This document shows positions 1 through 64,000 of a stretch of DNA of 64,000 bases, piece after piece. Position 1 is the stretch's first letter, and each line of letters opens with the position of its first letter. The stretch comes from Akkermansia sp. RCC_12PD (GTDB lineage: Bacteria; Verrucomicrobiota; Verrucomicrobiia; Verrucomicrobiales; Akkermansiaceae). The notes beneath the pieces were generated by a model. That model worked only from the letters and a program-made list of their open reading frames with translations. It did no database searches and had not been told where the DNA came from. The stretch lies in assembly GCF_036417355.1 (NCBI RefSeq), contig NZ_CP143889.1, forward strand, positions 434,001 through 498,000, read 5' to 3'. Made by a program: the position numbers and the translations under genes.

Positions 1-299
1 ATGCGTTCCAGATAACGCTGCACGTCTTCCGTGGAAAAGTCCCTGCGCGCGCAGAACACCACCAGATGGGAGGAGTCCGTCACCTGCGGCTGGTCCCAGG
101 AAACGGAGCGAAGCTCCGCTCGTACGGACGGCTCCCGCACGTCAATGAACTTCCACATTTGCAATCCCAGGGAGGAAGGGCTCAAATGCAGGGATTCCAG
201 CAGGGCGTTCCAGTCCGCCTCCGGAATGCGGCGGTTCGGGTTGAATATCTTGGTGGCATAGCGCCATTCCAGCGTTTTAATCAATTCCTGAGCATTCAT
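1..299 (-). CDS. Nitroreductase family NAD(P)H-dependent oxidoreductase (partial)
   Basis: The reverse strand opens with ATG at 299 and stays open to the window edge, giving 99 codons of an N-terminus; the C-terminal half lies outside. The start reads MNAQELIKTLEWRYATKIF, followed by a LHLSPSSLGLQMWKFI segment and SSHLVVFCARRDF. These match the FMN-binding N-terminal half of NfsB/NfnB-type nitroreductases (the SPSS-x-x-QPW-like loop and the VVFCA strand). Such enzymes use FMN and NAD(P)H to reduce nitroaromatics or quinones in the cytoplasm. The family assignment rests on this half only, so the substrate cannot be given. It follows lptD on the same strand after a 288-base gap in which no gene is supported. 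Confidence 0.8.
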   Translation of the reverse strand, partial: MNAQELIKTLEWRYATKIFNPNRRIPEADWNALLESLHLSPSSLGLQMWKFIDVREPSVRAELRSVSWDQPQVTDSSHLVVFCARRDFSTEDVQRYLER

Positions 300-587
300 A
301 TTCGTTATAAGACCAATGATTCAGAGCTTCCCGCGGATGCATGGCGTCAGAAACGCACTTTTCATGCCATCCGCTTCCGCCCTTTGTTCTTCATCATCCT
401 TCTTCTTTGCCGGAATGCAAGCCAAGGTTCCGGCACGCAGGCATCATGGCGGCAGGGGTTCCGGCCGGAATACGGAAGAAATGGCCGCAGGCAGGACAGG
501 AGGGTCGTGATATGACCGGAATGGCGGAATGCGCGGACTATCTCCACGTTCCTCCGGCATTTCCATTTGCCGTATCCGGGCGCAAGA

Positions 588-2987
588 CTACAGGAATTTA
601 ACCGGCATATGGTCGCCTGTCTCCTGAATTGTGAAGCTGATTCCCAGGCCGAATTCGTTCCTGCCGCCGTTTTTGCGTACGAACACTCCCACGCCCAGGT
701 ACCATGACCCCATATTATGGTACATGTTGTATTCCTGAATATCCAGCTTGCCGTCCAATAGGGAGAAGCGCCATTTGCCGCTGAAAGCCCAGGCTTCCGA
801 AAACCGCTGGAGAATGCGCAGGTCCAGCTGGCTGTTGTCCTCCAACAAGGCGTGCTGGTTCAAATAACGGTGCCCCACAGAGATTTCCGTGGACCGCCAG
901 GGCATGAAGCGCAGGGAGTTGTTGTATTCACGGCAGCCGGACACCCTGTCCCTCCCCAAAAGGGGCGCCTGCATTTCCGAACGGTACTCCATCCACGGAA
1001 CGGGATTCCAGCGCATGAAGGAGAACAGGTTGGAGAAGTCCCTCCGGTCAACGGGATCATATAAGTAGGCGTCCATGAACACATCCCAGGAAAACCAGCG
1101 GTGGGAATTAGCATCCCGGCTGGTCATCAGCATGTTGCGGAGCCCGTAGCGAAAAACCAGGCCGGAAGACAGGGAATCGATCTCCGTATATCTTCCCATG
1201 CTCAGCGAAGGAGGATTGGTAGTAGGCGTATCTCCGTCAATCTGGGGATAAAGTTCATGCAGCGTATTGGTCTTCACGTACGCCAGCGTGAAGTGCGGCT
1301 GGACAATGTGGTTCATGCCGTTGAGCCCCATGGAATCGCTGTACACGGAAGAATAGCGGCGGGAGAATTTGAAGTCCGCGTCCGTCCCCGCGTAAAAAAT
1401 GCCCTGGTTGAGCGGCTTGTTGTCTCCCGTATCGTAATAACCCGTGTAGCCGCCGCCCACCTTGGGGGTAAGGTTCAGGAATCCCATGATTTTATGGGAA
1501 GCGGAAAATTCATGGAACGTATGGAACCTGCTGTATCCGTCCGTCATGAGCATGCGGGCCCAGTAGTCATAGGCAGGGCTTCCCGGCTCCAGGCGGTCCA
1601 CCAGGTCCCGGATATCCGTCCGCATGAAAGGCGGCACATACTGCTTCAGGAAGGCAAAACTGGTGCGGCTTTCATACATGACGGGGGAGCGGAAGATGGG
1701 AGATTTGATGCGTTCGTAGCTCAATTCCGTCCGCTGGTCCGCCATGTAGAAATTGTTGGGCACGAAACGGTGCAGAAGGGAAAAATCATTGGTATCGTCC
1801 GTGCGGGAAAGAAGCACCGTGTTGTCCGGAGAGGAGTTGCGCTGGTAGATATCCGGGTAGAAGTCACGCAGCATGTACTCGTCGCTCAACATGTTGACAT
1901 TGGCTTTCAGACGCCATTCCGTCAGGGCGTTTTCCCGGAGGGACCACATCTGCTGGAGCGCCAGGCGCCACCTGTCGGGGTCCAGGTGTTCACGGTACTC
2001 GTCGTCGCCCGCGGAAATCTTCGCCCCCCGGTCATGGGTCATGTACACGGACAGGCCCGTCATGTCCGGGCATTTCTCCTCCAGCGGCACGTCCCGGATG
2101 TCCAGGCCGTACGCAAAACCGCGCCGGGTGCGGTAATCCAGATGCAGGGTGCCCAGGTAATCGGCGGAAGGCATGTGGTTTTCCACCCTCCTGTTTCCCA
2201 GAAGAAAGCCGTACTCGTTCAGCAGATAAGGCCCCCATATGGACCTGACTCCGGGCATGGGCAGGTATCCCACTTCCGGATTCAGGGAATGGCTGAGATA
2301 GGGAAAATAAAAGAAGGGAACGCCGCCGTAATGGAGGGTCAGATTCTTGAAGGAAAACCTGTCTTCCGGGTATACGCGTATCCTGTCCGCGGAAATCCAG
2401 GTGAGGGGGTCGCTCACATCTTCTGCGGTAATGGAAGCATCAAACGCTTCCAGATAGGACTGCCCCTTTTCGTCCGTCCTGTACTCAAAGTTGCCGCTGC
2501 GCAGAATCATTCCGTCCACCTTCGTCTTCAGGGCGTCGGAAGTGAAGGAATCGCTTTTCCGGTCGTATTCCGCGCTGCCGGCACGCGTCAGGCTGCTGGT
2601 ATTCGTCCGGCTGTCATGCTGGTAAATGGACAGGTTGCCCTTGAAAAAAACCTTGTCGGCGGCAGCATCCACCTCTGCCCGGTCGGCAAACACTTCCAGC
2701 CCGGTGTCCGTAATGATGTGAACCTGCGGAGCGCCTTCAAAAATGAACGTCTTGCGGTCGTGGATATAGCTGAGGGGCCCCTCGTTGGAGATTGTCAGAT
2801 AGGAAGGCATCTCCGGCATCATGGAACCGGAAAACAGATTTCCGACGCGTTCCGTCCGGTCATCCTTCCCTTCGTCTCCGGCAGGCGGTCCGCCCGGAGC
2901 GTTTTCCGCCGCCGTTTCCGCAGCCAAGGGCACACTCAAGGCGATCAGCGCCGCCGCGCCCCATAGCTTTGCGTTCATCCCAATCAT
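588..2987 (-). CDS. lptD: LPS assembly outer-membrane protein LptD
   Basis: About 799 residues, usual for LptD. The protein starts with a signal peptide (NAKLWGAAALIALSVPLAAE), then an OstA/LptA-like jellyroll (roughly residues 60-190, including FIFEGAPQVHIITDTGLEVF and VFFKGNLSIYQ), then a long beta-barrel rich in aromatic strands that ends in a strand finishing KFL. The segment LHYGGVPFFYFPYLSHSLNP is the typical LptD linker between jellyroll and barrel. LptD forms the outer-membrane translocon that inserts lipopolysaccharide. The frame extends upstream to a TTG at 3020, but ATG codons at 2987 and 2978 put the signal peptide at the true N-terminus; I prefer 2987 or 2978. It lies 78 bases downstream of the secreted protease gene on the same strand. 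Confidence 0.88.
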   Translation of the reverse strand: MIGMNAKLWGAAALIALSVPLAAETAAENAPGGPPAGDEGKDDRTERVGNLFSGSMMPEMPSYLTISNEGPLSYIHDRKTFIFEGAPQVHIITDTGLEVFADRAEVDAAADKVFFKGNLSIYQHDSRTNTSSLTRAGSAEYDRKSDSFTSDALKTKVDGMILRSGNFEYRTDEKGQSYLEAFDASITAEDVSDPLTWISADRIRVYPEDRFSFKNLTLHYGGVPFFYFPYLSHSLNPEVGYLPMPGVRSIWGPYLLNEYGFLLGNRRVENHMPSADYLGTLHLDYRTRRGFAYGLDIRDVPLEEKCPDMTGLSVYMTHDRGAKISAGDDEYREHLDPDRWRLALQQMWSLRENALTEWRLKANVNMLSDEYMLRDFYPDIYQRNSSPDNTVLLSRTDDTNDFSLLHRFVPNNFYMADQRTELSYERIKSPIFRSPVMYESRTSFAFLKQYVPPFMRTDIRDLVDRLEPGSPAYDYWARMLMTDGYSRFHTFHEFSASHKIMGFLNLTPKVGGGYTGYYDTGDNKPLNQGIFYAGTDADFKFSRRYSSVYSDSMGLNGMNHIVQPHFTLAYVKTNTLHELYPQIDGDTPTTNPPSLSMGRYTEIDSLSSGLVFRYGLRNMLMTSRDANSHRWFSWDVFMDAYLYDPVDRRDFSNLFSFMRWNPVPWMEYRSEMQAPLLGRDRVSGCREYNNSLRFMPWRSTEISVGHRYLNQHALLEDNSQLDLRILQRFSEAWAFSGKWRFSLLDGKLDIQEYNMYHNMGSWYLGVGVFVRKNGGRNEFGLGISFTIQETGDHMPVKFL

Positions 2988-3065
2988 GGCTAGTCCACAG
3001 AACACTATGAGAAAGGACAAAAGACAAGCCTAATGTCATATTTCTCCGCCAGTGGCCGCCAAATT

Positions 3066-4976
3066 TTACCGGGTAAGAACGCCGTTGGCAATGATGCCCC
3101 AGTCCGCCGTATTCCCGTCTCCGGCGTCATCCACGCGGATTTCCAGCTTTTTCCCGCCTTCCACCGCTACCCGGACCGGCACGGAAGAGCCGTCTTTCAG
3201 CACGGGGGATTCAAAAAGCTTTTTCCCGTCCAGATAAACGCCAAACCTGACGCTGCCATCGGAGCCGAACGGCAGTCCCACATCCGCGTGGAATTCCTTC
3301 CAGGCGCCATTCAGATCATAGGCGAAAACCGCCGGGGCATGCGCCAGGATGAAATGTTCCGGACGGCCGATTGTCTTGAAGAATGGAACAGGTCCCAGAT
3401 CCGACGGGAAGAGGACATCCCACAGAGGAACGGCCCACCCCACCTGCGCTACGGAGGGCTTGCAGTCATTCAGGCTGACGCGGGCAAGGTCCGCCGGGAT
3501 TCCGGCAGGCGTGAATTCCTGGGAGACGTCCCTGCGTTCCAGGGCGCGCTTCCAGACAGAAAGCCATTCCTTCACCTCCGGCCTGGAGCCATGCCTGCGT
3601 TCCACTTCCGCCAAGGCCTTCCCCGCTTCATCCGTGCGGCCGCGCATCCACAGGTTTTGCACATCGCCGAAGTAAACGGACTGTGCCAGTGAAGGCACTT
3701 TGGCCCCCTGCTCGTCCAGCCACACGGGCAGCGTGGTCATGCAGCGCGTGCTGTCGCAGTTCAGAACGGCCACGCGCATCTCGATAAAGCCGCCCTTGAA
3801 CCCGGGCCTGCAAATGGTCAGGTCAAACTCTCCGCTGCCGTTCAAGGCGCCGCCCACGGCATTGGAGTCATAGTCGGAACCGCCGGGCGGGTCCAGATGG
3901 ACCACAATCCCGTAAGCCGGGCGGTCAAGCCTGACTTTTCCTTTCAAGCGCAAGCCGTCCTTGACGGGAATGGCCTCCAGCCGTTCAAAGGAACCCGGAA
4001 CGTACTTGCCGATCATGCGGCCGAAGGAGGCATCCGCGGGAAGGGAGGTTTCCACACCGTTGAAGAGGGGAACGCTGGCCAGCTTCAAGGCATCTGTCGG
4101 CGCCAGGAACGAGCCCTTGCCCTCCTTGCGCAATTCGTTGCCGTACGTATAGTTGCCGGAACCCATCAGTGATTCCCCGGCATCGGGATAATCCCATCCC
4201 GTCCCCGTATGGGGAAGGCCGAAGGAGTGCCCCAGTTCATGAGCCGTTCCTCCTATGTAAATGGAGGCATTCTTGCCTTTGGTAACTTTGAAGCGGCCGC
4301 CCGTCATCATGGAAGTGTCCAGGAAATTGGCGGGGTCCAGCCCTTCCTGGTCACAGGTCCAGCCAGTGCCCTGGTGGCTGAAGCCGCCGCCGTAATAGGG
4401 GCCCACACCATCCGGAAGCTGGCAGATGATCAGCACATGCTCTTTTTCAATGTCAATGCCCTTGGAAGCCAGCACCTTCCTGGCGGCTTCACGGGAAACG
4501 GGGCCGGAATTCTGCACATTCATCCCGCTCATGGGCTTGTCCACATAAGCGTCATGCACAATCAGGCGCCCCTGGGCGTCCAGGTCCAGCTTGAACGTCA
4601 GGGGAGGAAAACCGTTGGCCTGCATCTGGTCCGCATAATAGGCCTGGATATTTTTCAGCAAATGATCATACCGTTCCCGGTACTTGTCCAGGGCCGGCCT
4701 GTCCTTGAACGTTACGTAAACCACATGCAGCTTTCTGCCGGACGCGGGTTTTCCCTGATGGTAGACGCTCAGTGTCTTCCAGGCCGCTTTTGCGTTGGCG
4801 ACATCCCGGGGATTCGCCCTCCAACTCACGGGCAGGCGGGTAAACTCCGCCCCTGCGGGGGCGTCAGACTGAACGGGAGCAGCAGGGGAGACATCTCCGT
4901 CCATGCCGCGGGCATTCCATATCCCCGTTCCCAGGGCCAGCAGGAGTACAAAAAAACGTTTAGACATAAAATCCAT
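3066..4976 (-). CDS. Secreted metzincin-like zinc protease with C-terminal NPCBM-type domain
   Basis: 636 residues with an N-terminal signal peptide (KRFFVLLLALGTGIW). The centre holds AHELGHSFGLPHTG, a complete HExxHxxGxxH zinc site, followed by SLMGSGNY as a probable Met-turn; together these define a metzincin-type metallopeptidase. The last about 130 residues (PVPFFKTIGRPEHF through VRFGVYLDGKKLFESPVL to IRVDDAGDGNTADWG) look like an NPCBM domain, a carbohydrate-binding fold with the GSVxFxVxxDGK and VxDxGDG signatures. Inference: a secreted or surface protease directed to glycoproteins such as mucin. It begins 7 bases after the stop of the glycosidase gene, so the two are probably cotranscribed. 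ATG at 4967 is an alternative start. Confidence 0.8.
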   Translation of the reverse strand: MDFMSKRFFVLLLALGTGIWNARGMDGDVSPAAPVQSDAPAGAEFTRLPVSWRANPRDVANAKAAWKTLSVYHQGKPASGRKLHVVYVTFKDRPALDKYRERYDHLLKNIQAYYADQMQANGFPPLTFKLDLDAQGRLIVHDAYVDKPMSGMNVQNSGPVSREAARKVLASKGIDIEKEHVLIICQLPDGVGPYYGGGFSHQGTGWTCDQEGLDPANFLDTSMMTGGRFKVTKGKNASIYIGGTAHELGHSFGLPHTGTGWDYPDAGESLMGSGNYTYGNELRKEGKGSFLAPTDALKLASVPLFNGVETSLPADASFGRMIGKYVPGSFERLEAIPVKDGLRLKGKVRLDRPAYGIVVHLDPPGGSDYDSNAVGGALNGSGEFDLTICRPGFKGGFIEMRVAVLNCDSTRCMTTLPVWLDEQGAKVPSLAQSVYFGDVQNLWMRGRTDEAGKALAEVERRHGSRPEVKEWLSVWKRALERRDVSQEFTPAGIPADLARVSLNDCKPSVAQVGWAVPLWDVLFPSDLGPVPFFKTIGRPEHFILAHAPAVFAYDLNGAWKEFHADVGLPFGSDGSVRFGVYLDGKKLFESPVLKDGSSVPVRVAVEGGKKLEIRVDDAGDGNTADWGIIANGVLTR

Positions 4977-4983
4977 GAAGTCG

Positions 4984-7224
4984 TCAGGATATACGCGTGA
5001 AACGGAGATGTTTTATCACTGCATCATTCACCAGGCGGTTCATATTCACGGAAAATGAATCATACGCCAGCTCCACGCGGCATGGCCCCGGCTTCAGCAC
5101 GACCTCCACGGCAGTGGAATAAATGAAGCAGTCCCAGTTGCCAGACCGGGACGTATGGGGAAAGGCCAGCGTGCCCGCCCGCCGCCCGTTCAGATACAGG
5201 CTGCGCATGGCGCAGGTATTCCCGTCGGACACGTCATAGGTGCCGTTGGCAAAAAACGCATCCACCCGGTACACGCCCGGACGGTCAATGTTCACGTTGT
5301 AAAACAGCGCGTCCGGAGACTTGGTGACGCGGGAGGACCAGACCTCGTCTCCGGCCAGGCCGCAGGGGCGTGTCTCCAGGCGCGAATCCGCGGAAGGATA
5401 CTCATTGGGTTCATTCAGAAAGGATTCCCTCCCATCCAGAGCAACGGCCATCACCTGGTAATGCGCCTCCCCTTCCGCCGGGGCGGCAATGTAGTAGCAA
5501 TATTCCGTCTGGGACACGGGAATTCCGTTCCGAAATACACGGTAATAATCCGCGCCGGGAACGGCGGTCCAGGAGATCCCGTGGCGGCTGGCTTTCCATT
5601 CGGGGGACGCCAGGCTCCGTTTTACATGCGACAAATTCACTTGCCCGGGATGTTCACCATCCGAGGCCAGTTCCAGTTCCACAGCCTTTCTTCCCTTCCC
5701 CCCGGCGGGCAGCACCGGGTCAGCTTCCTGCCCGTTGATCCGGCAGCAGACAATCCGCCTGCCCTGCCCGCTCACCCTGACATCCACCGTCATGCCGCGG
5801 TATTCCAGCCCGGACAGCTCGTGCACGCCCGCAAAGGAATCCGGAATGCACGGGCGGAACTCCAGGGAGTCTGGGGAAACGCGAAGTCCGAACAATCCCT
5901 TGTAAAAACCTCCCAGCATGCCGGCAATGCTCCAGAGCTGGCTGTCGGAACTGAGCAGGAGTCCCTCGTCCAGCCCAGTTTCCAGAAGAAGGTTCTCCTT
6001 GTTGGTGCCGCACAGAAGTGCCGCGCGCACCATGCAGGCCAGCGCCAGGGCCAGCCCGCACTCATTCCCTGTGGCCGCGGCGGCCTGCGCATAATACCCC
6101 TCCAGGAACGGCCAGGTGGCCCGGTTGTGGTATGGAGGCACATCTTCCGGCATCTGGGGATGGAAACAGGGAATGCCGTAAACGCAATGGGGCAGTGCTG
6201 CCACCATGCGCGCCGCATGGGCGCCATGCGCGTGGCCCAGGAGCACGCAAAGCATATTTCCCAGGCTGTCCACCTTTTCCGACAGAACGGGGTACCCCCG
6301 GCCATACAGATACTGTCCGTACAAATCGTTGCCCGGAATGCGGAAAAATTTTTCAACCACTACGGAAAGAGCCGCTCCCTTTCCGTCCCATTCCCGTGCC
6401 TTTCCTTCCATCCCCAGCTCCCGGAACATCCGGGCCAGCATTTTCCGGGCCGCGGCGTGCAGAACCATGGTGGAAAGGCAGGAAGAATCCCCGATGTCCG
6501 CCGAAGTCATCCAGGCCGGATAACTCTGTTCCCTCCAATCCAAAAAGGAAGACTCTCCTTTCATCAGGCCGCCTGTCATCGTCAGCACCTTTTCATCCTT
6601 CAGACAGGTTTTTTCCAGCACGCGGGACGCCCGGAGCAGCCAGTCCCCGTCCCCCGTCAGGCAATACGCCTCCCACGCGGCGATGCACCACACCACCCGG
6701 TCTGAAGAAATGGGCCAGGAACCGCCCGTTCCGGTATCCTGCTCCACCTCCCCGTTCCGCACGCGGGCCTGCAGGCTTTTCATGCAGGCCCGGACATTCC
6801 ACATTCCCAGCCCCAGATGCGTGGCATAGGCGATGTCCCTGGTCCATACCGAGGGCCAGTTGGCTCCGGTACGGAAGGTGCCTTCTTCATTGAGCAGGGC
6901 TCCTGCCTCGTTCAAGGCGAGGCAGTAGGCCTTGTTCAGAACCTCAAATCCGCTGCGGTAGCGCGGGCCGTATTCCGTCTCCGGCACAATGCGCCATTCG
7001 GAATACCGGCCATTCTTCATCGTCCTCACCCGGCCATCCTTTTCCACTTGCGCCCAATGGAAGTCATCCTGGTTCAAGCGGCTTCCGGTCAGCGTAAACG
7101 CTTCTCCCCTGTATAATATGCGGTCCTGGTCCATAAATGAAACGGCATTCGGGTCTATCACCCTGTCTATAACATGAAAATCAATTCCTGTCCCGCTGAA
7201 AATGAGGCTTATGGAGTTCTGCAC
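4984..7224 (-). CDS. Six-hairpin glycosidase-like protein with C-terminal accessory domains
   Basis: 746 residues. The N-terminal 450 residues look like an (alpha/alpha)6 glycoside hydrolase: NWPSVWTRDIAYATHLG, DTGTGGSWPISSDRVVW, SFLDWREQSYPAWM and NRATWPFLEGYY carry the aspartate and glutamate residues expected in such a barrel (related to amylo-glucosidase, GH37 or GH63-like folds). A fibronectin III-like segment follows (about 545-610; ISWTAVPGADYYRVFRNG) and then a lectin-like tail (YFNVN and GVYRVDAFFANGTYDVSDGN). No signal peptide is evident. The start is uncertain: 7224 is GTG, the first ATG is at 7134, and the mdh terminator sits just upstream. The substrate is not predictable; the coupling to a protease with a carbohydrate-binding module suggests host glycoprotein breakdown. 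Confidence 0.7.
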   Translation of the reverse strand: MQNSISLIFSGTGIDFHVIDRVIDPNAVSFMDQDRILYRGEAFTLTGSRLNQDDFHWAQVEKDGRVRTMKNGRYSEWRIVPETEYGPRYRSGFEVLNKAYCLALNEAGALLNEEGTFRTGANWPSVWTRDIAYATHLGLGMWNVRACMKSLQARVRNGEVEQDTGTGGSWPISSDRVVWCIAAWEAYCLTGDGDWLLRASRVLEKTCLKDEKVLTMTGGLMKGESSFLDWREQSYPAWMTSADIGDSSCLSTMVLHAAARKMLARMFRELGMEGKAREWDGKGAALSVVVEKFFRIPGNDLYGQYLYGRGYPVLSEKVDSLGNMLCVLLGHAHGAHAARMVAALPHCVYGIPCFHPQMPEDVPPYHNRATWPFLEGYYAQAAAATGNECGLALALACMVRAALLCGTNKENLLLETGLDEGLLLSSDSQLWSIAGMLGGFYKGLFGLRVSPDSLEFRPCIPDSFAGVHELSGLEYRGMTVDVRVSGQGRRIVCCRINGQEADPVLPAGGKGRKAVELELASDGEHPGQVNLSHVKRSLASPEWKASRHGISWTAVPGADYYRVFRNGIPVSQTEYCYYIAAPAEGEAHYQVMAVALDGRESFLNEPNEYPSADSRLETRPCGLAGDEVWSSRVTKSPDALFYNVNIDRPGVYRVDAFFANGTYDVSDGNTCAMRSLYLNGRRAGTLAFPHTSRSGNWDCFIYSTAVEVVLKPGPCRVELAYDSFSVNMNRLVNDAVIKHLRFTRIS

Positions 7225-7231
7225 GCAATAA

Positions 7232-7264
7232 AAAACCGGGCTCCCGCCAGGGAACCCGGTTTAC
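7232..7264 (-). terminator. Rho-independent terminator of mdh
   Basis: AAACCGGG and CCCGGTTT form the base of a GC-rich hairpin just after the mdh stop, followed on the minus strand by a T run. It lies directly before the glycosidase start codon region, so that gene needs read-through or its own promoter. Confidence 0.75.
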
Positions 7265-7281
7265 AAAACACAAATCAACGT

Positions 7282-8271
7282 TTAGTGCTGCAACAGAGAA
7301 GTAACGGCGTCGCGTTCCTCCTTCAGTTCATTGACAGTGACGTCAATCTTTTCCTGGGAGAACGCATCGATCGGAAGGCCCTGCACGATTTCCCAGCCGC
7401 CGTCCTTGGTGGTGCGGATCGGGAAGGAGCAGATGATGCCCTTTTCAATGCCATAGGAACCGTCGGAACAGACGGCCACGGAATACCAGTCGCCTTCGGG
7501 CGTCTGGGTAGCCAGGCTGCGCACGGTATCTACGGCGGCGGAAGCGGCGGAAGCGGCGGAGGAAGCTCCGCGAGCCTTGATGATGGCGGCGCCGCGCTGC
7601 TGGACGGTGGTGATGAAGTCGCCCTTGAGCCATTCCGTATCCTTGATGACTTCCGTCACCGGCTTGCCGCCGATCTTGGCATTCGTGAAATCCGGATACT
7701 GGGTGGAGGAGTGGTTGCCCCAAATGGCCACGTTGGTCACTTCCGTCACATGAACCCCAGCCTTTTCAGCAAGCTGGCTTTTGGCGCGGTTTTCATCCAG
7801 GCGGGTCATGGCGAAGAAACGGTCGGACGGAACGCCGCTGGCGTTATGCATGGCGATCAGGGCGTTCGTATTGCACGGGTTGCCGACGACCAGCACGCGC
7901 ACATCCTTGGCGGCGCTGCGGGCGATGGCCTGTCCCTGGCCGATGAACACCTTGCCGTTGATATCCAGCAGGTCCTTGCGTTCCATACCGGCCTTGCGGG
8001 GTACGGAACCTACCAGAAGGCACCAGTTGGCGCCGGCGAACGCTTCATCCGGATCACTGGTGGGGACGATCTCGTTGAGAAGCGGGAACGCGGCATCACG
8101 CAATTCCATCACAACGCCTTCCAGGGCATTCATGGCCGGCGGAATTTCCAGCAGGCGCAGATTGATGGGCTGATCCGGTCCCAGCATGCTGCCGGAGGCA
8201 ATGCGGAACAGCAGGGAATAGGCAATTTGTCCGGCGGCTCCTGTAACGGTAACGGTGATAGGTGTTTTCAT
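7282..8271 (-). CDS. mdh: Malate dehydrogenase
   Basis: 329 residues, normal for the cytosolic-type bacterial malate dehydrogenase. The NAD-binding glycine motif [20 protein letters not shown] is at the N-terminus, followed by [20 protein letters not shown], the substrate-loop arginine region [24 protein letters not shown], and the catalytic histidine region [16 protein letters not shown]-like (read here as [18 protein letters not shown]). The enzyme interconverts malate and oxaloacetate with NAD in the TCA cycle or the reductive succinate or propionate branch. It is divergently transcribed from the UDP-glucose dehydrogenase gene across a 171-base AT-rich gap and ends at a strong terminator. 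Confidence 0.95.
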
Positions 8272-8442
8272 AACTTAAACTAAAAATGGACAGATTTGCT
8301 CTGTCTGGCCGCAGGTATAACACAACCGGAGAGGGTGCTCAATCAGTAACTTTTTATGTTGGCAAAAAAAAGCATTCCTCATTATGCTTGAATATGCCCT
8401 TGCACGCATTTATTCTTTTTTTACTAATTTTTTACTTTCATC

Positions 8443-9765
8443 ATGAATTTAACCATTATCGGAAGCGGATATGTTGGACTGACTACGGGGACCTGCTTCG
8501 CGGAAATGGGCCACCATGTCATCTGCGTAGACAATAACAGGGAAAAAATAAGGACGCTGCAATCCGGGTCCATTCCCATTTACGAGCCCAAACTGGAAGA
8601 CCTCATCAGGAAAAACGTGGCCGTGGGGCGGCTGGAATTCTCCCCGGACATCGCTTCATCCATCCCGCAAAGCGACGTCATCTTCATCGCCGTACCCACG
8701 CCGCCCAATACGGACGGCTCCGTGGACCTGACCTACATTGAAAAAGTGGCGCGGGAAATCGCCGAAGTCCTGAAGCCGGAAATGGGCTACAAGGTCATCG
8801 TGGACAAATCAACCGTACCCGTCAAAACAGGGGAAAAAGTCAGGCAGACCATTCAGCGCTACGCGGGGACGGACGTTCAATTCGACATCGTCTCCAATCC
8901 GGAATTCCTGCGGGAAGGCTGCGCCGTGAACGACCTTCTCCATCCGGACCGCATCGTCATCGGGGCCAATTCCGAACGAGCCATGAATGTCATCAAACGC
9001 GTTTACCAGCCCATCCATGCCCCCATTCTGGAAACGGACGTCAATTCCGCGGAACTCATCAAGCATGCGGCCAACTCTTTCCTGGCCCTGAAAATTTCCT
9101 ACATCAACGCCGTGGCCAAGGTATGTGAAAAAACCGGGGCGGACGTGGAGCTCGTCGCGGAAGGCATCGGGATGGACAAGCGCATCTCCCGCCACTTCCT
9201 CAATGCGGGACTGGGCTACGGCGGATCCTGTTTCCCGAAGGATGTGAAAGCCTTCATCAACATCAGCCGTACGCTGGGCATTCCCTTCACCCTGCTGGAG
9301 GAAGTGGAACGCATCAACGACTCCCAGCACACGCTCTTCCTGGATCAAATCAGGGACCGCCTCTGGGTGCTCAAAGACAAGAAAATAGCCGTATGGGGCC
9401 TGGCCTTTAAACAGAACACGGACGATATACGCGAATCCATCTCCCTCAAGCTGTGTGAAAAACTCCGCAAAGAAGGGGCCATCGTCACCGCTACGGACCC
9501 CAAAGCCATCGGCACGGCACGTTCCAGACTGGAGGAACTGGGCATCACTCCGGTGGAGGATATGTACGAATGCGCACGAGACGCGGAAGTGCTGATCATC
9601 GCCACGGAATGGAGCGACTACGCCAATGCGGACCTGCAAAAACTGGCGGAAGTCATGCGCAACCGCATCATCTTTGACGGAAGGAACATCCTGTCCCCAG
9701 CCAATATAACAGCCGTGGGATTTGAATACCACTCCGTGGGCCGTCCTTTCATAGAAGAAGCCTGA
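8443..9765 (+). CDS. ugd: UDP-glucose 6-dehydrogenase
   Basis: 440 residues. The Rossmann motif IIGSGYVGLTTGTCFAEMGH opens the protein, the catalytic cysteine lies in GYGGSCFPKDVKAF (about residue 262), and the C-terminal UDP-binding domain begins near KIAVWGLAFKQNTDDIRESI. It oxidises UDP-glucose to UDP-glucuronate with two NAD and so supplies precursors for capsule, exopolysaccharide or LPS. It stands alone between divergent mdh and a convergent outer-membrane protein gene and ends at a hairpin shared with that gene. The exopolysaccharide export operon is 23 kb away, so a functional link is only inferred. Confidence 0.95.
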   Translation: MNLTIIGSGYVGLTTGTCFAEMGHHVICVDNNREKIRTLQSGSIPIYEPKLEDLIRKNVAVGRLEFSPDIASSIPQSDVIFIAVPTPPNTDGSVDLTYIEKVAREIAEVLKPEMGYKVIVDKSTVPVKTGEKVRQTIQRYAGTDVQFDIVSNPEFLREGCAVNDLLHPDRIVIGANSERAMNVIKRVYQPIHAPILETDVNSAELIKHAANSFLALKISYINAVAKVCEKTGADVELVAEGIGMDKRISRHFLNAGLGYGGSCFPKDVKAFINISRTLGIPFTLLEEVERINDSQHTLFLDQIRDRLWVLKDKKIAVWGLAFKQNTDDIRESISLKLCEKLRKEGAIVTATDPKAIGTARSRLEELGITPVEDMYECARDAEVLIIATEWSDYANADLQKLAEVMRNRIIFDGRNILSPANITAVGFEYHSVGRPFIEEA

Positions 9766-9810
9766 TTCCGCCGCAACCGGCGCAGGCGCCTGGACAAGCA
9801 ATTTAAAAAA

Positions 9811-9843
9811 GACCCCAGAGCGTTGATCCGCTCCGGGGTCTTC
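9811..9843. terminator. Bidirectional terminator between ugd and a convergent gene
   Basis: GACCCC-A-GAGCG and CGCTC-C-GGGGTC form a strong hairpin with an A run on one side (AAAAAA before it) and TCTTCC on the other. It can end ugd on plus and the outer-membrane protein gene on minus. Confidence 0.75.
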
Positions 9844-9872
9844 CATCATTAATGCGCTATCCTGCCAATTCT

Positions 9873-10856
9873 TTAAAACTCAAACTGAAGACCCGCGCGC
9901 AGATAAAACCCGGGATCATAATGGCGTTTCTCCAGTTCATGATTCCCGTTGCTGGTCTTGAGCGTGCCGGAATTCCCGAAAGAAAAGCCTACGTCCGTCA
10001 TCAGCCTGGGACGCACGCTTCCCCAGCGGCCCAAACCGATATTGGCCCCCACTCCGGCAATGCCGGAAATCCACTCGAACTGCCGCACGCGGCGGTCATG
10101 ATGGATTGTCCAGGTACCGGACACGATGGAAACGAAAGGCCCCCACGTCAGCCCTTCTCCCACCTTCTTGGTGTAGGAAAGGCGCGCGCCTTCAAGCTGA
10201 AGGCTCCAGTTGTTGCCCGCCTTCCACTTGAACTGAAACACGGGGAGGAGGGGAGCTTCCCCAAGCTGGGGGTAGTAACCGATGCCGATGCCGTAGCTGA
10301 ACCGATCATTCAAAGGCCCGGCAATCATGGCATGGCCGCCGAAAAAGATATTGTTATGCGTCCAGGTATCAAAATCCGTGGAAATCTCCGGCGTCAAGCC
10401 AAACACCAGGCGCGTCTTCCCTGAAATAACGCAGGAGGCATTCATGTTCAGCCAGATCGTGTACAAGCGGTCCACATCCATTTCATCCGCCCCCTGCCCG
10501 TTGAACCAGGTCATCCGCAGGGCCGCTATTGCGGAAAAATCCCAGGAACCGCTGGACATGCGGCACAGGTTCACGTCCGTCAACCAGTTCTGGATATTTA
10601 CATGGCCATGCCCGTTTCGGGAATCCATCGGCCCCAGCAGCTCGAAAAAAGACTGGGTGGGAAAAATGGATCTGGTGGAAGAAGATTCCGACACTGGAGC
10701 CGGAGCGCTGTGGTAGCTTCCGGAATAAGACTCGGCGTAATAGGCGGAATCATAGCCATCGGAAGAATCGGAATCCGGGTAGGGGAGAGTTTCAGCCTGG
10801 GCTGCAAGGGACATGCCGGCCACAAGAGAGAGACTCGACAAAAATCGAATGGACAT
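9873..10856 (-). CDS. Outer-membrane beta-barrel protein of unknown function (DUF6268-like)
   Basis: About 327 residues from ATG 10856; the frame also allows an earlier start at 10895, but the later ATG places the signal peptide (SIRFLSSLSLVAGMSLAAQA) at the N-terminus. A low-complexity Ser/Tyr/Asp-rich linker follows (residues 22-60), then alternating aromatic strands such as RLVFGLTPEISTDF, FSYGIGIGYYPQLGEAPLLP and a final FYLRAGLQFEF ending in phenylalanine, as expected for an outer-membrane barrel recognised by BamA. The pattern resembles DUF6268 proteins. No role can be assigned. It is convergent with ugd and 54 bases downstream of a small membrane-protein gene. Confidence 0.75.
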   Translation of the reverse strand: MSIRFLSSLSLVAGMSLAAQAETLPYPDSDSSDGYDSAYYAESYSGSYHSAPAPVSESSSTRSIFPTQSFFELLGPMDSRNGHGHVNIQNWLTDVNLCRMSSGSWDFSAIAALRMTWFNGQGADEMDVDRLYTIWLNMNASCVISGKTRLVFGLTPEISTDFDTWTHNNIFFGGHAMIAGPLNDRFSYGIGIGYYPQLGEAPLLPVFQFKWKAGNNWSLQLEGARLSYTKKVGEGLTWGPFVSIVSGTWTIHHDRRVRQFEWISGIAGVGANIGLGRWGSVRPRLMTDVGFSFGNSGTLKTSNGNHELEKRHYDPGFYLRAGLQFEF

Positions 10857-10910
10857 GACGGGAAAATATATGCGCGCGTGCAAGCGGTCAATCAAAAGAT
10901 ATACAAATGA

Positions 10911-11198
10911 CTAATTAATTGATCCCCCCTGTCTGAACAGCAACGCAACCATCATCATTACGGCGACGAGAAACAGGTACCAGCGGGCAACTTTACTGTT
11001 CCGGATACACGCCCCCGCACACACAAGAGACACGACAAAACAAACCACCGCCACCAGGAGCATTCCCCGCCCCAGCATGGGAAAATCCAGCGCCCCTGCC
11101 CCCGCCGCGAGAAGCGTCCCCGCCACATACCCGGCAAACGACCACCTTAACCCCGCCAGCCAGGAAAAGAAGGCTGTTTTCCGTTGGCTCCGCTTCAT
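10911..11198 (-). CDS. Small hypothetical membrane protein
   Basis: 95 residues from ATG 11198. Three hydrophobic segments are visible (about residues 19-37 FAGYVAGTLLAAGAGALDF, 44-64 GMLLVAVVCFVVSLVCAGAC, and 72-88 WYLFLVAVMMMVALLF) with a basic N-terminus (MKRSQRKTAFF) and RNSKVAR between helices 2 and 3, consistent with a small inner-membrane protein. I do not recognise the family. It precedes the outer-membrane protein gene on the same strand and may share its transcript. Confidence 0.55.
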   Translation of the reverse strand: MKRSQRKTAFFSWLAGLRWSFAGYVAGTLLAAGAGALDFPMLGRGMLLVAVVCFVVSLVCAGACIRNSKVARWYLFLVAVMMMVALLFRQGGSIN

Positions 11199-11322
11199 AT
11201 AGCTACTGTGCGAGCCTCCTTGCGAATCTCAAGCAAAAAATTCGGAATCCTGATGGCATCAACGGAGAAATACCAGCTGAAAACCACAAAACAAGAATAC
11301 TAAAGAGTGGAACAAGTTGTCT

Positions 11323-12087
11323 TCATTCTTTTTGCCGTTTCCTTTCCTCGTGCCAACGGATGTTGGATACTTCCCTGGCTCTGCGGTCGCGTTGCGTAAT
11401 AGAATAGTTAAATTCCTCTAATTTCCTTTGAGCCAGATCAAGATCATAAACCGCCGGCGCTTTTCCATGCAGGATAAGACATAGTGTTTTCAGAACAGGC
11501 AGCATTTCACCAACTGAAGCATATCTTGTTTTTACCGTTTCAGGGGTAACAAAAGTAGCAGGATCTGTAAATCCCTTGAATGCCAATCCCGCATTTTTAT
11601 AAGTAAAACAAAGAACATCGTCACCTTTGGTCATAACCCAACAATCGTTACTCAATACTATTTCCTTATAAAGGGAAGGCATAGTCCAATAATTAAACGA
11701 AACCCACTCAAAAATGACCATATCAGTTCGTACACCGAAAATGCTTTTGGAATATCGGATATCCAGTGAACTATTTATACGACCCTTTTGATCGCAATAG
11801 AGGACAGTATTTCCCTCATCAGCAGTAAGAAAGAAAATTCCATTCTCCACTTTTAATCCATTGAGGATTTTTTTGAGATCAGGAGCCTTCTCCATGAGCT
11901 TCTTGCTTCCAAAATGAAATTCCGTATTTTTTAATCTACTCAATCCCTGCAATCTGATACTCTGAATAGCAGAACGTGTTGATGCATTTTCCTCCGGGAC
12001 TACTACCATAGGCTCCAGAGCGAAAGACAAAGCAGAAGCATATGACAGCACAATTAATTTTGCGAATATTTTTTTTATTTTAATCAT
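11323..12087 (-). CDS. Hypothetical secreted protein
   Basis: 254 residues with an N-terminal basic and hydrophobic stretch (IKIKKIFAKLIVLSYASALS) consistent with a signal peptide ending near SFALEP. The rest is soluble, with a charged C-terminus (RRAREVSNIRWHEERKRQKE). No catalytic motif is seen and the family is not recognised. Base composition is clearly more AT-rich than neighbouring metabolic genes and grades into the AT-rich island that follows, which may point to horizontal acquisition. Confidence 0.6.
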   Translation of the reverse strand: MIKIKKIFAKLIVLSYASALSFALEPMVVVPEENASTRSAIQSIRLQGLSRLKNTEFHFGSKKLMEKAPDLKKILNGLKVENGIFFLTADEGNTVLYCDQKGRINSSLDIRYSKSIFGVRTDMVIFEWVSFNYWTMPSLYKEIVLSNDCWVMTKGDDVLCFTYKNAGLAFKGFTDPATFVTPETVKTRYASVGEMLPVLKTLCLILHGKAPAVYDLDLAQRKLEEFNYSITQRDRRAREVSNIRWHEERKRQKE

Positions 12088-12369
12088 GGGATAATTGGTG
12101 CAATTGCCGTTGGGACAATTATATCGTTCCTATTACGACATAAAGATTATATTTGTCAACAATAATTATTAGATCAATAATAAAAAATTCATAGACATAT
12201 TTAATATTAAAAAATGTGAGAAAATAAATTAATATTAAATCCAACGTACGCATAATTGATAAATTCAGATTAACTCCGTATAAAGCTTTATTATCCTTAC
12301 CCCCTGCTATTAAAAATAGATCTTCCACTTTTTTCTCAAAACTACAATCTGCATCAACGCTTACGGAAG
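12088..12369. other. AT-rich intergenic stretch
   Basis: Very AT-rich with poly-A/T tracts. A 69-codon reverse frame (12119-12328) is present but has no recognisable features and biased Ile/Tyr/Leu content of the sort that arises from AT-rich DNA. No gene is called here. Confidence 0.5.
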
Positions 12370-12917
12370 CCGGGGGTTTCCAAAGTATTTTGCTGCTTCC
12401 TGTTTTATATCATCTTCCCATCCTATCTTGTCAAAAGTGAAAGAAGCAATATTCCTGTTGCTAACATAGAGGAATTTTGATCGAACCCTATCCAGCAGCA
12501 TTTCCTATTGCTGCTCCAAAGCCTTAATCCGTGTTTTTTCTTGCCGTTGTTCATATCTCTAGCGACTCAAGCAATCGTTCATAACGAGAGTCCAGTCCAT
12601 GCCTTTCGAGTATCTTTTGAATGGTTGGTTTAGAACAACTTTTAGCTTCCAGTTGAAGAAGATGCCCAATATATCCGCATCCTTTGGTGAGATATTGGAC
12701 ACTAAGTTCCAAGATTCGTCGTTCAACTTACTTGGGGAGTTGTTTGACGGTGGCTTTTATGGATGGGAGGCAGGCCTCGAAACCCTTCAAATCCGAGGGT
12801 TTGGAATCTACGCTTATACTCGTAGAAGCGTGTTCTTGAGATGCCCCGCTCCTGGCAGACTTTGGTGACATTGCCCAGCATTTGAACCAGTTGGAGCGCT
12901 TCAAGGCGCTCCCGCAT
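12370..12917 (-). pseudogene. Decayed IS481-like transposase (locus 1)
   Basis: The reverse strand starts at ATG 12917 with an HTH segment (VTKVCQERGISRTRFYEYKR, then GFRGLPPIHKSHRQTTP) typical of IS481-type transposases. A stop closes this frame near 12723. The next frame continues the same protein as RRILELSVQYLTKGCGYIGH, then KPTIQKILERHGLDSRYERL, and stops near 12555; a third frame runs on with further stops to about 12370. The DDE catalytic core is missing. This is therefore a frameshifted, truncated remnant. The same family occurs, also broken, near 60.2-61.1 kb. Confidence 0.75.
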
Positions 12918-12959
12918 GATTTTCGGTTCTACTTTAAAATCGGTGAATGAGTACTATCA

Positions 12960-13257
12960 AGACTAAAACAACAGAAAGAAGAACCCCGAAAGACAACGCC
13001 TGCTGCCCAAAAAACGTTCCAGTGAGCAATACAGACTAGCCATTGCTCGTAAGTTTAGCCTCTCTTCAAGCACGGTGGAGCGCATCATCCATGAACGCTT
13101 CCCTATCAAAATCAAGCAAGCCTTAAATTATCGTAATTTCGAGAACTACCTCCGCGTGCGGGGCCGTTATGAGCAGTCTCTCCAAAATCACGCTTCCCTC
13201 CAATTTTGGGTTGACCCATCAACCGCAAGAATAATCTATTTTACGGACAACCAATGA
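12960..13257 (+). pseudogene. Transposase-like HTH fragment, family uncertain
   Basis: A plus-strand frame without a clear start reads KKRSSEQYRLAIARKFSLSS, then STVERIIHERFPIKIKQALN, and ends at TGA 13257. The SSSTVERIIHERF part looks like a helix-turn-helix of the sort found at the N-terminus of ISL3-type transposases. No catalytic domain follows. It lies head-to-head with the IS481-like remnant. The transposase assignment is an inference from the HTH pattern and the context. Confidence 0.35.
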
Positions 13258-13270
13258 GAAATAACTCTAA

Positions 13271-13309
13271 AAACAAAAACCCGTAAATCATTTGATTTAC
13301 AGGTTTTGA
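13271..13309 (-). terminator. Terminator of the tRNA-Phe/tRNA-Pro transcript
   Basis: AAAACC-GTAAATCA and its complement form a hairpin directly after the CCA end of tRNA-Pro, followed on the minus strand by a T-rich run. Confidence 0.65.
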
Positions 13310-13311
13310 AA

Positions 13312-13388
13312 TGGTCGGGAAGACAGGATTCGAACCTGCGACATCCTGCTCCCAAAGCAGGCGCTCCACCAGGCTGAGCTACTTCCCG
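13312..13388 (-). tRNA. tRNA-Pro (anticodon UGG)
   Basis: The reverse strand folds as a tRNA: acceptor CGGGAAG pairs with CTTCCCG, the T arm carries GGTTCGAATCC, and the anticodon loop sits in GCCTGCTTTGGGAGCAGG with anticodon TGG. The CCA tail is encoded (13312-13314). It is 37 bases after tRNA-Phe on the same strand. Confidence 0.95.
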
Positions 13389-13425
13389 AATAAAAAGGTG
13401 GGATTAAAAAGAATTGGGATAAAAA

Positions 13426-13501
13426 TGGTGGCTCGGGACGGGATCGAACCGCCGACACGGGGATTTTCAATCCCCTGCTCTACCGACTGAGCTACCGAGC
13501 C
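13426..13501 (-). tRNA. tRNA-Phe (anticodon GAA)
   Basis: Acceptor GGCTCGG pairs with CCGAGCC, the T arm contains GGTTCGATCCC, and the anticodon stem-loop GGGGATTGAAAATCCCC has anticodon GAA. CCA is encoded (13426-13428). It is first in a two-tRNA transcript with tRNA-Pro. Confidence 0.95.
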
Positions 13502-13535
13502 ACTTGCTTGCACGAGGAACGTGCTTGCGGGGCGC

Positions 13536-13564
13536 AATCTATCACTGCCCTTTCAGGATTGCAA
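13536..13564 (-). promoter_or_regulatory. Sigma-70-type promoter of the tRNA-Phe/Pro unit
   Basis: On the minus strand TTGCAA (13564-13559) and TAGATT (13541-13536) are separated by 17 bases, placing the start of transcription about 28 bases before tRNA-Phe. Confidence 0.5.
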
Positions 13565-13666
13565 CAACAAAATACCATTTTTTCATTTTCTAGGCTTCAT
13601 GTCCGGCACGAGACGGGAAAAACATTTTCCAATCCCCCTGTCCCCTTTTGCATCTCCGCCGACCCG

Positions 13667-14599
13667 TCAGGAGGAAGCCTGTGCCAGCAGCCCGCTCAGC
13701 ACCATCGGAAAGATCAGCGCAACCCAGGACAAGGTGTGCAGCATCAGAGGAGGCATGTTTTTTTTCAATCTGTCCAGTACAAACATGAAGGCGCCCGCCA
13801 TGGCCAGGCCGTAATAAATCCAGGCATCAGCTGTGTATTCCTGCGCTGCGGCGGCCAGACAGAAAACCACGTAGATCACGATAACGCCCATCCAGACGAG
13901 AGCTACCATGTCGCGGGCAACGGAATCCTCCCCCTCTTTTTCCCGCTCTTCCTCGTTCCATCTTTCCCGGCTGAACATGCCCAGCACCACCAGAGCCGCG
14001 AGATACCAGGTGGACGTAGAAAGCTGGGAGCCCCAGCCGCCGCCCAGGCTACCGTAAAAATAGGCGGGAATGCCGGCGCCGGTAGCAAAGGCTACGGAGG
14101 CAAAGAAAGCCCCCAGGCCGAATCCCGGGGATATCCCTCCCCTCCGGTAAGGATTGGTGGAAAAGAACAGGAAAAGGATGCTGAATACGCCTGGAAGCAG
14201 GGCAAATTCAAAGATCACGACACCCAGCTGGAAAAACATGATCCACAATCCCGTCACGGCGGCCACCGCGATCAGCAGGCAGATGACGAAGCAGTGCCTT
14301 CTGGCGAACATCAGGCATTCATCCGTATGAACGGCGGGATCACCGCGGAAGACTTTAAGCACCCTGTCCAGCATGTTGACGCACCAGACGGCCACGAATA
14401 GGAACTGGTACAGCCAGGGAGAAGAAACAACCACCAGATGGGACTGGCTGACGGCAAAAGCCCAGGCCATGGCGGCACAAGGGATTTCCAGCCCCATCAG
14501 GGAAAACCACGCCCACCAGGGAGGCCTCTTCAAGAATTGTTCCATTTTTTGCAACATCATCCCGATAACAAGGCTCGTATCAAGCTCCGGCACCGTCAT
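13667..14599 (-). CDS. Hypothetical polytopic membrane protein
   Basis: 310 residues from ATG 14599 (MTVPELDTSLVIGMMLQKME). The frame is open further upstream to 14965, but that part lies opposite the ribosomal protein L31 gene and is an antisense artefact. A cytoplasmic-looking N-terminus is followed by several hydrophobic segments (for example FSLMGLEIPCAAMAWAFAV, FVICLLIAVAAVTGLWIMFF, VWMGVIVIYVVFCLAAAA). A charged loop RERWNEEEREKEGEDS sits between late helices. The family is not recognised. It is divergently transcribed from rpmE2. Confidence 0.65.
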   Translation of the reverse strand: MTVPELDTSLVIGMMLQKMEQFLKRPPWWAWFSLMGLEIPCAAMAWAFAVSQSHLVVVSSPWLYQFLFVAVWCVNMLDRVLKVFRGDPAVHTDECLMFARRHCFVICLLIAVAAVTGLWIMFFQLGVVIFEFALLPGVFSILFLFFSTNPYRRGGISPGFGLGAFFASVAFATGAGIPAYFYGSLGGGWGSQLSTSTWYLAALVVLGMFSRERWNEEEREKEGEDSVARDMVALVWMGVIVIYVVFCLAAAAQEYTADAWIYYGLAMAGAFMFVLDRLKKNMPPLMLHTLSWVALIFPMVLSGLLAQASS

Positions 14600-14630
14600 C
14601 GCCAAAGTTCCATTTTTTTCAAAGGCACGC

Positions 14631-14658
14631 TTGACATGGAGGTTAAGGTCCCTATACT
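14631..14658 (+). promoter_or_regulatory. Sigma-70-type promoter of rpmE2
   Basis: TTGACA (14631-14636), a 16-base spacer, and TATACT (14653-14658) stand 36 bases before the rpmE2 ATG. This is the closest match to the housekeeping consensus noticed in the window. Confidence 0.7.
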
Positions 14659-14693
14659 TGTGCTCCCTTGCGTTGGAAACGCAATACATGATC

Positions 14694-14969
14694 ATGAAGA
14701 AAGATATCCATCCCCAGTACAATCCGGTTGTCTTTGTCGACATCTCCACCGGCCGCCGTTTCGTGACCCGTTCCACCACCCGTTCCCCGAAGACGGAAGT
14801 TATCGACGGGGTTGAGCATTTCGTGATTTCCTGCGGTATCACCTCCGATTCCCACCCGTTCTTCACCGGCAAGAACCAGTTTGTGGACACCGAAGGCCGC
14901 ATCGACAAGTTCCAAAAGCGTTTCGGCTCCGTCCGCCGCAGCGGCGGCAAGCCCAAGCTCAACAAGTAA
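14694..14969 (+). CDS. rpmE2: Ribosomal protein L31, type B
   Basis: 91 residues beginning MKKDIHPQYNPVVFVDISTG and containing SDSHPFFTGK and VDTEGRIDKFQKRFG, diagnostic of L31. It lacks the CxxC zinc ligands of type A L31 (only one Cys, in ISCGI), so it is the type B or zinc-free form. L31 bridges the 30S and 50S subunits. ATG 14694 gives the canonical N-terminus; a longer upstream frame overlaps the divergent gene and is not used. It has a strong promoter before it and a terminator after it, so it is probably monocistronic. Confidence 0.95.
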   Translation: MKKDIHPQYNPVVFVDISTGRRFVTRSTTRSPKTEVIDGVEHFVISCGITSDSHPFFTGKNQFVDTEGRIDKFQKRFGSVRRSGGKPKLNK

Positions 14970-14994
14970 GAGCCGCTTCATTTCCATTTTCCCG

Positions 14995-15026
14995 CCCCGT
15001 TTTCTTCCCGGAAAACGGGGTTTTTC
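14995..15026 (+). terminator. Terminator of rpmE2
   Basis: CCCCGTTTTC and GAAAACGGGG form a perfect 10-bp stem around a 6-base loop, followed by TTTTTC, 25 bases after the stop. Confidence 0.85.
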
Positions 15027-15074
15027 ATTTGCAGGCTTCTCATTGCCCCGCTTTTCTGCTTCATTGGACTTATC

Positions 15075-16082
15075 ATGTCGCTGACCCCGGACCATTTTGA
15101 CAGCCAGTCTGCGGAACTCCTCCGTTCCGGCCGTCCCGTGCTGGCTGGCATCAGCGGCGGCCGGGATTCCATGGCCCTGCTTTCCCTGCTTTCCGGAATG
15201 GAAGGGTGCCGCGTCATTGCCTGCCATGTGCATCACGGCCTGCGCCTGGAGGCGGATGAAGAAGCGCAGTTCGTCCGGGAGTATGCCGCATCCACGGGCG
15301 TTCCATGCGTTTGGAGGCGGGCGGACGTGGCCGGCATGGCCCGCGTCCAGGGCATTTCCACGGAGGAAGCGGCCCGGAAAACACGGCAGAACCTGTTTCT
15401 GGAATGGGCCGCGGAATATCCCGGGGCGCTCGTAGCTCTGGCGCATCACCGCAACGACCAGCAGGAAACGGCCCTGCTCCATTTGTGCCGCGGGGCATCC
15501 GGCATTCACGGCATGTCCCCCGTATCCATCTGGGAAAACGGGCTGACTGTCGTACGCCCTCTGCTGAATTTTTCCAGAAAGGAAATCACCGCCTATCTGG
15601 AGGAGAAAAACATTCCGTGGAGGGAAGACGCCAGCAACCAGTCCACCGAATACACGAGAAACGCCCTGCGCCACCACATCATCCCCCATTTGGACAAAAT
15701 ATTCCGCAGGGACACCAGCCTTTCCTTTTCACGCGCCTGCCGGATTGAGAACCAAATCCGCACCGCCCTGGCCCAGGCTCTGGAAGCCATGGACCTGACC
15801 GACCCCCAGGGGCGGCTGTACCTTCCCGGCGTCAACAGCCTTCCGCAGGAGTTGAAGCAATGCGCCGTGCATCATTACCTCCGGCAACAGTCCATACCGG
15901 ACCTGACAGAAGCCGCCGTGCTCCGGGTCATGAAGATTCTGGATGCCGGAGGCCCTTCCCGTACATCCCTGCCCGGCGGAAAGATAGCCGTGCGCAAGGA
16001 AAAGCGGCTGTTTGTCAAAGACGCACCGCCGCAGATCAATAAAGGGGAGCCACGCCCTGCGGATACAACAGGTGGAATTTGA
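15075..16082 (+). CDS. tilS: tRNA(Ile)-lysidine synthase
   Basis: 335 residues, within the range of short-form TilS. The PP-loop ATPase motif SGGRDS (residues 27-32) is followed by CHVHHGLRLEADEEAQFVRE, ALAHHRNDQQETALLHLCRG and RPLLNFSRKEITAYL, all typical of the N-type ATP pyrophosphatase domain of TilS. TilS attaches lysine to cytidine 34 of tRNA-Ile (CAU) so that it reads AUA. The C-terminal part is short and would hold the tRNA-binding domain. The 3' end overlaps the convergent pta gene by 47 bases. ATG 15075 is the first start after the rpmE2 terminator. Confidence 0.92.
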   Translation: MSLTPDHFDSQSAELLRSGRPVLAGISGGRDSMALLSLLSGMEGCRVIACHVHHGLRLEADEEAQFVREYAASTGVPCVWRRADVAGMARVQGISTEEAARKTRQNLFLEWAAEYPGALVALAHHRNDQQETALLHLCRGASGIHGMSPVSIWENGLTVVRPLLNFSRKEITAYLEEKNIPWREDASNQSTEYTRNALRHHIIPHLDKIFRRDTSLSFSRACRIENQIRTALAQALEAMDLTDPQGRLYLPGVNSLPQELKQCAVHHYLRQQSIPDLTEAAVLRVMKILDAGGPSRTSLPGGKIAVRKEKRLFVKDAPPQINKGEPRPADTTGGI

Positions 16083-17127
16083 TGGCTTCATTGCCCACCA
16101 CCAGCGCGGTGCCGAACATTCTGTCTTCATCCGTCAAACGCGGAAGCTGGGCGATCGGAAAAAGCAGCCCCCCCAGAATCAGGCCGTAGTTGCACACGGA
16201 GGGCATCATGCAAATCAGTTTTTTGGAGATATCCGCCGCATCCAGTGTGGGAAACACCCACACGTCGCTGGGCTGGAGCAGGGAGGTGCGGTGCACGCGC
16301 ACACTGTAGGAGTCCGGAGACAGGGCAGCATCAATCTGAATTTCACCTTCCACGGTGATCTCATTGTCCAGACATTCCTTTTCCACAACGCTCCGGGCCA
16401 ATGCCGTGGCGGCACGGGTACGGTCCGCAGCCAGTTCCGGAACGGAACCGTCCGTTGAAGCGCTCAACATGGCCACGCGGACACTTTTGCCCAGCATGTG
16501 CCGGGCCATTTTGGCCGTTTCCACGGCAAAGTAGGCCATGTTCTCCACCGTGGGATCAGCGGTCACGCCCGTATCCGCCAGGAAGTAAATGCCCCGGCCT
16601 CCAAATTTTTCAGCAAATTCCGGAACCATAACGATGGAGATGGCAAACAGGGGCTTCGTGGGCACGGGGTCCTGCCGGTATTTGTTCACGGCGCGGAATA
16701 CGGAAGCCACTCTTTTCATGTTCCCGGCCACAATGGCGTCCGCCTGGCCGTAAAGCACCATCATGGCGGCAAAGTGCACCGGTTCGGAGACAATTTCCCG
16801 GGTATTCATGGGCAGGCCGTTCCCGAACATCTGTTCCGCCCGTTCATAACGGTCACAGAACATTTGAAGATCAGAGCTTTTTTCCGGTTCAATGATGCGT
16901 ACGAATTTCAGGGAAATTCCATTCATTTCCGCCATGCGCCGGATAATTTCCTTCCGGCCCAGCAAAATGGGAACACCAGCCTGTTCGTTCACGAAACGTT
17001 CGGAAACACGCAACACACGCACATCCTCCCCTTCCGGGAAAACGATGCGCTTGGGGTGCCGCTTCAGGTTGTCCAGCAGCGGCCCAGTGAAGTCATTCAA
17101 CGGAGAAAAACCTTGCCAATCACTCAT
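16036..17127 (-). CDS. pta: Phosphate acetyltransferase
   Basis: About 363 residues from ATG 17127 (MSDWQGFSPLNDF); an earlier start at 17181 is possible but less natural. Landmarks of the phosphotransacetylase fold are KRIVFPEGEDVRVLRVSERF, YGQADAIVAGNMKR, FLADTGVTADPTVENMA, VRVAMLSASTDGS and VEGEIQIDAALSPDS. The enzyme interconverts acetyl-CoA and acetyl phosphate for acetate production. It lacks the large N-terminal regulatory domain of the E. coli enzyme. No acetate kinase gene is adjacent. Its 3' end overlaps tilS by 47 bases in convergent orientation. A phosphate butyryltransferase role is the main alternative. Confidence 0.87.
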   Translation of the reverse strand: MSDWQGFSPLNDFTGPLLDNLKRHPKRIVFPEGEDVRVLRVSERFVNEQAGVPILLGRKEIIRRMAEMNGISLKFVRIIEPEKSSDLQMFCDRYERAEQMFGNGLPMNTREIVSEPVHFAAMMVLYGQADAIVAGNMKRVASVFRAVNKYRQDPVPTKPLFAISIVMVPEFAEKFGGRGIYFLADTGVTADPTVENMAYFAVETAKMARHMLGKSVRVAMLSASTDGSVPELAADRTRAATALARSVVEKECLDNEITVEGEIQIDAALSPDSYSVRVHRTSLLQPSDVWVFPTLDAADISKKLICMMPSVCNYGLILGGLLFPIAQLPRLTDEDRMFGTALVVGNEAIKFHLLYPQGVAPLY

Positions 17128-17272
17128 AATGTCACGTGTCCTATTCAATGGGACTCTAAAAAAACCTGTCCATAAAAGCAACTCATAAAGTCAAAGACCG
17201 CAAATAATCGGAAAAAACCGTTCTTCGGATTGAATCAGGCATGCCGCCATGCTAGCATGTGCCTTCCTCTTC

Positions 17273-18076
17273 ATGTATTGCGATTACCATACACATACGC
17301 CCCTGTGCCTGCACGCCTCCGGTACGCCGCAGGAATATGTGCAGTCAGCCGTTCGCGCCGGACTGCGGGAATACGGCATTTCTGACCACGCCCCTATGCA
17401 GGAGGAGCCGTTTGACGACTGGCGCATGAAGCAGGCGGACATGGGAGCCTATCTGGACTGGATCAGGGAGGCTACGGAACTCGCCGCCCCGCACGGGCTG
17501 GCGGTGAAGGCCGGACTGGAATGCGAATGGTTCCCGGGCATTGAGCCCTGGACGGATCACCTGCAAAGCCTGTATGCCTGGGATTACCTGATCGGTTCCG
17601 TCCATTATCTTGGAGAAAAGGAGGAATTCGACAACCCCTACAAGATGGATTTCTGGAACACGACGGATGTGGAGGATGCCTGGGAACAATACTGGAAACG
17701 CTTCCGGGACATGGCAGCCTCAGGCTTGTTCCAAATCATGGGCCATGCGGACCTGATCAAGAAGTTCGGCTTCCGGCCCGGCGGAGACCTGCGCCGCTAT
17801 TATGAACCAGCCCTGGAAGCCATAAGCCGGTCCGGCGCCTGTCTGGAGATCAATACAGCCGGATGGCACAACAAGTGCGCCGAACAGTATCCGGACGAAC
17901 TTTTCCTGCGGCTGGCGGCAGAAATGGATATTCCCCTGACCATCAGTTCGGACGCCCATGCTCCGGAAAACATCGGCCGGGATTTTGACCGCGCCGCGGA
18001 ACTGGCGCGCCGGGCCGGGTTCAGGCAACTCGCCTCTTTCGATTCAGGGAGTATGCTGCTGCATCCTCTGAATTGA
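17273..18076 (+). CDS. PHP-family histidinol-phosphatase-like hydrolase
   Basis: About 267 residues from ATG 17273 (MYCDYHTHTPLCLHASG); ATG 17249 would add eight hydrophobic residues. All PHP metal ligands are visible: HTH near residue 6, GISDHAPM, GLECEW, IGSVHYL, GHADLIKKFG and SSDAHAPE. The family hydrolyses phosphate esters, most often histidinol phosphate (HisJ/HisK type) in histidine synthesis. No other his biosynthesis gene is nearby, so the substrate is not certain. It is divergent from pta and convergent with a secreted protein gene. Confidence 0.85.
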   Translation: MYCDYHTHTPLCLHASGTPQEYVQSAVRAGLREYGISDHAPMQEEPFDDWRMKQADMGAYLDWIREATELAAPHGLAVKAGLECEWFPGIEPWTDHLQSLYAWDYLIGSVHYLGEKEEFDNPYKMDFWNTTDVEDAWEQYWKRFRDMAASGLFQIMGHADLIKKFGFRPGGDLRRYYEPALEAISRSGACLEINTAGWHNKCAEQYPDELFLRLAAEMDIPLTISSDAHAPENIGRDFDRAAELARRAGFRQLASFDSGSMLLHPLN

Positions 18077-18092
18077 TGCAGCATAAATCAAG

Positions 18093-18116
18093 GCCGCCCT
18101 TTCCCGCCTGGGCGGC
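18093..18116. terminator. Possible shared hairpin between convergent genes
   Basis: GCCGCCC and GGGCGGC enclose a 10-base loop midway between the PHP gene and the convergent gene. No clear T run follows on either side, so terminator function is only possible. Confidence 0.35.
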
Positions 18117-18127
18117 AACCTGTCGTG

Positions 18128-18973
18128 TCACCTTCCAATCGTGGTCCCGTAAGGCGACTGTATCGGGCGCACGGGAGGAGGAACGGGCTGGGGCCTGGGC
18201 GGTGGGGGAGGAGGATTGGGCCGGATAATGACAGGCGGCGGATAGTTCCAGGGCCTGACGATGGGTGTGACCACGACGCGCTCCGTTTTTGGCTGACTGG
18301 CTACCTCACGGATTTCACCCTGCAACTGGTTGACCTGCTTGTTCAAGTCCGTGATTTTTTTCTGGGTGCCGTCTTTCAGGGCCAGGTATTTCTTTTCCAG
18401 ATCCTTCCAATACAGCTCGGCATCTTCCCTTTTTTTACGAATGGAACTGATCTGGTCCTGGTAGGTTCTAGCCCTGGCGCGGAAGACTTTGGCATCCTGC
18501 GGCAGCCCTACCCGGTCCGCTTCCTGCGCATTCCACTGGAGGGCGATGACTTCGGCCTCTACACGGGAAAGATCCCCCATCAGAAGGAACATGCGGACAA
18601 CGTCCTCCCCCTCCAGGTAGCGTGGATGGCGTTCCGCTTCCGAGAGGGATTCACGGAATTTCCTGGCCTCTTCCTCAGCCGCTTTTTTGACCGCTTCCGC
18701 CTTTTGCCTGCGGATGGCTTCCTCGCTCCGTCGCTTTTCCAGCCGTGCGGCCACCTCATCCGGCGTCATCCCGTAAGCCTTCTGCTGTTCGTCCGTCAGC
18801 TCCTGGTAGGGGACTTTCGCCACGCCATCCGTATATTGGACGCTGACGAAGTCATCCCCGGAAGATACCACGCTGGCATCTTTCAGAACCCTGCCGGACC
18901 GCAAGGCCATATTATCTGCCAGGGAGGCGGGCAGCAGGACACACAGAACTAGTAGACAGACTCCAGGTTTCAT
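18128..18973 (-). CDS. Secreted coiled-coil protein with SHD1-like N-terminal module and proline-rich tail
   Basis: 281 residues from ATG 18973 (MKPGVCLLVLCVLLPASLAD, a signal peptide; an upstream TTG is ignored). Residues 24-60 (LRSGRVLKDASVVSSGDDFV, then GVAKVPYQELTDEQQKAYG) resemble the short SHD1-like beta module found at the start of many verrucomicrobial secreted proteins. Then come a long charged helix (residues 75-125 and 170-215, Lys/Glu/Ala-rich, coiled coil likely) and a tail rich in proline (PPPPPPRPQPVPPP). It is probably periplasmic or wall-spanning. No enzymatic motif is seen and the function is unknown. Confidence 0.65.
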   Translation of the reverse strand: MKPGVCLLVLCVLLPASLADNMALRSGRVLKDASVVSSGDDFVSVQYTDGVAKVPYQELTDEQQKAYGMTPDEVAARLEKRRSEEAIRRQKAEAVKKAAEEEARKFRESLSEAERHPRYLEGEDVVRMFLLMGDLSRVEAEVIALQWNAQEADRVGLPQDAKVFRARARTYQDQISSIRKKREDAELYWKDLEKKYLALKDGTQKKITDLNKQVNQLQGEIREVASQPKTERVVVTPIVRPWNYPPPVIIRPNPPPPPPRPQPVPPPVRPIQSPYGTTIGR

Positions 18974-19102
18974 ACAATTCAACGGTTCTACCTAGATAAG
19001 AGGCGCCAGAAAAGAAATTTATTCAAAAAAAGATGACCAGATGTTATTGCTGGCACGTCGCCCCCCCTTTTCGTTAGAGTTTTGTGAAGCATTTACACGT
19101 TT

Positions 19103-20086
19103 ATGAATTCACATTCGTCATCCTGGAGTCCTTTACCCCCACTTCCCGATCCGGAAGGGTTTGCCGGCATGTATGCGGGAACCCACAGAAATATTCTTAT
19201 TTGTGCAGGCGGAACGAATTTCCCCGGCAAGCCCATGCTGGAGGGAGGCGTCAAAACCTGGACGGACCGTGTTTTCACCCTGGAGCCGGGAAGCCCTGCG
19301 TGGCGGGAAGCTGGCGTACTGCCTTCGCCGTATGCCTACGGAGCGTCCGCCAGCCTGGAAGACGGCCTGTTGTGCATCGGCGGATGCGACCAGAAAGGCC
19401 ACCGCAGGGATGTTTACCTGCTGGGAGTTTCCGACGGGACCTTGATCGTCTCCGCTTTTCCCTCCCTCCCAGTCGCGCTGGCCTACACGGCGGCAGCCGT
19501 GCTGGACGGCAAAGTGTACCTTACGGGCGGCTGTGAATACTCCGGAGAGCAGGACTGCACCAACCGGATGTTCATGCTGGATTCCGCGAATCCCGGCCAA
19601 GGCTGGCAGGAACTTCCCGCACTGCCCGGGAGAGGCCGCTTCCTGCACCAAATGGCTTCGGTTAACGGTGTTCTGTACGTCCTGGGCGGCATCGGCCTGA
19701 AAGAAGAGAACGGCCGCCAGGTCCGGGAACTACTGACGGAGGCATGGAGCTTCACCCCTTCCGGCGGATGGACGCGGCAACCGGACATGCCTTATGCCAT
19801 TGCAGCCGCGCCCACTCCGGCCCCAGTCTCCCGGAGCGGGGTCATCTACCTGCTGGCCGGGGACGACGGCTCTGGCAGGAAATACACGCCGCAGACCAAT
19901 CCCGGCTTCAACAACCAGTCCCTGTGCCTGGACACGGCAACGGCGGAATGGCACGACGGAGGCCCTATCGGAGCACCGCGGGCGGTGCTTCCCTGCTGCG
20001 CCTGGGAAGGCCGCTTCATCGCGGTCAACGGCGAACTTAAGCCCGGCAGACGCTCCCCCGAAGTCTGGAGCATTTCCCTTTCCTGA
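19103..20086 (+). CDS. Kelch-repeat sialic acid mutarotase-like protein
   Basis: 327 residues with repeated Kelch strands: ILICAGGTNFPGK, GLLCIGGCDQKG, KVYLTGGCEYSG, VLYVLGGIG and GVIYLLAGDD, each with the GG signature at intervals of about 50 residues, forming a six-bladed propeller. The arrangement matches the cyclically permuted mutarotase family related to NanM, which converts the alpha to the beta anomer of N-acetylneuraminate. No signal peptide is present, unlike NanM, so a cytoplasmic location is likely. It ends 26 bases before a second Kelch gene fused to a transporter, so the two are probably cotranscribed and serve sialic acid handling (inference). Confidence 0.78.
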   Translation: MNSHSSSWSPLPPLPDPEGFAGMYAGTHRNILICAGGTNFPGKPMLEGGVKTWTDRVFTLEPGSPAWREAGVLPSPYAYGASASLEDGLLCIGGCDQKGHRRDVYLLGVSDGTLIVSAFPSLPVALAYTAAAVLDGKVYLTGGCEYSGEQDCTNRMFMLDSANPGQGWQELPALPGRGRFLHQMASVNGVLYVLGGIGLKEENGRQVRELLTEAWSFTPSGGWTRQPDMPYAIAAAPTPAPVSRSGVIYLLAGDDGSGRKYTPQTNPGFNNQSLCLDTATAEWHDGGPIGAPRAVLPCCAWEGRFIAVNGELKPGRRSPEVWSISLS

Positions 20087-20112
20087 TTTTTCCAGCACCA
20101 ACAACAAATCAT

Positions 20113-22665
20113 ATGACGCACTCCTCACATTACCTGGATCGGTTCACCAAGACATGGTGCGCGGTCCTCGCCTGCCTGATGCTGACGGCTGTCCCGACCG
20201 CCCACGCATCCTTTTCCGTGGATGTCCATTCCGCCGGCAGCATTCCTGACCTGCCCGATCCCGTGGGGCGCGCTGGCATGATTGCCGGGACCGTGACGGA
20301 AAAAGACGGCTCCCAGTCCATCATTGCCGCAGGAGGGGCCAATTTCCCGAATGCCGCTCCCGGAGCCGCCACGCCGGAGGAACGCGGCCCGAAGGCGTAC
20401 CACCGGGATATTTTCAAACTCACCAACGGACAATGGAACAAAGTCGGCAGCCTGCCCGTTCCGCTGGGTTACGCGGCATGCGCCAGCGTCGGCAAGGGCG
20501 TGGTGCTGGCCGGCGGCCACAATGAAGAGGGCATTTGGCAAGGCACCCTGCTGATCAAGGCGGACGGGTCCGTGGAAAAGCTTCCTTCCCTTCCCCGCCC
20601 CGTGACGGAAGCCGCTTTCGTCGGTTCGGGAGACAAGTTCTATGTCATCGGCGGACGGGACCGGGACGAACCGGAAGCGGCCCTGAATACCGTGTACGTG
20701 CTGGACACATCCCCTGAAACGGCCAGCATGGAGTGGAAGACTCTGCCTCCGTTCCAAGGTCCGGGGCGCATTCTTGCCACCGCCGCCTTTTCCGACAGCA
20801 CTCTCTTCCTGGTGGGGGGATGTTCCCTTTCCAAAAATGCCGCAGGAGAAACGGAGAGGACCTACCTTTCCGACCTGATCGACTACGATCTAGGCTCCAC
20901 GAACCCCGCCGAGTGGGGGCGCATGAAGAAGGAGCGCACCGGTCCCGGAACGCCTGTAGCGGCAGCGGCCGGCCCCGCCCCCGTCAAGGAGAACACCATC
21001 ATCCTGATTGGCGGGGACAAGCGCGGTAACTCCCCGGACCCGTCCAGGCCCGTGATGCAGTCCAGGGACATCCTGGCCTATGACATTGTAAAGGATGAAT
21101 GGAGCCGCCTGGGGGAATGGCCCGCAGGCATCGCCACGGCCCCTGCTGTCACACGAGGCAATGAGATCATCACCATCAGCGGAGAAACCGCTCCCGGCGT
21201 ACGTACTCCCGTGAACGCGTCCGCAACCGCGGGATACCATTTTGAGATGAGCACGGTGGACTATGCCGTTCTCATCCTCACGGTCATCGTCCTGGCCATC
21301 ATCATCATTTCCGCCGTGCGCAACGGCGTCAGGAACGTCTCCGCCGTCACGGATCCGAACACCAGGCCCGGTCTGTGGGCCTGGGTGGCCGTCATCGTGC
21401 TGTGGTTCGTCGTGATGCTGAACTACTTTGACCGCCAGCTTCTTTCCGCCCTGCATGAACCCATTGTACGGGACATTCCCCAGACGGAGGCCCAGTTCGG
21501 CATGGTTACCTCCGTCTTCCTGCTGATTTACGCGCTGCTCAGCCCGGTAGGCGGATTTCTGGCGGACCGCTACAGCCGCCGCCTGATGATTCTCTGTTCC
21601 CTGGTTGTCTGGTCCGTAGTCACCTGGTGGACCGGGCACGCGGAGGATTATACCTCCCTGCTCATCGCCCGCGGGGCCATGGGCATCAGTGAGGCCTTCT
21701 ACATTCCCGCCGCGCTGGCCCTGATCACGGACTACCACCGCGGCAGCACACGCTCCATCGCCACGGGCCTGCACATGAGCGGGATTTACGTGGGCATGGC
21801 CATCGCCGGATTCGGCGCTACCATGGCTTCCTGGACGGGCTGGCGCATGACCTTTGCCCTGTTCGGTCTGATCGGCGTGGCTTACGCCATCGTCCTGATC
21901 CTGTTCCTGAAAGACCCCGGCAAGGCGCCCGCGGACACGGCCCTTGCCCGGAAGAAGGACAAGCCCGGGGAAGAAACCGTATTGATCAATGTGGACAACG
22001 ACGAACAGACAGTAAAGCTTCCCGCGTCCAAGCTTTCCACAGGTGCCGTCCTTTCCAGCCTGCTGAGCGGACGCCCCATGTGGATGCTGCTTTGCGTGGT
22101 AGCCTTTGCGGGAGCGGGCAACTGGTTCCTGCTGACGTGGTACCCCACCCTGCTGCATGACCAGTACCACCTTTCCTCCGCGGAGGCTGGCCCCGCCGCC
22201 ACGCTCTGGAGTTCCATTGCCAAATACATCGCGGTGCTGGGAGGCGCCATTCTTGCGGATATGTGGTACAGGCGCAATACCCGCGCACGCGCGCTGGTAC
22301 CGGGCATTGCCTTCAGCATATCCGGCCCGCTGGTCGTCCTGGCGCTGCTGCCCGGTATCTTCGGCTGGGACATTGCGGTCCCTCTGGTGCTCATGCTCGG
22401 TTTGGTGGCCACGCAGGGGCTGGCGCAAGGATCGCTGGACGCCACCCTCATGCCTGTGTTACGCTCCCATATTGACGAGCGTTACTCTGCCACCGGCTAT
22501 GGTCTCCTGAACCTTACCTCCGCCGGGGTGGGCGCGCTCATCTCCTTCTTCGGCGGCTGGTTCAAGGACCAGGGTATCCCCCTGACCACGACCCTGGCCG
22601 CTGCCGGATGCCTCATGCTGTTCTGCGGACTTCTGCTCCTGATGCTGCCGAGGCCCAGGCACTGA
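20113..22665 (+). CDS. Fusion of a periplasmic Kelch mutarotase domain and an MFS transporter
   Basis: 850 residues. A signal peptide (CAVLACLMLTAVPTAHA) precedes a six-bladed Kelch propeller (residues 35-370; blades at IIAAGGANFPN, GVVLAGGHNEEG, KFYVIGGRDRD, LFLVGGCSLS, IILIGGDKRG, IITISGE). One transmembrane helix follows (about 384-405, YAVLILTVIVLAIIIISAV), then an MFS domain (about 420-850) with NYFDRQLLSALHEPI in helix 1 and GGFLADRYSRRLMIL as the helix 2-3 loop. The extra helix brings the chain from the periplasm to the cytoplasm so that the MFS part has its usual orientation. Inference: sialic acid anomer conversion directly coupled to uptake. Transport substrate and energy source are not shown by sequence. 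Confidence 0.82.
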   Translation: MTHSSHYLDRFTKTWCAVLACLMLTAVPTAHASFSVDVHSAGSIPDLPDPVGRAGMIAGTVTEKDGSQSIIAAGGANFPNAAPGAATPEERGPKAYHRDIFKLTNGQWNKVGSLPVPLGYAACASVGKGVVLAGGHNEEGIWQGTLLIKADGSVEKLPSLPRPVTEAAFVGSGDKFYVIGGRDRDEPEAALNTVYVLDTSPETASMEWKTLPPFQGPGRILATAAFSDSTLFLVGGCSLSKNAAGETERTYLSDLIDYDLGSTNPAEWGRMKKERTGPGTPVAAAAGPAPVKENTIILIGGDKRGNSPDPSRPVMQSRDILAYDIVKDEWSRLGEWPAGIATAPAVTRGNEIITISGETAPGVRTPVNASATAGYHFEMSTVDYAVLILTVIVLAIIIISAVRNGVRNVSAVTDPNTRPGLWAWVAVIVLWFVVMLNYFDRQLLSALHEPIVRDIPQTEAQFGMVTSVFLLIYALLSPVGGFLADRYSRRLMILCSLVVWSVVTWWTGHAEDYTSLLIARGAMGISEAFYIPAALALITDYHRGSTRSIATGLHMSGIYVGMAIAGFGATMASWTGWRMTFALFGLIGVAYAIVLILFLKDPGKAPADTALARKKDKPGEETVLINVDNDEQTVKLPASKLSTGAVLSSLLSGRPMWMLLCVVAFAGAGNWFLLTWYPTLLHDQYHLSSAEAGPAATLWSSIAKYIAVLGGAILADMWYRRNTRARALVPGIAFSISGPLVVLALLPGIFGWDIAVPLVLMLGLVATQGLAQGSLDATLMPVLRSHIDERYSATGYGLLNLTSAGVGALISFFGGWFKDQGIPLTTTLAAAGCLMLFCGLLLLMLPRPRH

Positions 22666-22695
22666 CACACCAAACTCACCACCCAGACTATCCCA

Positions 22696-23877
22696 ATGAA
22701 GACACCTGCACGCAACTGCCTGACTGCGGGGGCCCTGTGTTTCCTGTCCCTGCTTTCCCCGGCGGAAGGCCGCACCTGGACCAACACCCAGGGAAAAACC
22801 CTGGAGGCCGAATTCGTCAAACTGGACGGCCAGAAGGCAGTGCTGACCCGCGCCGGAGGCCAGACGGTAACCATTCCCCTGAACCAGCTTTCCGAGGCGG
22901 ACCGGAACTTCATCGCGGAACAGGGAACGGGAGCTCCCCCCTCCAACCCAGCAGACAATTACAAGCAGCCCTGGCCCAGAACCGTCAAATGCCCGGACAA
23001 TTTCAAGGTGGAAACCATCAAGGAGGAAAAAGGGGAATATATTTACGAGACGCCCCATTTCCGCTTTATTTGCGACGCCAAGCTGGGCGCAGGCATGATC
23101 AAGCGGCTGGGCCTCCTGTTTGAAGCCACCCACCTGGCCAACAAAACGCTGCCCATCGGCAACATTCCGCCCCATGACGATTCCGCCAAATTCCCGGCCT
23201 ACCTGTACGAAAAGTTCAGCACCTATCTGGAAAACGGGGGGCTCGAAGGAACGGCGGGCATTTTCCTGGGAACCACGCGGCCGGGGGACCGGGGCAGAAT
23301 TCTGGTGCCTTTCCAGTCACTGGGCGTCAAGTCCATGGGGAGCACGTACATCATTGACCGGGACAAGGATTCCACCACCCTCATTCACGAACTGACGCAC
23401 CAGCTCATGTCTCCGCAGGCCAAGCAGGCCAGCTGGTTCTGCGAGGGGTCCGCGGAATATGTGGCCATGACGCCCTATGCCGGGGGCCGCTTCAACTTCG
23501 GCGCCAACCGCTCCCACATCGTTTCCCGCGTTACGGAGTACGGCAAGAAAAACACGGGGGGCCGCGCCCTGGGGGACGATTTTGAGGCTCCCGGCCTGGA
23601 GGCCTTCATGAACATGCCCTACACCCAGTTCACGAGTGAAAACGCCAATCTTCACTACGGCCTGGCCGCACTGATGGCCTATTACTTCTACCACATGGAT
23701 GGAAAAGGGGACGCCCAGCGCATCAAGAATTATATGAAGGCCATTCAGTCCGGCACCAGTGAAAAGGAGGCGCAGAAACTCCTTCTGGACGGCAGGACCT
23801 ACGAGGAACTGGCCAAGGAGATCGAGCAAAAATGGCGCAAGGCGGGCGTCAAGATCCGCTTCCGCGCCTCTTCCTGA
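22696..23877 (+). CDS. Secreted zinc peptidase-like protein with N-terminal SHD1 domain
   Basis: 393 residues. A signal peptide (CLTAGALCFLSLLSPAEG) is followed by an SHD1 domain (RTWTNTQGKTLEAEFVKLDG, then VTIPLNQLSEADRNFI), then a peptidase-like region with LIHELTHQLMSP (about residues 230-241), an HExxH zinc site, and a downstream FCEGSAEYVAM that could give the third (glutamate) ligand of a gluzincin (DUF1570-like). Start ATG 22696 is 30 bases after the Kelch-MFS gene, so it may be the last gene of that operon. A proteolytic role on host or envelope proteins is inferred; no substrate can be named. Confidence 0.72.
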   Translation: MKTPARNCLTAGALCFLSLLSPAEGRTWTNTQGKTLEAEFVKLDGQKAVLTRAGGQTVTIPLNQLSEADRNFIAEQGTGAPPSNPADNYKQPWPRTVKCPDNFKVETIKEEKGEYIYETPHFRFICDAKLGAGMIKRLGLLFEATHLANKTLPIGNIPPHDDSAKFPAYLYEKFSTYLENGGLEGTAGIFLGTTRPGDRGRILVPFQSLGVKSMGSTYIIDRDKDSTTLIHELTHQLMSPQAKQASWFCEGSAEYVAMTPYAGGRFNFGANRSHIVSRVTEYGKKNTGGRALGDDFEAPGLEAFMNMPYTQFTSENANLHYGLAALMAYYFYHMDGKGDAQRIKNYMKAIQSGTSEKEAQKLLLDGRTYEELAKEIEQKWRKAGVKIRFRASS

Positions 23878-24001
23878 TCACTTTCTTTCCATACAATCTG
23901 CCTGTTCCCTGTCGGGAACGGGGGACACACGTGCCCTGAAAAACCGTTGACATGGCGGGGAAAGGCGGCAAACTCCCCTCAACAGGGGCTTTCAGACACG
24001 C

Positions 24002-27000
24002 ATGGCAGAAAACGCTTCCATATCTTCCCTGCTGGACAGGGTGGCCCGCACCGCCCCCTTCCACAGGGAACTCGCGAAGCTGGGCACGGAGGAACAGGCC
24101 GTTTTCGACCACACCGCGTTGCCCGGCGTGCCGTTTGTTGCGGCCCTGTGCATCAACAGCGTTCCGGACACGTGCCGCACCTGGGTGGTGACTCCCCATC
24201 TGCGGGCCCAGGAATCCGTAGCCTCACAACTGGAGACATGGGGCGTGCACAATATCCTGTTCGTCCCGGAAAAGGAGGTGGCACTGGGCGAAGAAATAGG
24301 AGACCCGGAACTCACCGCCGAGCGGCTGAACGTGCTGCACCGTATTGCCTCCGGGCAGATAGGCAGGCAGACCGTTGTTCTGACGGAAAATTCCCTGAAT
24401 GACGAGGTTCCCTCCACCAGGGGCATGCAGAATCAGGGCATGGTGTTGAAAGCGGGGGAAACACGGCCGCCGGACGAGCTGGAAAAGCTGTTCACGGGAG
24501 CCGGATTCGAAGGCGTTCCGCAGGTCATTTCCCGCGGGCAGTGGTCCCGCCGCGGCGGCATTCTGGACGTTTTCCCCCTCCAATCCGCCAATCCCGTGCG
24601 CCTGGAATTCTTTGACGATGAAATCGAGTCCATCCGGGAATTCGACGTGGATACCCAGGTCTCCTTCCGGAAGGTGGAGCACGTCAACCTCGTTCTGCAG
24701 GAGGCGGACGCCGCGGAAACCCTGCGCGACTGGATCAGGCCGGGAGACTTGGTCATCACCACCCCCTTCTGCAAGGAGCGCGGACACGCGTGCATCCTGA
24801 CCGCTCCCCCGGAAAGTGCGGAGGGAGAGGAGGATTTCTCTCTCGCCATCCATGACAATCCCCTGGGCAGCTTTGACGCCGGGGACTTCGTGATGCAGGA
24901 AATGCGCCGCGAATTGGCCGAACGCCAGATAAGGGAATGGCTGGACCGGAAATGGAACGTCAGCATGTTCTTCCCGAACCAGGCGGAAGAGGAGCGGTTC
25001 AAGGATATCTGCGCCGGGACCCCTGCCCTGCTTTCCATCACCTGCCTGCGGGGAGACCTGCCCGGCGGATTCAGCATCCCCGGTGCGAAGACGGCGGTTC
25101 TCTCCTCCTCCGAGCTGTTCGGCAGGTACCAGTCCGCCACGGCGCGGCGGCGCGCCAGCCGGGAAGACAAGGCGCGCAAGGCACGCGCCCAGGCCTCCCT
25201 GAAAGACATCAATCCGGGGGACCTGGTGGTCCATACCAGCTACGGCATCGGGAAGTTCATCAACATCTCCACCTCTCCGGATTCCGGAGACGAGGAAATG
25301 AACATCCTCTACCGGGACAACACCATCCTGCATGTCCCCCTCAGCCAAGCACACCTGGTTTCCCGCTACATCGGCCTGGGCAGCAGGACGCCGGAACTCA
25401 ACAAACTGGGGGATTCCAAATGGCAGCGCGCCAAAAAATCCGCGGAACGCTCCGTGGCGGACTACGCCGCCCAGCTCCTGAACGTGCAAGCGGAACGCCA
25501 GACGGGCAAAGGCTACAGCCACCCGCCGGACAGCAAATGGATGTGGGAGTTTGAAAGCTCCTTCCCGTTCCGTGAAACGCCCGACCAGCTCCGCGCCATC
25601 GCCCAGACGAAGGCGGACATGGAATCCACCCGGCCCATGGACCGCCTGATCTGCGGAGACGTGGGCTTCGGCAAGACGGAGGTAGCCATCCGCGCCGCAT
25701 TCAAATGCGTAACCGGCGGCCGCCAGGCGGCCGTGCTGGTGCCCACCACCGTACTGGCGGAGCAGCACTTCCGCACCTTCAAGTCACGCATGAGCGAATA
25801 TCCCGTGCGGATTGAAATGCTGAGCCGCCTCAACAGCGCGGCGGAAGTCAAATCCACGCTGGAAGGGTTGAAAAACGGCTCCGTGGACATCGTCATCGGC
25901 ACCCACCGGCTCATTTCCGAAGACGTATCCATCAAGAACCTGGGACTGGTAGTCATTGACGAGGAACAGCGCTTCGGCGTCAAGCACAAGGAAAAATTCA
26001 AGGAGCGCTTCAAGGGAATAGACGTGCTCACCCTGTCGGCCACCCCTATTCCCCGCACGCTGTACATTGCCCTGATGGGCGCCAGGGACATGAGTTCCAT
26101 CGACACGCCGCCCGTCAACAGGCAGCCGGTGCAGACCAGCGTCTGCCCATATGACGAACGCATCATGAAAAAGGCCATGGAGCGCGAATTGGAGCGCGGC
26201 GGCCAGATATTCCTGCTGCACAACCGCGTCAAAACCATCGAACTGTTCCGGGACAGAATACAGGCCCTGGTCCCCAAGGCGCGCATCGTCATCGGCCACG
26301 GACAAATGCCCAAGGATGAACTGGAAAAGGTCATGAGCTCCTTCGTGCGGGGAGAGGCGGACATTCTGCTGGCTACCACTATCATTGAATCGGGCATAGA
26401 CATTCCCAACGCCAATACCATCATTATTGACAGGGCGGACCGCTTCGGCCTGGCGGATCTGTACCAGCTCCGCGGCCGTGTGGGCCGCTCAGGACACCGC
26501 GCGTACGCCTACCTCATGCTGCCCAGGTCCTCATCCACTACGGAAGACGCCCGCAAGCGCGTCTCCGCCATCAAACAGTACACGGAACTGGGTTCCGGAT
26601 TCAAAATAGCCATGCGCGACCTGGAAATCCGCGGAGCGGGCAACCTGCTCGGCACCCAGCAAAGCGGCCACATCGCCGCCATCGGCTTCGACCTGTACTG
26701 CCAGCTTCTCCAGCAGTCCATCTCCCACATGCAGGGCAAACATTCCGCACCCAGGGCGGACGCCGCCCTCCGGGCGGATTTCATCGTGAACAGTGAAACG
26801 CAGTTTGCGACCAAATCCCGCAAGGAGTACCTGGGCGCCTTCATTCCGCGGAACTACATCAGCGACGCCCCGCTGCGCATCGCCGCCTATAAGGATTTGG
26901 CGGGAGCCCGCACCATCAAGGAGACGGACGCCCTGCTCCGCACCTGGGAAGACCGATTCGGACCTGCACCGGAAACGGTGCATCATCTGCTTGCCACGCA

Positions 27001-27178
27001 CAAAATCAAGATACTGGCCACCATGGCCAATATATCCATGGTGGAAGTCAGCGGCCAGCGCCTGATGCTTACCCGGAACGGGGATTTCATCCTCCTGTCC
27101 AACAAATTTCCGCGCCTGGTGGGAATCACCCCGGCGGAAAAGCTTCAGGAAACTCTGGAAATGCTTAAAAAGATCTAA
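24002..27178 (+). CDS. mfd: Transcription-repair coupling factor
   Basis: 1058 residues, slightly shorter than E. coli Mfd (1148). Domains in order: UvrB-homology region (residues 1-350), RNA polymerase-interacting CarD-like domain (about 400-460: INPGDLVVHTSYGIGKFI), superfamily 2 helicase with Walker A GDVGFGKTEVAIRAAFK, motif II VIDEEQRFGVKHKEKFK, TLSATPIPRTL and the C-terminal motif VI QLRGRVGRSGHRAYAYL, and a short D7 domain. Mfd releases RNA polymerase stalled at DNA lesions and recruits UvrA. The 3' end overlaps a convergent gene by 4 bases. Confidence 0.97.
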   Translation: MAENASISSLLDRVARTAPFHRELAKLGTEEQAVFDHTALPGVPFVAALCINSVPDTCRTWVVTPHLRAQESVASQLETWGVHNILFVPEKEVALGEEIGDPELTAERLNVLHRIASGQIGRQTVVLTENSLNDEVPSTRGMQNQGMVLKAGETRPPDELEKLFTGAGFEGVPQVISRGQWSRRGGILDVFPLQSANPVRLEFFDDEIESIREFDVDTQVSFRKVEHVNLVLQEADAAETLRDWIRPGDLVITTPFCKERGHACILTAPPESAEGEEDFSLAIHDNPLGSFDAGDFVMQEMRRELAERQIREWLDRKWNVSMFFPNQAEEERFKDICAGTPALLSITCLRGDLPGGFSIPGAKTAVLSSSELFGRYQSATARRRASREDKARKARAQASLKDINPGDLVVHTSYGIGKFINISTSPDSGDEEMNILYRDNTILHVPLSQAHLVSRYIGLGSRTPELNKLGDSKWQRAKKSAERSVADYAAQLLNVQAERQTGKGYSHPPDSKWMWEFESSFPFRETPDQLRAIAQTKADMESTRPMDRLICGDVGFGKTEVAIRAAFKCVTGGRQAAVLVPTTVLAEQHFRTFKSRMSEYPVRIEMLSRLNSAAEVKSTLEGLKNGSVDIVIGTHRLISEDVSIKNLGLVVIDEEQRFGVKHKEKFKERFKGIDVLTLSATPIPRTLYIALMGARDMSSIDTPPVNRQPVQTSVCPYDERIMKKAMERELERGGQIFLLHNRVKTIELFRDRIQALVPKARIVIGHGQMPKDELEKVMSSFVRGEADILLATTIIESGIDIPNANTIIIDRADRFGLADLYQLRGRVGRSGHRAYAYLMLPRSSSTTEDARKRVSAIKQYTELGSGFKIAMRDLEIRGAGNLLGTQQSGHIAAIGFDLYCQLLQQSISHMQGKHSAPRADAALRADFIVNSETQFATKSRKEYLGAFIPRNYISDAPLRIAAYKDLAGARTIKETDALLRTWEDRFGPAPETVHHLLATHKIKILATMANISMVEVSGQRLMLTRNGDFILLSNKFPRLVGITPAEKLQETLEMLKKI

Positions 27179-28161
27179 TCCTGGTCCGCATCCCTGCCGT
27201 CAGCCTGCTCCCGGGTATTCCAGGCAGTCAGCCACTGGACTTCCCTGAGTCGGTAGCCGCGCTTCAGCAGCTCCGCATGCAGACCGGGCAGATGTGCCGC
27301 CCCGTAGAAGATGCCAATCTTGCGCGCACCCTTGCCTTTCCACTGGTCGAATATCTCCATGCATTTGGCATTCCTGCCTTTCAGAATCACCGTATCCTCC
27401 AGAGAATCAGAGCTGGTATAGGCCAGCAGGCGCATCAATTCATTCTTCAGCCCGGAAACATTTCCCGTAATCAGATCCATCGCCATCTTGATTTGATTCG
27501 GCTGATAGCCGCAGTACTCTTCCTGCAGGGAAGACACGATCTCCTTCGCCATCAATCCCATAAAACTCTCCTTCTTTTCTTCCTGCGCCTTCCTGAATTC
27601 CCCCATGGTCATGTCCGCATGGACGAAGTGGGACGGAGAGTAATCAATTCCATCCATCTGGGCCTGCAAATTCAGGGCCTTACTGAATCTTTTATAGGCT
27701 TTCCCCAGCCAGTTCAGCAGAAAGGAAGACTCCTTTTCCCTCTGTTCCTTTTCCCATGCCTCCAGCTGGTTCCATTCACGGGCTTCTTCCTGCGTCAGGC
27801 CGTCCAGCGGCTTACTCCGGTCAATCCTGCTCCGCAATTCCTCCTGCCGCTGGAGCCCCTCCCCGCCGATCATTTCAAACAGCAGCAAATCACATTGCCC
27901 AAACAGTTTGTTCAAACGGTCGTAATACTCCGGTTCAGCCACATGCATCGCCCCGATCAGCCTCACCTCCTGTCCGCCGTCATTCACATAGGAAGCCACG
28001 GGCGTTGCCAAATCCTGCTGTTCAGGGGAATCCGCCTCCAGCCTCAGGAATGTAGCCGGGTATCCGCCGTATTCTTCCGCATTCCTGCCGGAGCCAGCTA
28101 CGGCAACAAGTGCGGAAGAGAACAGCATGAAGATAAACAAAATACCGCGCAATATGTTCAT
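27175..28161 (-). CDS. TraB/GumN-like secreted protein
   Basis: 328 residues starting with a signal peptide (LRGILFIFMLFSSALVAVAG). RLIGAMHVAEPEYYDRLN near the N-terminus and RNAKCMEIFDQWKGKG followed by IGIFYGAAHLPGLHAELL near the C-terminus are the two conserved blocks of the TraB/TIKI family (paired GxxH motifs and an RN pair), a metal-dependent protease-like fold. The middle carries a charged helical insert. The family is widespread but its bacterial role is poorly known. It converges on mfd with a 4-base overlap. Confidence 0.72.
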   Translation of the reverse strand: MNILRGILFIFMLFSSALVAVAGSGRNAEEYGGYPATFLRLEADSPEQQDLATPVASYVNDGGQEVRLIGAMHVAEPEYYDRLNKLFGQCDLLLFEMIGGEGLQRQEELRSRIDRSKPLDGLTQEEAREWNQLEAWEKEQREKESSFLLNWLGKAYKRFSKALNLQAQMDGIDYSPSHFVHADMTMGEFRKAQEEKKESFMGLMAKEIVSSLQEEYCGYQPNQIKMAMDLITGNVSGLKNELMRLLAYTSSDSLEDTVILKGRNAKCMEIFDQWKGKGARKIGIFYGAAHLPGLHAELLKRGYRLREVQWLTAWNTREQADGRDADQD

Positions 28162-28270
28162 ACACCACCAGCCTAGCGGCCATCATCCGCAGAGCAAGCC
28201 AAAAAAACTTCCGCAGAGTCCCTTCTATTCCTTACCCTGCCAGGAAGGTAATGCGGAATACCGGGAGACC

Positions 28271-28308
28271 ATAAAAAATCCCCCGTTCCCTCAGGGGAAC
28301 GGGGGATG
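28271..28308 (-). terminator. Terminator of pgk
   Basis: CCCCCGTTCCC and GGGGAACGGGGG form a strong hairpin downstream of pgk; on the minus strand it is followed by TTTTTTAT. Confidence 0.85.
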
Positions 28309-28362
28309 AAGAATCAGGCCGCGCAGAGCTGACGTCCCGGAAGCAAACCGTCACATGACGGT

Positions 28363-29577
28363 TTACTTCTGTTTACAGCAGCATTTGTCAGACAGGGCGC
28401 CCACGCCGGGCAGCACCTTGCCTTCCAAAAGTTCCAGGGAAGCGCCGCCACCCGTGGAGCAGAAGGAAAGCTTGTCCTGAACCTTGAATTTCTTGGCGGC
28501 CGTTACGGAATCGCCGCCGCCCACGATGGAGATGGCTGAAGAATCGGCCAGGGCTTCCGCAATTTCCTTGGTGCCCTTGGCAAAACAGTCCATTTCAAAG
28601 ACGCCCATCGGGCCGTTCCACAGAACAGTTTTGGCATTCTTGATGATAGCGGAGAATTCTTCGATGGCCTTGTCGCCAATGTCAATGGCCATGCCGCCTT
28701 CCGGCACCTTGCCGCCCTCCGCGAAGGGAGCCGTGCAGAACGTTTCCGCACCGTCTTCGAACTTCATGGTCACGCGAACGTCGGCCGGAAGCACGAACTT
28801 GACACCCTTGGCCTTGGCGTTCGCCAGAATTTCACGAGCCAGATCCAGTTTGTCGCCTTCAATCTTGGAAGCGCCCAGGTCATAACCTTCTGCAGCCAGG
28901 AACGTGTTGGCCATGGCGCCGCCGATCAGGAACGTATCAGCCTTTTCCATCAGCTTGGAAAGCACTTCGATCTTGTCGGACACCTTGGCCCCCCCCATGA
29001 TCACCACAAAGGGCTTTTCCGGGTTTTCCAGCTTGCCTTCCAGATATTCCAGCTCGCGTTCAATCAGGAAGCCCATAGCGCTCTTTTCCGCAAAGTGGGT
29101 AACGCCTTCCGTGGAAGCGTGGGCGCGGTGGGCGGTGCCGAATGCGTCGTTCACGAACAGAGTGGCGTTGCCCAGCAGAGCCTTGGCGAATTCCGGATCG
29201 TTTTTCTTTTCACCGGGATAGAAGCGGACGTTTTCCAGCAGGGCCACGTCGCCGTCCTTCATGGCGGCGCGGGCCGCTTCAGCTTCCGGGCCAATGGCGG
29301 AGGGAACGAATTTCACTTCCTTGCCGAGCAGTTCGGAAAGGCGGCCAGCCACGGGCTTCAGGGAAAAAGCGGGATCGGGTTCATTCTTGGGACGGCCCAG
29401 GTGGGAACAGAGGACGAGACGGGCGCCGCCGTCAAGCAGGAACTTGATGGTGGGAAGGGCGGCCACAATGCGGGCGTCATTGGTAATTTCCCCATCCTTG
29501 AGGGGTACGTTGAAGTCAACGCGCATCAGGACTTCCTTGCCCTTGACGTCAAGATCACGAACAGTGAGTTTAGCCAT
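28363..29577 (-). CDS. pgk: Phosphoglycerate kinase
   Basis: 404 residues, usual length. N-terminus LMRVDFNVPLKDGEITNDAR, then LCSHLGRPKNEPDP, ALLENVRFYPGEKKNDPEFA, VIMGGAKVSDKIEVLSKLME, WNGPMGVFEMDCFAKGT and SIVGGGDSVTAAKKF are the family signatures. It makes ATP from 1,3-bisphosphoglycerate in glycolysis. The extreme C-terminus is DKCCCKQK, a cysteine-rich tail beyond the normal end. It follows gapA on the same strand, but a terminator lies between, so the two have separate ends. The start codon ATG at 29577 is fixed by homology. Confidence 0.96.
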   Translation of the reverse strand: MAKLTVRDLDVKGKEVLMRVDFNVPLKDGEITNDARIVAALPTIKFLLDGGARLVLCSHLGRPKNEPDPAFSLKPVAGRLSELLGKEVKFVPSAIGPEAEAARAAMKDGDVALLENVRFYPGEKKNDPEFAKALLGNATLFVNDAFGTAHRAHASTEGVTHFAEKSAMGFLIERELEYLEGKLENPEKPFVVIMGGAKVSDKIEVLSKLMEKADTFLIGGAMANTFLAAEGYDLGASKIEGDKLDLAREILANAKAKGVKFVLPADVRVTMKFEDGAETFCTAPFAEGGKVPEGGMAIDIGDKAIEEFSAIIKNAKTVLWNGPMGVFEMDCFAKGTKEIAEALADSSAISIVGGGDSVTAAKKFKVQDKLSFCSTGGGASLELLEGKVLPGVGALSDKCCCKQK

Positions 29578-29607
29578 ATCAGTTTATGTTGTTTGGTTCA
29601 ATGGAAT

Positions 29608-29637
29608 GAAAAAGGGAGGGCATTTCTGCCCTCCCGG
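29608..29637 (-). terminator. Terminator of gapA
   Basis: GGGAGGGCA and TGCCCTCCC form a perfect 9-bp stem; on the minus strand TTTTTCATT follows. Confidence 0.85.
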
Positions 29638-29747
29638 AAAATCCCGGCCGCCCGCACCAACCCGGTTCATGAACCGGAAATCTGTTTCAGGCGGCTGGAA
29701 AGAATGTCTTGTGACTACTGAAGAGCAAGCGTTGTTCAGGAATGAAC

Positions 29748-30803
<1,056 letters not shown>

Positions 30804-30999
30804 TTACAAGTCCCGGACCTATTCAAGTACCATGGACGGGGCAAGTTTAGAAACGATTCCGCCGGGCGTCAACACTATTGTTCCCCCATCATGGCAGTAT
30901 GTGCCGGCCCTCCCGTCCCCAGAAAGGCGCAAAGGCGACAGCCGTGCTCCTGCATGGATGTCAAAAACTTGCACGGTCTTCCGGTTCACCGCGGAACGG

Positions 31000-31593
31000 T
31001 CAGTTCATGGAACGCAGGGCGGCGCGGATCAGCTCGTCCGCGTCCGCGTTCGGGTTCTCTTTCAAGTGGGCGGCAATGGCCTTGCGGGATTCCACTTGCT
31101 TGAAGCCCAAAGCAATCAGCGCCAGTTCCGCATCCCCCGCCGCCTGGGAGGTGGAGCCCTGGGCCTGGGCCTCCCAGGTGGCGGCCAGACCTACTTTGTC
31201 CTTCAGTTCAAGCACAATGCGTTCCGCCGTTTTTTTGCCCACTCCCTTGGCCCTGGCGATGCCGGATACGTCTCCGCTCACCACTGCCTGCTTAAACTGC
31301 TCCACGGACAAGGACCCCAGAATGGCGATGGCCGTAGCGGGGCCGATTCCAGAAACCCGGTCAATCAGCAGCAGAAAGATGTCCCGCTCCGCATCAGTCG
31401 CAAATCCGTACAACACCTGCATGTTTTCCCGCACATGCAGATAGGTTTTCAGTGTCAGCTCCCTGCCCGGCAGAGGATTCAGCCTGTCAAATGTGGACAG
31501 GGGCACGATCACCTCGTACCCCACGCCGTGAACATCCAGAATCAGCCGCTGGGGGTATGACTCCGCTACCGTACCGCGCAAAAAAGCTATCAT
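31000..31593 (-). CDS. ruvA: Holliday junction branch migration subunit RuvA
   Basis: 197 residues from ATG 31593 (MIAFLRGTVAESYPQRLILD); ATG 31599 adds two residues. The OB-fold N-terminus with VHGVGYEVIVPLSTF, the tandem HhH motifs (LIDRVSGIGPATAIAILGSL and VVSGDVSGIARAKGVGKKTA) and a C-terminal helical domain (EL and ALGFKQVESRKAIAAHLKEN) define RuvA. It binds four-way junctions and loads the RuvB motor. No ruvB or ruvC gene is adjacent. It lies 223 bases downstream of gapA's start on the minus strand, so the two do not share a transcript. Confidence 0.95.
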   Translation of the reverse strand: MIAFLRGTVAESYPQRLILDVHGVGYEVIVPLSTFDRLNPLPGRELTLKTYLHVRENMQVLYGFATDAERDIFLLLIDRVSGIGPATAIAILGSLSVEQFKQAVVSGDVSGIARAKGVGKKTAERIVLELKDKVGLAATWEAQAQGSTSQAAGDAELALIALGFKQVESRKAIAAHLKENPNADADELIRAALRSMN

Positions 31594-31659
31594 GTCCATA
31601 ACGTGACACAATCCCGGCGGCGGACAAGTCTAAAACGCATCCTCCCGGGGGGCGGTCCG

Positions 31660-32193
31660 CTATCTCTTGTGGAGAACGTGCAGCTTGATATGCTCCAGGT
31701 CTTCCCGGTGATAAAAACACCGTACGCGGAATCCGCGGACCGTCTTGATGCGACACCTGTATTCGCGCAGCAGGCCTTTTTTGACCAGCCTGTAAACGTA
31801 GCTTCTGACCACGCCCAAGTAGCGGACGGCCTCTTCCATATTCACGTAGCACAATGGGGCGCGGCGGCAGACCGGTTCCCGCGCCGCCAGGAGACGCTCC
31901 ACGTCCAGACGGCGCCAGCAGAGCGTGAGAGAGCCAGTACTCTTGCGGACTACGCGGAAACGTACTCCATGACGGTGCAGATATTGCCGGGCGGCGGAAG
32001 GACTGCAGCGCAACCGCGCCGCTATGGAGGATGTTTCCATGAACGCCCCGGACGCACTGGCATAAGGCTGCCCGGACTTGGGTTCCGTTCCCTTGCGGCG
32101 GATTTTTACGTGTTCAGGGAAACTCAGTTTGGGATTATTGATATATTCCCGCCCTCCTACTCCAATGAATGTCTTTTTGAAACGATAAATCAT
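31660..32193 (-). CDS. HTH (excisionase or MerR-like) DNA-binding protein
   Basis: 177 residues from ATG 32193. Two helix-turn-helix-like parts are visible: METSSIAARLRCSPSAARQY in the middle and VNMEEAVRYLGVVRSYVYRL near the C-terminus, the latter followed by a wing-like VRGFRVRCFYHREDL. This resembles helix-turn-helix type 17 or MerR/excisionase domains. The protein is highly basic. It lies downstream of the exopolysaccharide operon on the same strand but beyond a terminator and a 583-base gap, so it has its own promoter. A regulatory role for the operon is inferred from position only. Confidence 0.62.
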   Translation of the reverse strand: MIYRFKKTFIGVGGREYINNPKLSFPEHVKIRRKGTEPKSGQPYASASGAFMETSSIAARLRCSPSAARQYLHRHGVRFRVVRKSTGSLTLCWRRLDVERLLAAREPVCRRAPLCYVNMEEAVRYLGVVRSYVYRLVKKGLLREYRCRIKTVRGFRVRCFYHREDLEHIKLHVLHKR

Positions 32194-32721
32194 GGCAATG
32201 TGAATTCACTTTGATAAAACAGGGCTTCATACAGGCATTTTGTATGAAGCTCTAACATTTTTGAAAATACCAAAAATGCACTGAGCCCAAAAACAATCAA
32301 CAATTTTCTTTGTTTTTCTGCTGGCCGTCTTTATACTGAACTCATTTCATCGCAATATATGCCTGTTCCTACATTATACAATTACTTCAAAAGGGCCTAA
32401 TATCAACAATTAGATCATCAACAATTTTGTTGGATGAGCGAATTTCTCCCGGCTTCTTTCCTTTTATTTACAAATAATTCATGATCAACTACATGAATAA
32501 GAAAAAATATTCCATTCAACTGCCCAAAGAGGGAAAGCCTGCATCAATGCTTCAGGCCTCCGTATTTTCCGGGTTCAACACCCCCTTCCATCAAGGCGGG
32601 AAAACTGGAAAGAGACGGCGGACGGCTCCAACATTGCAGTCATAGAGTTATTTTCCGGAAAGGAGCTCAGGCAAAAAAGCTGGACAATAACTAACATTTC
32701 ATTTGTTTCCGGAATGAACAA
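32194..32721. other. AT-rich intergenic region with repeats before the HTH gene
   Basis: The HTH gene leader lies here. It contains the inverted repeat GCTTCATACA / TGTATGAAGC (32224-32250), 31 bases before the HTH start, and three copies of ATCAACAATT (32296, 32402, 32417). A 54-codon plus-strand frame (32481-32645, MINYMNKKKYSIQLPKEGKP at its start, then a basic C-terminal part GKTGKRRR) is the only candidate small gene and is weakly supported. Confidence 0.5.
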
Positions 32722-32756
32722 TAAGAAACCCGGCTTCCTCGCGGAAAGCCGGGTAT
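32722..32756 (-). terminator. Terminator of the exopolysaccharide export operon
   Basis: ACCCGGCTT and AAGCCGGGT form a 9-bp stem about 20 bases after the export-protein stop, followed on the minus strand by TTTCTTATTG. Confidence 0.8.
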
Positions 32757-32776
32757 GAAAAACCATTTTCCAATCT

Positions 32777-33382
32777 TCAGGGAAGAAGCTTGGAAGGCCG
32801 TGTTTCAAACATGCCGCGCTGCGGAACGAAAACACGGTCATTGGGCTGAATGGGTATAGCCCTGTCCTTGGTGGAAAAATAATCATACGTGACGGTCTTG
32901 CCGCCGCGCGTCACCTGGACATAGCGGGATCCCCATTCCGTAACATCCCCGGCGCCGACAATCGCTTCCAGCAGCGTCATGCCGCGCCGCCATGGAACAT
33001 TCTTTTTCATGGCTACGTTTCCGCTCACCAAAACGATATGCTGGGTCAGCTGCACGTCGGAACTCTGCACTTTCACCAAAAAGGTGGGAGAAGTGTACAG
33101 TTCCGCCTTCTTGTAGGCAGCGGCAAGCATGTCCTCAATCTGCCGCGCCGTCCGGCCCACTACCCGCAACACATCCTGCCCGGGGGGAAGCTGGGGCATG
33201 CGGATGGTTCCATTGCCATCCAGCAGATATTGACCGGAAATGGCGGCAGCGTCGTCGGCAGGGATGCCGCGCACCTGAATTTCAATGGTTCCATGCGCGG
33301 GCACGGCATCCGGGGACTGCGAGAACGCAAATCCTCCTGCAGCCAGGATGAAACACACAATGGAATACAGATACTTTTTCAT
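32777..33382 (-). CDS. Wza-like polysaccharide export protein
   Basis: 201 residues with a signal peptide (YLYSIVCFILAAGGFAFS). The segment ISGQYLLDGNGTIRMPQLPP is the polysaccharide-export (Poly_export) domain, and VLVSGNVAMKKNVPWRRGMT, then LLEAIVGAGDVTEWGSRYV, is an SLBB domain. It is shorter than E. coli Wza (379 aa) and has no lipobox cysteine, so it may form a periplasmic or simplified outer-membrane part of the export channel. It begins 11 bases after the tyrosine-kinase gene and is the last gene of the operon. Confidence 0.82.
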   Translation of the reverse strand: MKKYLYSIVCFILAAGGFAFSQSPDAVPAHGTIEIQVRGIPADDAAAISGQYLLDGNGTIRMPQLPPGQDVLRVVGRTARQIEDMLAAAYKKAELYTSPTFLVKVQSSDVQLTQHIVLVSGNVAMKKNVPWRRGMTLLEAIVGAGDVTEWGSRYVQVTRGGKTVTYDYFSTKDRAIPIQPNDRVFVPQRGMFETRPSKLLP

Positions 33383-33393
33383 GGCACTATCAC

Positions 33394-35601
33394 TTAATAC
33401 AGATCCTCATTATCACTGGACTGCGTAGCCGCCAGTTCCTTGGCTTTGCCGGAACGCTCGGCCTTCTTCAGGGAAGAAGCGTCAGCATTGCCGTCGGAAG
33501 CTCCGCTTTCCGCAGAATAATAGGAGTAGTAGGTTGTGTAATATTGATACTGGTGATCGGAAGTAATGTCCACATTATTCATCACCACGCCCGCCAGATT
33601 GCCGCCGACGGATTCAATGACCTGTTTCTGCCTCAGCAAGGCTTTCAACGGAAGCTTGCGCGGCTGGACAACCATCAGGGTCATATCCACCTCGCTCACA
33701 ATCACGGCTGAATCACTGACGCCGAGAATGGGCGGAGAATCCACCAGCACAATATCGAAACGCTGCTTCACCTCCTGGAGCAGTTCGCTGAACTTGCGTG
33801 AGTTCAAGGCTCCCGACGGGTCAAAGGGAATCGGCCCCGCAGGCATGACGTACAGGTTTTCCACAGGCGTCTGAAAGATCACGTCCTCCAAAGGATAGTC
33901 TTCCAGCAGGTAGGACGTAAGCCCCACTTCATTGTCCAGCTCATAGTATCTGTGCAACTTGGAACGGCGAAGGTCCCCATCAATCATCAAGGTGGCCATA
34001 GCCCCCTGGGCGCAGATATAGGCCAGGTTGCACAACGTCGTGGTTTTGCCTTCCCCGGCACTGCCGGAAACAAAGGTCAGGGATATTTCCTCAAGCCCCT
34101 TCTTGTTGAATTCTATGTTCGTCCTCAAAATGCGGTAGGCCTCAGCATCCGGCCCCAGAGAACCGGCGGAATGCAGAATGGGGACGTTTTTGGGAATGAT
34201 CCCTAGAACAGGCACTTGTAGAGCCCGTTCCACATCCTCCATGGTCTTGACGGAAGTATCCATGAATTCCAGCAGAAGGGCCAGGCCCACACCCAACAGC
34301 AAACCAGCAACGGCGCCCACCGCCAGATTCAACGTTACATCCGGCTTGTATGGAGCTGAGGGCAACAGAGGATTATCATACATTTCAATCGATTCACGGG
34401 GAACGCGCAAGCGCGCGATTTCATCCTTGTAGCGGGCATCCAGCGTTTTGAGCTGATCCAGGGCCGTATCATACTCGCGGCTGGTCTGTTCATAAACAGG
34501 CATCTTCATCACATGGTGCCGGAGATCCTCTTCCTTTTGAGCTACAATCTTCTCCCACTTCATACGGCTTGCAGCAACCATTTCCAGCTTGCTTTTCAAG
34601 GATGAGCGGAGTCCCACAAGTTCCTTGCTCAGCTTTTCCTTCAAGATGTTCGCCGTTTCCTGGAGAGCCACCATCTTGGGATGCTTGGGCCCCAGGTTCT
34701 GGGATTTGAGAGTTTCCCTCTCCTTATCCTTCTCCATATATTCCTGATAGGTTTTGCGCAAAGAGTCCGCCGCCAGAATTTCCGCATTCAAAAGATCGGA
34801 ATTGGTTACATAATCCATCAGTTTGTCATCCGGAAGACGCTGAATTTCTGCAACATACGCAGCCAACTCCTGCTCATCCTTCTCAAATTTCATGAGTTGT
34901 GCCTTGGAATTCCGGAAATCCTCGTCTTCCATGGCACCGGTCATCACACGATTGTCCCCGCTCCTGTACATGGTGGAGGGCAAATAGTCGTTTTCCGCAA
35001 TCAACTTCTTGAGAGCCATCATCTTGTCATTGACAATGTCCTCCTGTTCCCGGAGAACGTCTTGAAGGCTCTTGATAGCCGTTTCCACCAACCGGTTTTC
35101 ACGCATTTCACGGTCCTGCTTGTAAGCTTCCGGGACTGCCTTGGCAATGTTCTGAACCAGTTTGGGGTCAGGCCCGGAGACAATGACATCCACCAAGTCC
35201 GTTGCACGGCGGGGGGATACCTTGATCATTCCAGCCAGGTTGGTAGCAGCCAACTCATCCGTCATGCCCCATTCCGCAGCCAGATTCAGTTTTTTGGATA
35301 CCACTTTCAGCACTTCGGACGAAGTCAGAACCGAATACTGCATGGGGATGTAGTTGTCCGTCATATTGGACGATGCCACGACATCCTCCCCCGTACCGAT
35401 CCCCATCACCGGCCTGGGACGCTTGATCTGAAACTTACTCGTCGCACGGAACGAAGGGGGCATCAGAAGCGTCACCACCAGGGAAATAACCAGAACCAGC
35501 ATGAAAACAAGAAAGACTTCTTTCCAGCGGTTTTTCAGAACTTGTATATAATCAATATTGCGTACGATAGGATCGCCATTCTGCAGATCTGGGGCATTCA
35601 T
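33394..35601 (-). CDS. Wzc-like exopolysaccharide tyrosine autokinase
   Basis: 735 residues. A first transmembrane helix (VFLVFMLVLVISLVVTLL), a Wzz chain-length domain with long coiled coil (residues 50-430), and a second helix (LNLAVGAVAGLLLGVGLALL) are followed by a BY-kinase domain: Walker A GSAGEGKTTTLCNLAY, Walker A' LMIDGDLRRS and Walker B ILVDSPPILG. The C-terminus is a tyrosine cluster (QYQYYTTYYSYYSAESG) ending EDLY. The enzyme controls length and export of a surface polysaccharide at the inner membrane. It sits between the beta-barrel gene and the Wza-like gene. Confidence 0.92.
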   Translation of the reverse strand: MNAPDLQNGDPIVRNIDYIQVLKNRWKEVFLVFMLVLVISLVVTLLMPPSFRATSKFQIKRPRPVMGIGTGEDVVASSNMTDNYIPMQYSVLTSSEVLKVVSKKLNLAAEWGMTDELAATNLAGMIKVSPRRATDLVDVIVSGPDPKLVQNIAKAVPEAYKQDREMRENRLVETAIKSLQDVLREQEDIVNDKMMALKKLIAENDYLPSTMYRSGDNRVMTGAMEDEDFRNSKAQLMKFEKDEQELAAYVAEIQRLPDDKLMDYVTNSDLLNAEILAADSLRKTYQEYMEKDKERETLKSQNLGPKHPKMVALQETANILKEKLSKELVGLRSSLKSKLEMVAASRMKWEKIVAQKEEDLRHHVMKMPVYEQTSREYDTALDQLKTLDARYKDEIARLRVPRESIEMYDNPLLPSAPYKPDVTLNLAVGAVAGLLLGVGLALLLEFMDTSVKTMEDVERALQVPVLGIIPKNVPILHSAGSLGPDAEAYRILRTNIEFNKKGLEEISLTFVSGSAGEGKTTTLCNLAYICAQGAMATLMIDGDLRRSKLHRYYELDNEVGLTSYLLEDYPLEDVIFQTPVENLYVMPAGPIPFDPSGALNSRKFSELLQEVKQRFDIVLVDSPPILGVSDSAVIVSEVDMTLMVVQPRKLPLKALLRQKQVIESVGGNLAGVVMNNVDITSDHQYQYYTTYYSYYSAESGASDGNADASSLKKAERSGKAKELAATQSSDNEDLY

Positions 35602-35620
35602 GAAGAGACGGTGCGGTAGT

Positions 35621-35669
35621 AAGATAAAACTCCTCTAATTGTGAATGAACATTCGCAATTAGAGGAGTA
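35621..35669 (-). promoter_or_regulatory. Large hairpin (attenuator or internal terminator) in the EPS operon
   Basis: A nearly perfect 19-bp inverted repeat (ACTCCTCTAATTGTGAATG at 35629-35647 against its complement at 35650-35668, with one G-T pair) separates the barrel gene from the tyrosine-kinase gene. On the transcribed strand it is followed by TTTTATCTT. It can reduce expression of the downstream kinase and export genes. Confidence 0.65.
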
Positions 35670-35692
35670 GAAACATTAATTGTCAATCAAGC

Positions 35693-36904
35693 TTAGAAGA
35701 TATAATTTATTCCGAAGGAGAATACATTCCGGTTATAGCTCGGCATGGGGAAGTTATATCCGCTGTAGGAACCATTGGTGTAGGAATACTGGGCCGTAAG
35801 AGCCAGCGCGTTTGTCAGCATCATCTTGACACCGGCCGTCGCGTTGAAAGTCAGCGTGTTCGTATCAGTACTGGAAGAACTCGCGCGGGAATAATCGCTG
35901 GAAATCAGGTTCACACCGGCATTCAGGCTGACCCGGTGCGTCACCTTCATCGTGCTGTTCAGACCGACGCGCCACGTCTCATTAGAGTAGTAGCTGGCGC
36001 CCGTTTGGGGAATGTAGGTATTTGTTGCTTCGTTAGAGTAGCGGACAAACATACCCAAGGAAAAACGGTCGCTCATGCGGTGGTTAAGACCAAATTCCGC
36101 CGACGGGTAGGTTTTGGTGCCGTAATTGTCCACATGCTTAAACTGGGGACCGACACGCAACGTGGCAGAAGTGTTCTGGGCCACGGCGTATTCGGCGCCG
36201 GCCAGGACGAAGTTGGAGAATTCATCATTGCCATATTCGCGGTCGCAGTAGGAACCGTTCCAGTTAATGGACAAAGCCAAGCGTTCCGTCCACTTGTAAC
36301 GATTGTTGAAATTCAGGTTGACGTATTGACGGTTATCAGTCTTGGCAGAATCTTCCTGATAGTCGATCATGGAGTAGCTGGCGCCCACCGTCGTGGACCA
36401 ACGGGTAGTCCATGCCTTGCTCAAGGAACTGGAAACGTATACATAAATGTAGTCGCCATCACGGCGGGAGTTGGCAATGCCGTTTGAGTAGTTGGGTTCC
36501 GGCTGCCAGGCAAAGGAAAAATTGCCGTTGTAGCGCAAAGTCTGGTCAAAACTATGAGAAAGACTGGCCGTCAGCGTGGAATTGGAAAGAGATTCATTCG
36601 TATCGCCTTCCAGGTCTTTCAGGTAAAAAATACCACCCAGTTTCGCAGAAAAGGCATACTGGGTAACAGCATCGTAATTGGCAAGAGAAGCGCCAATGTC
36701 CGTACTGATAAACGCACTTTCCTGCTGATTGAAGTTGCTTGCATTTACGTTGTCATCATAACCGCCAGCTACGTTGAACGTCCATTTCAGGGGGAGGGAT
36801 TCTTCCAGACCCACAGGTCCGGCAAGCGTGTACAGGGACTGCCCGTAAGCGTGAGCTCCAACCAGGCCGGAAGCGAGCAAAGAGAGATAAAAAAGACTCT
36901 TCAT
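35693..36904 (-). CDS. Outer-membrane beta-barrel protein of the EPS operon
   Basis: 403 residues with a signal peptide (SLFYLSLLASGLVGAHAYG). After WTFNVAGGYDDNVNASNFNQ come about 14-18 alternating strands rich in Tyr and Asn (for example QYAFSAKLGGIFYLKDL, RWSTTVGASYSMIDY) and a terminal NRNVFSFGINYIF ending in Phe, typical of barrels in exopolysaccharide loci of Planctomycetes and Verrucomicrobia. It may form the outer-membrane export pore, as the neighbouring Wza-like protein is short. It begins 34 bases after the preceding hypothetical gene and is separated from the kinase gene by the hairpin. Confidence 0.78.
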   Translation of the reverse strand: MKSLFYLSLLASGLVGAHAYGQSLYTLAGPVGLEESLPLKWTFNVAGGYDDNVNASNFNQQESAFISTDIGASLANYDAVTQYAFSAKLGGIFYLKDLEGDTNESLSNSTLTASLSHSFDQTLRYNGNFSFAWQPEPNYSNGIANSRRDGDYIYVYVSSSLSKAWTTRWSTTVGASYSMIDYQEDSAKTDNRQYVNLNFNNRYKWTERLALSINWNGSYCDREYGNDEFSNFVLAGAEYAVAQNTSATLRVGPQFKHVDNYGTKTYPSAEFGLNHRMSDRFSLGMFVRYSNEATNTYIPQTGASYYSNETWRVGLNSTMKVTHRVSLNAGVNLISSDYSRASSSSTDTNTLTFNATAGVKMMLTNALALTAQYSYTNGSYSGYNFPMPSYNRNVFSFGINYIF

Positions 36905-36938
36905 AAATTTTAATCCGTTTTAGGTATAGGAGTTAGCT

Positions 36939-37613
36939 TTAGTTGCCAGAAGGATTGGAGACAGGAGCAGGACTTGTAGGCGTGCCCCCCACAGGAACAC
37001 CGCCGGGCATGACGAGGGCGCCGCCTGCGGCGTCTTCACCAGGCTGTACAATTCCACGCGTCTGCGTAGTGACACCCTGCAAGGGATTGTCGGGAGTCCC
37101 GGCGGCCACTTCCACAGCTATGGAAGGCATTGTCATCGCCACGGGGGAATGACCCAGAGCCTTGGTCACCGCTGCGCAAATCGGAGAAACAGAAGCGTAA
37201 GGCTTGGGCTGAACGGAAACGGCGGCAGATACGATATTGCGCACCTGGGCTTCCGTAACCCTGGAGCCGTAGCTCTTGACGGCAGCGGAAGCCACTTGGG
37301 GAGCATTGACCGGGAAAGCTTCGGCAGCCATGGAAACCATCTGTGCCATGACAGCATCAGACACACCTGCCTTGACTGCGCTGCCTAATATGGCGGATAC
37401 AGCCTTCATATCCAGGGATCCGGATTTGCGACCCGCTTCAACGGCAGCAGCCATCCTCTGGATAAAAACCTTTTCAGCCGCAGAGGCCTTAACATGATCA
37501 ACAGCCGGAGCGGCTGACGGAGAAGCAACTTGCTGAGCCACACCGGAAAGTGTGCCCGCAAACGCAAATACCAGCACAGAAAGTGCCGTCTTCGTAATGG
37601 ACCTGGCCTTCAT
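36939..37613 (-). CDS. Hypothetical secreted Ala/Val-rich protein, first gene of the EPS operon
   Basis: 224 residues from ATG 37613. The signal peptide (ALSVLVFAFAGTLSGVAQQV) is followed by helical Ala/Val/Ser-rich sequence (AAVEAGRKSGSLDMKAVSAI, VRNIVSAAVSVQ) and a Gly/Pro-rich tail with GGALVMPGGVPVGG. There are no catalytic signs and the family is not recognised. It starts 31 bases after the CCA end of tRNA-Gly on the same strand, so it may be transcribed through from the tRNA promoter. Confidence 0.6.
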   Translation of the reverse strand: MKARSITKTALSVLVFAFAGTLSGVAQQVASPSAAPAVDHVKASAAEKVFIQRMAAAVEAGRKSGSLDMKAVSAILGSAVKAGVSDAVMAQMVSMAAEAFPVNAPQVASAAVKSYGSRVTEAQVRNIVSAAVSVQPKPYASVSPICAAVTKALGHSPVAMTMPSIAVEVAAGTPDNPLQGVTTQTRGIVQPGEDAAGGALVMPGGVPVGGTPTSPAPVSNPSGN

Positions 37614-37644
37614 TGGAAGAATATTATAGCAGGTGATTAAAAAA

Positions 37645-37718
37645 TGGAGCGGGTAACGGGAATCGAACCCGTATGATCAGCTTGGAAGGCTGGAGCTTTA
37701 CCATTAAGCTATACCCGC
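37645..37718 (-). tRNA. tRNA-Gly (anticodon UCC)
   Basis: Acceptor GCGGGTA pairs with TACCCGC; the T arm carries GGTTCGATTCC; the loop CTTCCAA gives anticodon TCC. CCA is encoded at 37645-37647. It lies just upstream of the EPS operon on the same strand. Confidence 0.95.
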
Positions 37719-37729
37719 ACAACGCCCGC

Positions 37730-37758
37730 ATTATGTTCAGGAGCCACAGATAAGACAA
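37730..37758 (-). promoter_or_regulatory. Promoter of tRNA-Gly(UCC), possibly of the EPS operon
   Basis: On the minus strand TTGTCT (37758-37753) and CATAAT (37735-37730) are separated by 17 bases, with the start of transcription a few bases before the tRNA 5' end. Confidence 0.55.
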
Positions 37759-37816
37759 GTTTTTTTTCATTATAAAATCAAATTTAAAAAAATAAGACGC
37801 AGTTTATTCTGTTGCC

Positions 37817-37845
37817 TTGACATTCCCCGCTCCTCCCGGTAAATA
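37817..37845 (+). promoter_or_regulatory. Promoter of tRNA-Gly(CCC)
   Basis: A perfect TTGACA (37817-37822), 17-base spacer and TAAATA (37840-37845; a weak -10) precede the tRNA by 17 bases. Confidence 0.5.
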
Positions 37846-37862
37846 AATGCCGCACATATTGT

Positions 37863-37936
37863 GCGGGCGTCGTTCAATGGTAGGACGCGAGCTTCCCAAG
37901 CTTGAGACGTGGGTTCGATTCCCATCGCCCGTACCA
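37863..37936 (+). tRNA. tRNA-Gly (anticodon CCC)
   Basis: Acceptor GCGGGCG pairs with CGCCCGT (one G-T pair), the T arm holds GGTTCGATTCC, and the loop TTCCCAA gives anticodon CCC. CCA is encoded at 37934-37936. It is divergent from tRNA-Gly(UCC). Confidence 0.95.
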
Positions 37937-38030
37937 GCCTTTTCATGCCGCAAGTTACTGTTCATCAGTGTTTGCGGTTTTTTCTTTCTTGAAAGTGCAA
38001 GAGAGGGGAAATTTACAAGCGGAATGGCAG

Positions 38031-38081
38031 AAAAATCTGCCTGCTATTCCAGGACGGAAAACCACCGCCGGAATAGCAGGC
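38031..38081 (-). terminator. Terminator of the PiT transporter gene
   Basis: GCCTGCTATTCC and GGAATAGCAGGC form a perfect 12-bp stem around a 19-base loop that can itself pair; on the minus strand AGATTTTTCTG follows. Confidence 0.7.
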
Positions 38082-38091
38082 GGAGAGGCCG

Positions 38092-40323
38092 TCAGCACCC
38101 CAATACAAACTTCTTCTGAATCTTCGCCAGAAGGAGTACCTTGCGGATCATCGTGCGGGTTTCATTAAGAAGGTTGAGATACAGCAGGGTTCTTCTCATG
38201 TCGGAAACATTCTCCGTACGCAGTATGATCTGCCGTTTGACCGCTTCCGCGAATTCTTCGTCCAGGGCATCAATGCCGTCCAGGCATTCGTCCAAACCGC
38301 TGTAATCATTGGTCTCCATCATGTCCCGGAAGCGGGGATACAGGGAGGAAACCCGGTTGTTCATTTTCCGCAAGTCTTCTATGTATTCCATGTCCAGCCC
38401 CTCATGGTTATTGTCAATGTAGGCATGGCTGGCCGTAGTGATGTTGGAGAGGGATTCAAAGACGGAGGTGGCGTATTCCACCATCTGCACATGGCGCTTG
38501 CCGCGGTCCGCCTCCCCGTCCCGCAATTCCCGGACCACGGGCATGACTTCCATCGCCATCTTGTCGCCCAGGGAACGGCGGATCCCGCGAGATTCCTTGC
38601 GGAGTTTTTTCAACCGTTTCCGGTCTTCCACGTTCAGGGCTTCCAGATTCATCTCATAGATTTCCGCCATGCGCTTCATCAACTCAATGATTTCCTCGTT
38701 ATAACGGCTCAGGGAGGAAGCATCTGCATAATTCCTGCCTTTCACCAATTCTGCGGCCTGCGTGCGCTTTCTGTGCAGGCGGGCGCTTTTCAGCAGCAGG
38801 TATGCCGCCAGAGCGCACATGGCGATGATTCCGAAGACGCCGCCATACACAATGCACGCCGCTACCATGCAACACATGGCAAATGCGGCAAACGCCGTAA
38901 AGAACCAACCGGAAATGACCGTGATCACCCCGGTGATGCGGTACACGGCACTGTCCCGCCCCCAGGCCTTGTCCGCCAGAGAGGAACCCATGGCCACCAT
39001 GAACGTGACATACGTGGTGGAGAGAGGTAGCTTGAGCGAGGTGGCCAGGGAAATCAGAAGGGCGGCCACGGTCAGGTTTACGGACGCACGGATCAGGTCA
39101 AAGGAGGCTCCGTTGTCCGGCCCTTCCGGAACGGGCTGAAACCGCTTTTCAATGAATTTTCCTACGCTTGCGGGCATGATTTTTTCCACCACGCGGGAAG
39201 CGTTCAACGCATAGCGTACCATCATCCGCGCCGGGGGAACGGAACCGAATCTTTCCACTCCCCCGCCCTGCCGGGCCAGATTGACTTCCGTATCCGTCAC
39301 GGTCTGCGCTTTTTTGGAGAACATCAGGGCCAGCACCATGATGAATCCCGCACCCAGCAAATAACGCCAGTCCGCCGTCACGGGAGCCATCAGGCCGCCC
39401 ATGGTCAGGGTGGAAAGGTCCATGCCTTGTGCAACGGCGGCGGAAGCGATTTCCATGGAGGACTGCCCCGCCATAAAAACGCCGATGAAGTTGACCAGGT
39501 CATTCCCGGCAAAGGAGAGAGCCAGGGCCATCGTACCGGCAAGCACCGCTATTTTCAAGATATTGACTTTGCAGAGGTTCTGGAGCACGGCCATCAGAAC
39601 GGTCCAGAAAACAAAGCTGTAGCATACGTACAGCCAGATGTGTGCGTCCAGGTGGCGGATCATGTCCTTCGTGACCAGCGTGCTGCCTTTCAGCCCCTTG
39701 AATACGGCAAAATAGGTGATGGCCGTCAGGGCCACACCGCACCAGACGGCACCCAGGTATTTGAAGGATTTCCTGTAATTAAAGGAGAAGATGAGGCGGG
39801 AAATCCACATGACCGATATACCGCAGATGAACGCCACAAAGACGGAGGAGAAAATGCCGGAAATGATGGCCAGAGCCTTGGAGGAGTTGATATAGCTGGC
39901 CAGATCGCTGGCCATTCCAGGTTCTCCGGACCATATTTTGAACAGCGCCACAGCCACCGCACCCCCAAGCAATTCAAACACGATGGAAACCGTCGTGGAT
40001 GTAGGAAGGCCGAAGGTGTTGAACACATCCAAAAGGATCACGTCCGTCAGCATCACCGCCAAAAAGATCAGCATGATGTCATGGAAGGTGAATTGGGCCG
40101 GCATAAATACCCCGCTCCTGGCAATTTCCATCATGCCGCTGGAAAACAGGGAGCCAATGATAATCCCCAGAGCGGCCACCAGGATAATAGTCCGGCGAGG
40201 GGCGGCCTTGGAACCGACAGCGGAGTTCAGGAAGTTGGCGGCGTCATTCGAGACGCCAACCACGAGGTCAAAGCAGGAGAGTACCAGCAGCAAGCCTATG
40301 ATGAAGTAATAGATAGGGTCCAT
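38092..40323 (-). CDS. pit: PiT-family inorganic phosphate transporter with PhoU-like C-terminal domain
   Basis: 743 residues. The N-terminal motif GVSNDAANFLNSAVGSKAA and the internal repeat SFAGNDLVNFIGVFMAG are the paired signatures of PiT transporters; FGLPTSTTVSIVFELLGGA and LKLPLSTTYVTFMVAMGSS are the matching repeat halves. About twelve helices span residues 1-510. The last 220 residues (from RLHRKRTQAAELVKGRN) are a soluble helical region like PhoU. The long form with a regulatory tail is also known in Bacteroidetes. It imports phosphate by ion symport. The gene stands alone with a terminator. Confidence 0.88.
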   Translation of the reverse strand: MDPIYYFIIGLLLVLSCFDLVVGVSNDAANFLNSAVGSKAAPRRTIILVAALGIIIGSLFSSGMMEIARSGVFMPAQFTFHDIMLIFLAVMLTDVILLDVFNTFGLPTSTTVSIVFELLGGAVAVALFKIWSGEPGMASDLASYINSSKALAIISGIFSSVFVAFICGISVMWISRLIFSFNYRKSFKYLGAVWCGVALTAITYFAVFKGLKGSTLVTKDMIRHLDAHIWLYVCYSFVFWTVLMAVLQNLCKVNILKIAVLAGTMALALSFAGNDLVNFIGVFMAGQSSMEIASAAVAQGMDLSTLTMGGLMAPVTADWRYLLGAGFIMVLALMFSKKAQTVTDTEVNLARQGGGVERFGSVPPARMMVRYALNASRVVEKIMPASVGKFIEKRFQPVPEGPDNGASFDLIRASVNLTVAALLISLATSLKLPLSTTYVTFMVAMGSSLADKAWGRDSAVYRITGVITVISGWFFTAFAAFAMCCMVAACIVYGGVFGIIAMCALAAYLLLKSARLHRKRTQAAELVKGRNYADASSLSRYNEEIIELMKRMAEIYEMNLEALNVEDRKRLKKLRKESRGIRRSLGDKMAMEVMPVVRELRDGEADRGKRHVQMVEYATSVFESLSNITTASHAYIDNNHEGLDMEYIEDLRKMNNRVSSLYPRFRDMMETNDYSGLDECLDGIDALDEEFAEAVKRQIILRTENVSDMRRTLLYLNLLNETRTMIRKVLLLAKIQKKFVLGC

Positions 40324-40780
40324 ATGTGTAATAAACGGCCTTCTATTACCTGAACCCTTTCCGGCACTCCCGTTTTAAAGCGTGAACAATTCGTCACATT
40401 TGCAGTATATCCGCTTCATGATCGGGCATCGTGAACAGGTTCGTTCCCTTCCGTGATGAAATCTTACCATCCCCCGATGCTGTCCTGGGGGCTTCCCCCT
40501 TCTGCCGGGGAAAAGATGCCGACATGCGGGAACTTGTCCCCACAAAGGCACCGCCTCCCGCACGGATCCTGTTGGACCTGACGTTCATCGGCAGTTTCAT
40601 CCTGAACATCGTCAGCCTGCTGTGGGGCGTCATGGAGATATTTTCCATAGAAAGCCTATCCTCCTGATCTTCATCCGGCATGAGACGGCACATGTGGAAG
40701 ATCCGGAAAACCGCGGTTTCCTCCGGTCAAATGGAAAGAGGCTGATGCCGTTCAAATCCGGAAGACCATTTCTTTTCCAT
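40324..40780. other. Intergenic region without a supported gene
   Basis: Open frames exist on both strands (40431-40667 plus, 40394-40693 minus) but neither has a recognisable domain, a start signal, or composition that favours it over the other. The region holds the upstream sequence of the PiT gene. Confidence 0.45.
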
Positions 40781-40814
40781 ACAAAAAGGCTCTCCGGAAA
40801 ACCGGAGAGCCTGA
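40781..40814 (-). terminator. Terminator of groEL
   Basis: AGGCTCTCCGG and CCGGAGAGCCT form a perfect 11-bp stem with a 4-base loop; on the minus strand TTTTTGT follows. Confidence 0.88.
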
Positions 40815-40851
40815 ATGATTCGTCGCATTGTCCCGAAGAAACGGGGAGGGC

Positions 40852-42516
<1,665 letters not shown>

Positions 42517-42547
42517 TTAAAGATGTGTGTGAATAAATAAGGTTGGT

Positions 42548-42838
42548 TTAGCCGATGATGGCCAGAATGTCGTTTTCAGACAGAATCAGATAATCTTCTC
42601 CGTCCAGCTTGATTTCCGTACCGCCGTACTTGGAAATGAGAACCCGGTCGCCGGGCTTGACGGTGAATTCGATCAGGGCGCCTTTCTCGTCGCGGCCTCC
42701 GGTACCTACGGAGATCACTTCAGCTTCCTGCGGTTTTTCCTTGGCGGTGTCCGGCAGGAACAGACCGCCGGCGGTTTTGGTTTCAGCTTCAATGCGCTTG
42801 ACCAGCACACGTTGTCCGAGGGGTTTGATGTTAGCCAT
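42548..42838 (-). CDS. groES: 10 kDa co-chaperonin GroES
   Basis: 96 residues. [20 protein letters not shown] at the start, the mobile loop ([18 protein letters not shown]), [20 protein letters not shown] and the final [15 protein letters not shown] are canonical. It caps GroEL. It follows dnaK by 93 bases in the same direction, with only a weak GC-rich hairpin in between, so read-through from dnaK is possible. Confidence 0.98.
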
Positions 42839-42931
42839 AGTATGTTGTGTTTGTTTTATTGTAGATGAATATATGGATGTAATGTTCCGGAGGAGGGGGG
42901 AGGAGGATTTTCCCCACCCTCCGGAAAAGGT

Positions 42932-44860
42932 TTATTTGTCGTCGTCGACGATTTCGGCGTCCACCACGCGGCCTTTAGCCTTGCGGGGGCCGTCGGAAGC
43001 TTCTTCCTCAGGAGCGGCTCCCGGCATGGGGCCGGACGCACCGGCGGACTGCTGGGCGGCTTCCGCTGCCTTGTAAAGGGCTTCCAGTTTGGCTTCCAGG
43101 TCGCTCTTGCCGGACTTGATAGCCTCATAGTCCTTCCTGGAAATGGCTTCCTTCAACTTGGTCACCTTGCCTTCAATGTCGCTCTTGAGATCCGCGGGCA
43201 GCTTGTCGCCCATGTCTTTAAGCTGGCGTTCCACGGAGAAGCAAAGGGAGTCGGCCTGGTTGACGGTGTCAATTTCTTCGGCGCGCCTCTTGTCTTCTTC
43301 CGCATGGGCTTCCGCATCGCGCTTGGCGCGCTCGATTTCATCCTTGGAAAGGCCGCTGGAACCTTGAATGGAAATCTTCTGTTCCTTGCCGGTCCCCTTG
43401 TCCTTGGCGGAAACGTGCAGAATGCCGTTGGCGTCAATGTCGAAGGTAACTTCAATCTGAGGCACGCCGCGGGGAGCCGGAGAAATGCCGTCCAGTTTGA
43501 AGTTGCCGAGAAGCTTGTTGTCCTCAAACATTTTGCGTTCGCCCTGGCACACGCGGATATCCACGGCGGGCTGGTTGTCCGCAGCGGTGGAGAATACCTG
43601 GCTCTTACGCACGGGGATGGTCGTGTTGCGGTCGATCATCGGAGTGGCGATGCCGCCCATTGTTTCAATGGACAATGTCAGGGGAGTCACGTCCAGCAGC
43701 AGAACGTCATTCACGTCGCCCTGGAGGACGCCACCCTGAATAGCGGCGCCTACAGCCACCACTTCGTCCGGGTTCACGCCCTTGTGGGGTTCCTTGCCGG
43801 CCAGCGTATGGGCCATTTCCTGAACGGCGGGCATGCGGGTCATGCCGCCCACCAGCACCAGTTCATCAATGTCGCCGGTCTTCAGTCCGGAGGCGGAAAT
43901 GCAGTCCAGCACGGGCTTGCGGGTGCGGTCCAGCAGGTCTTCCGTAAGCTGTTCCAGTTTGGGACGGCTCAGCGTCAGCTGAATATGCTTGGGGCCGGAA
44001 GCGTCCGCCGTGATGAACGGCAGGCTGATATCGTAGCTCTGGGTGGAGGAAAGGGCAATCTTGGCCTTTTCAGCCTCTTCCTTGATACGCTGGATGGCGT
44101 CCGGCTGATTGGAAAGATCCATGCCGGAATCCTTCTTGAACTCATCCATGATCCAGGAAATGATCGCGTTGTCCCAGTCGTCGCCGCCCAGGTGGGTATC
44201 GCCGTCGGAAGCTTTTACTTCGAAGACGCCGTCGCCGATTTCCAGCACGGAAATATCGAAGGTGCCGCCGCCAAGGTCATAAACGGCGATGTTTTCATTG
44301 GACTTCTTGTCCAGGCCGTAGGCCAGGGCCGCAGCGGTCGGTTCGTTAATGATGCGGCGCACCTTCAGCCCGGCGATTTCACCGGCGGCCTTGGTCGCGT
44401 TGCGCTGGGCGTCGTTGAAATAGGCGGGGACGGTGATCACGGCTTCCGTGATAGTTTCGCCCAGTTTGGATTCCGCATCGGCCTTCAGCTTGGCCAGCAC
44501 CATGGAAGCGATTTCCTGGGGTGAGAAAGTTTTCTTTTCACCGCCCACTTCCACGCGGATGTAAGCATCCCCGTTGGGAGCTTCCACAATTTCATAAGGA
44601 ACCTTTTTATCCTCGTCCGTCAACTCGCTGTACTTGCGGCCGATCAGACGCTTGGAGGAAAACACGGTGTTCTTCGGATTGGTTACCGCCTGGCGTTTGG
44701 CGGCCTGCCCCACGAGACGTTCACCGCTTTTGGTGAAGGCCACAATGGAGGGAGTGGTGCGCGCACCTTCGCTGTTTTCAAGAACGGTCGCCTGACCGCC
44801 TTCCATCACAGCCATGCACGAGTTGGTCGTGCCCAAGTCAATTCCTAATATTTTAGCCAT
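42932..44860 (-). CDS. dnaK: Chaperone DnaK (Hsp70)
   Basis: 642 residues, standard length. ATPase signatures [37 protein letters not shown] and [14 protein letters not shown] are present, then the substrate-binding domain ([18 protein letters not shown]) and a C-terminal helical lid ending in acidic [11 protein letters not shown]. DnaK binds exposed hydrophobic peptides. grpE and dnaJ are not adjacent; instead groES-groEL follow directly, an uncommon arrangement. A sigma-54-like promoter lies upstream. Confidence 0.98.
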
Positions 44861-44959
44861 ATCGTTATGTTAGATTGTTTTAAATGGATTCCGTTGAGAT
44901 TTGATCTCCCTATGACCTGAAGTGTCATACAGGTAAACTCATGTTCTTGTCTTCCTTGA

Positions 44960-44975
44960 TGCAAATGCCATGCCA
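44960..44975 (-). promoter_or_regulatory. Sigma-54-type (-24/-12) promoter upstream of dnaK
   Basis: On the minus strand the sequence is TGGCATGGCATTTGCA, matching the TGGCAYG-N4-TTGCA consensus with the required GG-N10-GC spacing. The predicted transcription start is near 44949, leaving an 89-base leader before the dnaK ATG. Function is inferred from the motif only; no rpoN gene is in the window. Confidence 0.5.
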
Positions 44976-45074
44976 GCCCCGTCCAAATGGAAAGAAAATA
45001 AAATAATCTACTGTAAATCAAATATGTATATATTTTACAACTTCTTCATACATTCCGCTGGCATGCCCAAAAGC

Positions 45075-45109
45075 GACATTTTGTCACACCAAAACAGTGA
45101 CAAAATGTC
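45075..45109. promoter_or_regulatory. 13-bp perfect inverted repeat upstream of dnaK
   Basis: GACATTTTGTCAC (45075-45087) and GTGACAAAATGTC (45097-45109) are separated by 9 bases; a third partial copy (GTCACTTTGTCCC) overlaps the end of the next gene. It lies about 140 bases before the predicted sigma-54 start, where an activator site would be expected, but it could also end the glycosyltransferase transcript. Confidence 0.5.
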
Positions 45110-45117
45110 CCACCCGG

Positions 45118-47103
45118 TCACTTTGTCCCATGTGTGGCGGATGCCCACTCCGCATTTCCTCCGGCGGAATTGACGGAACCACAGCATTCCCCATACGCCA
45201 GGCGCTTCATGAAATCCTTGTAAAGCAGCGTTTCCATCCGGCCGTCGGTATATTCCACCACCGCACTCATGGTTTCCACCCAGTCTCCGCAATTCAGATA
45301 GCGTATATCCCCCACCATGGCGTCCGCCGGATGGTGCACATGCCCGGCGATGATCCCTTCGCACTGTCTTTTGACCGCCAGATTCTGAAGCTGTTCCTCA
45401 TACTTGCCGATGAAATTGACGGCGGATTTCACCTTTCCCTTGATGGCGCGGGAAACGGAATAATACTCCTTGCCGCGCCAGGCACGGTACCTGTTGTACA
45501 GACGGTTGACCATCAGCAGCACGTCATAGCCCAGAGAGCCGAGCACCGCCAGCCACCGGTGATTGGTGGAAATGGCGTCAAACCCGTCGCCGTGCACGCA
45601 CAGGTAACGGCGGCCGTCCGCCGCCCCGTGAACATATTCCTTGGCGATGTGCAGCCGCCCCAGGGCGAAGGGAAGAAACCGCTCCAGAACGTCATCGTGA
45701 TTCCCGCGCAGGTACAGTACTTCCATGTCCTCCTGTTCCATCTTCTTCAACAGAGTGCGGATAAAACGCGTATGCCGCCTGCGCCAGCGGCTGCCGCGGG
45801 AAAGAGCCCAGGCATCCACAATGTCCCCCACCAGCACGATCTTTTCCGCCCGGATATGCTTCAGGAACCTGCGGCATTCGTCCGCCCTGGAATCCTTGGT
45901 CCCCAAGTGAATATCGGAAAGAAACACCGTACGGCACTCCAGCACCGCACCGCATGGGGGACGCGCGCATCCCGCGCCGTTCTCCTCACAGGCTACGGAA
46001 GCAAGAATTTCCTCAAACCGGTCGCAGACGGCGTCCCAGGTTCTGAAACGGACGGCCTGCCGCCCCTGTTCTCCCAGCCTGCGGACCAGCTCCGCCTCCT
46101 GAAGCAGGCGGCGCATGGCCGCATAAAAGCCCTCCACATCCCCCTTCTCCGCCTGCAGGCCGTTCACACCGTTGAGTACTACATCTGCGGACGCGGCATA
46201 ACGGTAGCTCACTGTTGCCAGCCCGCTGGCCATTCCTTCCAGCAACACGTTGCCGAATGTTTCCGTCTCACTGGCAAACAGAAGCACGTCCATTGCCGCG
46301 TAATGCCGTGCCAGGTCCTCCCCGCTGCGGACGCCACAAAACACGGCGTCCGGAAATTCGCTGCGCAAGCCGTTCATCATGGGGCCGTCCCCCACCACAA
46401 CCATTTTCATTCCGCGGTCCGGGAACTCCCGCTGAAGGCGGGTATAAAGGCTCAAAACCGTAACCAGGTTCTTTTCCCGGGCCAGGCGCCCCACCACTCC
46501 GAACACAATTTCATCCCGCCAGACGCCCCAGGACTGGCGCAGGGAAATATCCCTCTTTTCGGGGTCAAACAGAACCGTATCTACACCGCGTCCCATGACG
46601 GCCAGACGTTCAAAACCAAGTCCGCTCAGGGAAATGAGCATTTCTTCCGTCGGTACCACGGTCAATCTGGCCCGATTATGCAATTTGCGCAGGTAATTCA
46701 GAGCGGCATTTTCCAACCCTGAAAAATTGTAATTCTTCATGTACTGGTGAAAATTGGTGTGGAACCCCATCACCACGGGAATTTCCAGCGCCCTCGCCGC
46801 CTTGGACGCAGACGCGCCCATGGGGCTTTCCGTGGCAACATACACCACATCCGGTCTCTTCCTCAACCACCGGGAACGAAACCTGTCGACGGAAGGCAGC
46901 CCTATCTTCACTTCATGGTAAATGGGAAGGGACAGGGACGGCATGACCGTCTCGCCCGTCATGGATGCGCTCCCTCGTTCGGATGCCCTCAGAACATGCA
47001 CCAGATGGCCCCGGGCCTTCAGATCCTTCACCAGGCGCCCGAGAGTCATGGCCACGCCATTTACGTCCGGCTCATAGGTATCCGTCACCAAATCAATTCT
47101 CAT
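45118..47103 (-). CDS. Fusion of a GT4 glycosyltransferase and an LpxH-like metallophosphatase
   Basis: 661 residues from ATG 47103 (MRIDLVTDTYEPDVNGVAMT); the frame is open for a further 95 codons upstream but this part is low in coding character. Residues 1-370 are a GT-B glycosyltransferase family 1/4 domain (MGFHTNFHQYMKNY, VGRLAREKNLVTVLSL, VVGDGPMMNGL, ASETETFGNVLLEGMASGL). Residues 390-640 are a calcineurin-like phosphoesterase close to UDP-2,3-diacylglucosamine hydrolase (FLSDIHLGTKDSRADE, LVGDIVDAW, YLRGNHDD, AGHVHHPADAM). Both sets of catalytic motifs look intact. Inference: glycolipid or lipid A-related synthesis at the membrane. The fused order is transferase first. Confidence 0.85.
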   Translation of the reverse strand: MRIDLVTDTYEPDVNGVAMTLGRLVKDLKARGHLVHVLRASERGSASMTGETVMPSLSLPIYHEVKIGLPSVDRFRSRWLRKRPDVVYVATESPMGASASKAARALEIPVVMGFHTNFHQYMKNYNFSGLENAALNYLRKLHNRARLTVVPTEEMLISLSGLGFERLAVMGRGVDTVLFDPEKRDISLRQSWGVWRDEIVFGVVGRLAREKNLVTVLSLYTRLQREFPDRGMKMVVVGDGPMMNGLRSEFPDAVFCGVRSGEDLARHYAAMDVLLFASETETFGNVLLEGMASGLATVSYRYAASADVVLNGVNGLQAEKGDVEGFYAAMRRLLQEAELVRRLGEQGRQAVRFRTWDAVCDRFEEILASVACEENGAGCARPPCGAVLECRTVFLSDIHLGTKDSRADECRRFLKHIRAEKIVLVGDIVDAWALSRGSRWRRRHTRFIRTLLKKMEQEDMEVLYLRGNHDDVLERFLPFALGRLHIAKEYVHGAADGRRYLCVHGDGFDAISTNHRWLAVLGSLGYDVLLMVNRLYNRYRAWRGKEYYSVSRAIKGKVKSAVNFIGKYEEQLQNLAVKRQCEGIIAGHVHHPADAMVGDIRYLNCGDWVETMSAVVEYTDGRMETLLYKDFMKRLAYGECCGSVNSAGGNAEWASATHGTK

Positions 47104-47478
47104 GCCCCGGTACCATGAACCGGAGCACCTGGTCAAACAAGCCGGACAGCGAAACAAAATCGTCACCAGCCATCGTTGTCCGGCCTGTACACCGAACTGA
47201 AAAACGACTTGATGGCGACCGCCTTTTTTCCCGTTTCCCACAACATTCAGTTGCCTTAAACCGTGTTGATATCTGACAACAAACCACATAAACGATTGTC
47301 TGACGGAAACGCGCATTATAAATCCGCAGTCAATCAAAAATTTTAAGAAAAAACGATTTCCTGCGCAAAAAAGAACACGAATCTTCATAAATAACGGCCA
47401 GCGTCCTCACAGGCGATTCAACTATTATCCGTTGACAGTATGTCGTATGGGACAACCATTCCACCATTGCGAACGGGC

Positions 47479-47497
47479 GGCGGATTTATAATCCGCC
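47479..47497. repeat. Palindromic repeat copy 1
   Basis: GGCGGATT-TAT-AATCCGCC is a perfect 8-bp inverted repeat. It shares the CGGATT...AATCCG core with the two copies that follow. Confidence 0.6.
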
Positions 47498-47721
47498 AAG
47501 CTTCCGCTACATGCCAACCCGTTAAAAACCGAATATATGAATAATGGGCAATATTTTTCTGAAAAAAAACAATCACCGTTAATCGCAGGCTAGAGCGTTT
47601 TCATACAAGGATGCAAAACTTCCATTCTCTGGAAAAGACCTGACAGATTTTCTAACAAAATAAATAACTGACTGTATACAATAACATTCCAATCACACAT
47701 AACAAAAACATTCCACAGACT

Positions 47722-47738
47722 CCGGATTAGTAATCCGG
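47722..47738. repeat. Palindromic repeat copy 2
   Basis: CCGGATTA-G-TAATCCGG is a perfect 8-bp inverted repeat with a single-base centre. Confidence 0.6.
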
Positions 47739-47891
47739 CGTCAATATTAGTTTTTCATATCAAGTATATTTCTCCAATTCAATCCATTATTATCCCGAAT
47801 GAAGACCAAATGGAACATATCTGTTAGATGATAACATAATTTCTTGAAAATAATCATAGTCCGTCTTATTTTACTTCTGTTGTGTATTTCA

Positions 47892-47909
47892 GCCGGATTA
47901 CTAATTCGC
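47892..47909. repeat. Palindromic repeat copy 3 (imperfect)
   Basis: GCCGGATTACTAATTCGC has the same core with one change in the right arm. It lies 40 bases before the Sel1 gene start. Confidence 0.5.
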
Positions 47910-47948
47910 TATTGAAATGAACAACAATCCCAATCCCATCACACCCCA

Positions 47949-49070
47949 ATGAAACCTATAGCCTATTACAGCTATGCAGCTGCATTGTGCACACCCTTCT
48001 GCTGCCATGCCTCGCCGCTTTACGGCCCTTTGGAAGCAGGAATGCAGGAATCCCAATTGCTGAGTTCCCTGAAATCCTGCAAATCCCTTGAAGGCCCCGG
48101 TACGGACGCCTACTTGAGCCGGACCGGACTCAACGGGGCCTTCAAAACGAAAAAGCCCATCGGCGGACTCTACTTTTCCCTTCACTTTGACTACGACAAA
48201 GAGGGGGCGCTGAGATCCGTTTCCTTCTATTCCAACTCAAAAGTGAGCAAGGATAAATACGATACGCGCCTAAAATCCCTGTATAAGCGCATGCTGAACG
48301 GACTGACGGGGCTTTACGGACCGCCCATGAACATGCCGGACTGGATTGAAAAGGATTCCCTCCCGGCTGAGCGGGTCATGTACATGCACATGTGGCGCAT
48401 CCAGCCGGGCTGTTTTCTGATGTCCGGCCTGGCAAACGCGGGAGCCTCCGGCTACATGCCCATCTTCCGCTTTTCCCCGCCCTCCGGCATGCCGCCCAAA
48501 TCCAAAAAGGACCGGGACAAGCTGAAATCCGAATGGGCAGCCATTCCGGAATTCTACGAATTCGCGAAAGCCGAGAGATTCCTCTCCAATGCCGTATTCG
48601 CCATGTCCCACAAAAAGCATCCGGAAGCCCTCCAGCATTTCCAGAAAGCCGCCGACCTCGGCAGCCCCAACGGTTACTGGGGACTGGCCCATCTTTACCG
48701 AGTAGGAACGGACGGAGTGGAAAAAAATATGCAACTTGCCGAGGAATACACGAGAAAAGCCGCCCTGGCAGGGTTTGCCCGTGCAGCCATGAAATATGGA
48801 GACACATGGGAAAAAGCCTGCAAGGCCCTCGACTTCAATAAAGCGGAAGCCACGGAATGGATCAACCGGAACAAGCGCGCCGCCAGAGCCGGCTATGCAT
48901 CCGAACAGTACAACGTGGGAATCATGTACCAGCATGGATTTGGCGTGGAACGCAACCTGGACACGGCAAGGGAATGGCTGCAGAAAGCGGCGGACCAGGG
49001 CCATGTTCAGGCACAGGCGGCATTGAAAAAACTTCCGGAAGCTCCGGCAGGAGAACCATTGTTAATCTAA
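47949..49070 (+). CDS. Secreted Sel1-repeat protein
   Basis: 373 residues from ATG 47949. The N-terminus (MKPIAYYSYAAALCTPFCC) is a signal peptide. The C-terminal half holds Sel1/TPR-like repeats: EALQHFQKAADLGSPNGYWG, AEEYTRKAALAGFARAAMKY, WINRNKRAARAGYASEQYNV and AREWLQKAADQGHVQAQAAL, each with the AxxGxxxA pattern of about 36 residues. Sel1 repeats mediate protein contacts in envelope or signalling proteins. The N-terminal half is not recognised. The gene is divergent from the glycosyltransferase fusion. Confidence 0.75.
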   Translation: MKPIAYYSYAAALCTPFCCHASPLYGPLEAGMQESQLLSSLKSCKSLEGPGTDAYLSRTGLNGAFKTKKPIGGLYFSLHFDYDKEGALRSVSFYSNSKVSKDKYDTRLKSLYKRMLNGLTGLYGPPMNMPDWIEKDSLPAERVMYMHMWRIQPGCFLMSGLANAGASGYMPIFRFSPPSGMPPKSKKDRDKLKSEWAAIPEFYEFAKAERFLSNAVFAMSHKKHPEALQHFQKAADLGSPNGYWGLAHLYRVGTDGVEKNMQLAEEYTRKAALAGFARAAMKYGDTWEKACKALDFNKAEATEWINRNKRAARAGYASEQYNVGIMYQHGFGVERNLDTAREWLQKAADQGHVQAQAALKKLPEAPAGEPLLI

Positions 49071-49095
49071 TCATTTCCCAACAAACACACCCATA

Positions 49096-49138
49096 AAAAG
49101 CCGGCTGCCGCATCATTGACGGCTCACGCAGCCGCTCC
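49096..49138 (-). terminator. Possible terminator downstream of the hyp operon
   Basis: GCCGG...CCGGC with inner GGCTGC/GCAGCC can form a long imperfect hairpin, followed on the minus strand by TTTTTATG. It lies about 115 bases after hypE. Confidence 0.45.
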
Positions 49139-49167
49139 GGCAATTCCCTATGAAAACCATGGAACCG

Positions 49168-49196
49168 GCAGGGAAGCGGGTCATCCGCTTCCCTGC
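49168..49196. repeat. 12-bp perfect hairpin after hypE
   Basis: GCAGGGAAGCGG and CCGCTTCCCTGC enclose a 5-base loop between hypE and the Sel1 gene. There is no immediate T run, so it may act as a 3' stabilising hairpin. Confidence 0.5.
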
Positions 49197-49251
49197 TGAA
49201 ATCCGGAACGGAAAATTGCCGCCAGGAATGGCGCTTTCAACCGTCCCGTCC

Positions 49252-50286
49252 TCAGCAAATCCTCGGAAGCTGCATGCCGGATGGCATGCCAAGTACCCGC
49301 TCCACGCCCAGTCTGCCCTTCATCAGCAGGGGAGCCGCCCCGAACTCCTCCGCCTGGCCAACCAGACAGGCCCCGGAGGAAACGCTGCAACTGCGCATCA
49401 GGCGCAACGCCTCATCTTCATATTCTCCGGGCAAAATCGCGAGATAACGCCCTTCGCACGCCACTTGCAGCGGGTCCAATCCCAGCAGGCCGCACGCAGC
49501 CCTCACGTCATCCCGGACCGGAATGGACATTTCATCCAGCTTCACTGTGAGCCCGGAAGCCTCTGCAATCTCTGAAAGAGTGGCCGTCAAACCGCCGCGG
49601 GTCACGTCCCTCAGGCAATGCACGGGAATCCCGGCACGGATCAGCGCGGCTACGGACTCATGAAGAGGCGCCGAATCACTGCACAAATCTTCGCCAAAGG
49701 ACAACCCCGACCGCAGGCCCATGATCGTCATGCCGTGCCTGCCCAAATCCCCGCTCAGCAGAACGACATCCCCCGGACGCACGGAGGCAGGGCTGATCTC
49801 CAAATCATGCGGCACCGCTCCCACCCCGGCGGTATTGATATAAATACCATCGCCCTTTCCCCGTTCCACCACCTTCGTATCCCCTGTGACGATACGAACG
49901 CCCGCCAGACGGGCAGCCTCAGCCATGGAGCGTACCACTCTGTTCAGGACATCCAGGGAAAGCCCCTCCTCCAGAATGAACCCCGCCGTCAGGTACAGCG
50001 GTTCCGCGCCGCTCATGGCCAAATCATTCACCGTCCCGTGAACGGCCAGGGAGCCGATATTGCCGCCGGGAAACTCCAGGGGCTGCACCACGAAGCTATC
50101 CGTTGTCACCGCCAGACGCCCTGCAGGAAAAGGCAACACGGAGGAATCATTCTGCACGCTGCCGGACGGAGAACCGAAAGCCTCCAGAAACACGGAGCGG
50201 ATCAGGTCATTCATCAGGCGGCCACCGCCGCCGTGAGCCATCTGGATGCGGTCGGAAACGGATTCTGGAACAGGACACTCAAACAT
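49252..50286 (-). CDS. hypE: Hydrogenase maturation protein HypE
   Basis: 344 residues. AHGGGGRLMNDLIRSVFLEA, FPAGRLAVTTDSFVVQPLEF (ATP-binding), GSLAVHGTVNDLAMSGAEPL, SGDLGRHGMTIMGLRSGLSF and the C-terminal PRIC motif are all present. The terminal Cys of PRIC receives the carbamoyl group from HypF and is dehydrated to a thiocyanate, the CN- donor for the NiFe centre, so this HypE appears functional. It begins 11 bases after hypD and is the last gene of the operon. Confidence 0.96.
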   Translation of the reverse strand: MFECPVPESVSDRIQMAHGGGGRLMNDLIRSVFLEAFGSPSGSVQNDSSVLPFPAGRLAVTTDSFVVQPLEFPGGNIGSLAVHGTVNDLAMSGAEPLYLTAGFILEEGLSLDVLNRVVRSMAEAARLAGVRIVTGDTKVVERGKGDGIYINTAGVGAVPHDLEISPASVRPGDVVLLSGDLGRHGMTIMGLRSGLSFGEDLCSDSAPLHESVAALIRAGIPVHCLRDVTRGGLTATLSEIAEASGLTVKLDEMSIPVRDDVRAACGLLGLDPLQVACEGRYLAILPGEYEDEALRLMRSCSVSSGACLVGQAEEFGAAPLLMKGRLGVERVLGMPSGMQLPRIC

Positions 50287-50297
50287 AAGAAATAAAA

Positions 50298-51365
50298 TCA
50301 GCTCCTTTTATAGCGGTAATAGGCCGCACAGGCCCCTTCCCCGGACACCATGGGAGCCCCCAGCGGATTCAGCGGCGTACAAGAAGAAGCGAAATGGGGG
50401 CATTCCACCGGCTTCAGCAAACCGCGCAGCACCTGCCCGGCCATGCAGCCGGAAGCCTCATCCGCCGTGCCGTCACAGGCGCGGCAGTCAAAACGGACGG
50501 AAGCATCCATATGCCGCCATTCCGATCGCACCTTCATGCCGCCGTCCGGTATCAGCCCCAGCCCGCGCCAATGACGATCCTCCGTTTCAAAAACATCTTC
50601 CATCCGCCTTTTGGCGGCTGGATTCCCTTCCGGCCTTGCGTAACGCCGGTAGGCATTCCGGACTCCATGCTCCCCGGCCTCAAGCTGACGGACGCACATT
50701 AGAATGCCGTGGAGCAGGTCCGTTCCTTCAAACCCGGTAACCGTCATCGGCACCCGGTAGCGCTCGGCAAGACGCCCGTAATCCTTCTCCCCCGTCACGG
50801 CGCAAACATGTCCAGGAGCCAGGAAGCCATCCGGCCTTCCTTCCTGCTGGTCCATCAGCCATTCCAGGGCGGGAGGCACCAGAACATGGGCGCAAAGCAC
50901 GGAAAAATTGGCATACCCCAGGGCACGCGCCTGCTGCATGGCCAGCGCCGTAGCCGGAGCGGTAGTCTCAAAACCCACGGCAAAAAACACCACGTCCAGA
51001 CCGGGATTGGCCCCCGCCAGCGCAACAGCCTCCAGCGGAGAATACATCAGCCGGACATCCCCGCCGCACGCCTTGGCGGACAGCAAATCCCCGTGGGAAC
51101 CAGGAACCCTCATCATATCGCCGTAACTGCACACAGCCACACCAGGCTTGAGACTCAGCTCCACGGCCCGGTCAATCAAATCCACGGAGGTGACGCAGAC
51201 CGGGCAGCCGGGGCCGTGAATCAGGCGCAGCTCCGGCGGAAGCAATTCTTCCAGTCCCAGGGAAGCGATCGCATGCGTCTGGCCGCCGCACACTTCCATC
51301 ACCGCCCACGGGCGCGTAACGGCATGATTCAGGTCATCAAGCAGTTGATAAACTTCCTCCTGCAT
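50298..51365 (-). CDS. hypD: Hydrogenase maturation protein HypD
   Basis: 355 residues from ATG 51365 (an upstream TTG is ignored). MEVCGGQTHAIASLGLEELL, HGPGCPVCVTSVDLIDRAVE, FFAVGFETTAPATALAMQQA and the cysteine ligands in FDCRACDGTADEASGCMAGQ and CPHFASSCTPLNPLGAPMVS (4Fe-4S site) are all conserved. HypD is the scaffold on which the Fe(CN)2CO unit is assembled with HypC. It is 44 bases after hypC. Confidence 0.96.
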   Translation of the reverse strand: MQEEVYQLLDDLNHAVTRPWAVMEVCGGQTHAIASLGLEELLPPELRLIHGPGCPVCVTSVDLIDRAVELSLKPGVAVCSYGDMMRVPGSHGDLLSAKACGGDVRLMYSPLEAVALAGANPGLDVVFFAVGFETTAPATALAMQQARALGYANFSVLCAHVLVPPALEWLMDQQEGRPDGFLAPGHVCAVTGEKDYGRLAERYRVPMTVTGFEGTDLLHGILMCVRQLEAGEHGVRNAYRRYARPEGNPAAKRRMEDVFETEDRHWRGLGLIPDGGMKVRSEWRHMDASVRFDCRACDGTADEASGCMAGQVLRGLLKPVECPHFASSCTPLNPLGAPMVSGEGACAAYYRYKRS

Positions 51366-51409
51366 AAATTCGACGAGCAAATCTTCCTGTTATCCGGATG
51401 AAACGGCCC

Positions 51410-51652
51410 TCACACGGGTTCGGAATTCTCCACGATCTCGCGCATCTCCCTCCTTGTCTCAAGGGCGGTTTCCTCATCCAGCACGCTCAGGGCCATTCCC
51501 ACATGCACAATAACGTAACTCCCCACCTCCGCTTCCGGCACGCAGGCCAGATTCACTTCCCGCGTCACTCCGCCGAAATCCACCACGCCCAGGCGGAACA
51601 GAGGATCTTTTTCATGAACGCTTACGATTTTTCCGGGAACGGCCAAACACAT
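51410..51652 (-). CDS. hypC: Hydrogenase maturation chaperone HypC
   Basis: 80 residues. It starts MCLAVPGKIVSVHEKDPL with the invariant Cys2 that binds iron with HypD, followed by FGGVTREVNLACVPEAEVGS and YVIVHVGMALSVLDEETALE. Length is normal. It starts 3 bases after the hypF stop, which supports tight operon coupling. Confidence 0.96.
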   Translation of the reverse strand: MCLAVPGKIVSVHEKDPLFRLGVVDFGGVTREVNLACVPEAEVGSYVIVHVGMALSVLDEETALETRREMREIVENSEPV

Positions 51653-51655
51653 ACT

Positions 51656-53983
51656 TTATCCTTTCCATTGACGCACGGCGGCGGCCGCCTGCCCCAGGGA
51701 AATCCCTCCGTCATTGCAGGGGACGCGCTGCGGCAGCGACAAAACGCACGCCCTAGACTGCGCCATGCCCATCAGGCCTTCAAGCAAAAACGCATTTTGA
51801 AAGCAGCCGCCTCCCAGCACCAGCCTGTCCTGGGAAAAACGCTCCGCCACATCAAACACCAGGTTCACGAGGCTTTCATGAAACTTCCGGGCCATCCGGC
51901 AACGGGAAACACCGGCCAGCAAATCATCATTCAACGCTTTCAGAACGGGTCTCCAGTCCAGCTCCAGCAGGCTGCCTTCTTCATGCATCACCCATTCGTA
52001 CGAATCGCCCTCCGGGCCGTCTTCGGGAAGGGAGGCTGCCCAAGACTCCAGCACCATGGCGGCATGGCCTTCGCACCCCGCCGCACCGTCAAAACCGCAC
52101 CAGAACGCCACCGCATCAAACAGCCTCCCCATGGAAGACGTTGCCGGGCAATGAACATGCCGCTCCATCATCGTTTCCAGAGCCTGCCGCTTCCGGGGAG
52201 GAATTCCGTGCTCCAGGCGCCGGAACAGTCCATCCGTCCCCCACTCAGCCATTTGCCGGGCCAGGGCGCAGGCGCAGCGGGCTGGCTCCTTCACCGCTTC
52301 ATCCCCGCCGGGCAGCAGGAACGGCCTGATCCGCGCCACCCGTTTGGGAGCACCCTGCTCCTCCATGATAAAAAACTCACCACCCCACACCGTTCCATCC
52401 GTGCCGAACCCCGTTCCGTCCCAGGCTACGCCCAGGGCGGGGAAAGGAGTTCCATTCTCTGCGGCGCAGGCAAGCACATGCGCCTGATGATGCTGTACGG
52501 GAAAAACGGAAACGCCCCATTCCCTGGCCAAACGCCGGGCGAGCGCTGCCGTCGGATTGTCCGGATGGGCGTCCACGGCAATCACATCCGGCACGGCCTT
52601 CAAGGTACTCCCCAGAACTTCCACCGTCCGCTCAAAAGCGCGCAGGGCGGCGGCGCTGTCCAAATCCCCCAGATGCTGGCTCATCACGGCCACGCCATCC
52701 TTCAGCCAGCAAACGGTATTCTTCAACCCGGAGCCGAGAGCCAGCACCTTAGGCGCCTCCGGCGCGGTGCGCCATACAGGCCGGGGCGCATAACCGCGGG
52801 CCCGGCGCACCATCATGGTTCTGCCGCCCGCCACGCGCACCACGGAATCATCCACCGGACGCACGATCGGCCGGTCGTGCACGAAAAACACGTCCGCCGC
52901 ATTCTCCAGCTTCTGCAACGCCTCTTCCACGGAAATACACAAAGGCTCCCCGCTCAAATTGCCGCTGGTCACCACGAGAGGCTTTCTCCACATATCCATC
53001 AGCAGCGCATGCACCGGGGAAGACGGCAGCATAATCCCGGCAAAACGGCTGAACATGCATACGGAAGGCGCCAAATCCACATTCTTCCTCTTGACCGCCA
53101 GTACGATGGGAGCCTCGGGAGACGCCAGCAGCCGCTTCTCATCCTCCGTCAAATGGCACAGAGCCTCTGCCGCAGCCATATCCGGCACCATCACGGCAAA
53201 CGGCTTGGCATCCCTCCCCTTCAGCTTCCTCAGCCGTCTGACGGCTCCTTCGGACGCGGCATCTGCCAGCAACTGGAAACCGCCCACCCCCATGAGGGCC
53301 ACAATCAGGCCGTCCGCCAGCACCCATGCCACCTGAGCCGCAGGGGTATCAAAACCGTGGCCGAAGCCCAGCTCGGAACCATCTGAAAACAACACCTTCA
53401 TGGAAGGCCCGCATTCCGGGCAGGCGATGGGCTGGGCATGGAAACGCCGATCCCCCACGTCCTGGTACTCCTTCATGCATTCCGGACACATCCGGAACCC
53501 CTTCATGCTGGTTCCGGAGCGGTCGTACGGCATGGACTCGATAATGGAATAACGGGGACCGCAATGGGTACAGTTGGTAAAAGGATAATGATAGCGCCGG
53601 GAAGACGGATCGCGCATCTCCCGGAGGCACTCCGGGCACGGAGCCAGGTCCGGCAGCATGATCGGCACGCCGCCGGAAGCGGGATCGCTCTCCAAAATCA
53701 GGAACTCTTCATACCCGGCAGGCTCGCAAACGGTCTGTTCCGTTCCGTAAACGCGGGCATGTTCCGGCAGGCTTTCCATCAATTCCGCAAAAAAACGTTC
53801 GGCATCCCCCGCATCTCCCTCCACGCGGATCTCCACGCCGGACTCCGTATTGCGCACGAAGCCTTTCAGGCCGAAACGCGAGGCCAGCCGATACACGTGG
53901 GGCCGGAAGCCGACCCCCTGAACCATGCCGGTAATGTCGATCTTCAAGGCTGAAACAGCCTGTTCAATGGTGATGGTGGACAT
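51656..53983 (-). CDS. hypF: Carbamoyltransferase HypF
   Basis: 775 residues from ATG 53983 (MSTITIEQAVSALKIDITGM); the frame extends to 54079 inside hypB. Domains in order: acylphosphatase (GMVQGVGFRPHVYRLASRFG), paired zinc fingers (CPECLREM, CTHCGPRY, CPECMKEY, CPECGPSM), a YrdC-like domain (AWVLADGLIVALMGVGGFQL) and a C-terminal carbamoyltransferase with VQHHQAHVLACAAENG and GLGGGCFQNAFL-like (read as VLGGGCFQNAFLLEGL). HypF makes carbamoyl-AMP and carbamoylates HypE. It overlaps the end of hypB by 20 bases. Confidence 0.96.
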   Translation of the reverse strand: MSTITIEQAVSALKIDITGMVQGVGFRPHVYRLASRFGLKGFVRNTESGVEIRVEGDAGDAERFFAELMESLPEHARVYGTEQTVCEPAGYEEFLILESDPASGGVPIMLPDLAPCPECLREMRDPSSRRYHYPFTNCTHCGPRYSIIESMPYDRSGTSMKGFRMCPECMKEYQDVGDRRFHAQPIACPECGPSMKVLFSDGSELGFGHGFDTPAAQVAWVLADGLIVALMGVGGFQLLADAASEGAVRRLRKLKGRDAKPFAVMVPDMAAAEALCHLTEDEKRLLASPEAPIVLAVKRKNVDLAPSVCMFSRFAGIMLPSSPVHALLMDMWRKPLVVTSGNLSGEPLCISVEEALQKLENAADVFFVHDRPIVRPVDDSVVRVAGGRTMMVRRARGYAPRPVWRTAPEAPKVLALGSGLKNTVCWLKDGVAVMSQHLGDLDSAAALRAFERTVEVLGSTLKAVPDVIAVDAHPDNPTAALARRLAREWGVSVFPVQHHQAHVLACAAENGTPFPALGVAWDGTGFGTDGTVWGGEFFIMEEQGAPKRVARIRPFLLPGGDEAVKEPARCACALARQMAEWGTDGLFRRLEHGIPPRKRQALETMMERHVHCPATSSMGRLFDAVAFWCGFDGAAGCEGHAAMVLESWAASLPEDGPEGDSYEWVMHEEGSLLELDWRPVLKALNDDLLAGVSRCRMARKFHESLVNLVFDVAERFSQDRLVLGGGCFQNAFLLEGLMGMAQSRACVLSLPQRVPCNDGGISLGQAAAAVRQWKG

Positions 53984-54704
53984 GCTCCTGAACTCTTCCT
54001 GAACGAATGCGGCGCACCCGTTCCTCAATCTCCCCGCACCAAATATCCATTCCTTCCCCTGTCTTGGAAGACAACTCAACCACGCGCGCGTGATGAGCCA
54101 CCTTGTTCAGAGCCGCCAGCGCGGCATCCCGGTCAAAATCTACGGCATCCGCCAGATCCGACTTGGTCACCAGGGCCACGTCTGCGGAATGGAACATGGG
54201 GGGATACTTCAAAGGCTTGTCTTCCCCTTCCGTGACGGAAAGCAGGACCACGCGCATTCCTTCCCCCAAATCATAGGAAGCGGGACACACCAGGTTCCCC
54301 ACATTCTCAATCACCAGCACATCCAGGTCATCCAGCGGCATCCGCTTCATCGCCTCCGCAATCATGCGGGCATCCAAATGGCACATCGTGCCGGTGGTAA
54401 TCTGCACTACGGGAATATCCGCACGGCTCAGGCGTTCGGCGTCATGATCCGTAGCCAGGTCTCCAACAATCACCCCCATTCTGACACGGTTCCTCAACAT
54501 CTCCGCCGTCTTTTGCAGCAAGGATGTCTTGCCGGAGCCGGGAGAGGAAAATACATTGATGACCAGCAGCTTCTTTGCTTCAAAAAAACCTCTGTTGCGT
54601 TCCGCCAAACGGTCATTGGCATCCAGCACGGGAACATGGACGTCCATGCCGTGGGCGTGTCCTTCATGGGTGTGTTCACCTCCGCATCCGCAATCTTTAC
54701 ACAT
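53964..54704 (-). CDS. hypB: Hydrogenase/urease nickel incorporation GTPase HypB
   Basis: 246 residues from ATG 54704 (MCKDCGCGG); an upstream TTG is ignored. The N-terminal CxxCGC site (high-affinity Ni) is followed by His-rich EHTHEGHAHG, then the SIMIBI GTPase: FSSPGSGKTSLLQK (P-loop), VGDLATDHDAERL, MCHLDARM, VIENVGNLVCPASYDLGEG, VTKSDLADAV. The chain ends in EHVHHHH, an extra metal-binding tail. HypB delivers nickel to the hydrogenase large subunit. hypA, its usual partner, is not in the window. It is the first gene of the operon hypB-F-C-D-E. Confidence 0.96.
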   Translation of the reverse strand: MCKDCGCGGEHTHEGHAHGMDVHVPVLDANDRLAERNRGFFEAKKLLVINVFSSPGSGKTSLLQKTAEMLRNRVRMGVIVGDLATDHDAERLSRADIPVVQITTGTMCHLDARMIAEAMKRMPLDDLDVLVIENVGNLVCPASYDLGEGMRVVLLSVTEGEDKPLKYPPMFHSADVALVTKSDLADAVDFDRDAALAALNKVAHHARVVELSSKTGEGMDIWCGEIEERVRRIRSGRVQEHVHHHH

Positions 54705-54730
54705 AATCAATACTGATATTTGATTCAGAA

Positions 54731-54750
54731 AAAGTGAATCTTTCTCACTT
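54731..54750. promoter_or_regulatory. Inverted repeat at the hyp operon transcription start
   Basis: AAGTGA and TCACTT arms lie just downstream of the predicted -10, so this may be an operator or a leader hairpin. Confidence 0.4.
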
Positions 54751-54778
54751 ATCCTATGTCATACCGTCTCCCGGTCAA
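54751..54778 (-). promoter_or_regulatory. Sigma-70-type promoter of the hyp operon
   Basis: On the minus strand TTGACC (54778-54773) and TAGGAT (54756-54751) are separated by 16 bases, with start of transcription near 54744, about 40 bases before hypB. Confidence 0.5.
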
Positions 54779-54814
54779 ATAAAAACGCCGCGTTTTCCAA
54801 TAAACAAAAGGGCC

Positions 54815-55684
54815 TTATTGGGAATTTCCCACTCCGGAATATCTCTGCCGGGGAAGGGCCAGCCGCATGTACACCAGATCGACGGCCTGGGCAAGGCGCT
54901 CCGTCATATACCCGCCTTCCTCCAGCTCCTTCACGGCGGCGTCAAGCCTTCCGGCCGCCATTCTTATCTCATGTGCCCACGGTATCCCTATATCTTCCTG
55001 CATAACCATATCTTTTGCCAATACAGCCAAATTCTGAATATCCCATAAGGAAAAATCCTTTTTCCACAATTCTTTCACAGCCTCCTGGTCTCCTTCCCCT
55101 GCCCCGGCCTTCTTTAGAATAGACCTAACCTCCTCCACATGCCTGGAAACGCTCACGGCCAAATACTCATACAGACAGGGGGGCAGGAGGGAAAAGGCAC
55201 CCTTCCGGCCATTCTCATGAAAAACGGTCTTTCCCCAAAAACATCTTTCCATGGCCTGATATATATCCATGATTCCGTTGCAAATCACATCATCCATCAA
55301 TCCGTCGCGGAAAAAGCTGTCCACAGCTTCATCCAGAATTCCTCTCTGGACACATGCAAGCTCCTTTGCTTCCAACGCTTCCCGGGAACGCAATAATTCG
55401 GGAGAATAACTCGTCCTGCCTGTAATGATCATGACATTCCAGGCATCCACTGTAAGGGCTCTTACAGTATCTTCGTCAGACTTCTTCTGTACATCGGGAC
55501 CCAGACGCTGCCTTTCTCTCACACTTTTCAATAAACGAATTATCTTCTCGGCAATCTTGTTGCCCTCCTTCAAATCATACTGTAAATCCTTCAAAGGATC
55601 GGGCCCCATCTCCCTGCCCAAAGCAGTCTCAGGCATGCAGGCGGCAACCAGAATACAGGCAATGGGAAAAACACGCACCATCAT
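54815..55684 (-). CDS. Hypothetical secreted protein
   Basis: 289 residues from ATG 55684 (MMVRVFPIACILVAACMPET), a signal peptide. The open frame continues upstream for a further 480 codons, but that part lies antisense to hisS and is an artefact. The mature part is mostly helical and charged (LKDLQYDLKEGNKIAEKIIR, IYQAMERCFWGKTVF) and ends RYSGVGNSQ. No motif or family is recognised. It is upstream of the hyp operon on the same strand, but a small AT-rich hairpin near 54781-54797 may end it. Confidence 0.6.
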   Translation of the reverse strand: MMVRVFPIACILVAACMPETALGREMGPDPLKDLQYDLKEGNKIAEKIIRLLKSVRERQRLGPDVQKKSDEDTVRALTVDAWNVMIITGRTSYSPELLRSREALEAKELACVQRGILDEAVDSFFRDGLMDDVICNGIMDIYQAMERCFWGKTVFHENGRKGAFSLLPPCLYEYLAVSVSRHVEEVRSILKKAGAGEGDQEAVKELWKKDFSLWDIQNLAVLAKDMVMQEDIGIPWAHEIRMAAGRLDAAVKELEEGGYMTERLAQAVDLVYMRLALPRQRYSGVGNSQ

Positions 55685-55846
55685 TGGAATAAGGCAATTA
55701 TTTCCAAAGAATAATCTTATTGCCTTGAAACACAATTCAAATTCTCGCTGTTCCCCTTCTGCATCAGCATCTTTCTTCATCACCCGCTCCGGCCATGGCC
55801 GCTCATGTCTTTTCCTTTGAAATTCCTTCATCGTAAGTATGTGGGC

Positions 55847-55874
55847 TTGCCAAGGCATTAAAATCCTGTAAACT
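55847..55874 (+). promoter_or_regulatory. Promoter of hisS-aspS
   Basis: TTGCCA (55847-55852), a 16-base spacer and TAAACT (55869-55874), giving a start near 55881 and a 29-base leader before hisS. Confidence 0.5.
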
Positions 55875-55909
55875 ATTTCGTCCTCAGTTAACATTCCTTT
55901 ACTCAGGTT

Positions 55910-57184
55910 ATGCCAGACGCTCGCTTTCAACCACTTCCCGGATTCCGCGACTTCTCCCCGGCGGACTGCGCCGTGCGCAACTACCTCTTTGACGTGTGGA
56001 AAAGAGTGGCGCACCGCTACGGATTCCTGGAATGGGAAGGCCCCACGGTGGAAGCCACGGAACTGTACCTGAAAAAAAGCGGAGGCGAACTGCCCACCCA
56101 GCTCTTCCGCTTCATGGACCAGGGGGAACGGGACATCACCATCCGCCCGGAACTGACGGCTTCCCTGGGACGCATCGCCGCCGCGTACCAGCGGGAATAC
56201 ACCAAGCCGCTCAAGTGGTTTGAAATTGGCTCCTGCTTCCGTTACGAAAAACCGCAAAAAGGACGCCTGCGCGAATTCTACCAGTTCAACGCGGACATTC
56301 TGGGGGAAAGCTCCGCCTGGGCGGACTCCGAACTCATTGCCCTGGCTATCGACTGCATGAGGGAACTGGGCTTCACGCAGAATGACTTCATCGTCCGCGT
56401 CTCCGACCGTGAAGCTTGGATCAGGTTCGCTGCGGAACACGGTGTACAGGAACAGGACATCCCCCTTTTCCTTGGTATCGTAGACAAATTCGAACGCGAC
56501 CGTCCGGAAGAATGCCAGCGCAAGCTGGATGCCTTCGGCATCAGCCGCAACAACCTCGTGGACTTCATTGAAAACCCGCCTGCCGGAGCTTCCGAACGCT
56601 ACGAAACCCTGCTGAAGGACCTGACGGCTCGCGGCCTGGAAACCTATGTCAAGCTGGACCTCTCCGTAGTCCGCGGCCTGGCGTACTACACCGGCCTGGT
56701 CTTTGAAATCTTTGACACGCAAAGAAGCCTGCGCGCCGTAGCCGGCGGAGGTCGGTACGACACCCTCGTGGCCGCCCTCTCCGGCAATGCGGTGGACATG
56801 CCCGCAACAGGCTTCGCCATGGGAGACGCCGTCATCGGCCATCTCATCGACCAGACGCCTCGTGCCAGGGCATTGAAAGAAGCGGCGCTGGCGGCCGCGG
56901 GATGTGACGTCTTCATCATACAAGCGTCCGAAAACCGCCGTGCAGAAGTACTCTCCATCGCCTCGGCCCTCCGTGACCAGGGCTACAGCGTGGACATCCC
57001 CCTGACCTTCACCAAATTCAACGGACAGATGCAGAAAGCCGTCAAATCCGGGGCACGTCTTGCCCTGGTGGTCGGCGATGAATTCCCCACCCTGGAACTG
57101 CGCGACCTGACGGCACGCACCTCCGCCCAAATAGCCATGGAAGACCTGTTCGACTCCATTGCAACCGTGGCGAACCGTGCCTGA
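55910..57184 (+). CDS. hisS: Histidyl-tRNA synthetase
   Basis: 424 residues, normal for the bacterial enzyme. Class II signatures: motif 1 near LFDVWKRVAHRYGFLEWE, motif 2 FRYEKPQKGRLREFYQFNAD, the histidine-specific RGLAYYTGLVFEIF, and motif 3 in GFAMGDAVIGHLI. The C-terminal anticodon-binding domain begins near DVFIIQASENRRAEVLSIAS. It charges tRNA-His. The gene is followed by aspS 34 bases downstream, and a promoter-like sequence lies before it. Confidence 0.95.
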   Translation: MPDARFQPLPGFRDFSPADCAVRNYLFDVWKRVAHRYGFLEWEGPTVEATELYLKKSGGELPTQLFRFMDQGERDITIRPELTASLGRIAAAYQREYTKPLKWFEIGSCFRYEKPQKGRLREFYQFNADILGESSAWADSELIALAIDCMRELGFTQNDFIVRVSDREAWIRFAAEHGVQEQDIPLFLGIVDKFERDRPEECQRKLDAFGISRNNLVDFIENPPAGASERYETLLKDLTARGLETYVKLDLSVVRGLAYYTGLVFEIFDTQRSLRAVAGGGRYDTLVAALSGNAVDMPATGFAMGDAVIGHLIDQTPRARALKEAALAAAGCDVFIIQASENRRAEVLSIASALRDQGYSVDIPLTFTKFNGQMQKAVKSGARLALVVGDEFPTLELRDLTARTSAQIAMEDLFDSIATVANRA

Positions 57185-57218
57185 TCCAGCATTTCACCAC
57201 CATCCATTTCAAACAAAG

Positions 57219-59012
57219 ATGAACTCATACCGCACTCATACCTGCAGCGAATTGCGCGCTGCGGACATTGGCAAGCCGACCACCCTCATCGGCTGGGTAG
57301 ACTCCGTCCGCGACCACGGCGGCGTCATATTTATCGACTTGCGCGACCGCACCGGCATCACCCAGGCAGTCTTCCATCCGGAAGTCAGCCAGGACGTGGC
57401 CAGGGCATCCCAGCAGCTCCGCTCCGAGGACATGATCCAAATCTCCGGCACGGTGGAAGCCCGCTTGAAAACGGACACAGTGGACACCACCAATGCAGAC
57501 CTTCCCACCGGGGAAATCGAAGTCTCCGCCAATGCCCTCAACGTCATCAACAAGGCGGATGTGCTCCCCTTCCAGCTGGACCGGGCCCTCTCCAACGAAG
57601 ACTTGCGCCTCAAATACCGCTTTCTGGACCTGCGCCGTCCCTCCATGGCCCGCAACATGCAGATCCGCCACCGCGTCACCAAAACCACGCGGGACTATCT
57701 GGATGAACACGGCTTCCTGGAAATTGAAACCCCCATCCTCTCCAAATCCACGCCGGAAGGCGCGCGCGACTTCCTGGTCCCCTCCCGTTTGGCCCCCGGC
57801 AAATTCTATGCCCTGCCCCAGGCGCCCCAGCAGTACAAACAGCTTCTCATGGTAGCGGGCATGGAACGCTACTTTCAGATTGCCCGCTGCTTCCGCGACG
57901 AAGACCTGCGCGCGGACCGGCAGCCGGAATTCACGCAGGTGGACATTGAAGCCTCCTTCATCACGCCGGAAGACATCTACAACCTGGTGGAAGGACTACT
58001 CAAGCGCGTGTACAAGGAAGCCCTGGACGTGGACATTCCCACTCCCTTCCCGCGCATGACCTGGAAGGAAGCCATGGACCAATACGGCTCCGACAAGCCG
58101 GAACGCCGCTTCAGCATGAAACTCACGGACGTCTCCTCCATCTTTGAAAACAGCGGCTTCAAGGTATTCGCCTCCGCCGTGCAAAATGGCGGCGTGGTCA
58201 AGGCCATCAACGCCAAGGGCTTCGGAACCGCCTCCGTCGGTCAGATAGACACCCTCACGAAAACCGCCGTGGAAGCCGGAGCCAAGGGGCTGGCCTACAT
58301 CAAAGTGCGTGAAGACGACTGGAGAAGCCCCATCTCCAAATTCCTTTCTGAAGAAGAAAAGCAGAAACTCACGGAAGCCCTGGACATTGAAACCGGAGAC
58401 CTCATTCTCTTTGCCGCCGGTCCGTGGGAACCCTCCTGCGACATCCTGGGCCGCGTGCGCCTGCAATGCGCCGAATTCATGGAACTTCTCAAGGACAACA
58501 AGGAGCGCGACTTCCTGTGGGTCATCGAATTCCCCCTGCTCGGCTGGGATGAGGAAGAACAGCGCTGGGCGGCCATCCACCATCCGTTCACCCGTCCCGT
58601 CAAGGAAGACGAGGAAAAACTGCTCAAGGGAGAACTCTCTGCCGACCTCCGCGCCCAGGCTTACGATGTGGTGCTCAACGGTACGGAACTCGGTGGCGGT
58701 TCCATCCGAATTCACGAACGCGACCTGCAATCCGCCATGTTCAAGGCGCTCGGCATCACGGAAGAACAGGCCCGCGAACAATTCGGGCATATCCTGGACG
58801 CTTTCAGCTTCGGGGCTCCTCCCCACGGCGGTCTGGCGCTGGGCCTGGACCGCCTGGTCATGATGATCTGTGATGCGGAATCCATTCGCGAAGTCATTGC
58901 TTTCCCGAAAAACAACCGCGGCGTGGACCTCATGAGCGACTCTCCGGCCCCGGCGGAAGAACGCCAGCTGCGTGACATTCACATCCAGGTGAAACTGCCC
59001 GCTAAAAAATAA
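57219..59012 (+). CDS. aspS: Aspartyl-tRNA synthetase
   Basis: 597 residues from ATG 57219 (MNSYRTHTCSELRAADIGKP), the normal bacterial length. The N-terminal OB fold (GWVDSVRDHGGVIFIDLRDR), motif 2 FRDEDLRADRQPEFTQVDIE, the bacterial GAD insertion (near residues 290-420) and motif 3 GAPPHGGLALGLDRLVMM are present. It may be the discriminating or non-discriminating type; sequence alone does not settle this. It is cotranscribed with hisS and ends at a strong terminator. Confidence 0.96.
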   Translation: MNSYRTHTCSELRAADIGKPTTLIGWVDSVRDHGGVIFIDLRDRTGITQAVFHPEVSQDVARASQQLRSEDMIQISGTVEARLKTDTVDTTNADLPTGEIEVSANALNVINKADVLPFQLDRALSNEDLRLKYRFLDLRRPSMARNMQIRHRVTKTTRDYLDEHGFLEIETPILSKSTPEGARDFLVPSRLAPGKFYALPQAPQQYKQLLMVAGMERYFQIARCFRDEDLRADRQPEFTQVDIEASFITPEDIYNLVEGLLKRVYKEALDVDIPTPFPRMTWKEAMDQYGSDKPERRFSMKLTDVSSIFENSGFKVFASAVQNGGVVKAINAKGFGTASVGQIDTLTKTAVEAGAKGLAYIKVREDDWRSPISKFLSEEEKQKLTEALDIETGDLILFAAGPWEPSCDILGRVRLQCAEFMELLKDNKERDFLWVIEFPLLGWDEEEQRWAAIHHPFTRPVKEDEEKLLKGELSADLRAQAYDVVLNGTELGGGSIRIHERDLQSAMFKALGITEEQAREQFGHILDAFSFGAPPHGGLALGLDRLVMMICDAESIREVIAFPKNNRGVDLMSDSPAPAEERQLRDIHIQVKLPAKK

Positions 59013-59035
59013 CATACTTTATTCTTCCCTTTTCA

Positions 59036-59072
59036 GGCCCCGGACGGATTTTTTCCTCCGGGGCCTTTTTTA
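59036..59072 (+). terminator. Terminator of hisS-aspS
   Basis: GGCCCCGGA and TCCGGGGCC form a 9-bp stem followed by TTTTTTT. Confidence 0.9.
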
Positions 59073-59115
59073 CACGCATAAAACAAAAGAGAAAACGGTC
59101 AGACCCGCCATCCAT

Positions 59116-59142
59116 CCCCTATCTCCCCTATCTCCCCTATCT
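59116..59142. repeat. Tandem 9-base repeat
   Basis: Three perfect copies of CCCCTATCT and a partial fourth, in the gap after aspS. Such short repeats vary by slippage. Confidence 0.8.
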
Positions 59143-59257
59143 CCCTTTAAAATTCACTGCCATTTCCGTTATAGCTGAACTCATACCCGGGTCTTGGGAC
59201 AAAATCCCCTTCCCAAATACTACTTTGTTCTACATCCCTTATTCCTCAGTAAACCGG

Positions 59258-59797
59258 TCAATGCTCCTCCTGCCCTGCTGCATCTGGATCCGGAGCAATC
59301 TGAATACTCAAAATCCGGCAGGGATTCTGACGCTGTTCCGTCGCACAATGCTGCAATCCATGCGTCAGCACCTTCAAATCGCCTTCCCGGTCGTTCGTCT
59401 TCCAGCCGGAAATGCGCAGCCGATGACATCGGACAACCTCATCGCCGTTAACCTGATACCAAATCATCATGGTCCCGCCCTCCTTCAGGTGTCCTCCTCT
59501 TCTCCCTATCTTTAGAATCTCATCATATTGGGAATGCTCTACACCCGACCAGAAAATCCTCTTGCCATCCTTTCCCGGCTGTCTCTTTACGGCAATCTTT
59601 CCTCCGGGAAACCACCCCATATGAAACAGCAAACACCGTATCAGATAAGCGCGCCTTAACGCACACTCTTCCTGGTGAGTACCCAGTCCGAGAGACTTTC
59701 TGGCTCCGCAATATTTGTTTCCACGGTCAATGGTCAATCTGACCTTGTAACTTCCTGATGTATTCTTCCTTAATTCTATTGATCTAGAGAGGGACAT
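59258..59797 (-). CDS. Hypothetical protein with integrase-like N-terminus
   Basis: 179 residues from ATG 59797; ATG 59809 or a further upstream TTG could add residues. The N-terminal part SGSYKVRLTIDRGNKYCGAR, then KSLGLGTHQEECALRRAYLI, has the feel of the SAM-like or AP2-like arm of tyrosine recombinases, but no catalytic domain follows. The central part is basic. It is located at the edge of the second AT-rich island next to a transposase remnant. Function unknown; possibly a truncated mobile-element protein. Confidence 0.45.
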   Translation of the reverse strand: MSLSRSIELRKNTSGSYKVRLTIDRGNKYCGARKSLGLGTHQEECALRRAYLIRCLLFHMGWFPGGKIAVKRQPGKDGKRIFWSGVEHSQYDEILKIGRRGGHLKEGGTMMIWYQVNGDEVVRCHRLRISGWKTNDREGDLKVLTHGLQHCATEQRQNPCRILSIQIAPDPDAAGQEEH

Positions 59798-59809
59798 GTA
59801 AATATTCAT

Positions 59810-60199
59810 ACAATATCCAAAAACTATATATATAAAATCAACTGGGCCTAGCAAAAAATGTTAGAAAATAATCACAACACAAATAAAACGAACATATATT
59901 AAAAATTACACTCATCAAAAAAAATCAAAAAAAATATGAGCGAAAAAAAAATATGCAGCCCTTGTTACCAATCAAGCGAAACTATGCTTCACTGCAAAAA
60001 AATCACGTTTCAAACTCAACATTTCCGGCAGGTAAAACCGTTCCTTTCATCCGTCCGGAAGAATCTTTGCCCGCAGGAGCCCTGCATTATTGAAATTCCT
60101 GTCTTGGAAAGAACAAATATATTACACACAAGTCCTGTAAATTCATAGTCGGGCATCTTACCAACTAGATTCAACTCCAGTACCAAAAAGGAAACAAAA
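59810..60199. other. AT-rich intergenic region
   Basis: Long A and T tracts, composition much more AT-rich than the flanks. A 70-codon plus frame (59936-60148) has no recognisable feature and is not called. Confidence 0.45.
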
Positions 60200-61060
60200 G
60201 CCGAAACCCAATCAAGCCCCAGCGCCTTGAGACCCCAAACTCGCCGAAGAACTCGACAATGCCAGCCGGGTATGTCGGGAAAGAGACATCTCACCTGCCC
60301 AATTCTACGAATACCGCAAACGTTTTCAAGGAACAAGGCTTTGAAGATTTACTAGATCTGCCTCCAATCCATAAGACGCACCCTCAAACCACATCAGACG
60401 AAGTTGAAAACGCATCCTGGAACTGGTCGATCAAAATCCGCAAAAGGAAGGCAGCCATATAAAACAGCTCTTGAAGCTGGAAGAAGAGCACCTTATCCAG
60501 GGCAAACAGCTCAGCGCAGAGCAGATTAAATTCATCGGAAAAGCCATCCCCTACTCCAAGGAACGGTATGTGGAAAGCAAACCTCCCAAGTACCAGCTCT
60601 GTCAGGACATCCTCTATGCGGGAAAACTCAAGGAAGTTAGAAGAGTCTGCCTGTACATGGGCAAATTTCCCGACCATGCAGCTCTCATCTGCATAACGAC
60701 GCGTTACCATCCATGAGAAGCACGGCTTGAACATAGAAACCATCCTGACGGTTCATGGGAGAAAATACTGCGGCAAGCTTTACCCCTCACCATGATGAAA
60801 TCTACCCGGAGCTAAACGGTATTGAACGTCGTAAAGCATGTACCGCAACGCCTAAAACAAACGGCTTTACGAGACATTTCAACAGGGCGTCCGAGGAAGA
60901 GTTTTTTGACATAGCCCTGGACAGAAATTTTATACCAGCGCGGGAAAACTCCAGAAGATTTTTAACGAATGACTCAAACACTACAACCAGGAGCAGCCTC
61001 ATCATGGGTACCGCAACATGGAAAGGCGGCCGACAGCAACAATCTTTACTTATTATTTAT
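60200..61060 (+). pseudogene. Decayed IS481-like transposase (locus 2)
   Basis: Pieces of one transposase are read in order from changing plus-strand frames: LAEELDNASRVCRERDISPA and FYEYRKRFQ (HTH), GFEDLLDLPPIHKTHPQTT, KRILELVDQNPQKEG, ERYVESKPPKYQLCQDILYA, HGLNIETILTVHGRKYCGKL (DDE core), then GIERRKACTATPKTNGFTRH and FNRASEEEFFDIALD. At least four frameshifts and an internal loss of about 30 residues are evident, so it is not functional. The HTH and PPIHK linker match locus 1 near 12.9 kb. Confidence 0.8.
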
Positions 61061-61093
61061 TGATAACTATCAGGATAATTTTTGCCTTCGAAA

Positions 61094-61111
61094 GGTGAAA
61101 ATATTTTCACC
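61094..61111. repeat. 18-base perfect palindrome
   Basis: GGTGAAAATATTTTCACC, just after the transposase remnant in AT-rich DNA. It may be a terminator stem or a protein-binding site. Confidence 0.5.
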
Positions 61112-61273
61112 GCAATTTATTTACCTTTGAAAATCATCGAAATATTATAATCAGAGACTTGCGAAAAAGACTACATTCCTTCATAATGGTCTGTTTCAGT
61201 ATTTTTATTATATCATTTCATTGCCTGCTGAGAAACCGTTCATAATCTCGTATGTTCTTTCTTCGCCGCATCC

Positions 61274-61786
61274 TCAGCACATCATTATTCTTTTCAGTTC
61301 CATGCACTCGCTTTTATAATCGTAAAATGAGTTATTCTCTATCAGCTCTGATATTTCCGATATCAACTTCTTCTCACTTGCATTCAATGCATCGTAATTA
61401 TTAATGATACTGTCAATGGAATGTTGTACAAAAGAGTCGATATTCCCGATGTCGTCTTCATGATAATCACCCAAAAAATATTCGACAGTCAATTTTAAGC
61501 ATGACGGGAAATAATATCTAAGAAACGTTGTTGAAAAAATATAAGACGGTAAAATTGTCGTATCATACTTAAGAGGAAGCAGATCCCGTTTCCATGAACA
61601 TGCAATCCAGTTTATTTTTCTGGCATGCGCATAATGGCAAAATTCAATTACAGGGAGCGCAAAAGATTCACCATCCAGGAAATTGATACATATTTTAAAT
61701 TGTTCATCACTCGGCAGGGGCGATGCAGGATATATTCCCTCCATGAGGTTCGCGAAATATTGATGGGATCGAGTATTTTTATCCAT
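61274..61786 (-). CDS. Hypothetical protein in the AT-rich island
   Basis: 170 residues from ATG 61786. No signal peptide. The sequence has FKICINFLDGESFALPVIEF and KINWIACSWKRDLLPLKYD in the first half and a helical C-terminus (NNYDALNASEKKLISEISEL). Composition is clearly AT-rich against neighbours, which hints at transfer with the nearby transposase remnant. Family not recognised. Confidence 0.5.
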   Translation of the reverse strand: MDKNTRSHQYFANLMEGIYPASPLPSDEQFKICINFLDGESFALPVIEFCHYAHARKINWIACSWKRDLLPLKYDTTILPSYIFSTTFLRYYFPSCLKLTVEYFLGDYHEDDIGNIDSFVQHSIDSIINNYDALNASEKKLISEISELIENNSFYDYKSECMELKRIMMC

Positions 61787-61980
61787 AATTGTCAGTAACC
61801 TGAAATCCGGGTTTCAATAAATCAACAGCATCATTTCCATGAATATCATTTTGAACACTGCAGAATCCCTCTCATTTCATATTTCCCCGCAATCTTTTGA
61901 GGGGAAGTCCCCATGCCTTCCGTAACCCTGGTCCCGGAAGGCATGGACGAAAAAAACTTGCGTACCTGGTACAGTCCGGC

Positions 61981-63384
61981 TTACTTGCCCGGCTGCACTT
62001 CCGGCCTGGCCGCCCTGGAATATTCCTTCAACAGCTTGGAGGACCACTGAATGCTGTCGGGATAACGGCAGGCTGGAGTCTCCGTCAGATAGGAACCCAG
62101 CTTCTGTGCCAGAGGTACGGCAAGCGCGGGATTCTGGAAATAAAGATCCTTCTGTTCCTGATAGTCGTTGCTGACGCGGTAGCACTGCGGGGCACGGTCC
62201 GGCACCAGCAGGTACTTCAGGTCTCCATCCATCACGGCGGAAGTGTAATCCGTGCACCAGAACATCGTTCGCGGCACCTCGCCCGTTCGGTTCCCCACCA
62301 GGGACAGGATATCCATCCCGTCCAGATTTTTGGGGATCTCTGCTCCGTTGGCTTTCAGCAGGGCCGGAAGCAGGTCCACCGTGGACACAGGCTGCTTGCA
62401 CACGCTTCCGGGCACAAGCCTCTTGTCCGCCGGGTATTTGATGATGAACGGCACACGCACGCCGCCCTCAAAATGCAGCCTCTTGTGACCACGGAAGGGA
62501 GCGTTGCAGGACGGGGCCTCCGGCGCTCCGCCGTTGTCGGAAAGGAAAACCACCATGGTGTTTCCGTCCAGGCCGTCTTTTTTCAGGGTGTCCAGAATGC
62601 GCCCTATGCCCTTGTCCATGGCGTACACCATGGCGCAATACAATCTGCGCTCCCGGTTCTGGATATTCTTGAACAGGGCTATGTCTTCCGGCTTGGCCTG
62701 CATGGGCCAGTGCGGCGCATTGTAGGAGACGAACATGAAAAACGGCTTCTTGTCCTGCTTCGCTTCATTCAGAAACTCCACGGCCCTGCCCGTAATGTCG
62801 TCCGTCAGGTAGGTAATGCCCGTCTTGTCCGTGAAGTTAGACTCAATGGCGGACGGATTCAAGCCCTCTATCTCCTTTTTCCGGGGGAAATAATCGCGGG
62901 AGCCGCCCAGGAATCCCCACCAATGGGTAAATCCCCGTTCCGGAGGGGTAAACCCCTTCGTATGGCCCAGATGCCATTTGCCGAATACGGCGCTCCGGTA
63001 GCCGAAAGGCTTCAAATATTCGGGAATCAGCTTTTCCGTCAGGGGCAGCCCGTAATGGGATTCCAGCAAATAGTCTACTTTGGAATTGGGGTTGGTGGTG
63101 ATGCCGTAGCGCTTCGGGAACCGTCCGGTCAACAGTCCCATGCGGGAGGGGGCGCACATGGGAGCCGTCACATACGCGCGGGAACAGAACACGCCCTCTT
63201 TTGCCAGCCTGTCTATGGAAGGAGTCGGAATCTGCTTGGAGCCCGTGCATCCCAAATCCCCGTATCCCAAATCATCCGCCAGAATGACAATCATATTCGG
63301 CCGGGCGGCCGTGTGAGTTTCCGCTACAGCCACGGAACAAAAAAGTCCCGCAAAGGCCAGTACCGTGTATAATTTCCTGATCAT
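61981..63384 (-). CDS. Secreted sulfatase
   Basis: 467 residues from ATG 63384, with a signal peptide (YTVLAFAGLFCSVAVAETH). The metal-binding NMIVILADDLGYGDLGCTGS and the sulfatase signature MCAPSRMGLLTGRFPKRYGI are present; Cys77 of CAPSR would be converted to formylglycine. Further motifs are GKWHLGH and VVFLSDNGGAPEAP. It belongs to the type I arylsulfatase family (S1) that removes sulfate from glycans such as mucin O-glycans or glycosaminoglycans. The modifying enzyme (anSME or FGE) is not in the window. Periplasmic or surface location inferred. Confidence 0.92.
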   Translation of the reverse strand: MIRKLYTVLAFAGLFCSVAVAETHTAARPNMIVILADDLGYGDLGCTGSKQIPTPSIDRLAKEGVFCSRAYVTAPMCAPSRMGLLTGRFPKRYGITTNPNSKVDYLLESHYGLPLTEKLIPEYLKPFGYRSAVFGKWHLGHTKGFTPPERGFTHWWGFLGGSRDYFPRKKEIEGLNPSAIESNFTDKTGITYLTDDITGRAVEFLNEAKQDKKPFFMFVSYNAPHWPMQAKPEDIALFKNIQNRERRLYCAMVYAMDKGIGRILDTLKKDGLDGNTMVVFLSDNGGAPEAPSCNAPFRGHKRLHFEGGVRVPFIIKYPADKRLVPGSVCKQPVSTVDLLPALLKANGAEIPKNLDGMDILSLVGNRTGEVPRTMFWCTDYTSAVMDGDLKYLLVPDRAPQCYRVSNDYQEQKDLYFQNPALAVPLAQKLGSYLTETPACRYPDSIQWSSKLLKEYSRAARPEVQPGK

Positions 63385-63429
63385 TTGGCTAAATCTACGT
63401 ATCTCCATGAATGGATCTATCAAAAAAGC

Positions 63430-63999
63430 CTATTCCCTCCACTGTCTGAGCACCGCCGCAAGGTACTTCCCCATTTCCGTATCCATGGCCGTCATAGCGA
63501 ATAGGAACGGTCTACCGGACGGCTGTTCCACAGAAACAAGCACCCTTCCACCGCCCTCATCCTCCAAGGCAATCCGGGCGCCCTTCGCCAAAAGGAACCG
63601 CTGCCTCCTGCCCACGCCCCACAATCCCCGGAACAATTCCCCCCGGCCCGGCCTCAATGCCAGTTTTGCGGCACCGAACAGAAGGAACATGGCCCCAAAC
63701 AAGGTAGCAGCGCCTATCAGCACAAATGGAATGATGAACAGCAGCGCAGTTTCGTCCATGCCGGTCTTCTTGACGCCGTTCAAGGTATAAGGCTTTCCGG
63801 AAGCCATGACGTACAGGAAAAAGGAGATCATCGCATTCCAGACCAGGGAAAACAGCAGCAGGAAAAAGCCCTCCTTCTTCATCTTCCCGAAGTGCAGTAC
63901 GATGCCGTGCATGTCCTTGGCAACCGAAACTCCGTGCGGCATGACTTCCGGAATCCCCTTTTCTTCCTCCGTCTGCATCAGTTCCGAAAATTTTCCCAT
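63430..63999 (-). CDS. Hypothetical membrane protein (may extend past the window)
   Basis: 189 residues from an ATG at the very edge (63999). Two transmembrane segments are seen (about 45-65 FFLLLFSLVWNAMISFFLYV and 85-108 LFIIPFVLIGAATLFGAMFL), then a soluble part with RPGRGELFRGLWGVGRRQRF and VEQPSGRPFLF. It resembles DUF3592-like bacterial membrane proteins, but this is uncertain. It lies 45 bases before the sulfatase start on the same strand and may form an operon with it. The true start may be beyond 64000. Confidence 0.6.
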   Translation of the reverse strand: MGKFSELMQTEEEKGIPEVMPHGVSVAKDMHGIVLHFGKMKKEGFFLLLFSLVWNAMISFFLYVMASGKPYTLNGVKKTGMDETALLFIIPFVLIGAATLFGAMFLLFGAAKLALRPGRGELFRGLWGVGRRQRFLLAKGARIALEDEGGGRVLVSVEQPSGRPFLFAMTAMDTEMGKYLAAVLRQWRE

Positions 64000-64000
64000 G

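Follow-up and report, generated by a model that had tools for sequence, protein, structure and literature searches.

A NanM-type propeller fused to an MFS transporter in Akkermansia: a probable sialic acid importer with a built-in periplasmic mutarotase

One gene of Akkermansia sp. RCC_12PD encodes an 850-residue protein in which a NanM-type propeller and an MFS transporter share a single chain, and the whole is best explained, with good confidence, as a probable inner-membrane sialic acid importer carrying its own periplasmic mutarotase. This reading is preferred because both propellers of the locus score above the NANM cut-off and retain the catalytic Glu and Arg, lyase genes are linked to the transporter in relatives, lyase and epimerase genes are present in the genome, BNR genes occur as neighbors, the propellers are paired, and the propeller is under selection. 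Counted against it are the location of the lyase away from the cassette, scores below the TIGR03547, TIGR03548 and sialate symporter cut-offs, the absence of NanE, and published culture work (PMC7459334; PMC12955465). The parts of the protein, its topology signals, the conserved residues, the lyase linkage and the purifying selection can each be read from sequence. The gene lies in a stretch of 64,000 nucleotides (the window) from a single-contig genome of 3.17 Mb, which relatives from a GTDB scan place within Akkermansia. Its features, numbered from the first letter of the window, are listed below.

19103-20086, + strand: Kelch1, a stand-alone NanM-type propeller of 327 residues without a signal peptide (PF24996, 7.4e-34; NanM alignment)
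20033-20035 and 20051-20053, + strand: codons for the catalytic-type E311 and R317 of Kelch1 (alignment to permuted E. coli NanM)
20113-22665, + strand: fusion gene for signal peptide, NanM-type propeller, link helix and MFS transporter (open reading frame, Pfam, model)
20113-20208, + strand: signal-peptide-like N-terminus, residues 1-32 (hydropathy; also in 93 of 101 Kelch2 proteins)
20209-21240, + strand: six-bladed Kelch propeller, residues 33-376 (PF24996, model)
21184-21186, + strand: codon for Glu358, aligned with the catalytic Glu of E. coli NanM (precursor 228, mature 209)
21202-21204, + strand: codon for Arg364, aligned with the catalytic Arg of E. coli NanM (precursor 234, mature 215)
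21253-21324, + strand: transmembrane link helix, residues 381-404 (model, hydropathy; retained in split relatives)
21373-22662, + strand: 12-helix MFS transporter, residues 421-850 (PF07690, Foldseek)

The initial annotation had read this chain as a signal peptide, a complete six-bladed NanM-like Kelch propeller, one helix and a full MFS transporter, and the uninterrupted open reading frame, Pfam, AlphaFold2 and hydropathy agree on that composition. The AlphaFold2 model (102 aligned sequences as input; mean pLDDT 88.4, pTM 0.85) has 24 strands at residues 35-376, that is, the six blades of four expected of the NANM family, followed by one helix at 381-404 and 12 long helices within 421-843. 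The propeller matches Pfam NANM (PF24996) at 5e-28, and residues 430-755 match MFS_1 (PF07690) at 3.9e-47 and 161 bits; this profile match and the 12 transmembrane helices place the second half in the MFS. By hydropathy, a hydrophobic N-terminal segment covers residues 16-34 with a cleavage-like AHA-S end, and the link helix (residues 384-402) has the highest hydrophobicity of all segments (3.04). Most loop charges obey the positive-inside rule with the propeller outside and the N-terminus of the transporter inside, which fits the earlier argument that one linking helix is needed to combine a periplasmic propeller with a transporter in normal orientation.

Both propellers pass the PF24996 gathering cut-off of 45 bits, the fusion with 98.4 and Kelch1 with 117.6. 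Alignment with permuted E. coli NanM shows the catalytic Glu and Arg retained as E358 and R364 in the fusion and as E311 and R317 in Kelch1; the former pair is invariant among seven fused proteins (alignment A1). The corresponding NanM residues, E209 and R215 in mature numbering, are reported to be catalytic (Severi et al. 2008). The fusion thus has its propeller family and catalytic pair in common with E. coli NanM (YjhT), but its propeller is circularly permuted. Neither propeller is filed as a member of the NCBIfam mutarotase families: the TIGR03548 cut-off of 243.2 bits compares with 88.9 for the fusion and 142.5 for Kelch1, and the TIGR03547 cut-off of 256 with 84.3 and 102.6. Generic Kelch models named for galactose oxidase also match, but a galactose oxidase-like propeller was rejected, since NANM scores best and the catalytic residues are retained; the proposed NanM-like identity is supported by the score above the NANM cut-off and by the same residues. 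Between the window and a relative with 96% identity, dN/dS is 0.087 for the propeller within the fusion, indicating purifying selection; the linker has 0.053 and the transporter 0.020.

The best Foldseek match for the transporter is the E. coli D-galactonate:H+ symporter (9.9e-15). Human sialin also appears in the structural match lists, one of which chiefly probed the transporter half, so that the absence of 2UVK from it carries no weight. In a ranking of MFS family models the D-galactonate model is best (151 bits), and the NanT-type sialate:H+ symporter model TIGR00891 gives 53 bits against a cut-off of 552.9. E. coli NanT is an MFS carrier as well, with distant similarity (26% over 196 residues). 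Such results could mean that the fusion handles another acidic sugar or a sialic acid relative (KDN, anhydro-sialic acid or galactonate-like acids) and that the propeller acts on the same compound, as might the finding that KDN is another substrate of NanM and YhcH (PMC8141875). We consider this quite unlikely, because the NanM catalytic residues are retained and genes for N-acetylneuraminate lyase and GlcNAc 2-epimerase are repeatedly found linked to the transporter.

That linkage bears out the sialic acid context proposed at the outset, as lyase genes adjoin this transporter in relatives. A lyase gene shares the locus with a helix-less MFS relative in 29 of 44 loci, and lyase-linked propellers with MFS transporters are seen in Verrucomicrobiota and Sphingobacteriaceae alike. 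The fused gene is directly followed by an N-acetylneuraminate lyase gene in two loci (L095 and L108), with a GlcNAc 2-epimerase in the second as well; another locus (L145) has the order lyase-epimerase-MFS. The candidate sialic acid role of the fusion is therefore well supported by genomic association. Within the genus the lyase genes do not adjoin the cassette: a lyase-GlcNAc 2-epimerase pair is found in nearly all genus genomes examined, and in the window genome the two are neighbors at 2.988 Mb, apart from the cassette. This lyase partner (L031 8006-8923, Amuc_1946-like) keeps, in alignment to E. coli NanA, the active-site residues of that enzyme: the Schiff-base Lys, the Tyr and the Asp-Glu/Ser contacts. 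It scores under the NCBIfam cut-offs (NF003164, 152.7 versus 281; TIGR00683, 137 versus 382), and these lyase models outrank dapA.

NanE, the epimerase of the canonical nanATEK pathway, gave no match over its cut-off in 59 genomes, a further difference from E. coli. The gene beside the lyase encodes an N-acylglucosamine 2-epimerase, which would give GlcNAc directly. The Bacteroidota-type lyase-epimerase-MFS arrangement (B. fragilis nanLET, mentioned in PMC7459334) has the same lyase and GlcNAc 2-epimerase route and a related MFS; however, its transporter has 12 helices without link helix or propeller, and its genes are clustered, whereas those of Akkermansia are dispersed. A sialidase-like BNR gene adjoins the cassette in many split Akkermansia, and the one inspected carries four Asp boxes and begins with a leader-like segment. 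Away from the cassette, a second GlcNAc 2-epimerase-family gene stands beside a BNR sialidase-like gene (G000:C1:1565758-1568628; L083), and this pair is present in the window genome and in G004. It has also been raised as possible that sialic acid decorates the cell envelope (PMC12955465), in which case the imported sugar would not be food. The retention of lyase and epimerase in nearly all genus genomes examined makes this very unlikely, as does the CTP-transferase-3 count: each genome has a single full-length gene, quite possibly KdsB, and some have a weak partial match besides, so that the genomes checked for this family showed no additional gene that is clearly a CMP-sialate synthetase.

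The initial annotation had advised a domain search over verrucomicrobial genomes to gauge the spread of the fusion. Of 51 genomes sampled from the genus Akkermansia, 16 have it intact (G000, G002, G004, G010, G013, G028, G029, G080, G083, G086, G089, G119, G136, G150, G165 and G289), and several of these are single-contig; its open reading frame is 96% identical in an independent genome. Outside the genus it occurs in an Akkermansiaceae genome (L091), an Opitutae bin (L095) and a bin labelled Proteobacteria (L108). One further genus fusion is cut by a contig end. That assembly or sequencing error joined two genes might be suspected from their separation in most relatives within the genus, but the same fused frame in 16 genus genomes and the three outside lineages refutes an artefact in the main, and we reject it as vanishingly improbable. 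In a seventeenth genus genome (G017; L045 3451-6059), otherwise complete, the propeller frame is broken near residue 210, either a real loss or a sequencing error. A fusion in Pelomonas aquatica has a damaged or mis-assembled transporter: its open frame runs from a propeller into the front of an MFS and then the back of a lyase (L115 4706-8713), through either a deletion or an assembly collapse between adjoining genes.

The other genus genomes encode propeller and transporter in neighboring genes. What looks like an internal stop there closes the propeller gene, and the transporter gene starts after a short gap, in many cases of 15, 18 or 21 bases; both genes are in one frame in 20 of 26 split cases examined, which come from related species and so are not independent. 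Every complete split transporter has at its N-terminus an additional hydrophobic helix that corresponds to the link helix, and more distant MFS relatives have 12 helices only. In a tree of 109 transporter domains the helix-bearing ones form one clade (support 100) whose deepest branches are fused; the sole helix-less label inside it (G031) belongs to a contig cut within the gene. At least seven fused/split switches are required on this tree, which was built by a quick method and has some long branches, so that the order of events is provisional. The pattern points to an early origin of the fusion within this clade and to later splitting in many species; on the simplest reading, helix and fusion would have arisen together, many lineages split later, and a few re-fused, such as G010, whose junction resembles a short deletion of the intergenic gap. 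In two Opitutales-like genomes of the same class (L187, L188), a split transporter with link helix adjoins a propeller that has diverged strongly (22-56 bits) and looks to be decaying or taking on another function.

Function does not depend on the fusion, because most Akkermansia species have the halves as separate genes, and direct channelling is likewise dispensable, because sister species do without the fusion. A serious rival, to which we give somewhat less than an even chance, accepts the substrate and holds the fusion to be mechanistically meaningless: co-transcribed neighbors would fuse and split with little effect, an unlinked propeller serving equally well. The number of switches, the commoner split form in the genus and the small intergenic gaps all speak for it. 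Against it stand the retention of the link helix in every complete split transporter examined and the clade near the window species, where all sampled members stay fused bar one with a broken propeller; both observations are also compatible with neutrality. This rival is compatible with a sialic acid importer and opposes only the idea, suggested by the architecture, that the propeller would hand its sugar directly to the transporter.

Kelch1 ends 26 bases ahead of the fusion, and hydropathy shows no hydrophobic leader at its N-terminus, as the initial annotation had noted of this separate gene; the protein is probably cytosolic. By a simple hydropathy rule, and with some loci being duplicates, signal-peptide-like starts are found in 93 of the 101 Kelch2 proteins versus 5 of 88 Kelch1 proteins adjoining a Kelch2, and in 29 of the 31 Kelch proteins that occur singly. 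In loci with two propellers, one predicted to be exported and one not thus appear systematically paired, which supports the suggestion that one mutarotase acts on each side of the membrane. YhcH/NanQ is a cytosolic anomerase (PMC8141875), so its role equals that proposed for Kelch1; the two proteins are unrelated. As YhcH is present in only 5 of 37 genus genomes, that of the window included, and was not seen in the other 32, Kelch1 could supply the internal anomerase activity in most of the genus and add to that of YhcH here. Replacement of a missing YhcH by Kelch1 was rejected for the window species, whose genome has YhcH, and is possible for most of the genus.

E. coli NanM strongly accelerates the lyase in vitro, raising its turnover, but is a periplasmic protein that works ahead of NanT (PMC8141875; PMC10017367); inside the cell E. 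coli relies on YhcH (PMC8141875). There the periplasmic mutarotase and the MFS symporter are separate proteins and here they are one chain, with the same expected order of action. In the importer reading, sialidases would release alpha-N-acetylneuraminate, the tethered propeller would act on it as a periplasmic mutarotase like NanM, and its import would fall to the MFS part, which is probably a proton symporter. Inside, the leaderless Kelch1 may help to reopen the ring for N-acetylneuraminate lyase, and the lyase and GlcNAc 2-epimerase encoded elsewhere would yield pyruvate, ManNAc and GlcNAc. In this scheme we infer the substrate, the preferred anomer, the coupling ion, the role of Kelch1 and any benefit of the physical link. 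A more elaborate version, which seems unlikely, is a two-sided anomer relay: the propeller would pass beta-sialic acid directly into the tethered outward-facing MFS, the leaderless propeller would open the ring inside for the lyase, and fused/split switching with the link helix kept would tune the coupling. If true, the ring form of sialic acid would be controlled on both membrane faces.

A. muciniphila was reported to release sialic acid but not to use it, which was ascribed to a missing Nan cluster (PMC7459334). In a 2026 study, free sialic acid built up and then fell late in Akkermansia cultures by a mechanism left open; lyase Amuc_1946 and epimerase Amuc_1947 are named there, and no transporter is (PMC12955465). 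The cassette, conserved in the genus with lyase and GlcNAc 2-epimerase, is a candidate for the missing importer, and the fusion suggests an import route for mucus bacteria that have long been described as non-users of sialic acid. Mutarotases, sialate carriers of the MFS and the operons that contain them are already known; what is new is a variant arrangement of known parts. No description of a NanM-MFS fusion turned up in the literature searched, and an earlier mention by Severi et al. (2008, 2021) is possible. Fused and split sister species offer a natural experiment on whether tethering the enzyme to the transporter aids uptake.

Other Verrucomicrobiota of the same order carry a NANM propeller in one chain with a sodium:solute symporter (SSF, PF00474) at L037 5981-8476, L038 4535-7246, L039 5633-8242, L040 4652-7354 and L041 2563-4920, and a lyase adjoins in L037, L040 and L041. 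The same propeller family again stands upstream of the transporter, but the transporter superfamily is different, so this is an independent instance of the same idea and a parallel solution. Downstream of the window's own fusion, beginning 30 bases after it, lies a gene for an SHD1-domain protein with a HELTH metallopeptidase-like motif (22696-23877, + strand), kept in species near that of the window (84-96%) and looser in L091, L062 and L181.
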